This document shows positions 1 to 43,916 of a DNA stretch of 43,916 nucleotides, piece by piece. The stretch is from Kofleriaceae bacterium (lineage in GTDB: Bacteria > Myxococcota_A > Polyangia > Haliangiales > Haliangiaceae): NCBI GenBank assembly GCA_025357755.1, contig JANXOP010000044.1, positions 1-43,916 on the forward strand, in the 5' to 3' direction. The stretch's first letter is position 1, and the number at the start of each line of letters is the position of its first letter. A program made the position numbers and the translations under genes. The notes beneath the pieces were generated by a model. That model searched no databases, was not told the DNA's origin, and saw only the letters and a list, made by a program, of their open reading frames with translations.

Positions 1-72
1 CACGGAGGTGCGAGCCTGTTCGTGGTCGGGATCGCGGGTTGGCTCGCGCAGCGCCGCCGCAGACGCTGCTAA
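1..72 (+). CDS. C-terminal end of a membrane-anchored protein (partial)
   Basis: Frame 1 is open from the window edge to a TAA at 70-72. The 23 visible residues are a short hydrophobic segment (SLFVVGIAGWLA) followed by QRRRRRC and the stop. A transmembrane helix followed at once by an arginine cluster at the extreme C-terminus is the layout of C-terminal surface-sorting anchors such as MYXO-CTERM and PEP-CTERM. The anchor reading is inferred from this tail alone; the body of the protein lies outside the window. The next gene starts 10 bases downstream. Confidence 0.5.
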   Translation, partial: HGGASLFVVGIAGWLAQRRRRRC

Positions 73-82
73 GCTCATAGCG

Positions 83-424
83 ATGCGCCTCGTTCCAGTC
101 GTTGTCGTGCTTGCTGCACTCGCTTTGCCTGCGTTCGCGGACACCACGCCGGTGACGTCGGTCGCGCAGATGATGGTCCTCGAGCCCGGGGACTCGAGCT
201 ACAAGCTGTTCCACGGCGCGGTCTGGCTCGAGCTCGACAAGGCCTCGGTCAACTATCGCTGGGGTGGCTTGCAGTGCAAGGGACGCGAGCTATCCGACAC
301 GAGCATCCAGTTGATGTTCTCGGCGTTTCGCTCGGAGTATCAGGTCAAGCTCGAGTACGTGAGCACCGACTATCAAGGTAAGCCGTATCGCTGCGTCACG
401 GGCTTCACGATCTCGAAGTCGTGA
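83..424 (+). CDS. small secreted protein of unknown function
   Basis: A 113-residue protein. The ATG at 83 is chosen because it opens directly on a signal peptide (MRLVPVVVVLAALALPAFA, cut predicted near residue 20); an upstream in-frame ATG at 8 would bury it. The mature part has two cysteines (in LQCKG and YRCVTG) that could form a disulfide, and aromatic, beta-type sequence. I recognise no family. A TAAGCT hexamer (70-75) lies 7 bases before the ATG. The gene ends in GTGA, so the GTG of the following amidohydrolase overlaps its stop by 4 bases, which suggests translational coupling. Confidence 0.75.
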   Translation: MRLVPVVVVLAALALPAFADTTPVTSVAQMMVLEPGDSSYKLFHGAVWLELDKASVNYRWGGLQCKGRELSDTSIQLMFSAFRSEYQVKLEYVSTDYQGKPYRCVTGFTISKS

Positions 425-1242
425 TCGTCGACGCGCACACGCACCTGTTGCCCGAGCGCCTCGCGAAGAAGATCCGCGAGTTCTTCGCCGAGCACCTCAC
501 CGCGGCGTTCGCGTATCCGATCGATCACGAGGTCGTGCTCGAGCGCCATCGCGCCGATGGCATCACGCAGATCTGGAACCTGCCGTACGCTCACAAGGCG
601 GGTGTGGCGGCAGGGCTCAACGATGCGATGCTCGAGATCTCGGCGCGGCTCGTGGGCCACGGCGTCGAGGTCGTGCCGGGCTGCACCGTGCATCCCGCCG
701 ATCCAGATCCTGCCAGCGAGCTGCGCCGCGCGGTCGCTGCGGGCGCTCGCGTGGTCAAGCTGCACTGCTCGGTCGGCAAGTTCGAGCTCGATGATCCGCG
801 GCTCGCCGACGCGCTCGAGGTCGCCGGCGAGCTCGGCACGCCGGTGGTCTATCATGCGGGCCACGCGATCAGTGGCTCGACCGCGGCGGCCGATGTCGCG
901 CCTCTCGAGCGCGCGGCGATCGCTCATCCCGCGACGAACTTCATCCTCGCGCACTTCGGTCATCACGCGCTCGCGGCCGGCATCGCGGCGGTCGATCACC
1001 ACGCGAACATCTACGCGGATCTCACGCCGGTCGTACACGACTCGATTCCCGTGCTGCCTGCGGACCTCGAGCGGCTCGCTCCGAAACTGCTGTTCGGCAG
1101 CGATGCGCCGAACACCGGGATCACCGCCGGCACGTTGCTCGAGAGCTTGCGTGCCCGCGCGAGCGCTGCGGCCCTCGCGACGATCTTGCGTGGCACCGCG
1201 GAGCGGCTCACCGCCCGAGTGCGCGCAGGTAATCGATCTTGA
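421..1242 (+). CDS. amidohydrolase-2 family metal-dependent hydrolase
   Basis: A 273-residue TIM-barrel hydrolase. It opens with MIVDAHTHLLP, the beta-1 His-x-His metal site (His6, His8) of the amidohydrolase superfamily. KLHCS, VYHAGHA, ILAHFGHH and LLFGSDAPNTG follow in the expected barrel order; the last carries the conserved Asp. Length and motif set fit the Amidohydro_2 (PF04909) group, which includes decarboxylases and lactone hydrolases. The substrate cannot be read from sequence. The start is GTG at 421, overlapping the preceding stop (GTGA). The 3' end overlaps the convergent DUF1990 gene by 35 bases. Confidence 0.85.
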   Translation: MIVDAHTHLLPERLAKKIREFFAEHLTAAFAYPIDHEVVLERHRADGITQIWNLPYAHKAGVAAGLNDAMLEISARLVGHGVEVVPGCTVHPADPDPASELRRAVAAGARVVKLHCSVGKFELDDPRLADALEVAGELGTPVVYHAGHAISGSTAAADVAPLERAAIAHPATNFILAHFGHHALAAGIAAVDHHANIYADLTPVVHDSIPVLPADLERLAPKLLFGSDAPNTGITAGTLLESLRARASAAALATILRGTAERLTARVRAGNRS

Positions 1243-1747
1243 CCTTGCGCTGAACGCGGCGCGCTATCGGGGCGCCGAGCTTCGCGATCCAATCGGCCAT
1301 GCGGGCGTACGCGATCGTCTCGCCGATCACGGCGTGCGGACCGCGCGAGACCGCGAAGTACTCCTCGCCGGATTCGGCGTGGCCGGGCAGGGTGCCGTAC
1401 GCGTACTCGAACCGATCGGGCGTGGCCTCGACATGGACGATCCGGCACGGATTGATCGACCACACCGGGCCGACCTTCGCGCACACGACGACATCGCGGC
1501 GCAGCACTACGCGCGCGTCGCGCGGGTACACGAACATGTACGGCAGGTCGTGGGTCGCGAACGAGGCGAGCCGCTCGGCCGCGGTCGCGAACTCGATCGC
1601 GAGCTCGCAACGATGATCCTCGCGATGGTAGGCAGGAGCGCCACCGGTGCGGCTCATCCCGACCTCGGGATACGTCACCGAAAGCCCCGCGACGCGCGCG
1701 AGGATCGCGGCAAGCTCGGCGTCTCGAGGGCGGCGCAACGACCACAT
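1208..1747 (-). CDS. DUF1990 family protein
   Basis: A 179-residue cytoplasmic protein with no signal or membrane segment. The segment FEYAYGTLPGHAESGEEYFAV is the hallmark block of DUF1990 (PF09348), and length and N-terminal LSVTYPEVGMSR also fit. The family's biochemical role is unknown. The C-terminus (ARRVQRKVKIDYLRAL) is basic. The ATG at 1747 is chosen from family length; a TATGGT hexamer lies 8 bases upstream on the coding strand. The gene converges on and overlaps the amidohydrolase 3' end. Confidence 0.82.
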   Translation of the reverse strand: MWSLRRPRDAELAAILARVAGLSVTYPEVGMSRTGGAPAYHREDHRCELAIEFATAAERLASFATHDLPYMFVYPRDARVVLRRDVVVCAKVGPVWSINPCRIVHVEATPDRFEYAYGTLPGHAESGEEYFAVSRGPHAVIGETIAYARMADWIAKLGAPIARRVQRKVKIDYLRALGR

Positions 1748-1766
1748 CGGTGGTCACCATACGCGG

Positions 1767-2834
1767 TCAGTGCGTCGCGAGCCAGCTGACGATCGCGTTC
1801 ACCGTGCTCTCATCGAGACCGCGATCCGGCGAGTTGTAGCCGAGCTCGACGGCGCCGAGATCCGCGCGCAGCTCCGAGAGCGACTTGGTCTCGTGTTTGA
1901 GCACGTGGTCGGCCTCTGGCGCGAGCACCAGTGTCGAGCCCCTTGCCGCGGCATGTAGCGCCTTCGCGTCGAGCTCGGGATCGACCTGGACGTCACGCAT
2001 CCCGTTGTAGATGAACACCGGCTGGGTTACCTGCGCGACGGCGGCCGCCGGATCGAACACGAGCAGCGCGCGCGACAGCTCGGCGGTCGACGGCGAGGTC
2101 AGCGTGCGCAGCAAGGTTTGTAAGCCCGGAATCGGGGTTGCCTTGATCGGATCGATCGCGTTGCCCGCGAGGAAGTCGTCGAGCGCCGCGCGAAACGGCG
2201 CGAGCAAGGCTTCAGCCTGGCCGGGTGCCTTGGTCTCGATCTGCGCGCGGAGCTGGCCGAGCACGACGTCCTTCAGCGTACGTCCGGGCGTCGACAGCAA
2301 CAGCACGCCCTTGACGTGCGCGCCCTCGACGAGCGCGGTCCGCAGCGTGTGCAACCCACCTTCGCTGTGACCGGCGATGTATAGCCGCGCCGGATCGACC
2401 TCGGGGCGCGTGCGCAGATACGCGAGCGCACCGCGCATCTCGTCGACGTAGACATCGATCCGCTGGCCCAGCACGGAGATGTGGTTCTTCCCCGACGAGG
2501 CCTTGTCGAACCGGACGACGACCGCACCGTGCGCCGCGAGCGCCTCGGCGAGCAGCTTGCCGCTGCCGTTCTTGGTCGCGATCAGCGGGCTGTTCCAATC
2601 GCGATCGGTGGGGCCGCTGCCTGCGAAGATCACGATCGCAGGGAACACACCGGGCTCGCCAGGGCGAACCAGCGTGCCGGGCACGCTGTCACTGCCGGCG
2701 GCGAGCTCGATGTCCTCGCTGATCGTCGCGAGGTGAGCGGAGGCCGCGATCCGCATGGTCGGCGGAGCCACCGGTTTGGTCGCTGCGCTGCTGCACGCTC
2801 CGACGCAGCCGAGCAACAGCGCCGCGCGGATCAC
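1767..2834 (-). CDS. alpha/beta-hydrolase lipoprotein
   Basis: A 355-residue hydrolase with a lipoprotein signal (MIRAALLLGCVGACSS; Cys10 or Cys14 could be lipidated). The alpha/beta-hydrolase core is clear: an oxyanion-type GSGPTDRDW loop, the nucleophile elbow GHSEGG, an acidic residue in GMRDVQVD and a late catalytic His in EADHVLKH. This matches dienelactone-hydrolase/esterase-like proteins of the COG1073 type; the substrate is unknown. It probably acts in the periplasm or at the outer membrane. The start is GTG at 2834, overlapping the stop of the upstream lipoprotein gene by 4 bases (GTGA). Confidence 0.85.
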   Translation of the reverse strand: MIRAALLLGCVGACSSAATKPVAPPTMRIAASAHLATISEDIELAAGSDSVPGTLVRPGEPGVFPAIVIFAGSGPTDRDWNSPLIATKNGSGKLLAEALAAHGAVVVRFDKASSGKNHISVLGQRIDVYVDEMRGALAYLRTRPEVDPARLYIAGHSEGGLHTLRTALVEGAHVKGVLLLSTPGRTLKDVVLGQLRAQIETKAPGQAEALLAPFRAALDDFLAGNAIDPIKATPIPGLQTLLRTLTSPSTAELSRALLVFDPAAAVAQVTQPVFIYNGMRDVQVDPELDAKALHAAARGSTLVLAPEADHVLKHETKSLSELRADLGAVELGYNSPDRGLDESTVNAIVSWLATH

Positions 2835-3541
2835 GCGCCGCTACCCGAGCCAGCGGGCGCTGCCGGCGCAGCGCCCGGCTTGATCTGATCGGGACCGATG
2901 AGATCGTGCGCGCCCTTCGCGCACTTTCCGATGATGTCGTTGTCGACCATGCTGGGACCGCCACGCACGCCGATGATGCACTTGGTATCGTCGTCGAAGA
3001 ACTTGTAGTTGTTCTTGTCGGCTTCGCCCTCTGGCATCACGCGAAGGCACGCCGGAAAGCCGAGCGCGGTGTCCATGTTGGCCTTGCTCTCGACGCACTT
3101 CTTCGCGAACCGGTCGGCTGCTTCGATCGTCCAGCAGTACGTCGCGATGTTGCAGATCTCGTCACCCGGCATCACGCCGAGCCGGCCGTTCTTCTTCTTG
3201 AGCGCGGTCTGCTCCGCTTCGCTCGGCGGCTTACCACCGCGGATGATCGAGCACGACGCCGCGGCTTCGCCATCGTCCTTCATCTGATGGACGACGACCG
3301 GTGCGGTCTCGCCGAGGAGCTGGGTAAACTTGTCGGCGTCGACGAGCTGCGCGCAGGTCAGCTTCTGCTGGCCCGGCACCGGCGGATCGATCTTCTTCAC
3401 CTGGAGGTTCGGGTCGTTCATCTTGGCCTTGTTCTCGGCGGCGGCCTGCTTGCGCGCCTCCTCGATCCCCGCGTTCTCGCTCTTGGAGCACGCAGAGAGG
3501 CCTAAACCCACGATGGTGAACATGGCGATCGTCGTCCGCAT
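2831..3541 (-). CDS. lipoprotein of unknown function
   Basis: A 236-residue lipoprotein. The ATG at 3541 gives a compact signal ending in the lipobox LSAC (Cys18); a start six codons upstream would only lengthen it. After lipidation comes a charged Ala/Lys linker, then a domain with several cysteines (LTCAQLVD, ASCSIIRGG, ICNIATYCWT, KKCVES, PACLRV, TKCIIG) that are probably paired outside the cytoplasm. The C-terminus is an Ala/Pro/Gly tail. No family recognised. It is the first gene of a two-gene unit with the downstream hydrolase (GTGA overlap) and is divergent from the broken endonuclease gene at 3595. Confidence 0.75.
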   Translation of the reverse strand: MRTTIAMFTIVGLGLSACSKSENAGIEEARKQAAAENKAKMNDPNLQVKKIDPPVPGQQKLTCAQLVDADKFTQLLGETAPVVVHQMKDDGEAAASCSIIRGGKPPSEAEQTALKKKNGRLGVMPGDEICNIATYCWTIEAADRFAKKCVESKANMDTALGFPACLRVMPEGEADKNNYKFFDDDTKCIIGVRGGPSMVDNDIIGKCAKGAHDLIGPDQIKPGAAPAAPAGSGSGA

Positions 3542-3581
3542 CTGTGCGGAAACTAACACGAGAGTTGTCAGACGTGCCGTC

Positions 3582-3587
3582 TACGAT
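3582..3587 (+). promoter_or_regulatory. candidate -10 hexamer, leaderless geometry
   Basis: TACGAT lies 7 bases before the ATG of the endonuclease pseudogene with no purine-rich ribosome site between. The same arrangement recurs at several other genes in the window. No clear -35 is visible. Confidence 0.35.
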
Positions 3588-3594
3588 CCTCGGC

Positions 3595-4011
3595 ATGCGA
3601 GTGCATCACACGAAGAACAAGGGCGATCTGGGGGTGCTGCATGCGCAGCTCGATCTGGCGAAGCGCGGCTGGACGATCTGTCTGCCGCAGACCGAGCACG
3701 CGGAGCTCGATCTCATCGCGTACCAAGACGGACGGTTCTTGCGGTTCAGGTGAAGTACCGGGCCGCGGTGAACGGGCTCGTGGCCTTCCCGTTGACGACG
3801 TGTTGGGCGGACAAACACGGCGTGCACTCTGTCGCGTTCGATCGATAAGAACGCGATCGATGTGTTCTGTGTGTACTGTCCAGATACCGCTCGTTGCTAC
3901 TACGTAGATCCTCGCAAGGTCTCGCGGTCGGTGCACATCCGCATCAGCCCCCCCCGAAACTCACAGGTCAAGCGCATTCATCTCGCCGAAGACTTCACCG
4001 AAATCCCAGAA
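3595..4011 (+). pseudogene. PD-(D/E)XK endonuclease (PF11645-like), broken by two frameshifts
   Basis: Three overlapping frames together make one PF11645-type endonuclease. Frame A from ATG 3595 reads MRVHHTKNKGDLGVLHAQ and AELDLIAYQDG, then stops at 3751-3753. Frame B continues it with VQVKYRAAVNGLVAFPLTT to a stop at 3846-3848. The original frame resumes near 3844 with KNAIDVFCVYCPDTARCYYV and runs to about FTEIPE (4011), staying open to 4128 inside the tRNA. One lost base near 3740 and one gained base near 3845 explain everything. The first break falls between the Asp motif and the Q-V-K motif, so a prematurely terminated product could not be active. I-Ssp6803I, encoded in a tRNA intron, belongs to this family. 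Two sequencing errors are the alternative. Confidence 0.8.
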
Positions 4012-4105
4012 GATTGTGGGGTTTCGGCTCCCTCCACAACGCCACTTGTCCACGGCGGCTGCATCCGGCACAGTCGCGAGCCGAAAGCTCTCTGGGGCTT
4101 CGCAC

Positions 4106-4179
4106 GCGCTCATAGCTCATTTGGATAGAGCACGAAATTTCTAATTTCGGGGCAGCAGGTTCGAATCCTGCTGGGCGCA
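4106..4179 (+). tRNA. tRNA-Arg(TCT)
   Basis: The cloverleaf folds completely. Acceptor GCGCTCA (4106-4112) pairs with TGGGCGC (4172-4178) with one G-T pair. The D stem is GCTC/GAGC. The anticodon stem CGAAA/TTTCG encloses loop TTTCTAA, giving anticodon TCT (Arg, AGA codons). The T stem GCAGG/CCTGC encloses TTCGAAT. The discriminator is A at 4179 and CCA is not encoded. There is no intron. Twenty-five bases of its 3' end recur imperfectly at 5063-5087. AGA is a rare codon in GC-rich genomes, and minor tRNA genes are frequent integration targets. Confidence 0.95.
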
Positions 4180-4180
4180 C
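4156..4180 (+). repeat. tRNA-Arg 3' end, left copy of a direct repeat
   Basis: The T-arm and 3' acceptor strand of tRNA-Arg (4156-4180) match 5063-5087 at 23 of 25 positions, counted by eye. An intact tRNA on one side and a displaced 3' fragment on the other is the classical attL/attR layout of an element integrated by a tyrosine recombinase. The att reading is inference, because no integrase gene remains between the copies. Confidence 0.55.
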
Positions 4181-4306
4181 GATCAGACTGACGGCTGGAT
4201 TTCGGTTTCGGCCTCCGTCCCGCTCGTCGCGAGCGCAGCATGTCAGACCGACAACTCGGGGGTTGCACGTGGCTCCCTCGTTCACTACGCGGTCGACCAT
4301 CTGACG

Positions 4307-5023
4307 ATGCCGCACGACAGCGCGGAGGCCCGCGACGCCGCGATCGATCTCGACCACGACGCCTCGCCCGACAACCAGCTCGGCTACGTGATTGCCGGCC
4401 AGACCGGTCAGGGTTTCGACTTTCAGACCTCGATGGACCACGCGATCGCGACGGGCGACATCCTGATGCTGATCGATGTGCAGAGCGACGGGTTCCGCGA
4501 CGGCGCCGCCGCGGCCGAGGTGGCGTTCGGTGATCATCCGAGCTCACTCGACTACCCCGCGATGGACGGCAAGATCATCGACGGTAAACTCCAAGCCGGG
4601 CCCGGTGACACCACGATCCGGATCACGCTGGGCGGCGCACAGATCGTCGAGGTCCCGCTGCATGGAAGTCGGGTCCACGCGGTGCAGTCTTCGACCGGCC
4701 TCACCGGCTCGATCGCGGGCGGGGTGGCCAGCGAGGACGTCAACCTCGCGTTGATCCCCGCCTACCATGACGCGATCACGGCGGTGGTCGCTCGCGATTG
4801 CCCCGGAGAGGTCGCGACGCCCCCGTGCGGTTGCACCGCCGAGACCGTCGGCGGGACGATGCTGGGCCTGCTGGACGACACGCCACCAGACTGTCAGATC
4901 AGCCTCGCCGAGCTCCGCGATAGCAGCGGAACCCAGTCGCTGATCGCCCCCGACATCACGATCGACGGCGTCGACCTGCTGTCGTACGCGATCAGCTTCA
5001 CCGCGGTCCCGGCGACGTTGTGA
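4307..5023 (+). CDS. 5'-truncated lipoprotein-like gene of unknown function
   Basis: The first possible start is ATG 4307 (238 residues), but protein-like sequence continues upstream in frame: VPLVASAAC followed by QTDNSG resembles the end of a lipoprotein signal peptide, and HYAVDHLT joins directly to MPHDSAEARDAAIDLD. Between the tRNA end and 4307 this frame has no ATG, GTG or TTG, so the real start and the hydrophobic core of the signal appear lost at the tRNA junction. The block AIDLDHDASPDNQLG, an Asp-rich segment, then GQG-F, resembles a recurrent secreted-protein type of myxobacteria (impression, not a named family). Four cysteines lie between residues 165 and 195. If translated from 4307 the protein would stay in the cytoplasm. 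It is probably a non-functional remnant. Confidence 0.6.
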   Translation: MPHDSAEARDAAIDLDHDASPDNQLGYVIAGQTGQGFDFQTSMDHAIATGDILMLIDVQSDGFRDGAAAAEVAFGDHPSSLDYPAMDGKIIDGKLQAGPGDTTIRITLGGAQIVEVPLHGSRVHAVQSSTGLTGSIAGGVASEDVNLALIPAYHDAITAVVARDCPGEVATPPCGCTAETVGGTMLGLLDDTPPDCQISLAELRDSSGTQSLIAPDITIDGVDLLSYAISFTAVPATL

Positions 5024-5062
5024 GCTCGCCGCGCCCCCACGAGACTCTCGGTGTGCCGTGAT

Positions 5063-5087
5063 CAGGTTCGAATCCCGCTCGGCGCAC
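5063..5087 (+). repeat. degenerate tRNA-Arg 3' fragment, right copy of a direct repeat
   Basis: Matches 4156-4180 except for two substitutions. No 5' half of a tRNA precedes it: nothing near 5012 can pair with the TCGGCGC acceptor strand, and two T-stem positions no longer pair. It is therefore a fragment, not a second tRNA gene. It lies 33 bases before the BrkB-like gene. Confidence 0.6.
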
Positions 5088-5120
5088 TGACTGGCACACC
5101 CACTGCAATTAGCGACGGGA

Positions 5121-6089
5121 ATGCAGGTCCGTCGGTTCTTCAAGACGCTGGTGACGGCCATCATCAACGACAACGTCACCGACTCCGCGGCGATGATGGC
5201 GTACTACGCGGTGATGGCGCTGTTTCCGATGGTGGTCTTCGTCGGATCGCTGTCGCTCCTGGTGCTGCCTGAAGCGACCGTTTTGCAGGGCGTCGGGATG
5301 GCGAGCGAGGCGCTACCGCCCAGTGTGCGCCAGATCCTCGTGGAGCGTGTCGATTCGCTCGTCAAAGCGAACAGCGCAGGATTTGCGATCGTCGGCGCCG
5401 TCGTGGCCTTGTGGGGCGCTTCGCGCGGCGTGGTCGGACTCACCACCGCACTCGGTACGATCTACACGAAGCCGGAGACGCGCTCGTGGGTGCGCCGCCA
5501 GCTGATCGCGATCGGGATGACGTTCGCGGTCGCGATCCTCGTCGTCCTGGCACTCTCGCTCCTCGTCATCGGCCCGACCGTCGGCCATTGGGCGCTCGGC
5601 CGGTTCGGGCTCGGCGACACGTTCGACATGGTCTGGAGCGTCGGGCGCTGGGTCGGTGCGGGGGTGCTCGTGATGTTCGTGTGGGCGCTGGTCTACAAGT
5701 ACCTGCCCAACACGGACGCGCCGCTCCACATCTTCACGCCGGGCGCGGTGATCGGGGTCCTCGCTTGGCTAGGTCTCAGCGCGCTGTTCGGCGTGTACCT
5801 GTCGCACTTCAACAGTTACGAGGCGACCTACGGCACGCTCGGCGGCGCGATCATCTTCTTGCTGTGGCTGTGGTTGTCGAATGTCGTGCTGCTGATCGGT
5901 GCCGAAATCAACGACGTGCTCGCGGATATTCGCGCTCCGCACAGCGAGGCCGCGGCCAAGCTCGCAGATACGCGCGAGGTCGAGGGCTCGCACGAGGCGG
6001 CCGCGAAGGCAGCCAAGCTCGCGGATGCGGCGCACGACAACGCGGTCGTGCCGCCGTCACCGCCACCTTCAGATGTTCATTTGCACTGA
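5121..6089 (+). CDS. YihY/BrkB family inner-membrane protein
   Basis: A 322-residue polytopic protein of the YihY/virulence-factor-BrkB family (PF03631). It opens with a short amphipathic segment, then ...DNVTDSAAMMAYYAVMALFPMV, where the S-A-A-M-A-Y-Y-x-x-x-x-L-F-P pattern is the family signature. Further hydrophobic segments lie near residues 90-110, 135-160, 175-195, 210-230 and 240-260. The family LWGASRG block (around residues 95-101) and the GTLGGAIIFLLWLW block near 240-253 are present. The last 60 residues are a soluble Ala/His/Lys tail. The family was once annotated as RNase BN; that is no longer accepted and its function is not settled. Length is normal. The gene is convergent with the kinase ending at 6092. 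Confidence 0.92.
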   Translation: MQVRRFFKTLVTAIINDNVTDSAAMMAYYAVMALFPMVVFVGSLSLLVLPEATVLQGVGMASEALPPSVRQILVERVDSLVKANSAGFAIVGAVVALWGASRGVVGLTTALGTIYTKPETRSWVRRQLIAIGMTFAVAILVVLALSLLVIGPTVGHWALGRFGLGDTFDMVWSVGRWVGAGVLVMFVWALVYKYLPNTDAPLHIFTPGAVIGVLAWLGLSALFGVYLSHFNSYEATYGTLGGAIIFLLWLWLSNVVLLIGAEINDVLADIRAPHSEAAAKLADTREVEGSHEAAAKAAKLADAAHDNAVVPPSPPPSDVHLH

Positions 6090-6091
6090 CG

Positions 6092-8614
6092 TCAGCGAGC
6101 GCGGTTGCTGGCGTCTCGGAGCTTCGCGGCGTCGGCGCGGATCTGCTCGAGCACCGTCGTTGACACCGCGCGGCGCGGCGCCGTGGAGAGGGCATCCTTG
6201 AGCCGGACTAGCCGATAGCGACGCATGAGATCTTCGGTCAACTCGCGGCCGACCTGGGCGCGCAGCGTCGCGAGCTCGCGGCCGACGGTTGCATAGAGGG
6301 CAGTGAGATTTTGTGGCGAGGTCTCGATCGGTGCGGGAGCGGTCGACGGCGGCGAAGGCAGCGGAGCCGGCGCGACGGGCTGAGCGGAGCCGAGCGTCGT
6401 CGGCGGCGGTGCGATCGCGGGTTTGGTGGTTGGATCGGAGCTCCGCTGAGTGATCGCGATGATGCTACCGACGATCCCGACCCCAGCCACGACGAGCACG
6501 ATCGGCCACTTCGATCGTCGCGGAGGCTGCCACTCGGCCGAGTCGACCAGATCGACCGAATCGACCGAATCGACCGAATCGATCGCGGTCCCACTCGGCA
6601 CGCGCGCGAAGGATCGTACATCGCGTTCGGCCTTCGGCATCGGCACGGGTACCGGATCCGGTGTCGATATCGGTGTCGGCGTCGGATCTCGCGTGAGCTG
6701 CCACATCGCGAGCGTCTTGGTTCCCTCGCTATCCGTCGGTGGCTGCGGTGCGGCGACTGGCGTCGCGACGACAGGCGGCATCGCGAGCGTCTTGGTGGCT
6801 TCGCGCTCTGCGACCGGTGGTGCGATGAGCTCCTCTCGCACGCCGAGCTTCGCCGCGGCGGCGTCTCGATCTTGCTCGACGAGCTCGAGCAGCAGCTTGA
6901 CCTCGTTGGCATCGCGCGGTCGAGCATCCGGGTTCTTCGCGAGCAGTGCGTACGTCAGCGCCTCGAGCAGCGGATCGACCGCGGCGTCCGGCGCGCGGAC
7001 GCTCATCTTCGGTGGCGCTTCGCGCAACGCCGCCGAAACGATGTCGACGTTCGTACCCGTGAACGGGAGCACGCCGGTCAGCATCTGGTACATGATCACG
7101 CCGAGAGCGTAGAGATCGACGCGGTGATCGACGGCGCGCCCGGCGGCCTGCTCGGGCGCCATGTACGACGGAGTGCCGAGCACCATACCGGCGGCAGTCA
7201 AGCGCGTCGAGTCATCGGCTTCGAGCAAGATCGCAGTGCCAAAATCGGCGATCCGCGGAATTTCGTCGTCGAGTGTGGTCTCGACGATCACGTTCTCCGG
7301 TTTCAAGTCGCGATGGATGATGCCGTTGCTATGCGCGTACGCGAGGCCGGCGCAGATCTGGCGCAGTAAGCGGATCGCACGCGCCGCGGGCAGCGGTCCT
7401 TCACTCAGCAGGGCCGCGAGCGTGACCCCATCGGCGTATTCCATCGCGAGGTACGGCACGCCCTCGGTCGTGCCGACATCGACCACACCGATCACGTTGG
7501 TGTGATGCAAGGAACCCGACACCACCGCTTCGCGCTCGAATCTCCTCACGGCCTCGTCGTTCGCGAGCAAGTTGCGATGTAGCACCTTGAGCGCGAACAG
7601 CCGGGTCAGCTTCGTGTGGTGCGCGCGGTACACCGTGCCCATCTTGCCGACGCCGAGCTTCTCCTCGACGACATAGCGCTCGCCGATCGTCACGCCGACG
7701 AGGTCGCGGCCTGCTGTTTTTCGCACCGGTGCGAGCGGCGTGACGTACTCCTTGTAGCCGGCAGCGCGGGGCGCGTACCCGGCGGGCCGGGGCGCGAGCG
7801 CGTCGTCATCGGCGTACTCTGCGAGCGATGTCCGCGGCGGACGTGGTGCGAGCTCGTCAGGCTCTGCCGTATGCACGACGAGCTCCGGCTTCGCAGCGAG
7901 GACCTCGCAGGCGTCGCAGCTCGTGAGCGCATACAACACGGCCGAGACCAGCCGTTTCTCGATCCGCGCCTTGCAGGTCTCGAGCTCCGCGAGCGTCGCG
8001 CCCTTGGTGAGTAGCTCGAGGATCGGGCGCGCATCGTCGCCGATCCCGAAACCGGAGAGCTCCGCGACCGCTTTCGGGCGGAGCCGAAACCACGCACCCT
8101 GCCGTTCGAGGTCCGCAGCCAGCCGGAGCTCCGACATGTTCTCGCGGGCGCCCAGGTAGATGACCTCGCGCACGTCGATCGCCACACCGGCAAACGGCGA
8201 AGCGTGGTCGACGACGAGCTCGTTGACGATCACCTCACCGCGCTCGAGCGAGAAGGTCCGTGCCGCACGGCGAGCGAGCACGCTACGTCGCAGCTGGGCT
8301 GCCTGTTCGCTCGAGAGCTTCGCGTACTCGATGATCAGCTCGAGCTCGTCTCGGTCCGGGCTCGCTGCCTGGCGCCGGAGGATCTCCGAGACCTGGCTCG
8401 ACGAGATCAAGGCACTGATCCGCGCGACCCGCACCGCGGCATCGGTCGCGAGCGGGGAGGTCGCGTCGACGATCTTGCCGCTCTCGAAGGTCAGTGCGAA
8501 GCGCCGCTCGTCGGCCACGACGCTCAGTCGACCGGACCAGCCACGTCGCGCGAACCCTGCGAGGGTGTGTCCCCACGGCTCCGCTTCGATCTTGCGCTGC
8601 TCGAGGTCGGACAC
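6092..8614 (-). CDS. Ser/Thr protein kinase with DUF4388 N-terminus and a transmembrane segment
   Basis: An 840-residue protein. Residues about 1-130 look like DUF4388/PATAN (GWSGRLSVVADERRFALTFESGKIVDATSPL), a module of gliding-bacteria signalling proteins. A linker to about 310 precedes a Hanks-type kinase domain (about 314-575) with P-loop LGVGKMGTVY, ALKVL lysine, HRDLKPENVI, DFGTA and GTPSYMAPEQ, so all catalytic motifs are intact. A Pro/Thr-rich linker with SVD repeats leads to one membrane helix (about 700-722) and an Ala-rich helical C-terminal domain outside. The kinase would therefore be cytoplasmic with a periplasmic tail. The start is GTG at 8614. A separate promoter is likely, since the upstream gene lies 36 bases away on the same strand. 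Confidence 0.93.
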   Translation of the reverse strand: MSDLEQRKIEAEPWGHTLAGFARRGWSGRLSVVADERRFALTFESGKIVDATSPLATDAAVRVARISALISSSQVSEILRRQAASPDRDELELIIEYAKLSSEQAAQLRRSVLARRAARTFSLERGEVIVNELVVDHASPFAGVAIDVREVIYLGARENMSELRLAADLERQGAWFRLRPKAVAELSGFGIGDDARPILELLTKGATLAELETCKARIEKRLVSAVLYALTSCDACEVLAAKPELVVHTAEPDELAPRPPRTSLAEYADDDALAPRPAGYAPRAAGYKEYVTPLAPVRKTAGRDLVGVTIGERYVVEEKLGVGKMGTVYRAHHTKLTRLFALKVLHRNLLANDEAVRRFEREAVVSGSLHHTNVIGVVDVGTTEGVPYLAMEYADGVTLAALLSEGPLPAARAIRLLRQICAGLAYAHSNGIIHRDLKPENVIVETTLDDEIPRIADFGTAILLEADDSTRLTAAGMVLGTPSYMAPEQAAGRAVDHRVDLYALGVIMYQMLTGVLPFTGTNVDIVSAALREAPPKMSVRAPDAAVDPLLEALTYALLAKNPDARPRDANEVKLLLELVEQDRDAAAAKLGVREELIAPPVAEREATKTLAMPPVVATPVAAPQPPTDSEGTKTLAMWQLTRDPTPTPISTPDPVPVPMPKAERDVRSFARVPSGTAIDSVDSVDSVDLVDSAEWQPPRRSKWPIVLVVAGVGIVGSIIAITQRSSDPTTKPAIAPPPTTLGSAQPVAPAPLPSPPSTAPAPIETSPQNLTALYATVGRELATLRAQVGRELTEDLMRRYRLVRLKDALSTAPRRAVSTTVLEQIRADAAKLRDASNRAR
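6542..6586 (-). repeat. 9-bp tandem repeat inside the kinase gene
   Basis: Three exact 9-base units (atcgaccga on the plus strand, 6551-6577) are flanked by one degenerate unit on each side. On the coding strand they encode repeated Ser-Val-Asp in the linker just before the membrane helix. Unit gain or loss would stay in frame and alter only linker length. Confidence 0.8.
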
Positions 8615-8650
8615 CTTGACCCGCCGAGTCTATCATCCGCGTCGACGCAG

Positions 8651-10018
8651 CTACGCGACGACGGCGTCGACTTTTGGTTCGATCAACTCGATCTTCTTCC
8701 ACGCGCCGGTCTTGAATCGAAGCGCGAGCGCGAGCGCGAGCAACATGAGGTAGCCGCACAGGCACGCCATCGCGCCGACCGCGCCGCCGTTCCACACCCG
8801 TACGACCAGATACGAGCCGGGCGCGAACAATCCCCACGCGATCGCGATGCGCATGCCTGCGGTCCACGCGGTGTCCCCGGCGGCGCGCAGCGTCTCGTTC
8901 AGCGTCATACCGACCGCATCGAACACTTGCCAGATCGCGCTCATCGCGAGCATCGAGCCACCAACGACGATCACCGCCTCACCGCGAAGACCCGAAGGTG
9001 CGAACCACGACAGCACGTGCTCCGGTGCGGCGACGTAGAGCAGGGCCATCGCGCCTTCCCAGGCGATCGTACACGCGAGCGTGAGCTTGACGTTCGCCCA
9101 CACGCGCTCGCGGTGGCCTTCGCCGATCGCTTGCGCCGAGAGGATCGCACCGGCCGATGCGAGTCCGAACGCGGGCATGAACGCGATCGAGTTCACCGCG
9201 ATCACGATGTTGAGCGCGGCGACCGTCGTTGCACCGAGCTTCGCGACGACGATGTTGATGAACGCATCGAACGCGGCGAACTCGAGGAACCAGTTGAGGC
9301 CGTTCGGCAGCCCGAACCGCGCGACGCGCCAGAGCTCGCGCTTGGACAGGCCGAGCGGACCCCGCAGTTTTGGTGCACCGCCCCAGCGGCGCCAGAACGC
9401 GACGAGTAGGAACAGGAAGCCGAGCCAGGTCGCGAGCGCACACGCGACCGCCGCGCCGTCGACACCCATCGCGGGGAAGCCGAACCGGCCCGTGATCAAC
9501 AGCGCGTTGAACACGATCGCGGAGACCATCGTGATGATGCCCGCGATCATCTGCATCCAGGTGTTGCCGAGCCCGCCGTACCAGTTGCCGAGCGCTTCGA
9601 TGCCGACCGCGGCGGCCACCGAGAGCAACCGGATCTGCATGTAGCTCGACATCAGATCGTGGAGCTCGGGTTTGTAGCTCGCGAGCCCGAGTACGGAGGG
9701 GATGAACGGGATCGCGATCGCGCCGACGATGCCGGCGATCAGCGCGAAGCCGAGGCCGTACCACGCGAATCTGCGCGTATCGGCGAGCTCCTTGCGACCG
9801 ACGAGCTGCGCGACGAAGCTCTGGATGATGAACGCGAGGCCCATCGGCAGGAACACGAACGTCATCGTGTTGAGGCCGCCCGTCGAGGTCGCCGCGATCG
9901 CGTTCTCGCCGAGGTCCTTGACCTGGACCACGTCCGCGAACGTGATCACCGACTGACTCGCGCGCGCGAGCACCATCGGCAGCGCGAGCACGAGGAGGGT
10001 CACGAGGCGCGAACGCAT
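8651..10018 (-). CDS. MATE family multidrug/toxin efflux transporter
   Basis: A 455-residue protein with about twelve hydrophobic segments in two similar halves, as expected for MatE (PF01554). The N-terminus (LVTLLVLALPMVLARASQSV) and segments such as FLPMGLAFIIQSFVAQLVGR and MGVDGAAVACALATW match the family's TM1, TM2 and TM6 regions. MATE proteins export cationic drugs, organic acids or peptides in exchange for H+ or Na+; the substrate is not predictable. The ATG at 10018 starts only a few residues before TM1, so a slightly earlier start is possible. The 119 bases upstream, before the ligase stop, show no gene. Confidence 0.92.
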   Translation of the reverse strand: MRSRLVTLLVLALPMVLARASQSVITFADVVQVKDLGENAIAATSTGGLNTMTFVFLPMGLAFIIQSFVAQLVGRKELADTRRFAWYGLGFALIAGIVGAIAIPFIPSVLGLASYKPELHDLMSSYMQIRLLSVAAAVGIEALGNWYGGLGNTWMQMIAGIITMVSAIVFNALLITGRFGFPAMGVDGAAVACALATWLGFLFLLVAFWRRWGGAPKLRGPLGLSKRELWRVARFGLPNGLNWFLEFAAFDAFINIVVAKLGATTVAALNIVIAVNSIAFMPAFGLASAGAILSAQAIGEGHRERVWANVKLTLACTIAWEGAMALLYVAAPEHVLSWFAPSGLRGEAVIVVGGSMLAMSAIWQVFDAVGMTLNETLRAAGDTAWTAGMRIAIAWGLFAPGSYLVVRVWNGGAVGAMACLCGYLMLLALALALRFKTGAWKKIELIEPKVDAVVA

Positions 10019-10137
10019 GGCGGCGAACCATGCGTTGGATGAGCTGGGTGTGCAAGGACTGCCGGAGGGCGAAAGCCAGGCAGGAGCGCGAGGCTATGTC
10101 CCGCGCCGTGCGCCGGTGGTGATGCGACGACGCCGGA

Positions 10138-11241
10138 TCACGTCACCGATGGTACACGACCAAAGATCTGGGCGATCTCGATCGCCGCCGCCTCTTCGAG
10201 CTGATCGTAGCGACAGTCACGCGGGGCTTTGTCCGTGCGCCAGCGCTGGAGGTGCGTTCCGTGCCGGAACCGCGTGCCCTGGAGGTGGTCGTAGGACACT
10301 TCGCACACGAGCTCGAGGCGCAGTGGCTCCCACGAGAGATCCTTGCCGCGATTCCACCGCGATGTAGCGCCGGGCTTGCGTTGAGGCGCGGCTTCTCCGT
10401 CGCCTTCGCCGAGAACGTTCGCCCAGTCCTTCCACGGATGATGTTCGCGATCGCGGAGCGGCTTCAACATCTCGGCGAGCTCGGCACGCACGGTCTGCTT
10501 GAAGCCCGCGCACACGCCGACGTGATGCAACACGCCCTTGTCGTCGTAGAGCCCGAGCAGCAGCGAACCGACGAGCGTGTCCTTGCCGCCCTTGTACCAG
10601 CGGAACCCCGCGACCACGCAATCCGCGGTGCGCTGGTGCTTGATCTTGAGCATCGCGCGCTTGCCGGGCTGATAGCCGAGCGAGTCGGGCTTGGCCATCA
10701 CACCGTCGAGGCCCGCACCTTCGAACCGCTGAAACCAATCGGTCGCGACCGCCTTGTCGCGCGTCGCGGGCGTGACATGGATCGGCGACTTGGCGTGCGC
10801 GAGGGCGGCGACCAGACGCTCGCGCCGTTCGAGTTGCGGCAAGGCGCGCAGATCGTCATCGCCGAGCGCGAGGATGTCCCACGCGATGTACGAGCTCGGC
10901 TTCTCGGCGGCGAGGGTCGCGACGCGCGTCGCCGCAGGATGGATGCGGAGCAACATCGCATCGAAGTCGAGCCGTCCTTCATGTGCGATCACGATCTCGC
11001 CATCGAGCACGCACTTGTCGGGCAAGCTCCTCCGGAGCTGGACCTCGAGCTCGGGGAAGTAACGACCGAGCGGCTTGAGATCGCGGCTCTGGAGGTAGAG
11101 GTCGTCGCCGGCCTTGAACACGAGCGCGCGAAAGCCGTCCCACTTCGGCTCGTAGATCCACTGCTCGCCCTCGGGAATCTCCGAGGACAATTTCGCGAGC
11201 ATCGGCTCGACCGGTGGTTGAAAAGGCAGCGCGAACGGCAC
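10138..11241 (-). CDS. ligC: ATP-dependent DNA ligase (LigC/LigD-ligase type)
   Basis: A 367-residue ligase. Motif I is EPKWDGFRA with the adenylated lysine at residue 33. Motif III (SYIAWDILAL), motif IV (GLDGVMAKPDSLGYQPGKR) and motif V (MLKIKHQR) follow in order, then an OB-fold C-terminal domain. This is the size and order of stand-alone LigC-type ligases, related to the ligase part of LigD, which join nicks or act in Ku-dependent end joining. No Ku, primase or phosphoesterase gene is nearby. The start is GTG at 11241 with TAGCGT exactly 6 bases upstream. It is divergent from the STN-domain gene with only 22 bases between starts. The symbol reflects family resemblance, not proven orthology. 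Confidence 0.9.
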   Translation of the reverse strand: MPFALPFQPPVEPMLAKLSSEIPEGEQWIYEPKWDGFRALVFKAGDDLYLQSRDLKPLGRYFPELEVQLRRSLPDKCVLDGEIVIAHEGRLDFDAMLLRIHPAATRVATLAAEKPSSYIAWDILALGDDDLRALPQLERRERLVAALAHAKSPIHVTPATRDKAVATDWFQRFEGAGLDGVMAKPDSLGYQPGKRAMLKIKHQRTADCVVAGFRWYKGGKDTLVGSLLLGLYDDKGVLHHVGVCAGFKQTVRAELAEMLKPLRDREHHPWKDWANVLGEGDGEAAPQRKPGATSRWNRGKDLSWEPLRLELVCEVSYDHLQGTRFRHGTHLQRWRTDKAPRDCRYDQLEEAAAIEIAQIFGRVPSVT

Positions 11242-11263
11242 GACGGCACGCTATCATCGCACC
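11242..11263. promoter_or_regulatory. overlapping divergent promoters for ligase and STN-domain genes
   Basis: Only 22 bases separate the two GTG starts. Plus strand: TATCAT (11252-11257) lies 6 bases before GTG 11264. Minus strand: TAGCGT (complement of 11248-11253) lies 6 bases before GTG 11241. The two hexamers overlap by two bases. This geometry predicts leaderless transcripts in both directions and mutual exclusion of polymerase. Neither has a clear -35. Confidence 0.45.
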
Positions 11264-11572
11264 GTGCGCGCCGTGCTGATTTTGTGTCTAGCCGCGACCG
11301 TGGCGCATGGTGGCGAGCTGTGCAGGCCGGGCCAGCAACATCGCGGCAAGGTCCTCGATCTGGATGTCGCGAACGCGGATCTGCACGATGTCATGCGCTT
11401 GCTCGCCGATACCGCGAACATCAACCTCGTCATCGGCGAGACCGTGACTGGCAAGGTCTCGCTCAGGCTCAAGCACGTCGCGTGGGATGCAGTCGCGTGC
11501 ACGATCGCGGGCCTCCATCATTTGCGGATGACGCTCGACGACAACATTCTGCTCGTGGTGCCGCTCAAGTAG
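11264..11572 (+). CDS. small exported protein with a lone secretin/TonB short N-terminal (STN) domain
   Basis: A 102-residue protein with a signal peptide (MRAVLILCLAATVAHG) and one domain, LDLDVANADLHDVMRLLADT...NLVIGETVTGKVSLRLKHVAWDAV. This is the beta-alpha-beta pattern of STN domains found before the pore domain in PilQ-type secretins and in FecA-like receptors. The beta-barrel or secretin domain that should follow is absent; the protein ends just after the domain (LLVVPLK). Such orphan domains may bind secretin or TonB partners; the role is unknown. The start is GTG at 11264. The 3' end overlaps the convergent VOC gene by 8 bases. Confidence 0.8.
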   Translation: MRAVLILCLAATVAHGGELCRPGQQHRGKVLDLDVANADLHDVMRLLADTANINLVIGETVTGKVSLRLKHVAWDAVACTIAGLHHLRMTLDDNILLVVPLK

Positions 11573-12326
11573 CCGGCAGGTTCGCGGGCTGCAGGATCCC
11601 GAGCACACCGCCGCTCGGATCGGCGAACACGCTGAACGTGCCGACCTGAGGCATGGTCGTGGGAGGCAGCAGCGGCGTGGCGCCGAGCCTCTGTGCCTTC
11701 GCGAGGGTCTGCTCGCAGCTCTGCACGCGCACGTACGGCAACCAGCTCTGCGGCACGTTGGGCATCGGCGACGTCATGATGCCCGCGCGCGGCACGCCGT
11801 CTTTTTTCAACACGTGATACGTGCCGTTCGGTGTGGGCATCGAGTCGAGCTCGAAGCCAGCGATCGCTTGATAGAACGCGGCCGATGTCGCCGGATCTGC
11901 GGACTGGAGCTCGTTCCAGCAGAACGTGCCGACCGCGTGGTGGTAATCGCCGCCCGGTTCGCGCGTCACCGGTTGCCACAGCGCGAACACACCGCCGAGC
12001 GGATCCGCGACGATCGCGATCTTCCCGGCGCTGATCTCGAACACCGGCTCGAGCACGCGGCCGCCCAGCGCCGCGACCTGCGCCGCGGAGGCGGTGGCGT
12101 CTTCGACCTGAAGATGCGAGATCCAGTGCGCCGGCGCGCCGGTGGTCGCGATCAAGTAGCCACCGACCGTGGTGCCAGCCGATGCGATCATCGTGTACGC
12201 ACCGTTCGGCATCGGCACCGCTTGGCTCCCCCAGTTGAACAGCTCGCCGAAGAACCCTTGCGCGCGCGAGAGATCCTGCGTCGCGTACTCGAACCACACG
12301 AAACGACCGGTTGGAATGATTGTCAT
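11565..12326 (-). CDS. VOC (glyoxalase/dioxygenase fold) family protein, two modules
   Basis: A 253-residue protein made of two VOC halves. The first (residues about 7-118) has GRFVWFEYATQDLSRAQGFFGELFNW and ends DPLGGVFALWQP. The second (about 125-250) has GTFCWNELQSADPATSAAFYQAIAGFE and ends DPSGGVLGILQP. Paired modules with WFE and WNEL openings are typical of the actinobacterial and myxobacterial glyoxalase-like/hydroxylase CatB-type group. Some metal-ligand positions are not obviously kept, so catalytic activity is uncertain. It lies downstream of msrB on the same strand with a 61-base gap and may share its transcript. Confidence 0.87.
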   Translation of the reverse strand: MTIIPTGRFVWFEYATQDLSRAQGFFGELFNWGSQAVPMPNGAYTMIASAGTTVGGYLIATTGAPAHWISHLQVEDATASAAQVAALGGRVLEPVFEISAGKIAIVADPLGGVFALWQPVTREPGGDYHHAVGTFCWNELQSADPATSAAFYQAIAGFELDSMPTPNGTYHVLKKDGVPRAGIMTSPMPNVPQSWLPYVRVQSCEQTLAKAQRLGATPLLPPTTMPQVGTFSVFADPSGGVLGILQPANLPAT

Positions 12327-12387
12327 GCCCCTGGGTCGAACGGCGTGGGCGCCGATCGACAGGTCGCCTCCGGCAGCCGCTAACTGC

Positions 12388-12834
12388 TCAGGATTTCAGG
12401 CTGATCGGCTGACCGTCTTCGACAAAGCCGAGCGATGCCGAGTTCATGCAGTAGCGCAGATGGGTCGGCGCCGGGCCGTCGTCGAACACGTGCCCGAGAT
12501 GCGCATCGCAGCGCGCGCAGCGGTTCTCGACGCGACGCATGCCATGGCTGACATCCTCGATGTCACGCACGTGCGCCTTGTCGACTGGCTGGAAGAACGA
12601 CGGCCAGCCGGTCCCGGAATCGAACTTCGTGCCCGACTTGAACAGCGGGAGACCGCAGAGCCGGCACACGTACGTGCCGGTCTTCTTGTTATCGAGGAAC
12701 ACACCACAGAACGGACGCTCGGTGCCCTGGTGCAGGATCACTTGACGTTCCTCGGGCGTGAAGTCCGCAGCGAGTGCATTCACGCGCTCGCTCGACAGCG
12801 GGGTGATGTCGTACCCGGATTGGGAGGTAGTCAT
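12388..12834 (-). CDS. msrB: peptide-methionine (R)-S-oxide reductase MsrB
   Basis: A 148-residue enzyme that reduces methionine-R-sulfoxide in proteins. The start is the ATG at 12834 ([10 protein letters not shown]), because the open frame further upstream encodes no MsrB-like sequence. The four zinc cysteines are present (CRLC, Cys57/60; CARC, Cys106/109). The core GTGWPSF and HVFDDGP blocks and the catalytic Cys129 in [11 protein letters not shown] are intact. There is no signal peptide, so it is cytoplasmic. The resolving cysteine may be Cys43 in RPFCGVF. No msrA is fused or adjacent. The divergent kinase starts 53 bases away. Confidence 0.96.
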
Positions 12835-12887
12835 ACGCACGGCATACGACGAAAACGGTGAAAAGTTACTGCTATCATGCACCTTCG

Positions 12888-15875
12888 ATGGCGAACTCCG
12901 ACGAAGAGCTGGCGCACACCGCCACGGCTCCCGGTTCGCCGAAGACCGCGGCACCCGAGCTCGGTGCGACGCTCGGTCGCTATCGCCTCGTGCGCATGCT
13001 GGGCGAGGGCGGTATGGGCGTGGTCCACGCCGCGTTCGATCCGGATCTCGAACGTCACGTCGCGCTCAAGGTGTTGCGCACGACCGATGTCGGCGGCGAT
13101 GCCCGTCAGCGGTTGTTGCGCGAAGCGCGCGCGATGGCGCGGCTCACCCACGAGAATGTCGTGGTCGTTCACGAGGTCGGTACCGCCGGCGACCGCGACT
13201 ACGTCGCGATGGAGCTGATCGATGGCTCGACCCTCGCCGAATGGCTCGCGGCGAAGCCGCGCACCGTGTTCGAGATCGTCGAAGCCTTCATCCGCGCCGG
13301 TCGCGGGCTCGCCGCCGCGCACGCCGCGGGCCTCGTCCATCGCGACTTCAAGCCGCACAACGTGCTGCGCCGCAAGGATGGCAAGATCGTCGTCACCGAT
13401 TTCGGCCTCGCGCGCGGCGTCGAGAACGCGCACGCGGTCGCACTCGACGTCACGCTGCGCCCCGATTCGAATCGGCCGAGCGGGCTCTCCGGCATCACCG
13501 CGACCGGCTCGGTGCTCGGCACGCCGGCGTACATGGCCCCGGAGCAATGGACCGGCGGTATCGTCGGTGCGGCCGCGGATCAGTTCGGGTTCTGCGTCGC
13601 TTTGTGGGAGGCACTGAGCGGCGCCCGCCCGTTCAAGGGTGACTCGATCGAGGAGCTCAAGGCCGAGGTTCGCCGAGGTCCCGCCGAGCTCGATGTCTCG
13701 AAGCTGCCGCGTCGGCTACGCAAGATCTTGGTGCGCGGGTTGGATCCAGATCCCGCCAAGCGGTTCCCTGACATGGATGCGCTCCTCGCCGCGCTGCGCA
13801 GCTCCGAGCGAAAAGCGGGGCTAGTCTTCGCAGCAGCGGGTGCGATCGCGGCGATCGGAATCGCGTTCGTCGTGATGCATCATCGCGGGCCGAGCTGCGA
13901 GCCACCGGCGATCGACCCGAGCAAGGTGTGGAGCGAAGCCTTCGCGAAGGACATGCCGCCGGCGCTGTCGGAGCTGTTCAACGCGCAGATCAATCACTGG
14001 GCAGTCGCGCATGCGAGTGCGTGCACGGCGGAGCCGATCGTGCGACCACAGCAGCTCCACTGCCTCGATGGCGCATTGCAGCGCATCGATCTGATGCGTC
14101 GGGTCTACGGTCCGATCGCGAAGGTCAACGAGGAGACCGTCGCGCAGAACCTCGTCGATCCCGCAGTATGTCTCGTGCCTTCTCCGCCGCGCCTTGGCCT
14201 CGCGCCCACGCCCGATACCGTGCTGGCGTTCACGCTGCAGGCGAAGCATGAAGACGACAAGGCGTTCGCGGCGGCGCAGGCGCTCGTCGACAAGCCCGGC
14301 ATCGAGTCATGTGCGAAGGCGGTGGCGCAGTACGCGGTCGAAGAGACCGCTGCGGACTATTCGGTCAAGCATGCTGCGATCAACGACGCGATCATCACGC
14401 TCGAGCAGTGCGACGACGACCGCCTGCGTGCGGACCTGCTGCTGGCCGGAGCCAGCTATCAGTTCGAGAGTCCCGTGATCGGATCCCGTGGCATCGCCGC
14501 GATCAAGCGCGCCGATCGTGCGGTCCAGCGCGTCGCCGAGCCCTCGTTGAGCGCCCGCCTCGATTTCTTGCGCGGGCTCGTGGCGAGCCAGGCGAGCGAC
14601 TGGACCGAAGCGCTCGCGCTCTCGGATCACACCATCGCGACGTTCGAAGGGCTGAACCAGCCGCGCACCGTGATCGACTCGGTACTCGAACAGATCGAGC
14701 TGCGGTTCCGTCGCTCGCACGTCGAAGACTACAAGGCGGTCAGCGCGCTCGTCACGAAGTGGCTCCCCATCGCACGGTCGCTCGCGGGCCAGGACGATGA
14801 TCCGATCAAGGTGTTGCAGCTCGAGCGAGATCAAGCATTCGTGCGCTACTGGACCGAAGATATTGCGGGTGGTCACGCGGATGTGGTGCGGATGTGGAAG
14901 CCGGTGCCGAATCCCAAGGGCATTCAGATCGACGGAGAGGTCGTCGATCCGAAAGGTGTGCCGGTCGTCGGTGCGACCGTCGCGGCGGCGTCGATGCTGT
15001 TCATGGACTCGATCGGGTATTGGCCGAATCCGCGCTGGCGCCAGACCGATGGCGACTTGCGTGTCGTCACCACCGACGGCAACGGGCATTTCGTGATCCC
15101 CGATGCGAGTGACCGCGGTGCGATCGTCGCGCAGCTCGGCGACCGCCGATCCTCACCGATGAAGATCGTCAACCACGTGAAGCTCGTGCTCGCGCCGACC
15201 CGCGTGATCTCGGGCAAGGTCGTGCTCGGTAATCTCGACCACACCTTGGCCGTCGTCGTCGCGCGCGATCCCGCGGCCGAGCACATCCAGGAGTTCATCC
15301 AACTCGCGCCGGTCAACGCTGATGGTTCGTACACGGCCGAAGGCGTGAGTCAGAGCAAGCTGCTGATGGGCGTGCAGGTGTTCAACAACATGATCAGCCA
15401 CATCTCGTCGACGGCCGTGCCGGCTGGCAGTGAGCCCGTCACGAACGTGACGATCGACGCCAGCGCGACCAGCAGAAAGCTCGCCGTGATCGCGCGCAGC
15501 ACGCTGAGCGTGCCGCTCGAGAGCGCGCAGATGCTCATGATCCCGGGCCGCTACAGCTTTACGAATGCCGGCCAGTTCAGCTCGCAGGTCTTTCCGGGGC
15601 TCTCGTCGCTGTTCGGCCGGCACCCAGCGGGCGAGAGCATCCCCAAGAATCTCGTGACGAAGTTTCGCCCGGGTGACCTCGTGGCGGAGTTCCCGGATGT
15701 CCCGGCGGGCGAGATCACGATCTGCGCGATCGGCCTCACCGGTGATCTTCGTGACAAGAGCGCGTTAGAGAAGATCCAGACCCACCTCGCAGAGCTCGAT
15801 CTCCATTGCGAGACGGTCGACGGCGATGCGACGACCGTCGTGATCTCGACCCCTCCGCAGAAGTCGTTCGACTAA
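12888..15875 (+). CDS. Ser/Thr kinase fused to carboxypeptidase-regulatory-like domains
   Basis: A 995-residue protein from ATG 12888 ([11 protein letters not shown]). The kinase domain (about 35-305) has [27 protein letters not shown] (about 150), TDFGLARG and [11 protein letters not shown]. One membrane helix follows (about 311-333). The periplasmic part is an alpha-helical TPR-like region (about 340-670) with several cysteines, then beta-sandwich carboxypeptidase-regulatory-like modules: [19 protein letters not shown] to [11 protein letters not shown] (about 679-745) and [10 protein letters not shown] (about 770 on). The C-terminal 200 residues are beta-rich. The extracellular half probably senses or binds something at the envelope. 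TATCAT preceded by TG (12872-12880) lies 9 bases before the start. The 3' end overlaps the convergent gene by 4 bases. Confidence 0.92.
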
Positions 15876-16558
15876 CGCAGGTCCGCGCCGGCGAACGCGC
15901 GGTCGTGCTCGGGCGCCTCGCCGATCCGGATCAGCGCCGACGCGAGGATATCGGGTGTGGTCGACGCGTACTTCTGCTGGAGCGACTTCGAGAACAAGCC
16001 GGCGACCGCGAGGAGCCCGTCCCCGACCACCGCGCCGACGTGTTCGCCGAGCCGGCTCTCGTCGCGCTCGCCCGTGATGATCGCGGGCTGCGCCATCACC
16101 CACGGGAGGCCCGAGCCACGCACCGCATCCTCGGCTTTCCCGCGCGCCCGCATGTACGCGCCCCGTGCGGTCGCACTCGCGCCGATTCCGGAGAGGTAGA
16201 CCAGGCGCGGCTTGTGCTGCGATCGCTGCGCCGCTTCGACCGCGATCTTGGTCAGGCCGTAGTCGACCTTCTCGTAGATGTCGCCGTCCACCGCATCGGC
16301 CTTCGCCTTGCCGCGCGTGGTGCCGATCAAGATGTAGAGCTGGGTCGCGGCGTGGCGATCGATCGCGGTCGCGAGGGCCGCAGGATCCCACGTGGTGGTA
16401 TCGATGATAGCGCCGAGCGCTTCGAGCTTCTGCTTCCACTCGGCGAGGCTCTTCGAATCTGGACGGATATGCGCGACCACCGGCGTGGCGCGGACGGCGA
16501 GCTGCCGCACCACTTCGCGCCCGACGAACCCGGTCGCACCGAGAACAAAGGCGGTCAT
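15872..16558 (-). CDS. NAD(P)-binding Rossmann-fold protein (NmrA/HTATIP2-like)
   Basis: A 228-residue atypical short-chain dehydrogenase-like protein. It opens MTAFVLGATGFVGREVVRQL, the GxxGxxG dinucleotide loop. VVAHIRPDS follows beta-2 as in NmrA/HTATIP2-like proteins. VYLSGIGAS and GKAEDAVRGSGLPWVMAQPAIITGER fit the later core, where the usual Tyr-x-x-x-Lys is replaced by the YMRARGKAE segment. Catalysis is uncertain; many relatives act as redox sensors. The ATG overlaps the stop of the upstream ferredoxin reductase gene (ATGA), so the two are probably translated together. Confidence 0.87.
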   Translation of the reverse strand: MTAFVLGATGFVGREVVRQLAVRATPVVAHIRPDSKSLAEWKQKLEALGAIIDTTTWDPAALATAIDRHAATQLYILIGTTRGKAKADAVDGDIYEKVDYGLTKIAVEAAQRSQHKPRLVYLSGIGASATARGAYMRARGKAEDAVRGSGLPWVMAQPAIITGERDESRLGEHVGAVVGDGLLAVAGLFSKSLQQKYASTTPDILASALIRIGEAPEHDRAFAGADLR

Positions 16559-17499
16559 AGCTTCGCGAGCGCCGCTTGCATGCGCGCCTTGAGGGGTTCG
16601 ACGACGGCGGAATCCTTGATGTCGATCACGGGCTCGGTGTCGTACTGCTCGTAGAACACGGAGTCCTTGGCATCGGCCGGCACGCCGAGCGCTTCGCGGA
16701 TGCGCTTGAAATCGGGAATGAAGCCTCGGTCGATCAATGGCACCACGGTGCCGGTGATCGTGCCGGTGAGGCCGCAGATGTAGACCACGACGTTTTTCGG
16801 CGTGAAGCCTCCAGGCGGCAGGCCGCAGCGCTGCTCGAGATCCGCGAGGCGAGCACCGTCGAAGAACGCCTCGACGCGACCCGTGTCACCGGTCCAGCCG
16901 GCGGCCTCTTTCGGTCGGCTGACCGTGCCCCAGTACTTGAGCTTGTTGTGGGCGATCATGTGCGAGAGCTCGTCGCGGTAGCCGAGGTCGGCGGGATACG
17001 ACGCGCCGTGCAACAGCACGTACTTCGAGAGATCCGCATCGGGATTGCGACGCAGCTCGCTGCGCACCATGCTCACGAACGGCGCCGAACCGGTACCAGC
17101 CGCGACCAGCACCTTGAGGCGCGGATCCTCGACCCCGATCGTGTCCTTGACCGTGAAGACGCCCGCCGCGACCGGGCGCATGTAGATCCGGTCGCCGGGC
17201 TGGATCTTCCACAGCAGGTGCGTCAGCGGATTCTCGGACTCCGGCTTGGCAACGAAGCGAACGTAGAACTCGACCGGCCCGTCATCTTCGGGCGCCGAGG
17301 CGATCGACATCGAGCGGCGAACCGAGCCGAGCTCCGGCTTGGCCTGGTTGTTCGCACCGAGCACGCAGTACTGACCGGGCACGAACCACGGCAACTCCGA
17401 GGGCATCTGATCTGGCTTGATCCGGAAGATCGTCAGCGCATCCGTGACATCAACGCGCTCGACGAGCGTGGCGTTGTACTCCAGAGCCTTGGGTGCCAT
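16555..17499 (-). CDS. ferredoxin--NADP reductase family flavoprotein
   Basis: A 314-residue FAD/NADP oxidoreductase. The FAD domain has VPGQYCVLG and RRSMSIASAPED (the R-x-x-S FAD motif). The NADP domain has VAAGTGSAPFVSMVRSEL, LLHGASYPADLGYRDEL and VYICGLTG; the canonical Cys-Gly is kept. Ferredoxin-NADP reductases move electrons between NADPH and ferredoxin or flavodoxin. The ATG at 17499 gives a normal family N-terminus; the longer open frame upstream is Arg-rich noise. TAGCGT (17507-17512, minus) sits 7 bases before it. ATGA overlap with the next gene suggests a two-gene operon. Confidence 0.9.
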   Translation of the reverse strand: MAPKALEYNATLVERVDVTDALTIFRIKPDQMPSELPWFVPGQYCVLGANNQAKPELGSVRRSMSIASAPEDDGPVEFYVRFVAKPESENPLTHLLWKIQPGDRIYMRPVAAGVFTVKDTIGVEDPRLKVLVAAGTGSAPFVSMVRSELRRNPDADLSKYVLLHGASYPADLGYRDELSHMIAHNKLKYWGTVSRPKEAAGWTGDTGRVEAFFDGARLADLEQRCGLPPGGFTPKNVVVYICGLTGTITGTVVPLIDRGFIPDFKRIREALGVPADAKDSVFYEQYDTEPVIDIKDSAVVEPLKARMQAALAKL

Positions 17500-17521
17500 C
17501 GCCTCGACGCTAACACACCAC

Positions 17522-17929
17522 TCACGACGAGCGGGATGTACGGGCCGCTCGGAGCGCGGACCATGCCGCATCGCGAGCGATTTCGAGATGCCGCATCGCG
17601 ACAACGACGTCTTCATCGCGCTTCGCCCAGGTCGCAGCGGTCGCGACCTCGAGCTGCATGATCGCAGCGTCTGCCGCCGTGACCGCATGCGCGAACAGCT
17701 CGATGCGGGTGCCGAGCGCTTCGCGCGTCGATCGATCGAGCTCGAGCTGCTCGGAGAACGTTGCGATCATGTCGGGCTGGCTCGCGAGCATCGAGCGTTC
17801 GGTGTGGAGGCCGAGCATGCGCACCGCCCGCCGGTCCGCGAACGAGACGTCCACCAAGGGGTCGGTGCTGACGCGATGCGAGTCGCAAGCGGAGGCGATC
17901 ACGAGGGCGAGAGCGAGGAGATGCTTCAT
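17522..17929 (-). CDS. small lipoprotein, third gene of the C39 peptidase cluster
   Basis: A 135-residue protein. The ATG at 17929 gives MKHLLALALVIASAC, a lipoprotein signal with Cys15 lipidated; the longer frame upstream lies inside the peptidase gene. The mature part is almost wholly alpha-helical with heptad-like spacing (ATFSEQLELDRSTREALGTRIELFAHAVTAADAAIMQLE), so a helical bundle or coiled coil is likely. No family recognised. The start overlaps the C39 peptidase stop (ATGA), so the two are translationally coupled and probably act together at the envelope. Confidence 0.75.
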   Translation of the reverse strand: MKHLLALALVIASACDSHRVSTDPLVDVSFADRRAVRMLGLHTERSMLASQPDMIATFSEQLELDRSTREALGTRIELFAHAVTAADAAIMQLEVATAATWAKRDEDVVVAMRHLEIARDAAWSALRAARTSRSS

Positions 17930-18489
17930 GGGGTAGCCTCGGCCGTGACGACGAGCGCGGCGTGGCTGGCCGCATTCCACTCGGCCTCGAGCACCTTGCT
18001 CGGCCGCTTCATCCAATGTCCGGTCGCCGGATCGATCGTGATCACCGTGCCGTCCGCCACGTGCATCGCGATCGCGACCTCGTAGTGGGCCTGGTTGCGT
18101 TGCATGTCGTACGGCAGCATCAACCCGAGCACGACCGGTCGACCGGCGGTGAGCTCGCGCTGCAGATCGTGCGGCGTCGCCGCCAGCGCGTAGGCCTCGA
18201 GGCCGTGAGCGCGCGCGTAGTCACGCAAGACCGAGAGCTTCACGCCCTTGTCGCCGGGCGGCATCGCCTGCGCGAGCTCGCTGACACTCCATCTCTTACC
18301 CCACGCGCCTGCGACCATCGCGAGCGCAGCGAGGCCGCAATCGGTCTCCTTCGCTTGCACCACCACCGGCGTGGCCGCCGCATGCACCCACGTCGCGTCG
18401 AGAGCGATCGGTGCGACGGGTTTCGCGCCGCCGGTGTACGCCAGCTGGCAGCCTGTCGCGAACAACAGGGCGATCGCGAGCTTGATCAC
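17926..18489 (-). CDS. C39-like cysteine peptidase, lipoprotein
   Basis: A 187-residue papain-like peptidase of the C39 (C39_2) type. The lipoprotein signal MIKLAIALLFATGC puts Cys14 at the membrane. The catalytic triad is visible: Cys51 in KETDCGLAAL, His135 in QAHYEVAI and Asp153 in ITIDPATGHWM. It has no ABC-transporter or membrane domain, unlike bacteriocin exporters, and lacks the TPR tail of PA2778-type relatives. It should act outside the cytoplasm. The upstream gene, 17 bases away, encodes a small exported peptide with two Gly-Gly pairs, a plausible substrate because C39 enzymes classically cut after Gly-Gly. The downstream lipoprotein is coupled through ATGA. Confidence 0.88.
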   Translation of the reverse strand: MIKLAIALLFATGCQLAYTGGAKPVAPIALDATWVHAAATPVVVQAKETDCGLAALAMVAGAWGKRWSVSELAQAMPPGDKGVKLSVLRDYARAHGLEAYALAATPHDLQRELTAGRPVVLGLMLPYDMQRNQAHYEVAIAMHVADGTVITIDPATGHWMKRPSKVLEAEWNAASHAALVVTAEATP

Positions 18490-18506
18490 GACGGGCGTCC
18501 TGTCGC

Positions 18507-18773
18507 TTACAGCAGAATGAGGATGACCAGCAGGATCACGATCAGGGCACCACCGGAGATGCCGATCACGATCGTGCTACCACCCTGGTAGTTGCCGACA
18601 TGCGAGGCGTCCTTCACCTCGCGCTGAGCGTAGGTCGCACTCTCCGCCTGTGGGGCGGCGACAGGTTTGGCCGTCACCTCGGCCGTTCGATCGGTCTGGG
18701 GGGCTGCCATCGCGGCCGGGGCGCCGAGAGTGAGAGCAGCAGCGAGGGCAAAGGCAGTGGGACGAAGCGACAT
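18507..18773 (-). CDS. small exported peptide with C-terminal membrane segment
   Basis: An 88-residue protein from ATG 18773, chosen because AGGAGGA sits 7 bases upstream, one of the strongest ribosome sites here. A Sec signal (MSLRPTAFALAAALTLGAPA, cut near residue 23) is followed by a Thr/Ala/Pro-rich linker and a polar stretch (TYAQREVKDASHVGNYQ). Gly64-Gly65 then lead into a hydrophobic C-terminus (STIVIGISGGALIVILLVILILL, residues 66-88) with a second Gly-Gly at 74-75 and no basic tail. It could be a membrane-anchored protein or a precursor cleaved by the adjacent C39 peptidase. The PA2778/PA2779 pair of Pseudomonas has the same logic, but I do not claim homology. Confidence 0.78.
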   Translation of the reverse strand: MSLRPTAFALAAALTLGAPAAMAAPQTDRTAEVTAKPVAAPQAESATYAQREVKDASHVGNYQGGSTIVIGISGGALIVILLVILILL

Positions 18774-18778
18774 GGGAC

Positions 18779-18790
18779 AATTCCTCCTAG
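18779..18790 (-). promoter_or_regulatory. strong Shine-Dalgarno site for the small exported peptide
   Basis: On the minus strand AGGAGGAA ends 7 bases before ATG 18773. It fixes the start and implies high translation. It stands out because many genes in this window have no Shine-Dalgarno sequence at all. Confidence 0.7.
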
Positions 18791-18878
18791 TTGTTTGGAG
18801 GTACTGCAGTCGCGGTGCCATCGGCGACGAAGCTCGGAGCGACCACCCATGACGAGCCGTGGCGCGCGGTGTGACGGC

Positions 18879-20534
18879 TCAGCGCGGCTTCGAGACGATT
18901 AGAGCCCTGAATTCGTGAGGGACAAGGCCCATCAAGCGGTCCTCGATGCGATCGAAACGCAAGTCACCGATCGTTGCTAGATCGAGCTTGTTCGCCACGG
19001 CGTGCTCGAATAGCTCGCGCGTGTAGCCGATCTTCACCAGTTCGACGCCAGCATCCTTGGCCAGTGAACGCAACGCGCGGAACTGGCTACGGGTTGTGGC
19101 GAGGCCGCGCTGATCGCGGTCGAAGTCGAGCAGGTCGATCACGAACTCGATGCTGCCGGTGAGCCCGCAACCGCGTGCGACACGCAACAGATGGCCGAAG
19201 TGGGTCGAGAGCTCCGGATGATCGAGATGCGACGACAGGCGCGGCCACGCATTGGTATCGCCGAACTCGGTGATGACCGCCGTGCCGCCGGGCGCGAGCC
19301 ACGCCGCGATCCGCGCGGTGAGGTCGATCGCCCCGGTCTGGAGATAGAGTGGTTCGGGCGCATCGTCGAGGGCGAGTGCGTGCTCCGCGGCGAGGGGCGA
19401 GATGGCGCGCACGAGCTCGAGATCCGCGTTGCCCGTACCATCGACCGCGAGGCCCAGATCGATCCGCGAGAGTGCGCGCGCCGGGAGATCGCCGACCATC
19501 TCGTTACACAGGACGAGGTCGAACAAGGCCTCCGGTACCGTGGCCGTGAGCGCATCCCCCACGATCCAGGTGGCCTTGTCCCCGATCCGTTTCTTTTGCG
19601 CCGCGGCGAGTGTCGGCGAGAGCTCGAGGATCGTGTACTCGACGGTACGGTTGCCCGCGGCGAGCCGCGCGATCACATCGTGCGCGACGTAGCCGAGCCC
19701 GGCGCCGATCTCGAGCACGCGCACCCGACCCTCGGGCACCAGGTCGCGCGTGACGAGCACGTCGGCGAGCGCCTGACCGTACGTGCGTTGCGCGATCGCC
19801 GGATGCGGCACGCGCAGCAAGTGAGACAACGTGGTCTCCTGGTGATCGAACTGCTCGTCCGCTTCGTCGATGCCGGTGCGGTGGTACTCGGTGAGCGACA
19901 CCGCGGGCGGTACGCTCGTGCCGGGCTGCCACGGCGTGTACGGCATCGTCGAGGTCAGATGCGGCGGCGCCATCGCTGGCCGCTTCGCGTATGCCGACCA
20001 CGGCATCAGCGAGAGCTTGAGCGCCTGAACATCGGAGTGCGTGAGCCGGCGAGCGAGGGCCGCGAGCTTTTTCGGATCGTGCTTGAGTCGGAGCTCGGCG
20101 AGGCGCTTCTCGCCATCCATCGCATCCCACATCAAGGTCTCTTCGGGATCGAGCATCACCTCGGTCACCGGGCGCTCGCCCCAGGCGGTGTAGAGCGTCA
20201 GGCGATCGTCGTGGCGACGCCAGATGTTCCACTTGCCCTTCATCGGCACGAAGGCCCACACGCTCTCGAGCTCGTTCTCGTCGGGCTCGAGCAACACGGC
20301 ATGGCCGACGAGCACGTCGAGAAACTGCGCGGGATCGGCACCTTCGAACCGGTTCGCGAACTGCGCGAGCACGGCCTGGGTGTCGGCCTCGTCCGCGAAG
20401 GTTTCGATGAGGTCCGCGATGTCGGGACTCATCTCCATCAGGTACCCGTAGAGATCGTGGAACAGGTAGACCGCGCCCATGTGGGCGAACCACGAGATGT
20501 AACGAGAGCGAATCAGACGAGCCGGCAAGGCCAT
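18879..20534 (-). CDS. SAM-dependent methyltransferase (MidA-like) with two PqqD-like N-terminal modules
   Basis: A 551-residue protein from ATG 20534, supported by AGGA 6 bases upstream. The C-terminal half is a class I methyltransferase: LEIGAGLGYVAHDV (about 275-288), TILELSPTLAAAQKKR (about 303), the acidic-adenine region WIVGDAL and NEMVGDLPA. This order resembles MidA/NDUFAF7 (PF02636), which methylate protein arginine, but SAM specificity beyond that is unknown. The N-terminal 190 residues look like two successive winged-helix modules of the PqqD/RiPP-recognition type: LFHDLYGYLMEMSPDIADLIE... and LYTAWGERPVTEVMLDPEETLMWDAMDG. That reading rests on pattern only. It is the first gene of the minus-strand cluster leading to the small peptide and C39 peptidase. 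Confidence 0.8.
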   Translation of the reverse strand: MALPARLIRSRYISWFAHMGAVYLFHDLYGYLMEMSPDIADLIETFADEADTQAVLAQFANRFEGADPAQFLDVLVGHAVLLEPDENELESVWAFVPMKGKWNIWRRHDDRLTLYTAWGERPVTEVMLDPEETLMWDAMDGEKRLAELRLKHDPKKLAALARRLTHSDVQALKLSLMPWSAYAKRPAMAPPHLTSTMPYTPWQPGTSVPPAVSLTEYHRTGIDEADEQFDHQETTLSHLLRVPHPAIAQRTYGQALADVLVTRDLVPEGRVRVLEIGAGLGYVAHDVIARLAAGNRTVEYTILELSPTLAAAQKKRIGDKATWIVGDALTATVPEALFDLVLCNEMVGDLPARALSRIDLGLAVDGTGNADLELVRAISPLAAEHALALDDAPEPLYLQTGAIDLTARIAAWLAPGGTAVITEFGDTNAWPRLSSHLDHPELSTHFGHLLRVARGCGLTGSIEFVIDLLDFDRDQRGLATTRSQFRALRSLAKDAGVELVKIGYTRELFEHAVANKLDLATIGDLRFDRIEDRLMGLVPHEFRALIVSKPR

Positions 20535-20551
20535 GCGAATTCCTACCATGT

Positions 20552-21760
20552 ATGGTCGGCCGGTCGTCGATGCTGAGCTCCACGCCACCCGCCTTCTTGA
20601 TCGGCATGGTGCTGCAGGTGCTGTGGATCCCGATCAGGATGTTGCCGGTGCCTGGCCGGACGAGCTTCATCGCATACTCCTATGACCTGGGCCTCGCGAT
20701 GGCCGGAGCCTTGCTCGTGATCATCGGGATCGATCAGCTGCGTCGTCGAGCGCGCATGCCTACTACGTGCTGGCTCGGCCTCGCGCTGGCCCTGCAGTGC
20801 GTCTTGTTCACCATCCAGGTGGTGGTCTTCGTGGTGTACGAGCGACTTCGCCTGAGGCCACCACTCGATACGATGACGCTCTGGCAGGCCCTCACCTGGG
20901 TGATGCTGTGCCTCACCGTGGTCTTGGCGGTTGCGCTGGCGCTCGCCGCAGGGCGTAAGCGCTGGCTGCTCGGCGTGCTCCTCGTCGTCGCTGCGTTCGT
21001 GATGACCACGCCGTCGTCTCTGCAAAGAGTGGTTGCCGCCGAAGACGTGATGTTCATCGCCATGCTCGTCGCGCGGCTCGTCTTCGCGCTCGCGGCGGTG
21101 GTGATCGCCGAGCAGATCGGGTGTTCGATCGGAGAGCAGGGAGCTCGCACCCAGACCACCGAGCGCTACGCTGGTGCGATCCGCGCGCTGCGCTGGCTCG
21201 CTATCAGCCTCGGCGCGCGCGGCCTCGTGTTGCTCGCGACCGCGTTCGTCCTGCGCGGCACCTCGCACGCGCATGTCCGGATCGCGCTCGATGGTCTGGA
21301 TCTGGTGACCGCGTGCGTGATCGCCTGGGCGTTGATCGCGATCGCTCGAGCCCAGCTCTCGGCATTGTCGCCATACGCCGTTCTTCTCGCGGTTGCTGCC
21401 GCGCTGAACACGGTCGTCGTCCTGACCTATCCCACCCGATGGATCGCCGAGGTCTTCAGCGACCATGCCTGGATGTCGACCGAGCGCTTTTTGACCGCGA
21501 TCCCGATCGCGTGCGAGCTGCCGATGGTGGGCGCACTCGGAGCGCTCACGGTGGTGCTCTGGCGCGCGCGTGTGCATGTCGTGGTCGGTTGCATCGTGTG
21601 GATCGCGGCGGTGGTCGCAGCGCTCGTCGCGCACCGGCACGAGGTCGTGTGGTTCGGCAGTCTCGCCGTCGCGACGGTCTCCCTCGTCCCCGCGATCTGG
21701 ACGCTGCGTCGCCGGCTCATCGCAGAGCCGATCAAGACCACCGTCGACGTGTTCGCTTAG
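20552..21760 (+). CDS. polytopic membrane protein of unknown function
   Basis: A 402-residue protein from ATG 20552 (an alternative ATG at 20570 drops six residues and is equally possible). About ten hydrophobic segments are evenly spaced, with short basic loops (LRRRARM, AAGRKRW, TLRRRL) on one side and no large soluble domain. No family recognised. It is divergent from the methyltransferase with almost no intergenic space, and 17 bases upstream of the acyl-CoA dehydrogenase. In length and layout it resembles the membrane protein at 22920-24167, possibly a distant paralogue; that needs an alignment. Confidence 0.7.
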   Translation: MVGRSSMLSSTPPAFLIGMVLQVLWIPIRMLPVPGRTSFIAYSYDLGLAMAGALLVIIGIDQLRRRARMPTTCWLGLALALQCVLFTIQVVVFVVYERLRLRPPLDTMTLWQALTWVMLCLTVVLAVALALAAGRKRWLLGVLLVVAAFVMTTPSSLQRVVAAEDVMFIAMLVARLVFALAAVVIAEQIGCSIGEQGARTQTTERYAGAIRALRWLAISLGARGLVLLATAFVLRGTSHAHVRIALDGLDLVTACVIAWALIAIARAQLSALSPYAVLLAVAAALNTVVVLTYPTRWIAEVFSDHAWMSTERFLTAIPIACELPMVGALGALTVVLWRARVHVVVGCIVWIAAVVAALVAHRHEVVWFGSLAVATVSLVPAIWTLRRRLIAEPIKTTVDVFA

Positions 21761-21777
21761 CGTGTATCGTAGAGGTG

Positions 21778-22920
21778 ATGGCTTATCTGTTCGAGACCGA
21801 AGAGCACGCGGCGATTCGCGCGACGGCCCGGAAGTTCGCGACCCACGCGATCGCCCCACACAGTGCGGAGTGGGAAGAGGCCGAAGCGTTTCCGATCGAG
21901 CTCTACGCGGCGGCCGCGAGCGCGGGGATCGCCGGTATCGGCTATCCCGAAGGACAGGGCGGGCAGGGCGGCGACATCGGTCATGTCCTGGTCGCGTGCG
22001 AGGAGCTCATCCTCGTGGGCCGCTCGGTCGGCACCGTCGTCGGGCTCGGGACGCACGGCATCGCGTTACCGCCGATCGTCCGGTTCGGCACCCCGGAGCA
22101 ACAAGAGCGGTTCGTGCGGCCGTGCTTGGTCCGAGGCACGATCTCGGCGCTCGGCATCACCGAGCCCGGTGGCGGCAGCGATGTCGCTGGGCTGACCACG
22201 CGCGCCGAGCGCGATGGCGAGTTCTACGTGGTGACCGGCACGAAGACGTTCATCACGAGTGGGACGCGCGCCGACTTCGTCACGACCGCAGTGCGCACCG
22301 GTGGGGCCGGCCACGGCGGCGTCTCGCTGCTCGTGATCGAGAAGGGTACGCCGGGCTTCACGGTCGGCAAGAAGCTCAAGAAGACCGGCTGGTGGGCGAG
22401 CGACACCGCCGAGCTCCACTTCGACGCCTGTCGCGTGCCCGTCGCGAATCGCATCGGCCCCGAGAACGGCGCATTCCCGATGATCATGATGAACTTCGCG
22501 ACCGAGCGGCTCGCCCTCGCCGCGCAGTGCGTCGCGATCGGCGAGCTCGCATATCGCGAAGCGGTCGCGTACGCGAAGCAGCGCCAGGCGTTCGGCAAGC
22601 CGCTCTCTGGCTTCCAGGTCACGCGTCACAAGCTCGCTGATATGGCGAGCCAGCTCGCCGCGGCGCGCGCGTTGACGAGCGAAGTCTGCACGCGGCTCCT
22701 GCGCGGCGAACAACCGGCGGGCCTCGCGGCGATGGCGAAGAACACCGCGACCGATATGTGCAGCTTCGTCTGCGACCAGGCCGTACAGATCTTCGGCGGC
22801 TACGGCTACATGCGCGAGACGCTCGTCGAGAGGCTGTATCGCGATGCGCGGCTCTATCCGATCGGGGGAGGCACGCGCGAGATCATGAACGAGCTGATCG
22901 GCAAGACGGAGGGCTACTGA
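21778..22920 (+). CDS. acyl-CoA dehydrogenase
   Basis: A 380-residue flavoenzyme introducing an alpha-beta double bond into an acyl-CoA and passing electrons to ETF. The ATG at 21778 (MAYLFETEEHAAIRATARKFA) is the natural family start; AGAGGTG directly precedes it, with TATCGT 7 bases before the ATG. Family blocks: ALGITEPGGGSD, FITSGTRADF, FATERLALAAQ, KQRQAFGKPLSGFQ, QIFGGYGYM and YPIGGGTREIM. In medium-chain enzymes the catalytic Glu sits in YEGT; here that position is Gly (IGGGT). The Glu of ATERLALA matches the alternative base position of isovaleryl- and long-chain enzymes, so activity is expected. The stop overlaps the next ATG (TGATG). Confidence 0.95.
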   Translation: MAYLFETEEHAAIRATARKFATHAIAPHSAEWEEAEAFPIELYAAAASAGIAGIGYPEGQGGQGGDIGHVLVACEELILVGRSVGTVVGLGTHGIALPPIVRFGTPEQQERFVRPCLVRGTISALGITEPGGGSDVAGLTTRAERDGEFYVVTGTKTFITSGTRADFVTTAVRTGGAGHGGVSLLVIEKGTPGFTVGKKLKKTGWWASDTAELHFDACRVPVANRIGPENGAFPMIMMNFATERLALAAQCVAIGELAYREAVAYAKQRQAFGKPLSGFQVTRHKLADMASQLAAARALTSEVCTRLLRGEQPAGLAAMAKNTATDMCSFVCDQAVQIFGGYGYMRETLVERLYRDARLYPIGGGTREIMNELIGKTEGY

Positions 22921-24167
22921 TGCTGCGCACGTGCTGGCGCGCGGTGCCCTTGGCCTTGCGAGTCGCGCTGATCCTGACGGTGGCCGCCGAGCTCTGCGAG
23001 CTGTTCCAATTCGCGATCGGGTCGACCGAAACCTTCCTCGAGTGGATGGTCGGTATGCAGGGCATCCAGTTCGCTGCACGGGTCGCGATCGTCGTCGGTA
23101 CGCTCGAGCTGGTGCAGATCGTTCCGCTCCGTCGCAGGTTCGGGGCGAAGCTGATCGCCGCGGGGGCGATCGCGTCGTTCACCGCGAGCTGCCTGTACTT
23201 CGTGGCCGCTCTCGAACCGAGCTGGTTGCCGAGCTGGGGCGAGACGGTGGTCGCGTGGGGGTGGTATGGCAGCGCGCTCGCGGTCGGGGTCGGATTCGCT
23301 TGGATCGCGTGGAAGAAGCCCGTGATCGCGATCGTGGGTGCCGTGGTGTGGCTGAACGCCAACTCGCCGGTCTCGACGTGGCTCTACGCCAACCATCACG
23401 CGATGCTGCAGCACATCGGGTTCGTCCTCCACGTGCTCGGAACGCTGAGCTTGCTCGCGCTCGCGATGGTCGCGGTGAGCGACGTCCCTACCGGCTTCGT
23501 GATCCCCGAGCCGAGGCGCGCGAAGCTCGGCTATCGCATGCTCGAGCATTCGATGTGGTGGCGGCTGATGGCGACCGTATTGTTGATCCTGTTGACGTTC
23601 ATGATCGCGGGCGCACGCGATTCGTCCGCGATCGCTATCGCGATCACCCTCTCGTCAGTGATCAGCGGCGTGACGTTCGCGTGGTTCGCCTTCGGTGCCT
23701 TGACGGTCGCGCGCTCGAATATCGTGGGGGTCCACCGGGGGCTGTTCGTCGCCGCGGCGTTCGGCAGTGCGTGGTGTGGCGCGGTCACGATGGCGAGACT
23801 CTCGAGCGCGTACGGCGCCGAGACGTTCACGCATGCCTTCGAGCTCGCCTTGCCGGTGGTCGCCGCGGTGACCCTCGTCTTGATCGCGATCGGCATCACG
23901 AAGTACGCGGCCAAGGCGGGCGCGGTCGAGCTCGCAGGTAAGGCGACGCGCCTGATCTGGCTCGTCATCATCCTCCAAGTCGGCTCGAGCCTGTTCCAGT
24001 ACGCGATGCGCCGCGGTCAAGCGCGCGACGAGCTCCTGCTGTTCACGCTGCTGCTCGTGGGCGCCGGGATCGTGGTGATCGCGAGCACCGCGAGGGTGGC
24101 GGGTGCCGCGGCCGAGCACGTCACCGAAGACGTGCAGGCGGACTTGCCGGTCGCGAAGCTTATCTAG
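22920..24167 (+). CDS. polytopic membrane protein coupled to acyl-CoA dehydrogenase
   Basis: A 415-residue protein starting at ATG 22920, whose first base is the last base of the preceding stop (TGATG). About ten to eleven hydrophobic segments; the longest soluble piece is near residue 195 (VSDVPTGFVIPEPRRAKLG). The C-terminus is a short acidic tail (AEHVTEDVQADLPVAKLI). No family recognised. One-base overlap strongly implies co-translation with the dehydrogenase, so it may serve the same pathway, for example as an electron or lipid-handling partner; that is inference. The 3' end overlaps the convergent murein endopeptidase gene by 8 bases. Confidence 0.72.
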   Translation: MLRTCWRAVPLALRVALILTVAAELCELFQFAIGSTETFLEWMVGMQGIQFAARVAIVVGTLELVQIVPLRRRFGAKLIAAGAIASFTASCLYFVAALEPSWLPSWGETVVAWGWYGSALAVGVGFAWIAWKKPVIAIVGAVVWLNANSPVSTWLYANHHAMLQHIGFVLHVLGTLSLLALAMVAVSDVPTGFVIPEPRRAKLGYRMLEHSMWWRLMATVLLILLTFMIAGARDSSAIAIAITLSSVISGVTFAWFAFGALTVARSNIVGVHRGLFVAAAFGSAWCGAVTMARLSSAYGAETFTHAFELALPVVAAVTLVLIAIGITKYAAKAGAVELAGKATRLIWLVIILQVGSSLFQYAMRRGQARDELLLFTLLLVGAGIVVIASTARVAGAAAEHVTEDVQADLPVAKLI

Positions 24168-25035
24168 GCGGCTTGAAGCGGACGTGGAAGTGGTTGTCGT
24201 GACCCGGCCAGTGCCGCACGAGCCCCGAGAGCTCGTCGCGGCCGCGCGGGTACTGGAACATGAACTCGAGCTCGCTGTCGGGCGTGCCCCGCTGCTTGGC
24301 GAAGTCGTAGAGCCGGCGCTGGATCTCGTAGTCGAGGAAGATCATCTTCACGCCATCGTCGAGGGCGGCGGTGCGGGCGAACGCGGCGAGGAGCGCCCAG
24401 TTCGCTTCGAGATCGAAGGATCGATCCGCGGTCGCGAAGTGATCGACGGTGGTCTTGAAATAGAAGCCGACGTCGACATCGACGCCGGTCTGGTGCGAGA
24501 CATGCTCGCTGATCCTGCCGCCGTGCTCGGCCGAGATATCGCCGATCGCGAGGGTCGGCACGTCCGGATAGAGCGCACGAACCTCGGCGATCGAGTGCCG
24601 GAGATACTCCACGACATACTTCTCACCGAACGCGCGCTGGGGATGGCGCACCACGTAGCCAGCACCGGTCTCGAGCTTCGCGGCGTGCACGAGCATGCTC
24701 GACCAGTGCGTGTCGTCGACCGGGTCGGGCGCGGGCTTGACCCAGGTCGCGCCATCGATCACGGCGAGGGCTTGCCGGGCCTTCGCGTCGCTCGAGTCGT
24801 CGATCTTGGCGGTCGCTGGCGCGCGAACGGGCGCCTTCTTCATGCACGCGGGAACCTCGACCACCGTGCCCGCCGGCACGAGCGAGATGTCGAGGTGGTT
24901 CGCGCGCTCGACCTGCGCGGTCGTGCAGCCATGCGCGAGCGCGACGTGCTCGAGGGTCTCGCCGCGTTGCACGACGACCCGCTCGGCCGCCGCCAGCCGG
25001 GCCGTGACGAGGAGCAGGGGGAGAACGAGGCGCAC
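24160..25035 (-). CDS. LysM plus MepA-like murein endopeptidase (peptidase M74)
   Basis: A 291-residue exported enzyme. A signal peptide (MRLVLPLLLVTARLAAA) is followed by a LysM module (about 18-62: VVVQRGETLEHVALAHG...ANHLD...AGTVVEVPA) that binds peptidoglycan. After a linker comes the MepA/M74 domain, with GDISAEHGGRISEHVSHQTGVDVDVGFYF carrying zinc ligands and the terminal HWPGHDNHFHVRFKPP with the H-x-H pair. M74 enzymes are penicillin-insensitive DD-endopeptidases that cut D-Ala-mDAP cross-links. The LysM-M74 order gives wall targeting. The start is GTG at 25035. The 150 bases upstream contain 11-base repeats resembling a Pho box. Confidence 0.9.
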   Translation of the reverse strand: MRLVLPLLLVTARLAAAERVVVQRGETLEHVALAHGCTTAQVERANHLDISLVPAGTVVEVPACMKKAPVRAPATAKIDDSSDAKARQALAVIDGATWVKPAPDPVDDTHWSSMLVHAAKLETGAGYVVRHPQRAFGEKYVVEYLRHSIAEVRALYPDVPTLAIGDISAEHGGRISEHVSHQTGVDVDVGFYFKTTVDHFATADRSFDLEANWALLAAFARTAALDDGVKMIFLDYEIQRRLYDFAKQRGTPDSELEFMFQYPRGRDELSGLVRHWPGHDNHFHVRFKPPR

Positions 25036-25162
25036 CGGCGCAAATGATCCCGCGACGTAGAGCGTGGCGCCAATTCCTGGCCTGCAAATGGAGCCATCTG
25101 TGAGGGTCGAGGCTCGGGTCCGCGACCGCGAATCTGGCGGCTCACCGGACCGATCAAGGGAT

Positions 25163-25186
25163 GTTCAGGTGATGTTCAGGTAACGG

Positions 25187-25195
<9 letters not shown>
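25163..25195 (+). promoter_or_regulatory. 11-bp direct repeats resembling a PHO box
   Basis: Three units start exactly 11 bases apart: GTTCAGG TGAT (25163), GTTCAGG TAAC (25174) and GGTCACG TCAC (25185). The first two are identical over seven bases. Eleven-base repeats of GTTCA-type heptamers are the format of binding sites of OmpR/PhoB-class regulators, best known as the Streptomyces PhoP box. The site lies about 130 bases upstream of the murein endopeptidase start and overlaps the end of the acyl-CoA carboxylase gene. The regulator assignment is inference. Confidence 0.4.
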
Positions 25196-27126
<1,931 letters not shown>

Positions 27127-27130
<4 letters not shown>

Positions 27131-28770
27131 TGGCGGAACACTCCCCAGCTCGTCGAGCCGTGCACGGGGGCCGAGTAGGCGGCCGAAAGGGCGATCGCGA
27201 TGACGGTGCGGGTGTCGCGCGGATCGATGATGCCGTCGTCCCACATGCGCGCGGTCGCGAAGTACGGATCGCTCTCTTTGTCGATCATCTGCTCGGTCAT
27301 CGCCTTCATGACGCCGAGCTTGGCTTCGTCGACCGGTTCGTTGCGCTTCGCCGCCGCGTCGCGCTGGATGATGTCGAGCACGCCCGCGAGCTGCTTGCCG
27401 CCCATCACCGCGATCCGGTGATTCGGCCACGTGAACAAGAACCGCGGCGCGTACGCGCGGCCCATCATCGCGTAGTTGCCGGCGCCGTAGCTCGCACCGG
27501 TCATGATCGTGATCGCCGGCACCGTCGAGTTCGACACCGCGTTGATGAGCTTGGCGCCGTGCTTGATGATGCCCTCCTGCTCGACCTTCTTGCCGACCAT
27601 GAAGCCGGTCGTGTTCTGGAGGAACAGCAGCGGCACGTTCGACTGGTTGCACAGCTGGATGAACTGGGCGCCCTTCTGCGCCGATTCCGAGAACAGGGTC
27701 CCGTTGTTCGCGAGGATGCCGATCGGAAAGCCGTGGAGGTGGGCCCAGCCGCAGATCAGGGTCGAGCCGTACAGCGGCTTGAACTCGGAGAACCGCGAGC
27801 CATCGACGATCCGGGCGATCACCTCGCGCTGATCGAACGGCACCTTGATATCAGGTGATGCGATGCCGAGCAGATCATCCGCTGCGTACTTCGGCGCTTC
27901 GATCGGGCGCGGCGTCGCGTGCGCACTTTTTCGCCAATCGAGGTGCGCCACGATCTCGCGACCGATCCGGATCGCATCGTGCTCGTCGCGCGCGAGGTAA
28001 TCGCTCACGCCGGAGATTCGCGAGTGCATCTCGGCGCCGCCGAGCTCCTCGTGTGTGGTCTCCTCGCCGATCGCCATCTTCACGAGCGGCGGGCCTGCGA
28101 GATAGACCTGCGCCTGGTTCTGCACCATCACGGTGTAGTCGCTCATCCCCGGGATGTACGCGCCCCCCGCGGTCGAGCTGCCGAACACCAGGCAGATCGA
28201 TGGAATCTTCTGCGCCGACCGGTTCGTGAGATCGCGGAAGCCGCGGCCGCCGGGGACGAAGATCTTCGATTGATTCGGCAGGTCGGCGCCCGCCGATTCG
28301 ATCAGCGTGATCGACGGCAGCCGATTCTGCTCGGCGATGTCGTTACATCGGCCCGATTTCCACGCGGTCATCTCGCTGATCGCGCCACCCTTCACGGTCG
28401 AATCGTTCGCCGTGATGATGACCTCGACCCCCGAGACGCGGCCGATGCCACCGATGAAGCCCGCGCCGACCGTGTGCCCGGGCACGCCCTTGCCGGCGAG
28501 CGCGCACAGCTCGAGGAAGTACGAATCGCGGTCGAGCAGCAGCTCGATCCGCTCGCGCGGCAACAGCTTGCCGGCCGCCTTGTGCCGACTCGTGTACTTC
28601 TCGCCGCCGCCCACGGTCGCCTCGACGAGCGCCGCGCGCAGCCCGACGAGCGATTTGCTGTTCGCCTCGTGATTGGCCCGAAATTCGGGAGACCGTGGAT
28701 CGATCCGGCTCTGCAAGAGCGGGAACGGTTGCTCTGCTCGTGTCACCGGCCCGGATGGTACACGAGCCAT
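27127..28770 (-). CDS. acyl-CoA carboxylase beta subunit (carboxyltransferase)
   Basis: A 547-residue carboxyltransferase of the MCC/PCC beta type with tandem crotonase-fold halves. N-terminal half: [77 protein letters not shown] and [14 protein letters not shown]-terminal half: [40 protein letters not shown] and [33 protein letters not shown] is typical of the methylcrotonyl/acyl-CoA group. The ATG at 28770 is chosen because upstream sequence is not family-like. It is coupled to the alpha subunit by TTGA. The divergent zinc-finger gene starts only 21 bases away. Which acyl-CoA it uses cannot be told. Confidence 0.93.
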
Positions 28771-28778
28771 ACCTGCGG

Positions 28779-28784
28779 TAGCGT
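28779..28784 (+). promoter_or_regulatory. candidate -10 hexamer, leaderless geometry, for the PARP-finger gene
   Basis: TAGCGT lies 7 bases before ATG 28792 with no Shine-Dalgarno sequence between. It is inside the 21-base gap between two divergent genes, so any promoter for the carboxyltransferase must overlap it. Confidence 0.4.
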
Positions 28785-28791
28785 GCCGGGC

Positions 28792-29352
28792 ATGGCGAAC
28801 GTGATCGAGGAAGCCAAGTCTGGGCGCGCCAGCTGCCGCACGTGCAAGAAGACCATCGGCAAGGGCGAGCTCCGCCTCGGCGTGGAAGTGACAAACCAGT
28901 TCAGCGATACGCCGAGCATGGCGTGGCACCACGCGCTCTGCGCCGCCGGTAAGTTACCGGGCGAGCTCAAAGAGGCGATGGCCACCTACGAGGGCGACAT
29001 CCCGAACAAGCTCGAGCTCGAGGCGGCGATCGCCGACTCGCTCAAGAAGGGCAAGGGCAAGCCTGGCGGCTTCCCGTACGTCGATCGCGCGCCCACGGGT
29101 CGCGCCAAGTGCATGCAGTGCGAAGAGCCGATCGGTAAGGATACGTTCCGGGTCGCCGTCGAGCGCGAGATCGATACCGGCAGCATGGTGACGCGCGGTG
29201 CGGGCTACATGCACACCAAGTGTGCGGTCGCGAACCTCGAGAACACCGGCGGCTCCAAGGACGAGCTGGTCGAAGGGATCCGTACGCACTCGCGCCTGGC
29301 GCCCGACGATCTCGAAGTCGCGATCGGCGAGATCGAAGCCGGCGTCGCGTAG
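28792..29352 (+). CDS. protein with two PARP-type zinc fingers
   Basis: A 186-residue cytoplasmic protein. Finger 1: Cys15-x2-Cys18-x28-His47-x2-Cys50, in [21 protein letters not shown]...WHHALC. Finger 2: Cys107-x2-Cys110-x30-His141-x2-Cys144, in [21 protein letters not shown]...MHTKC. Both fit the zf-PARP (PF00645) pattern C-x2-C-x28-30-H-x2-C, including the Gly-Arg-Ala and Ile-Gly-Lys blocks. In eukaryotic PARP-1 and DNA ligase III these fingers recognise DNA nicks and breaks. There is no catalytic domain, so a DNA-break binding or adaptor role is inferred. The helical segment between the fingers (residues 56-90) is charged. It converges stop-to-stop with the DUF2277 gene (TAGCTA). Confidence 0.9.
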
Positions 29353-29661
29353 CTACCGGCGCGCGCTGGCCGGCGACTTCTTCGGGGGCGGTTTCGGCCC
29401 GAAGCGGATCGCGTTGCGCTCTCTGGCCTTGGCCACCTCGGTCGCACGATCCTTGGGATCGGCGTCGGTCTCGAGCGAATCGATCAGCCCGCGTGCCGCC
29501 TTGAAGGTCTGCTCGATCGCGCGCTGGAACGCCTTCTCGTTGGACTTCGACGGGCTCTGGTAGCCGCTCAGCTTGCGCACGAACTGGATCGACGCGGCTC
29601 GAACTTCATCATCGGTTGCGGGTGGTGCGAAGTTGAACAGGGTCTTGATGTTCCGACACAC
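29353..29661 (-). CDS. DUF2277 family protein
   Basis: A 102-residue protein. The N-terminus MCRNIKTLFNFAPPATDDEVRAASIQFVRKLSGYQSPSKSNEKAF is the conserved core of DUF2277 (PF10041), spread across many bacteria with no established function. The C-terminal tail is short and basic (GPKPPPKKSPASARR), suggesting nucleic-acid contact, which is only a guess. The start is GTG at 29661, the codon before the conserved Cys-Arg-Asn. TAAGGT (29668-29673, minus) lies 6 bases upstream. The gene meets the zinc-finger gene end to end with no spacer. Confidence 0.9.
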   Translation of the reverse strand: MCRNIKTLFNFAPPATDDEVRAASIQFVRKLSGYQSPSKSNEKAFQRAIEQTFKAARGLIDSLETDADPKDRATEVAKARERNAIRFGPKPPPKKSPASARR

Positions 29662-29689
29662 GCCTCGACCTTACGTCATGATGTGCGGG

Positions 29690-32245
29690 ATGCAATTGCG
29701 CCTCGCGACCATGCTGGCATTCGCGAGTGCCTGCTCGAGTCGCGACGCGATGCCCGTAGCGCCGCCGCCGGCGCCGCCCTCGACGCACCCGGCACAGCCG
29801 CCGACGCTCGCAGCCGATGCAAAGCCCTCGACCACGCCGAGCCTCCCGACCCCGGGCGTGCGCTTGCCCGAGGGCGCGACGCCGCTGTCCTATGATCTGC
29901 GCCTCGAGGTCGATCCAGATCGCGACGCGTTCACCGGCACGGTCGCGATCCACATCCAGCTCGATCGCGCGAGCGATCACGTGTGGCTCCACGCGGATCA
30001 GCTCGAGCTCCATGCTGCGACGTGGGAGGAGGGCGCGCTCGAGATCGTACACGTGCCTGGAGCGGATCGGATGATCGCGGTGCGGTTCGGCCGGCAGCTC
30101 GAGCCGCGCGAGGTCACGCTGCGGTTCGCATTCACCGGCAACACCCAGCACGACGAAGAGGGTCTGTTTCGCCAGAAAGAAGGCGAGCGCTGGTACCTGT
30201 ACTCGCAGGGGGAATCGGAGTTCGCGCGGCGGATCACGCCGTGCTTCGACGAGCCGCGGTGGAAGACGCCGTGGCGCGTGACGGTCGTCGTGCCGAAGGC
30301 GCAGGTCGCGGCGAGCAACACGGCGATCACGAGCGACAAGGTGCTCGCGGATGGTCGGCGCGAGGTCGCGTTTGCCGAGACCCCGGCGATGGCGAGCTAT
30401 CTGCTCGCGCTCGCGGTCGGGCCGTTCGCGGTCGTCGATGCCGGCAAGGTCGGCGCACACCACGTACCGGTGCGCGTGCTGACGTTTCCGGAGCGCGCGA
30501 AGAGCGTCGGTGCCGTGGCGCGCCAGACCGGCAAGCTGATCGCGGAGCTCGAGGACTACACGCAGCTGCCGCTGCCGTTTCCGAAGCTCGATATCGTGAC
30601 GGTGCCGCACCTGTTCGGGGCGATGGAGAACCCCGGGCTGATCACGTTCGATGCCGACATCGTGTTCGAGGGCGATCGGCGCTACGTCGGCATCGCCGCA
30701 CACGAGCTCGCGCATCAGTGGTTCGGCAACCTGGTCACGCCGATGTGGTGGGACGATCTGTGGCTCTCGGAGGCGTTCGCGAGCTGGCTCGGCGAGCGGC
30801 TTGCCGCGCACAACGAAGGCCATCCACCGTCGGAGCTCCACGTCGCGTTCACGCGCGAGAGTGCGCTCGAGGCTGATGGCGAGGCGGGCGCGCGGGCGCT
30901 GCATCGCCCGATCTCGTTCGATCCGGATAACGCCTTCGATTCGATCGCGTACGACAAGGGCGAGGCCGTGCTCTCGATGTTCGAGCAGTGGATCGGCGAG
31001 GATCGATTTCGCGCTGGCCTGCGCGCCTACCTCGCGGCGCACGCTGGCGGCAACGTCACCACCGCGGATCTCGTCCGCGCCATCGTGCCGCCGGAGGCAG
31101 GGCAGGCGCTCCAAGGCTACGTCGATCATGCCGGCGCGCCGATCGTCGAGCTCGCGCTCGATTGCACCTCGACCCCAACCCTGACCGCGACCGCGCGCGA
31201 TCACCTGCAGATTCCGGTGTGCGTGAAGCTCGGCGGCAAGCAGCGGGTATGTGTCCTCGCGAGCACGGCCACGCCGATCGGCTTGCCCGATGCGACCTGC
31301 CCCGAGGTGATCGCGAGCGGTGGCGGCTACTACCACGTGGTGTGGACGACGAAGCCACCGCGCGGCGCGACGCCGAAATGGAGCGCGCTCGGTATCGCGG
31401 ACAAGATCGCGCTCGGCGCCGACCTGGCCGCGGCGACCGCGCGTGGAGACCTCGCACCCACCGGCGCATTCGCGGAGATCACCGAGCTCGCTGGCTCGAA
31501 GGATCCGTACGGTGCGCATGCCGCGGCCGCGATCGCAGGTGAGATCGACGCGATCGTCGAGGACTCGCAGCGCGATCGCTGGGAGAGCTGGCTCGCGGCG
31601 CGGTTCATGTCGCAGCTACGCGCCGGCGCCGCGCGGACCCCGATCGATGCGCGCCTGCGTGGCGAGCTGCTCGCCATGATCTCGCCGCCTCATCTTCCCG
31701 CCGACGTGCGGGCCCGCGCCAAGACGTTCGTCGCTGGCGCGATCGCCAAGAAGATCGCCCCGTTCGACACGCTGACGATGCTCGCGGCCGATCCGGATCA
31801 CGCGACGTTCCTCGCCCTGGCGAAGCTGGCCCACGATCGGAAGATCGATGGCGACGTGCGCGAGATCGCGATGCAGGATCTCTCGACGTTCGGTCCGGCC
31901 GAGGTTGGCAACGCGGTCACCGAGCTGCTCGCGCTCCTGCCCGAGCGCGCGGCGTGGAAGGCGGTCGGCGCGTACTTCGATCGCGGTGCCACGCGCAGTG
32001 TTGCCTGGGCCGCGCTGCGCGACCAGGCGGCCGAGCTGTTCGCGCGGATGAGCCCGAGCCAGGCGGGTGACATGCTCGACGCCACCGCCTCGCTCTGCGA
32101 GCCGACCACACGCGCCGAGGTCGTCGCGATGTTCACCCCACAGGTGACCAAGATCCTCGACGGCAAGCCGCGCCTCGAGCACGTGCTCGCTGCGATCGAT
32201 CGCTGCCTCGCGCGCCGCGCCAAGGCCGGCGCCCTCCCGCTCTAG
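29690..32245 (+). CDS. M1 family aminopeptidase lipoprotein
   Basis: An 851-residue gluzincin. ATG 29690 gives MQLRLATMLAFASACSS, a lipoprotein-type signal ending at a cysteine; in-frame ATGs at 29678 and 29681 are alternatives. A Pro/Ala-rich linker precedes the N-terminal beta-domain. The catalytic domain has GAMENPG for substrate amino-group recognition and HELAHQWFGN-x-WLSE, with zinc ligands His338, His342 and Glu361. The remaining 450 residues fit an ERAP1-like alpha-helical C-terminal domain. Localisation outside the cytoplasm suggests peptide scavenging, common in predatory or proteolytic bacteria. CATGAT 7 bases before the chosen start is a weak -10 match. The stop overlaps the convergent gene. 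Confidence 0.92.
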   Translation: MQLRLATMLAFASACSSRDAMPVAPPPAPPSTHPAQPPTLAADAKPSTTPSLPTPGVRLPEGATPLSYDLRLEVDPDRDAFTGTVAIHIQLDRASDHVWLHADQLELHAATWEEGALEIVHVPGADRMIAVRFGRQLEPREVTLRFAFTGNTQHDEEGLFRQKEGERWYLYSQGESEFARRITPCFDEPRWKTPWRVTVVVPKAQVAASNTAITSDKVLADGRREVAFAETPAMASYLLALAVGPFAVVDAGKVGAHHVPVRVLTFPERAKSVGAVARQTGKLIAELEDYTQLPLPFPKLDIVTVPHLFGAMENPGLITFDADIVFEGDRRYVGIAAHELAHQWFGNLVTPMWWDDLWLSEAFASWLGERLAAHNEGHPPSELHVAFTRESALEADGEAGARALHRPISFDPDNAFDSIAYDKGEAVLSMFEQWIGEDRFRAGLRAYLAAHAGGNVTTADLVRAIVPPEAGQALQGYVDHAGAPIVELALDCTSTPTLTATARDHLQIPVCVKLGGKQRVCVLASTATPIGLPDATCPEVIASGGGYYHVVWTTKPPRGATPKWSALGIADKIALGADLAAATARGDLAPTGAFAEITELAGSKDPYGAHAAAAIAGEIDAIVEDSQRDRWESWLAARFMSQLRAGAARTPIDARLRGELLAMISPPHLPADVRARAKTFVAGAIAKKIAPFDTLTMLAADPDHATFLALAKLAHDRKIDGDVREIAMQDLSTFGPAEVGNAVTELLALLPERAAWKAVGAYFDRGATRSVAWAALRDQAAELFARMSPSQAGDMLDATASLCEPTTRAEVVAMFTPQVTKILDGKPRLEHVLAAIDRCLARRAKAGALPL

Positions 32246-32847
32246 TAGTTCGAAGAGTCCTCGCGCTTGGCTTCCGCCATCAGCGCGAGCAAGGCAACCG
32301 CGAGCACGAATCGAGGATCGAGAGACGAGGGTTCCATGTCGACCTCGAACTCTTTGGTGAAGAACCGAAACCGTTGCTCGATGAAGGCGACCTGCTTGCC
32401 AGCGACGAAGATCGCGTGCTTCGAGGTGAGGAACGGCAAGAACCGGCGGAGCAGCGAGAAGCCTTGCTCCTCGGCATACCCGACCTCGGTGCCGGCCGCA
32501 TCGAAGATGTGGAACTTGTCGCGAATGATCGACCGCAACCCGCGCTTCTGGACCGAGCCGAGAGACTGCCCGGTCTCGTAGTCATCGACCTCGTACGAGA
32601 AGTTGATCGCGATGATCTGCTTGGACTTCACGCGCAGCATCGGCCGGGTCTTGCCCTCGTCGGCGTAGACCATGAACTCCTCGCGGAGCTTCATCAGCGG
32701 ATGCTGGATGTACATGATGAGCTGGCCATCGCGCGTCCACACGCGGAACACGCGCTCGAACACCGACCAGAACTTGCGCTTGATCGTGTAGCCGCTCTGC
32801 GTGGCGAGCGAAACGCCCGCGACCTCTCGAACCAGCTCCGTGGACAT
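32242..32847 (-). CDS. LURP-one-related / scramblase-like domain protein
   Basis: A 201-residue protein. Repeated beta-strand blocks resemble LURP-one-related/tubby-like proteins (LOR, PF04525): MYIQHPLMKLREEFMVYADE, PMLRVKSKQIIAINFSYEVDD, LGSVQKRGLRSIIRDKFHIFDAAG and VGYAEEQGFSLLRRFL. These form a 12-strand barrel around a hydrophobic helix, here the near C-terminal LDPRFVLAVALLALMAEA. Bacterial functions are unknown; membrane or phosphoinositide association is inferred from relatives. It is downstream of the HAD phosphatase gene on the same strand with a 9-base gap, so probably co-transcribed. Confidence 0.8.
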   Translation of the reverse strand: MSTELVREVAGVSLATQSGYTIKRKFWSVFERVFRVWTRDGQLIMYIQHPLMKLREEFMVYADEGKTRPMLRVKSKQIIAINFSYEVDDYETGQSLGSVQKRGLRSIIRDKFHIFDAAGTEVGYAEEQGFSLLRRFLPFLTSKHAIFVAGKQVAFIEQRFRFFTKEFEVDMEPSSLDPRFVLAVALLALMAEAKREDSSNY

Positions 32848-32856
32848 GCCTCGGTG

Positions 32857-33525
32857 CTAGCACGCGTAGCGCGCGGCGTGCCACGCGGGGAGCTCGGTCA
32901 ACGACCTGAAAACGACGTCCGCGTGCGCGAGCGCTTCGGCGGTATCGGACCCGGTCGCGACGGCGCACACGGTCGCGTTGCACGCGCGCGCCGCGGAGAT
33001 ATCGTGGATCGTATCGCCGACGACGATCACCTCGTCGAGCGTGCCTGCACGTGCGATCGCACGTGCCACGAGCTCCGCGCGCACCGCCGAATCGCAGCCG
33101 TAGCCACCGACCTCGAACCTGCCGGCCAGGCCCGCGGCAGCGAGCTTGGCCTCGGCGCCCTCGCGAATGTTTCCCGTCGCGACACCCAACCGTGCGCGCG
33201 GCGCGAGCCAGTCCAGCGCGGCGACCGCACCGTCGAGCACCTTGACACCACCCGCGGCGAGCTTCGCGGTCAAGCGCGGCACGTACGCAGCGAGAAACTC
33301 CGCGCGCTCGGCGGTCGTCGCCGATCGACCGAGCCGGGCACGGAAGATCTCCTCGATGATCGCGTGATCGGTCTTGCCGCCGTAGCGAACGCCTTCGCTC
33401 GCATTCGCGACGCCGAACCGCTCGAGCATCACCTCGTCGAACGAGCCGCGGCCGGAGCCGTGCGCATCGAGCAGCGTGCCGTCGATATCGAACAGATAGA
33501 GCAGATGTCGGCTTTGGCTGCCCAC
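32857..33525 (-). CDS. HAD superfamily hydrolase (phosphoglycolate phosphatase-like)
   Basis: A 222-residue HAD phosphatase. Motif I LFDIDGTLLDAHGSG carries the nucleophile Asp. Motif II is LGVATGN (Thr). The Lys of motif III is not obvious in the expected place, where an Arg (VRAELVARAI) occurs. Motif IV is VIVVGDTIHDISAA with paired Asp. The cap is a C1 helical type between motifs I and II. This looks like the Gph/pyrophosphatase group acting on small phosphate esters; the substrate is unknown. The start is GTG at 33525, one base after the HtrA-like gene stop (TGACGTG), so the genes are co-transcribed. Confidence 0.87.
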   Translation of the reverse strand: MGSQSRHLLYLFDIDGTLLDAHGSGRGSFDEVMLERFGVANASEGVRYGGKTDHAIIEEIFRARLGRSATTAERAEFLAAYVPRLTAKLAAGGVKVLDGAVAALDWLAPRARLGVATGNIREGAEAKLAAAGLAGRFEVGGYGCDSAVRAELVARAIARAGTLDEVIVVGDTIHDISAARACNATVCAVATGSDTAEALAHADVVFRSLTELPAWHAARYAC

Positions 33526-33526
33526 G

Positions 33527-34624
33527 TCAGGGTTTCTGCGCCGGCACGTTCACTTGCGCCCAGCGCTGCGACACGTTGAGTAGGCCATCGAACGTATCGC
33601 GCATCGCCCACGCCTTTTCCTTGTACGAAGCGAGCGAGCTCGCGCGCAACAGGCCGTCGCCGAACGCCGCGCGCACGCCCTTGCAGTTCGCATCCTTTTC
33701 GTACTTCAGCGCGGTGCCCTCGTAGATCCGGTAGCAGGCTTCGAAGCCCTGGGCATTGCCGGTGTTGTAGAGCGGGGCGCCATTCTGGATCGCTTGACCG
33801 ATCGACTCGACGATGTCTTCGATGTCTTTCTGATTGCAGCCGTCGAGCACGGCGACCGCGTGGAACGGCACCCGACGCTCGATCCGGGCCTGAGAATCAT
33901 CTCCGCTACCACCCGCCGCATCATCCTGGCTGCCTTCACCGTGGGCATGCGCGAGCTCGCGCGTCGCCTTCGCGAAGTCTGCGAGCGCGATCGCCTGCTC
34001 CTGCTTGACCATCGGCACGAGGTAGTTGCCGGGCACCGCGAGGTTGATGTTCTGGCCCTGCGTCACGATCATCGTCGTGATGCCGATGACCTCGCCAAAC
34101 TGATTGAACAGCGGGCCACCCGAAGAGCCCTGCGAGATCGGGGCGCTGATCTGCAGGATCGTGAGCTCGGCCGAGAGCTGGCGGACCTGCGAGATCAAGC
34201 CGTCACTGACCGAGTAGTCCATGCCGAGCGGGTTGCCGATCGCGTAGATCCGATCACCGGCCGAGACGACACTCGAATCGCCGAGCTTGACGACCGGCAG
34301 GTTCGCCCGCGGCTTGATCCGCATGAGCGCGAGATCGTGCCCGCGATCGACGCCCGCGATCGAGACGACCTGGTACTCGCCACCATCCTTGTAGAGCTTG
34401 ACCTTGATCGTAGACTCGCCCTCGATCACGTGGAGGTTCGTCGCGATCAGGCCGCTGCGATCGAGGATGAAGCCGGTGCCGACGCGGTCATTGCCCGCTT
34501 CGACCCGCACGACCGCAGGGCTCGAGGCATCGACGATCTCGCGCGCCGACATCCGCACGTGCGGCGCGTTCGCCGCAGAGCCCGCACATGCAACCAGTAC
34601 CGTGACGAACAGGGCCGATCGCAT
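33527..34624 (-). CDS. trypsin-like serine protease (HtrA/DegP type, no PDZ)
   Basis: A 365-residue exported protease. A short lipoprotein-type signal (MRSALFVTVLVACAGS, possible Cys13) precedes an S1C chymotrypsin-fold domain. Catalytic residues are His65 (TNLHVIEG), Asp97 (GHDLALMRI) and Ser168 (QGSSGGPLFN), with AIGNPLGMDYSVSDG upstream of the Ser loop. Instead of PDZ domains there is a Gly/Ser/Asp-rich linker (about residues 232-248) and a C-terminal domain with two cysteine-bearing segments (LDGCNQKDIED and EACYRIYEG...DANCKGVR). The substrate is unknown. TACCAT lies 6 bases before ATG 34624. It leads the operon HtrA-HAD-LURP. Confidence 0.92.
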   Translation of the reverse strand: MRSALFVTVLVACAGSAANAPHVRMSAREIVDASSPAVVRVEAGNDRVGTGFILDRSGLIATNLHVIEGESTIKVKLYKDGGEYQVVSIAGVDRGHDLALMRIKPRANLPVVKLGDSSVVSAGDRIYAIGNPLGMDYSVSDGLISQVRQLSAELTILQISAPISQGSSGGPLFNQFGEVIGITTMIVTQGQNINLAVPGNYLVPMVKQEQAIALADFAKATRELAHAHGEGSQDDAAGGSGDDSQARIERRVPFHAVAVLDGCNQKDIEDIVESIGQAIQNGAPLYNTGNAQGFEACYRIYEGTALKYEKDANCKGVRAAFGDGLLRASSLASYKEKAWAMRDTFDGLLNVSQRWAQVNVPAQKP

Positions 34625-34630
34625 GTCCTG

Positions 34631-34636
34631 ATGGTA
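34631..34636 (-). promoter_or_regulatory. candidate -10 hexamer, leaderless geometry, for the HtrA-like gene
   Basis: On the minus strand TACCAT is 6 bases before ATG 34624. The intervening caggac has only a weak purine tract. It lies in the 17-base gap after the upstream gene's stop. Confidence 0.4.
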
Positions 34637-34641
34637 CCGCC

Positions 34642-35265
34642 TCAGGGCGCGGTTGCCGAGCCGGTTCCGCTACCGGTTGTACGGAGCGCCGCGCTGCCGC
34701 GTTCGCGGTCGGGCGGGTCGAGATGAATCTGCAGCAGGGCCGACTCGCCAGCCTTCTGGAACTTGTCGCGGTCGGTGCGTGGGTTGAACCCCGACTTGAC
34801 GCTCGCGGTGAGGTTGGCCGTGTACAGCTGCATCCGGACCTGGTCGGGGCTGGGGCAGGACGCGGGGTCCTTGGCTTGTGCCGAGTCGCAGGCGATCAGG
34901 GCCCGATTCGCGAAATCGAGGCCGGGCACGACATCGAACCGGGCAACGAACACCGTACTGGCGGCCATCAAGGCCTTCCAGCGATCCGGCTGGCCCTTCA
35001 TCCGATCGCTCTCGAGCACCGCGAAGTCGATCGCCCAGTCCTTCTGGCCCGCCTCGGAGAGCTTGGTGACGAGATCGTCGACGGCGGTGCCGTCGGTCGG
35101 CCGCGCGATCGTGCGGGCCTCGGCCAGCGCGATCGCGAAGTGAGCCTGCTCCGTGCCGGCGATCGCAGGCACCATGTATTGAGGGCGCGGCGGCAGGATG
35201 ACGAACACGAGCAGCACGACGATCATCGCGATGTCGACCAGCCCGACGAAACGCGTCACCTGCAT
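34642..35265 (-). CDS. membrane-anchored protein of unknown function
   Basis: A 207-residue protein. An N-terminal signal-anchor (VGLVDIAMIVVLLVFVILPP, residues about 8-27) has a short cytoplasmic tail and no cleavage site. The exposed part is helical (TEQAHFAIALAEARTIARPTDG, LVTKLSEAGQKDWAIDFAVLE), resembling TPR-like repeats, and ends in a Gly/Ser/Thr tail. The first residues (QVTRFVGLVDIAMIVVLLVFVIL) recall the single helix of ExbD/TolR, although the asparagine-proline preceding it is absent. It is divergent from the ExbB/ExbD operon, which makes a link plausible but unproven. GGGAG lies just before ATG 35265. Confidence 0.7.
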   Translation of the reverse strand: MQVTRFVGLVDIAMIVVLLVFVILPPRPQYMVPAIAGTEQAHFAIALAEARTIARPTDGTAVDDLVTKLSEAGQKDWAIDFAVLESDRMKGQPDRWKALMAASTVFVARFDVVPGLDFANRALIACDSAQAKDPASCPSPDQVRMQLYTANLTASVKSGFNPRTDRDKFQKAGESALLQIHLDPPDRERGSAALRTTGSGTGSATAP

Positions 35266-35310
35266 CTCCCTACGACACTCGCACGATCTCTAAGTTCCCG
35301 CTTCATTGCA

Positions 35311-35340
35311 CAATTAGGCGCGATTTGATCCCCGTGGCAA
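35311..35340 (-). promoter_or_regulatory. candidate sigma-70 promoter for the anchored protein gene
   Basis: On the minus strand TTGCCA (complement of 35335-35340) and TAATTG (complement of 35311-35316) are separated by 18 bases. Transcription would begin near 35304, leaving about 40 bases of leader with GGGAG before the ATG. The matches are moderate. Confidence 0.35.
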
Positions 35341-35353
35341 AAGGCGGCGGCTT

Positions 35354-35414
35354 GTCCCAAGGTGCGACGGCTGAAAACCGGCTGGGACGCGTGACCTACA
35401 TACGACCCTCGTAT
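35354..35414. promoter_or_regulatory. inverted repeats in the divergent region before the ExbB operon
   Basis: The 232-base divergent region 35266-35497 holds no gene. GTCCCA (35354-35359) pairs with TGGGAC (35383-35388), with an inner CGG/CCG pair. ATACGA-CCC-TCGTAT (35400-35414) is a perfect 15-base inverted repeat. Its right arm overlaps TATCAT (35412-35417), a possible -10 for the ExbB operon, so it could be an operator. The promoter is not certain, as no good -35 precedes it. Confidence 0.4.
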
Positions 35415-35497
35415 CATCTCGTGCATTTGCCTTCGTGGATCGACCGTTGCACATGTGAGCGTCACCACTCAAACGGTTCGTTTTTACAGGAGCGTTC

Positions 35498-36139
35498 ATG
35501 CTGACTGCGATCTCGACAGGTTTCCACAAGGGCGGATGGGGCATGTGGCCCATCCTTTTCACCTCGGTTGTCATCATCGCTCTCATCGTCGAGCGATCGG
35601 TGTACTTGTTCCGCGCCAGCGTGGACAAGGACAAGCTGCTGGCGCTCCTCAAGAGCCAGGTCATGAGCGGCAACGTTCAAGGCGCGATCAAGGTCTGCTC
35701 GGGTAACCCGACGCCGATGACCCGCATCGTCCAGGCCGGCCTCATGAAGTTCAACAAGAGCGATGACGAAGTCCAGGCCGCCATGGACGAAGCCGCCCTC
35801 CGCGAGCTCCCCAAGATCAGCGCCCGCACCCCGTATCTCGCGATGCTCTCGAACTTCGCCGTCATGGCAGGTCTCCTCGGCACCATCGCCGGTATGATCA
35901 AGTCGTTCGGCTCCGTCGGTTCCGACGAGGGCGGCAACAAGACCACCGAGCTCGCATCGGGCATCTCCGAAGCACTCCACTGCACGATGTTCGGCATCGG
36001 CACATCGCTCGTCGGTCTCGTCGGCTTCTCGCTCCTCCAGGGCAAGACCACGGCCGTCACGGACGATATCAACGAGGTGACCGTGCAGGTCGTCAACCTC
36101 GTGACGACGCACCGCGCACAGATGCAGCCCCAGTCGTAA
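35498..36139 (+). CDS. MotA/TolQ/ExbB family proton-channel protein
   Basis: A 213-residue inner-membrane protein. Three hydrophobic segments are placed as in ExbB/TolQ: residues about 15-35 (WPILFTSVVIIALIVERSVYLF), about 122-145 (LAMLSNFAVMAGLLGTIAGMI) and about 160-182 (CTMFGIGTSLVGLVGFSLLQG). The second and third carry the conserved small-residue and Thr positions lining the proton path. The cytoplasmic loop ISARTPYLAMLSN is the family signature. With the two ExbD-like proteins encoded next, it should form a motor using the proton gradient to drive an envelope process. AGGAG lies 8 bases before ATG 35498. Confidence 0.93.
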   Translation: MLTAISTGFHKGGWGMWPILFTSVVIIALIVERSVYLFRASVDKDKLLALLKSQVMSGNVQGAIKVCSGNPTPMTRIVQAGLMKFNKSDDEVQAAMDEAALRELPKISARTPYLAMLSNFAVMAGLLGTIAGMIKSFGSVGSDEGGNKTTELASGISEALHCTMFGIGTSLVGLVGFSLLQGKTTAVTDDINEVTVQVVNLVTTHRAQMQPQS

Positions 36140-36184
36140 TTGTTCTCTTCAACCGTCTTCACGACTTAGGGAGGAGAACCTTCT

Positions 36185-36688
36185 ATGTCAGCATCACTAG
36201 GAACAGGCGATAAGAAGAGCGTCGACGTCGAGCTCAACATCGTCCCGTTCATCGATCTGATGAGCTGCTTGACCGCCTTCCTGCTGGTTGCCGCCGTCTG
36301 GGTGAACATTGCCCAGATCAACATCCAGCCGAAGGGCAAGACGCGCGATACGACGAACGTCCAGACCGATGACGAACACGTGACGCTGTCCGTGTTGGTC
36401 ACGAACGAGAAGATCTGGGTCGGCTTGTCGCGCATCAACCAGTTCCAGGAGATTCCCAACAAGGGGACCGAGCGGGATTGGGATCGCTTCGAAAATACGC
36501 TCAAAGAGAACAAGGCTTCGGCGTTCTTCGCCGATCGCAGCGATATCGAGATCGCGGCAGAGTCGACCAGCTCTTCGATCGTGAAGTACCAGGACGTCAT
36601 TCATGCGATGGACGTGGCCGTCAAGGTCGGGTTTGTCGACGTGGGTCTAACGGATCCGAACGGCCTCGCCGCTCGGCCGACGCTGTAA
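36185..36688 (+). CDS. ExbD/TolR family protein, first copy
   Basis: A 167-residue protein. A short cytoplasmic tail is followed by VELNIVPFIDLMSCLTAFLLVAAVW, the single helix with the proton-binding Asp24 in the P-F-I-D motif. The periplasmic part (NIQPKGKTRDTTNVQTDDEH, then a strand rich in VTLSVLVTNEKIWVG) fits the TolR/ExbD fold. GGAGGAG lies about 9 bases upstream of ATG 36185. It differs clearly from the second copy in the helix and the periplasmic domain, so the two are not a recent duplication. It lies 45 bases after the ExbB stop. Confidence 0.92.
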   Translation: MSASLGTGDKKSVDVELNIVPFIDLMSCLTAFLLVAAVWVNIAQINIQPKGKTRDTTNVQTDDEHVTLSVLVTNEKIWVGLSRINQFQEIPNKGTERDWDRFENTLKENKASAFFADRSDIEIAAESTSSSIVKYQDVIHAMDVAVKVGFVDVGLTDPNGLAARPTL

Positions 36689-36700
36689 AGGAAGGAAGCC

Positions 36701-37303
36701 ATGCCGGTACATTCAGGTGGCCCCCGCCTCTATCGCTCGGTCCCGTTCAAGCACCTGGTCAAGGATGCGCACGGCGGTGGTCGTTCGTCGAACATCGCCC
36801 TGAACCTGACCCCGTTCGTCGACATGATGACGATCTTGGTCTCGTTCCTTCTCATGGTGTTCTCGTCCTCGGGTCAGCTGCTCGAAGCCCAAAAGGGTCT
36901 CGAGCTCCCCGAGGCGCTCTCTCACGACACGTTGCAGCAAGCGCCCGTCATCATCGTTACGAAGACCGAGATCACGTATCAAGGTCAGCTCGTCGCGACG
37001 GTGGACAGCGTGATGCGTGACGATTCGCCCACGTTCAAGATCGACGCACTGTTCGAGCGTCTCGATGCAGCGGGCAAGAAAATCAAAGAAGATGTCGGGA
37101 TGGGCAAGTTGCCCAGGGACCTCGCGAAAGCGTGCGAGGAAGCCAAGCAGAACATTCGCCCGCAGCCGGGCAAGATCTGTCCCGACGGACTCGCGATTCT
37201 TCAGGCCGACGAGTCGACCGATGCACGGTTGATCAACAAGATCGTCAACACGGCCAAAGCGGCCGGGTTCGACAATCTGTTGTTCGCCGTGAAGAACAAA
37301 TAG
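36701..37303 (+). CDS. ExbD/TolR family protein, second copy
   Basis: A 200-residue protein. The N-terminal tail is longer (about 30 residues, basic and Gly-rich). The helix is IALNLTPFVDMMTILVSFLLMVF with Asp41 in the proton-binding position. The periplasmic domain contains LELPEALSHDTLQ, VIIVTKTEITYQGQLVATV and the closing DARLINKIVNTAKAAGFDNLLFAV that matches the ExbD C-terminal strand-helix-strand. An extra segment with Cys145 and Cys158 (DLAKACEEAKQNIRPQPGKIC) could form a disulfide. AAGGAAGG precedes the ATG. It lies 12 bases after the first copy. Confidence 0.92.
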   Translation: MPVHSGGPRLYRSVPFKHLVKDAHGGGRSSNIALNLTPFVDMMTILVSFLLMVFSSSGQLLEAQKGLELPEALSHDTLQQAPVIIVTKTEITYQGQLVATVDSVMRDDSPTFKIDALFERLDAAGKKIKEDVGMGKLPRDLAKACEEAKQNIRPQPGKICPDGLAILQADESTDARLINKIVNTAKAAGFDNLLFAVKNK

Positions 37304-37312
37304 GAGCTCTAG

Positions 37313-39556
37313 ATGAGGCGACTCGCCTTTGCGGCGCTGGCGATCATGCTCGCCAGCCAAACTGGCTGTCCGGACGACCCGTACAAAGCCAAGACCTGGA
37401 CCAAGAAGCTCACGGACCCCCGTGAAGCTGAACGCGCCGTCACGCAGCTCGAACAGCTGGGTGATCCGAGCGCGATTCCCTCGTTGGGTGACGCGTGGGT
37501 GGCGCAGGGCAAGCCCGTGCGCCTCCTCCAGGTGATCATCTCCCTCGCTCGCCCGCTCACTCCAGAGCAGGCGAAAAACTCCTTCATGACCGACTACGAG
37601 TCGGCCGGTCGTCCCGCGAGCTGGACGGCTGCGTTGCCGTATCTGCAGAAGGCCCTCACCGAAGTCGATGAAGCGAACCCTCGCTCTGTCGACTCGGCGC
37701 AGAAGGCCGCGGATGCGCTCGGCGAAGCGCGCGTCGATGGCGGCCTCGATGGCCTCATCGACATCGCGTCCAAGCCGGTCACCAAGAAGCTGATCAGCGC
37801 GGAGGTCTCTGCCATCCGCGCGATCGGCAAGTACGATGGCGAGAAGGCCAAGGCGGCCGGCGCCCTCCAGAAGATCATCGATCGCGATCCGCCGGATCAT
37901 CCGCGCACCGCGAAAGATAAGGAGCAGGGTCGCGCGCTCGAAGAGAAGTACGGCCTGTTCCTCGGCGTCACCGGCGCCTCGATCAACGCCCTCGCGGACC
38001 TCCGGGTCGCGACGGCGGTGAAGACGCTCGTGCTCTCGATGTACCGCACGCCGGAGCTGTTCACGCAGGTCCGTCGCGCGCTCGTCGCCTCGGGCCCGAC
38101 GGCCGAAGCCGAGCTTCGCAAGATCCTCCGCGGCGAGAACGCCGAAGTGAACCAGCTGTTCAAGGACAAGCGCCTCGACAAATACTGCGGCGACAAGGGC
38201 GATGCGAAGGACTGTCTGCCGACCTCGGCGATGGACTTCTATCCCGCGGTCGTGCTCGGCGACTTCTACGATCCGGCGTCGGTGCCCGACTTGCTCGCGG
38301 CTCTCGATCGCCCGGCGCTGCCGCAGTACTACTCGGACGATCAGCCGAGCGGCTCGACGCAATACAACGCGATTTTTGATGCACTGACCAAGATCGGCGC
38401 GCCCACGGGTGCCGACAAGGTTCGCGCGCTCTGGATGGGTGGCTCGTCTCCCGGTGCAGCCGCCAAGGGCAACAAGAAGGGCGCGGCGCCTGCCGCACCG
38501 GCAGCGGGCGGTGGCGGCGACAACCTCGCGGTGCGCCTCCTCGCGATCAGCGCGTACCCGTTCCTCACGCGTGACGACCAGGGCATCGCGGAGCTCGGCA
38601 AGATCGCTGCGGACAACACCGCGGACGACAACCTGCGCACCGCGGCCGCCACGGCCTTCGCTCGCCTCTCGCGCGATGCGAACGACGTGAAGGTGCTCGA
38701 CGGCCTCGCCCAGAAGTACTTCGACGCCTCGGACAAGAAGCGCAAAGAAGCCGATGGCAAGCCGAAGACCGACTCCGACGCCGCCGACAAAGAGTTCGAT
38801 GTCGCGAAGAAGGTTGTCGACGCTGCTAAGGCGAACGTGCTCAAGGCGACGCACGACACGACGAAGACCGCGGCCGACATCAAGGCCGCGTCCGAAGCGG
38901 TGAAGAAGGCCGAAGACGACATGAAGGTCGCGAAGAAGAAGCATCGCGATGCGACTGCTCCTTACACCGCGGCCGATGGCGCGGCGAAGGCGTACCTGAA
39001 CTACGCGCACATGTTCCAGACGCACATCGCGCGGATCGAAGTCGCGCTGCGCTGCAAGCAAGACATGAACTGCTATGCGGGCACGCTCAAGGGCGTCGCC
39101 GGCACGGCCGCCGAACGCGATGCCGCGATCGATGCGGCGGTGAAGAACCTCACGCCGTACATCAAGGGCGTCGACAAGTGGGGCAAGGAAGACAGGCAGG
39201 CGCTGCTCGAGGGTGAAGTCGAGCGCGCGATGCTCGAGATCGGCAAGAAGGGCCAGGCCGCGAACAACCTCGCGGATCCGCTCCTCGATAGCGCGAAGAC
39301 CGACGATCGCTTGATCCGCCAGAGCATCCAGCTGGCGCTTCCGAAGATCGCGAAGGTCCCGTGCGCGAACTGCGAGCAGAAGCTCGACGCCGCCGTCAAG
39401 GCAGGCGCTGGCAAGAGCACGCTCGGCGATCTCAACCTCGAGACGCTGATGTTGCGCAACTACTTCGCGTGGGCCGGCGGCAAGACGCCGACCGTGTCGA
39501 CCGATGTGCCGGATGCGCCGGCGCCGACCGCGGCGCCTGCTCCGAAGAAGAAGTAA
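37313..39556 (+). CDS. HEAT-repeat-like lipoprotein, last gene of the ExbB/ExbD operon
   Basis: A 747-residue lipoprotein (MRRLAFAALAIMLASQTGC, Cys19). The body is a long series of helical pairs of HEAT/armadillo style (REAERAVTQLEQLGDPSAIPSLGDAW; GLIDIAS...LISAEVSAIRAIGKYDG; VLLGDFYDPASVPDLLAAL-type units). Around residues 470-560 is a Lys/Ala/Asp-rich, coiled-coil-like stretch. Later come a CKQDMNC pair and a VPCANCEQK pair of cysteines and an Ala/Pro tail. It could be the envelope scaffold on which the ExbB/ExbD motor works; inference from operon position. GGAG lies before the ATG, 9 bases after the second ExbD. Confidence 0.85.
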   Translation: MRRLAFAALAIMLASQTGCPDDPYKAKTWTKKLTDPREAERAVTQLEQLGDPSAIPSLGDAWVAQGKPVRLLQVIISLARPLTPEQAKNSFMTDYESAGRPASWTAALPYLQKALTEVDEANPRSVDSAQKAADALGEARVDGGLDGLIDIASKPVTKKLISAEVSAIRAIGKYDGEKAKAAGALQKIIDRDPPDHPRTAKDKEQGRALEEKYGLFLGVTGASINALADLRVATAVKTLVLSMYRTPELFTQVRRALVASGPTAEAELRKILRGENAEVNQLFKDKRLDKYCGDKGDAKDCLPTSAMDFYPAVVLGDFYDPASVPDLLAALDRPALPQYYSDDQPSGSTQYNAIFDALTKIGAPTGADKVRALWMGGSSPGAAAKGNKKGAAPAAPAAGGGGDNLAVRLLAISAYPFLTRDDQGIAELGKIAADNTADDNLRTAAATAFARLSRDANDVKVLDGLAQKYFDASDKKRKEADGKPKTDSDAADKEFDVAKKVVDAAKANVLKATHDTTKTAADIKAASEAVKKAEDDMKVAKKKHRDATAPYTAADGAAKAYLNYAHMFQTHIARIEVALRCKQDMNCYAGTLKGVAGTAAERDAAIDAAVKNLTPYIKGVDKWGKEDRQALLEGEVERAMLEIGKKGQAANNLADPLLDSAKTDDRLIRQSIQLALPKIAKVPCANCEQKLDAAVKAGAGKSTLGDLNLETLMLRNYFAWAGGKTPTVSTDVPDAPAPTAAPAPKKK

Positions 39557-39581
39557 GTCGGCGTAGTTACGTTCCTGCTAC

Positions 39582-39618
39582 GAGGCGCGGATTCTAACGA
39601 GTCCGCGCCTCTCTTACG
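39582..39618 (+). terminator. transcription terminator of the ExbB/ExbD operon
   Basis: GAGGCGCGGA (39582-39591) and TCCGCGCCTC (39602-39611) form a perfect 10-base stem with a 10-base loop, followed by the T-containing tcttacgttt. It lies 25 bases after the operon's last stop. The T-run is interrupted, as is common in high-GC genomes. Confidence 0.8.
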
Positions 39619-39626
39619 TTTCGGGC

Positions 39627-39660
39627 TTGACGTTATTATTGTCCGATTTACACTAAGTCG
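39627..39660 (+). promoter_or_regulatory. sigma-70 type promoter giving a leaderless sirtuin transcript
   Basis: TTGACG (39627-39632), a 16-base spacer and TACACT (39649-39654) end 6 bases before ATG 39661. The spacer is unusually AT-rich for this window. Transcription is expected to start at or next to the A of the ATG, and there is no Shine-Dalgarno sequence. It is the clearest promoter in the window. Confidence 0.7.
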
Positions 39661-40341
39661 ATGGAGCTGCGGGACTACAAGAACATCGTCGTGATGACGG
39701 GGGCGGGCATCTCGCGGTCGGCGGGCTTGGCGACCTATCGCGGACCGGGCGGGCTGTGGAACGACGAGTCCAAGGTAGCGCTGTCGACGGTCGAGTCACT
39801 GCGGTCCCGGCGCGACGACGTGACCGGGATGTTCTGGGGCTTTCGCCATGCGATCTGGCAAGCCGAGCCGACGGCGGCGCATCGCGCGCTCGCGGCCTTC
39901 GAGAAGCACTGTCGCGGTGCGTTCACGCTCGTCACGCAAAACGTCGACGGCCTGCACCAGAAGGCGGGCTCGCACAACGTCGTCGAGTACCACGGCAGCT
40001 TGCAGAGCTGGCGGTGCGAGACCTGCGGTCGCGTGTGCGAGCCGACAACGCCGGAGTTGCCGGAGTGCTGCGGCGAAGCGCTGCGTCCCGATGTCGTGCT
40101 TTTCGGCGAGCAGATTCCCGTGCACGCCGAACATCAGGTCAAGGGTGCGCTGCGCGACTGCGATCTGTTCGTCGCGATCGGCACGTCCGGCACGGTCTGG
40201 CCGGCCGCGCTGTTCGTGCGCTCCGCCGAGTACGCGGGGGCGCGCACGATGTTGCTCAACCTCGAGATCGAAGAGGGCAACGGCTACCACGAGAGCTACG
40301 CCGGGACCTCCGACGAGCTCGTGCCGCACTGGTTCACGTAG
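39661..40341 (+). CDS. cobB: SIR2 family NAD-dependent protein deacylase
   Basis: A 226-residue sirtuin removing acyl groups from lysine using NAD. Motifs: VMTGAGISRSAGLATYRGPGGLW for NAD binding, TQNVDGLHQKAG, catalytic His111 in EYHGSLQ, and zinc cysteines in WRCETCGRVC (119, 122) and PECCG. RPDVVLFGEQIP and FVAIGTSGTVWPAA complete the Rossmann fold. Length matches bacterial CobB-type class III enzymes. The Tyr-Arg pair that marks desuccinylases (in Y-x-x-R) is not evident in the FWGFRHAIWQ stretch, so acyl preference is open. It is transcribed alone from a strong leaderless promoter. The symbol is by family. Confidence 0.93.
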   Translation: MELRDYKNIVVMTGAGISRSAGLATYRGPGGLWNDESKVALSTVESLRSRRDDVTGMFWGFRHAIWQAEPTAAHRALAAFEKHCRGAFTLVTQNVDGLHQKAGSHNVVEYHGSLQSWRCETCGRVCEPTTPELPECCGEALRPDVVLFGEQIPVHAEHQVKGALRDCDLFVAIGTSGTVWPAALFVRSAEYAGARTMLLNLEIEEGNGYHESYAGTSDELVPHWFT

Positions 40342-40446
40342 CCGGAGGCCTGACCTCTCGGGTCCTAATCAGATCGTAACGGGCTCCCGATCGCCTTCAT
40401 CCGAAGCTAACGAAACGCAATCGAGTTGCTCCTGCACCGTAGAGGC

Positions 40447-41298
40447 ATGACCAACCGGCTTGTCCTCGGGGTGTTGATCGGAGCGTTCACGAGCTCTTGC
40501 GCGACGAGCGTGCCGCCTGGCAGCGTCGGCATGTTCAATTACGCGCGGAGCGGCATCGATAGCCACGTGCTCAAGGAGGGCCTGTACTGGCACCTACCGT
40601 GGAACGACCTCCTCTTGTACCCGGTGCAGTGGGACGAGCGCGAGGAGCGCATGCACGTGCTCACCGCGGACGATGTCCACCTCGAGATGCAGCTCGGGGT
40701 CGCGGTGCGCCCGAACGTGAAGGAGCTGTACGCGCTGCAGCAGGATCTCGGCGTTCGCTACTACGACACGATCGTACAGTCGGCGTTCTTCACGGCGACG
40801 CGGACGGTGTTCGCGCACTACAACATGGTCGACATTCCCGAGAACTCCGAGAAGATCGAGCAGGAGATCCACGACCACGTCGCGCAGCGGATCGCGGGCC
40901 ATCACCTCGAGCTCGGACGAGTCGCGCTCCAGCACATCGACTATCCACCCGCGGTCCAGCGGGCGATCGAACAGCGCCTCGTCATGCAGCAACAGGAGAT
41001 CCAGAAGGAAGCCGAGATCAAGATCGCCGGCGAGGAGGCCTCGATCGCGCACATCCAGGCCGAGTCGGCCGCCGCGACCGCGAAGATCTCCGCGACGAGC
41101 GACAGCGAGACCTCGAAGATCCGTGCCGAGGGTGAAGCCAAGGCGCAAGAGCTCCTCGGCAAGACCCTGACGCCGCTGTTCGTGCAGCTGCGGGCGCTGA
41201 CCAATCCGACCTCGAAGTACATCTTCGTGCCCGAGGGACGCCAGCTCTCGGTCGTGCTCGGCGAGGGCGCGAACGCGACCAACGCGGCCGCGCACTAA
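40447..41298 (+). CDS. SPFH/prohibitin-domain lipoprotein
   Basis: A 283-residue protein from ATG 40447, which gives the signal MTNRLVLGVLIGAFTSSC with Cys18 as likely lipid site. The SPFH domain (about 22-180) has VPPGSVGMFNYARSGIDSHVLKEGLYWHLPW and DVHLEMQLGVAVRPN as in prohibitins. It is followed by a long coiled coil (about 178-245, QQQEIQKEAEIKIAGEEASIAHIQAES) and a short C-terminal part. Most bacterial SPFH proteins use a membrane helix; a lipobox here suggests anchoring to a membrane leaflet outside the cytoplasm. The role, probably membrane microdomain or protease scaffolding, is inferred from the family. TAGAGG directly precedes the start. Confidence 0.87.
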   Translation: MTNRLVLGVLIGAFTSSCATSVPPGSVGMFNYARSGIDSHVLKEGLYWHLPWNDLLLYPVQWDEREERMHVLTADDVHLEMQLGVAVRPNVKELYALQQDLGVRYYDTIVQSAFFTATRTVFAHYNMVDIPENSEKIEQEIHDHVAQRIAGHHLELGRVALQHIDYPPAVQRAIEQRLVMQQQEIQKEAEIKIAGEEASIAHIQAESAAATAKISATSDSETSKIRAEGEAKAQELLGKTLTPLFVQLRALTNPTSKYIFVPEGRQLSVVLGEGANATNAAAH

Positions 41299-41330
41299 CT
41301 CAGTGCGAGTGGCGCGGATCGGCATCCTGC

Positions 41331-41348
41331 GACATCGTCGACGATGTC
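41331..41348. repeat. 18-bp perfect palindrome
   Basis: GACATCGTCGACGATGTC reads identically on both strands with no central spacer. It is in the 118-base gap between the SPFH gene and tRNA-Pro. A spacerless palindrome makes a poor hairpin, so a dimeric protein site is as likely as a terminator. Confidence 0.6.
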
Positions 41349-41378
41349 AGACGGCACGAGTCCCGAAGCGCCATGGGC

Positions 41379-41407
41379 TTGCAGCGACCGTGGTAACCGG
41401 GTATTGC
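41379..41407 (+). promoter_or_regulatory. candidate promoter of tRNA-Pro
   Basis: TTGCAG (41379-41384), a 17-base spacer and TATTGC (41402-41407) end 9 bases before the mature tRNA 5' end. Spacing is ideal; the -10 matches only in part. Confidence 0.5.
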
Positions 41408-41416
41408 TTAGCCCTT

Positions 41417-41489
41417 CGGGGTGTAGCGCAGTTGGTAGCGCACTTGCTTTGGGAGTAAGAAGCCGCTGGTTCGAATCCAGTCACCCCGA
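41417..41489 (+). tRNA. tRNA-Pro(TGG)
   Basis: Acceptor CGGGGTG (41417-41423) pairs with CACCCCG (41482-41488); the C1-G72 pair is typical of bacterial proline tRNA. D stem GCGC/GCGC. The anticodon stem CTTGC/GTAAG encloses TTTGGGA, giving anticodon TGG. T stem GCTGG/CCAGT encloses TTCGAAT. Discriminator A at 41489; CCA is not encoded. It lies 45 bases before the convergent metallopeptidase stop. Confidence 0.95.
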
Positions 41490-41533
41490 CCCGTTTGCTC
41501 GTGCTGCTCGACCCCGTCTTGGATGTGATGCGG

Positions 41534-42700
41534 CTACTTCTTCGCGGCTGCCTTGCGCATGTGCGGCTCGATCAAGGAGTTCCAGGCGGCAAGCCGCGCC
41601 TTGTAGTCGCGCACGCAGCGATCGGCGCGCTGCCTCGGGATCTTCAGGGTCTCGAGCAGCGGGGTGTACGTCTTCTGATCGGAGCCGTAGAGCAAGCAGG
41701 CGATCGCGACCATCCGCTGATCGTTGAACGAGTGCTCGTCCCAGTACACGCCGTTGTTGCCCTTCGCGAGCATCGCCTGAAACCACGCCATGCCCGCCAG
41801 CGCCCACTGGCGGCCAAGGTCGTGCGCTTGGCTCAGCACGAGCGTCGCGAGCTCGTCGGCCGCGTCTTCGCCTTTGCCGGTGATCGGCAGGTTGAACTCG
41901 CCGACCAGCGCGTGGCCGAACTCGTGAAAGAACGCGAACATCACGGTACCGCGCGCGAGCTCGTTGGCCTGCGCATCGGTCCGGCCATTGGCCTTGAACC
42001 GCGCGACGGTATCGTCCCAGAACTCGTGACACACCGTGATCGAGTGGGTGGTCGGCGAGTAGAAACAGTTCACGACGCCACACTGTTTGATCTCGAGCGG
42101 CAGCGGACGCGGGAAGCGGAAGATCGCATCCATGTTCGTGCCGACCTTGCCGAGTTGCGCGGCCAGGTCATCCGGGATCCCGACGAGGCCCTTCTTGGCC
42201 GGCTTGATGATCGAGAGCGCGATCTTGGGCCCTGCTAGCCTCGCCGAGAGCAGCAGCTGCTCGTTCGCCTTGACCAGCACCGGATCGGAGTCGGCGCGGA
42301 CGAACGAGAGCATGAACGTCGTGCCGTGACTCGCGTTCTCGACCGCGAGGATCGACACGTCGACCAGGCCTTTATCTTTGATCTCGACCTGGCCTTCGAC
42401 GGCGATCGCCTTGGTCCCATTGCGCGTGCCCTCGGTCAGCTTCGGATGCTGGAGCTTGCCGCCCTTGGCGAACTCGGTCGCGAGATCCTTGGTCAAGGGC
42501 TTGTCGATCTCGGTGATGTCGATCCCTCGACCCTTGTACTTGGTCGGCATGATCGTCGTGTTCGCGCCCTTGTTGGTCACGACCCAACCGGTCGGCACTT
42601 CGATCTCGATGCCGTGGGTCTCGACGAGCGTGGGTAGCGGTTCCGCCATCCCAGCGGCGGCGAGCGAACAGAGCAGGGCTCCTACGAGAAAAGGTCGCAT
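41534..42700 (-). CDS. DUF4344 family metallopeptidase-like exported protein
   Basis: A 388-residue exported protein (signal MRPFLVGALLCSLAAAGMA). Residues about 25-180 form a beta-rich domain (EIEVPTGWVVTNKGANTTIMP). The C-terminal half has FYSPTTHSITVCHEFWDD and the zinc-binding motif HEFGHALVGEFNLPITGKGEDAADELATLVL, an H-E-x-x-H with downstream Glu/Asp, then CLLYGSD and a cysteine-flanked helix (RADRCVRDYKARLAAWNSL). This matches DUF4344 (PF14247), putative metallopeptidases. It follows a membrane Ser/Thr kinase on the same strand by 32 bases, so the two may be co-expressed. TACCTC 6 bases before ATG 42700 is a partial -10. Confidence 0.87.
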   Translation of the reverse strand: MRPFLVGALLCSLAAAGMAEPLPTLVETHGIEIEVPTGWVVTNKGANTTIMPTKYKGRGIDITEIDKPLTKDLATEFAKGGKLQHPKLTEGTRNGTKAIAVEGQVEIKDKGLVDVSILAVENASHGTTFMLSFVRADSDPVLVKANEQLLLSARLAGPKIALSIIKPAKKGLVGIPDDLAAQLGKVGTNMDAIFRFPRPLPLEIKQCGVVNCFYSPTTHSITVCHEFWDDTVARFKANGRTDAQANELARGTVMFAFFHEFGHALVGEFNLPITGKGEDAADELATLVLSQAHDLGRQWALAGMAWFQAMLAKGNNGVYWDEHSFNDQRMVAIACLLYGSDQKTYTPLLETLKIPRQRADRCVRDYKARLAAWNSLIEPHMRKAAAKK

Positions 42701-42732
42701 GTCCTAGAGGTACGCATGACGCGCGCTTGTAT

Positions 42733-43916
42733 TCAACGACTGACGCGCAGTGCCGGTGGGATGACGGCGGTGGCAGCGGCCCATGGCTGGCCGCGATCGA
42801 GCGCGCGACCTCGCTCGACGATCGACGACGAGAGCGTTCCGGAGAAGCCTGCGCGCAACGCGGCGACGAGCTCGGCCGCGGTCTCGAAGCGTGCTTTCGG
42901 ATCGCGCGCCAACCCGATCGCGAGCACGGTATCGAGCTCGCGCGGCAGCTTCGCGATCTCGGAGGGACGACGCGGGCGGGTGTGGACGACGCGATAGAGC
43001 GTTTCGGCGACCTCGCCACCCGCGTATGGGGGCTGACCCGTGATCGCGCGGTAGAGGATCGCAGCGAGCGCGTACAGATCGCTCGCGTGGGTGACCTCGC
43101 GACCACTCGCTTGCTCGGGCGCCATGTAGGTGGGCGTGCCGACGACGTCGCCGTGGGTGAGCGTGCCGGTGCTATCGACGATCCGCGACACGCCGAAATC
43201 GAGGACCTTCCACACGTTGTGATCGCGGTGGATGTTCTGCGGTTTGAGATCGCGATGGATGACGCCGGCCTCGTGCGCCGCGGTGATGCCGAGCCCGACT
43301 TGATGCGCGAGCTCGAGCGCCTCGGTGGTCGAGAGCGCGCGTTTGCCTCGCAGGATTTCGGAGAGTGATTGACCTTGCAGCTTCTCCATCACCAGATACG
43401 GCACCGGCGCTTCGCCGATCTCGATCACGCGCGCGACGTGAGGCGACACGATCGAGGACGCGGCCCGCAGCTCGCGCAAGAACCTCACGACGTGGTTCGG
43501 ATTCGTCAGCGATGCTTGCGAGAGCACCTTGATCGCGACGACGCCGTCGGGACCCTGCGCTTCGTAGACTTCGCCCATCGCACCGCGGCCGAGCACGTCG
43601 CCGAGCGCGTACTTGCCGAGCACCTGATCGGTGAACCGGCCGCGCCCCGGTTTGAGGGCGCGCGCGAGCTCTTCCCGCGCCTCGAGCAGTAGCGCCTCCC
43701 GATGGGCGGCGAGCCGCACGGCTTGCTCGAGCTCGCCGAGCGCGAAGAGGGTCGCCACGCGCGACATCCGCGCGATCACGATCGTCGCGAGTAAGATCGC
43801 CTGGACCAGCAACTGGACGACGATCCGATCGCGAGTCGAGAGGTCGGTCGGATGGACGAGCCCGGTATCGCGATAGCCGAGGATGACCAGCGTGCCCGTC
43901 GCGCCCTGGACCGTCG
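42733..43916 (-). CDS. membrane-anchored Ser/Thr protein kinase (5' end outside the window)
   Basis: The frame stays open to the window edge, so the N-terminus is missing (394 residues visible). The upstream part includes a hydrophobic helix (IVVQLLVQAILLATIVIARM), suggesting an N-terminal membrane sensor region of unknown length. A helical linker (ALGELEQAVRLAAHREALLLEAREELARAL) leads to a Hanks kinase: LGRGAMGEVYEA, VAIKVLS, HRDLKPQNIHRD, VLDFGVSR and GTPTYMAPEQAS. All catalytic motifs are present. The C-terminus after the kinase is short. Unlike the other two kinases here, the membrane part precedes the kinase domain. The DUF4344 gene follows within 32 bases. Confidence 0.92.
   Translation of the reverse strand, partial: TVQGATGTLVILGYRDTGLVHPTDLSTRDRIVVQLLVQAILLATIVIARMSRVATLFALGELEQAVRLAAHREALLLEAREELARALKPGRGRFTDQVLGKYALGDVLGRGAMGEVYEAQGPDGVVAIKVLSQASLTNPNHVVRFLRELRAASSIVSPHVARVIEIGEAPVPYLVMEKLQGQSLSEILRGKRALSTTEALELAHQVGLGITAAHEAGVIHRDLKPQNIHRDHNVWKVLDFGVSRIVDSTGTLTHGDVVGTPTYMAPEQASGREVTHASDLYALAAILYRAITGQPPYAGGEVAETLYRVVHTRPRRPSEIAKLPRELDTVLAIGLARDPKARFETAAELVAALRAGFSGTLSSSIVERGRALDRGQPWAAATAVIPPALRVSR

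Follow-up and report, generated by a model that had tools for sequence, protein, structure and literature searches.

A conserved gene pair of Myxococcota encodes a Gly-Gly peptide and a C39 lipoprotein, a candidate protease-substrate unit of the cell envelope

A small exported peptide and a C39 peptidase lipoprotein, encoded side by side in the genome of a Kofleriaceae bacterium, constitute a two-gene unit that is conserved in Myxococcota. The features of the two proteins suggest that they are probably a dedicated protease-substrate pair acting in the cell envelope, in which the peptide would be cut after Gly65, whichever of the two pieces is the product. The unit represents a variant on the known theme of periplasmic C39 peptidases, with an unusually clear candidate substrate and a cleavage predicted from sequence. 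Neither a description of this peptide-C39 pair nor an account of the cut was found among the open-licence PMC papers listed.

Gene order and co-occurrence of the pair

The window analyzed is a stretch of 43,916 nucleotides corresponding to one contig (C399) of an assembly of 8.6 Mb in 450 contigs; the genomes of its relatives are also fragmented assemblies. On the minus strand, a methyltransferase-like gene is followed by the genes for the peptide, the C39 lipoprotein and a small lipoprotein, and then by a ferredoxin-reductase-like gene. For the three middle genes, the coordinates, the lengths, the Gly64-Gly65 pair and the catalytic residues listed in the original prediction were all correct. 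The features are as follows:

18879-20468, minus strand: methyltransferase-like gene, upstream flank of the peptide gene
18783..18788, minus strand: AGGAGG ribosome-binding site of the peptide gene, read from the sequence
18507..18773, minus strand: peptide gene, 88 amino acids, ATG at 18773, stop ending at 18507
18705..18773, minus strand: predicted signal peptide, residues 1 to 23, with an A-M-A site, read from the sequence and the alignment
18579..18584, minus strand: codons of Gly64-Gly65, invariant in 26 of 26 aligned peptides, with predicted cleavage after Gly65
18510..18578, minus strand: hydrophobic C-terminal segment, residues 66 to 88, a predicted single membrane helix from the sequence
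17926..18489, minus strand: C39 peptidase lipoprotein, 187 amino acids, GTG at 18489, stop ending at 17926
18448..18450, minus strand: codon of lipobox Cys14, invariant in 27 of 27
18337..18339, minus strand: codon of catalytic Cys51, invariant in 27 of 27
18085..18087, minus strand: codon of catalytic His135, invariant in 27 of 27
18031..18033, minus strand: codon of catalytic Asp153, invariant in 27 of 27
17522..17929, minus strand: small helical lipoprotein, 135 amino acids, with a lipobox; its ATG at 17929 overlaps the C39 stop (ATGA)
16555-17499, minus strand: ferredoxin-reductase-like gene, downstream flank

When the C39 protein was used to search 144 related genomes, 49 of them gave some match at E <= 0.001, and 27 of these 49 contain a nearly full-length match (E 1e-19 or better). 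Most of the weaker matches belong to open frames between 400 and 1300 residues long, the size expected for peptidase-ABC transporters. The peptide profile matched 32 of the 144 genomes at E <= 0.01, 28 of them strongly (E < 1e-9), and the four weak matches (G031, G095, G051 and G001; that of G031, with an E of 3.9e-5, has an internal stop) were left out of the counts. Both partners are present in 27 genomes, the peptide only in one, the full-length C39 lipoprotein only in none, and neither in 116. This corresponds to a Fisher p of 2e-28, in which kinship among the genomes is ignored and co-occurrence is partly favored by design, because the profile was built from peptides adjoining C39 genes. 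More distant peptides located elsewhere would be missed by such a profile, and a limited number of candidates was scored per genome. The single genome with the peptide in which no C39 lipoprotein was found, G013, is 59% complete. Widespread occurrence of the peptide without the peptidase, which the original prediction had named as evidence against it, was looked for and not seen, as 27 of the 28 genomes with a strong peptide match also carry the C39 lipoprotein.

The two genes are also physically adjacent, the peptide gene lying directly upstream of 29 of the 30 full-length C39 genes. The exception, in G003, is a C39 gene without an adjoining peptide, the peptide being located on another contig. 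Counted from the peptide, there are 37 strong places, and a C39 gene adjoins 31 of them, incomplete in two cases (G027:C571, at a contig end, and G111:C388). The latter place (L071) retains approximately 82 C-terminal C39 residues in frame beside an intact peptide, and a full pair is found elsewhere in the same genome. The six peptides with no C39 match in the fetched stretch all keep the Gly pair, and five of the six genomes with lone peptide places carry a C39 gene elsewhere. Loci L066 and L088 are syntenic, one with the peptide and C39 genes and the other with the peptide and no C39 gene; the genome of the latter has a full pair elsewhere.

In another sample from the phylum, comprising 282 genomes that partly overlap the first set of 144, the peptide and C39 profiles both match the same three genomes, namely, the window's, G535 and G351; absences in these searches are soft because 17 and 11 candidates were scored per genome. 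G535 and G351 belong to other families, with G351 outside the class, and in both the two genes adjoin and the Gly pair is kept. The genome of L103 also carries a peptide-C39 pair. The peptide profile had no match in 150 genomes of another phylum, an empty answer that carries no weight.

The surroundings of the pair were compared by tblastn of nine window genes against 19 loci. The surrounding gene row is kept, whole or in part, at L075-L082, eight loci from the same genus as the window. At the remaining eleven (L083-L093, including two from that genus), only the C39 gene was recognized, together with kinase matches in two, and the peptide profile places a peptide beside the C39 gene at each of them. 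The original prediction grouped the small lipoprotein with the pair, but a conserved trio was not supported. Inspection by eye revealed a counterpart behind the C39 gene at only four of the eight other syntenic loci (present at L075, L077, L081 and L082; absent at L076, L078, L079 and L080), and tblastn retrieved it at 1 of the 19 loci (L082), so that the third gene is not counted in the core of the unit. Scanned minus its first residue, this protein has no match better than E 0.2 in Pfam, NCBIfam and PHROGs. The third gene is translationally coupled yet optional. Apparent two-component kinases or regulators recur less than 5 kb from the peptide at L063, L065, L068, L085, L087, L090 and L092. 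Such proteins are abundant in these genomes; the recurrence may be background and for this reason was given no weight.

Conserved features of the peptide and the enzyme

The peptide is composed of a Sec-type signal, an Ala/Pro-rich linker, a recognition segment with the pattern YAxRE...[FY]xGG and a hydrophobic C-terminal stretch, which in the window peptide consists of 23 uncharged residues after Gly64-Gly65. Its counterparts were collected from 27 places with a full-length C39 gene, one per genome. Small upstream frames were first picked by their hydrophobic tail alone, with Gly-Gly not required, which gave a peptide at 26 of the 27 loci. The same tail-only filter admitted further hydrophobic-ended frames at 5 of the 27 (L007, L014, L015, L016 and L024), which were set aside by position. 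The list used for alignment was picked again with the pattern [FYW]xGG and comprises the same 26 loci.

In the alignment of these 26 peptides, including that of the window, Gly64 and Gly65 are the only invariant columns, bearing out the earlier expectation that the Gly pair would be the most conserved part. Ala49 and Glu52 are nearly invariant, and the linker that joins the signal to the recognition segment shows no sequence conservation. Seven peptides from the profile search extend the set to 33, in which position −4 relative to Gly-Gly is Phe or Tyr in all 33 and position −7 is occupied by Ala, Val, Ile or Leu in 31. Tyr is found at −17 in 28 of the 33 and Glu at −13 in 29, and the hydrophobic tail after the Gly pair spans 21 to 26 residues, being 23 or 24 residues long in 24 peptides. 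The register of the larger set was fixed by a pattern that includes Gly-Gly, and the count for the Gly pair is for this reason taken from the 26-peptide alignment. The consensus of double-glycine leaders has hydrophobic residues at −4 and −7. The original statement that the peptide fits this consensus in nothing beyond the Gly pair is only partly right, as these two positions are kept as well.

The codons of the Gly pair vary among the peptides (GGC, GGT, GGG and GGA), and third codon positions are the most divergent in seven of seven compared pairs of peptide genes. Together with the invariance of the Gly pair, this shows that the peptide gene is a conserved protein gene. The window peptide has no match better than E 0.044 in Pfam, NCBIfam and PHROGs. 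Two families matched by some of the 26 peptides, MGC-24 of the sialomucins (4 peptides, best E 0.00028) and the acid-shock protein Asr (2 peptides, best E 0.0015), were put down to composition. A divergent peptide at L070 (G027:C571) has a charged insert that separates the Gly pair from the helix.

The C39 protein scores 56.8 bits against Pfam PF03412, above the cut-off of 22, and the Pfam scan of its 187 amino acids found no other domain and, in particular, no transporter domain. In the alignment of 27 C39 proteins, Cys14 of the lipobox, Gln45, Cys51, His135 and Asp153 are invariant. The N-terminal hydrophobic stretch ends in Cys14, as in lipoproteins, with protein starts chosen by script. 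An AlphaFold2 model of the protein has a mean pLDDT of 91.4, and the first 11 matches of this model in a Foldseek search of the PDB are to PCAT1, ComA and a double-glycine protease with its leader peptide (6mpz). These are followed by pseudomurein endoisopeptidase and, lower, by phytochelatin synthase and staphopains. The C39 lipoprotein thus looks catalytically active and membrane anchored. The original prediction also placed both enzyme and peptide outside the cytoplasm, and the invariant Cys after the hydrophobic N terminus of the former and the Sec-like N terminus of the latter are consistent with such an envelope location. The closest C39 genes in named records are labeled Deltaproteobacteria, Kofleriaceae or Myxococcales. 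A search of plasmids with the C39 protein retrieved 189 records, and among the 20 matches listed, 18 are annotated as peptidase ABC transporters, one as a colicin V synthesis protein, and one has no annotation.

Relation to known C39 peptidases and motif-helix systems

Peptidase-containing ABC transporters have a cytoplasmic C39 domain fused to the transporter and an N-terminal leader without a signal peptide. The present enzyme shares with PCAT1 and ComA the C39 fold, the catalytic residues and a Gly-Gly motif with hydrophobic −4 and −7 positions. It differs from them in being a lipoprotein with a putative Sec-exported substrate and no fused ABC transporter.

A likeness in cellular location is found in FapD of the Pseudomonas Fap amyloid system, described in the available passages of PMC5557850 as a periplasmic C39 peptidase with a Sec signal and no ABC exporter. 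Secretion of the amyloid depends on the active-site Cys of FapD, as seen with the C38A variant (PMC5557850, same passages). The original prediction presented a periplasmic C39 peptidase that works without an ABC transporter as a departure from the norm; FapD is a published precedent for this arrangement (PMC5557850, in the part available). FapD differs from the present enzyme, by description rather than by sequence comparison, in that its partners are amyloid subunits and the FapF pore, according to the same part of the source. At the locus in the window, to which the comparison with fap neighbors such as FapC and FapF was confined, the flanking genes are methyltransferase-like and ferredoxin-reductase-like. 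The target and recognition sequence of periplasmic C39 peptidases are not settled in the available parts of PMC5557850 and PMC6173800.

The layout of the peptide also resembles that of GlyGly-CTERM/rhombosortase and MYXO-CTERM/myxosortase systems, in which, according to excerpts of PMC3237569 and PMC11980579, a short motif and a C-terminal membrane helix are served by a dedicated protease. As in the present pair, a GlyGly-CTERM target gene adjoins the enzyme gene when it is the only target (PMC3237569, excerpt). In contrast, these excerpts describe rhombosortases and myxosortases as intramembrane proteases, each genome encoding several or dozens of targets that end in a basic tail (PMC3237569, PMC11980579), whereas the present pair combines a C39 lipoprotein with small peptides only, mostly lacking a basic tail. 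The basic cluster of GlyGly-CTERM is not found here, as a single terminal Arg is present in 3 of 24 tails and absent from that of the window peptide. A role of the tail as a general sorting tag was considered and rejected, since in 56 genomes the tail profile retrieved one or two peptides per matched genome and two weak matches.

A second peptide-C39 arrangement occurs in the PA2778/PA2779 pair of Pseudomonadota. C39_PA2778_fam (NF033920) is the NCBIfam profile closest to the C39 protein, which scores 35.3 bits and thus remains below the cut-off of 150. None of the 144 relatives exceeds this cut-off, and all 27 C39 members match the profile at E <= 0.001, making it the most matched family. PA2778 and the window-type enzyme are homologous, with an hhalign probability of 99.6 percent. 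Homology of the peptide to PA2779 was not detected, the hhalign probability being 3 percent. The family scan was likewise negative: the window peptide has no match to PA2779_fam (NF033919, cut-off 40) at E <= 10, and 2 of the 26 peptides match it weakly (best E 0.23).

Sampling of another phylum, that of G144 (a genome with a record labeled Geminicoccaceae), revealed PA2779-family peptides in 25 of 150 genomes, at 27 places above the cut-off (L160-L186). At all 27, a PA2778-type C39 reading frame directly follows the peptide gene, with only its C-terminal part in frame at L164 and its N-terminal end cut by the script at L175 and L177. Like the present peptide, PA2779 is small and Sec exported, has a Gly motif ahead of a C-terminal helix and is adjoined by a C39-like frame, and the lipobox Cys of PA2778 is invariant among the 15 of 27 frames that were aligned. 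PA2779 differs in its longer region before the motif, in having one invariant motif Gly rather than two and in the conserved terminus that follows its helix. PA2778 exceeds the C39 domain in length and, when the profile of the same 15 is aligned, shows His, Arg or Asn near the position of Asp153, with a one-residue gap beside it. The literature passages available make only passing mention of PA2778 and PA2779, and no functional account was found in them; one such passage names a PA2779-family gene among promoters from a screen of highly expressed genes of P. stutzeri.

Predicted processing and alternative readings

In the proposed mechanism, the peptide would be exported by Sec, its signal peptide removed, and the C-terminal helix would keep it in the inner membrane with approximately 42 residues in the periplasm. 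The C39 lipoprotein, presumably anchored in a membrane through lipidation of Cys14, would recognize the stretch from YAxRE to [FY]xGG and thus the N-terminal side, because the conserved residues precede the Gly pair and show a leader-like −4/−7 spacing. The predicted cut after Gly65 would take place at the membrane surface and separate the membrane helix of 23 residues from the Ala/Pro-rich soluble portion. As some peptides lack an enzyme gene of their own, a single enzyme may serve several peptides per cell. If the enzyme were anchored in the outer membrane, a substrate in the inner one might be out of its reach.

The membrane helix is slightly more likely to be the product and the remainder a leader, since the recognition residues precede the Gly pair and the linker is not conserved. 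Should the cut occur, there is nevertheless a substantial, somewhat less than even, chance that the same cut serves to release a soluble periplasmic piece of approximately 42 residues ending in Gly-Gly, with the helix as a mere anchor. The layout of a motif followed by a helix is like that of C-terminal sorting signals (PMC3237569, in the excerpt available), and the tightly kept tail length of 21 to 26 residues in 33 peptides is anchor-like; outside the recognition segment, however, this piece is not conserved, which would be odd for an active product.

We consider it unlikely that no cut is made at all and that the peptide is a membrane partner, chaperone client or inhibitor whose Gly-Gly is bound by the C39 lipoprotein without turnover. 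Some C39-like domains are indeed non-catalytic chaperones, as stated in the available parts of PMC5557850 and PMC6173800, but the catalytic Cys, His and Asp and the preceding Gln are invariant in all 27 proteins aligned here. The Gly residues ahead of the membrane helix could instead be kept for packing.

More doubtful still is a sortase-like transpeptidation, in which a thioester would form with Gly65 and the peptide be moved onto an amine acceptor. The position of the motif directly ahead of a C-terminal helix would suit such a reaction, and GlyGly-CTERM targets similarly adjoin their enzyme when single and lie apart otherwise (PMC3237569, excerpt). Phytochelatin synthase Alr0975, for which acyl-enzyme structures exist, occupies several Foldseek ranks between 18 and 39; it is, however, a fold match only and stands below 11 hydrolytic C39 chains. 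Against transpeptidation also count the 21 of 24 aligned tails without a terminal basic residue (the other three have one Arg) and the restriction of tail-profile matches in 56 genomes to the same small peptides and two weak matches. Finally, it is very improbable that the two genes are chance neighbors in a conserved gene row, with Gly-Gly a structural feature of a membrane helix. The wholly or partly syntenic row at the eight genus loci (L075-L082) would favor this reading, but at the eleven others (L083-L093) the row is gone, apart from kinase matches in two, and the C39 and peptide genes still lie side by side, as they also do in families f7, f27 and f43.

With cleavage after Gly65 as the preferred reading, the value of the pair lies in offering a tiny and defined candidate substrate that has a single invariant Gly-Gly and whose gene adjoins that of the enzyme. 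These properties make the cleavage rule of periplasmic C39 peptidases directly testable. The pair also hints at a possible role of PA2778/PA2779. Very tentatively, and with more doubt than confidence, both may belong to so far unrecognized envelope processing units of Gram-negative bacteria, in which a C39 lipoprotein would cut or transpeptidate a Gly-Gly peptide on the periplasmic side of the inner membrane. Such units would have arisen with two or more peptide types unrelated to each other, the PA2779-like one of Pseudomonadota and the YAxRE-[FY]xGG one of Myxococcota, and would give rise to a membrane mini-peptide or to a released peptide attached to an acceptor.
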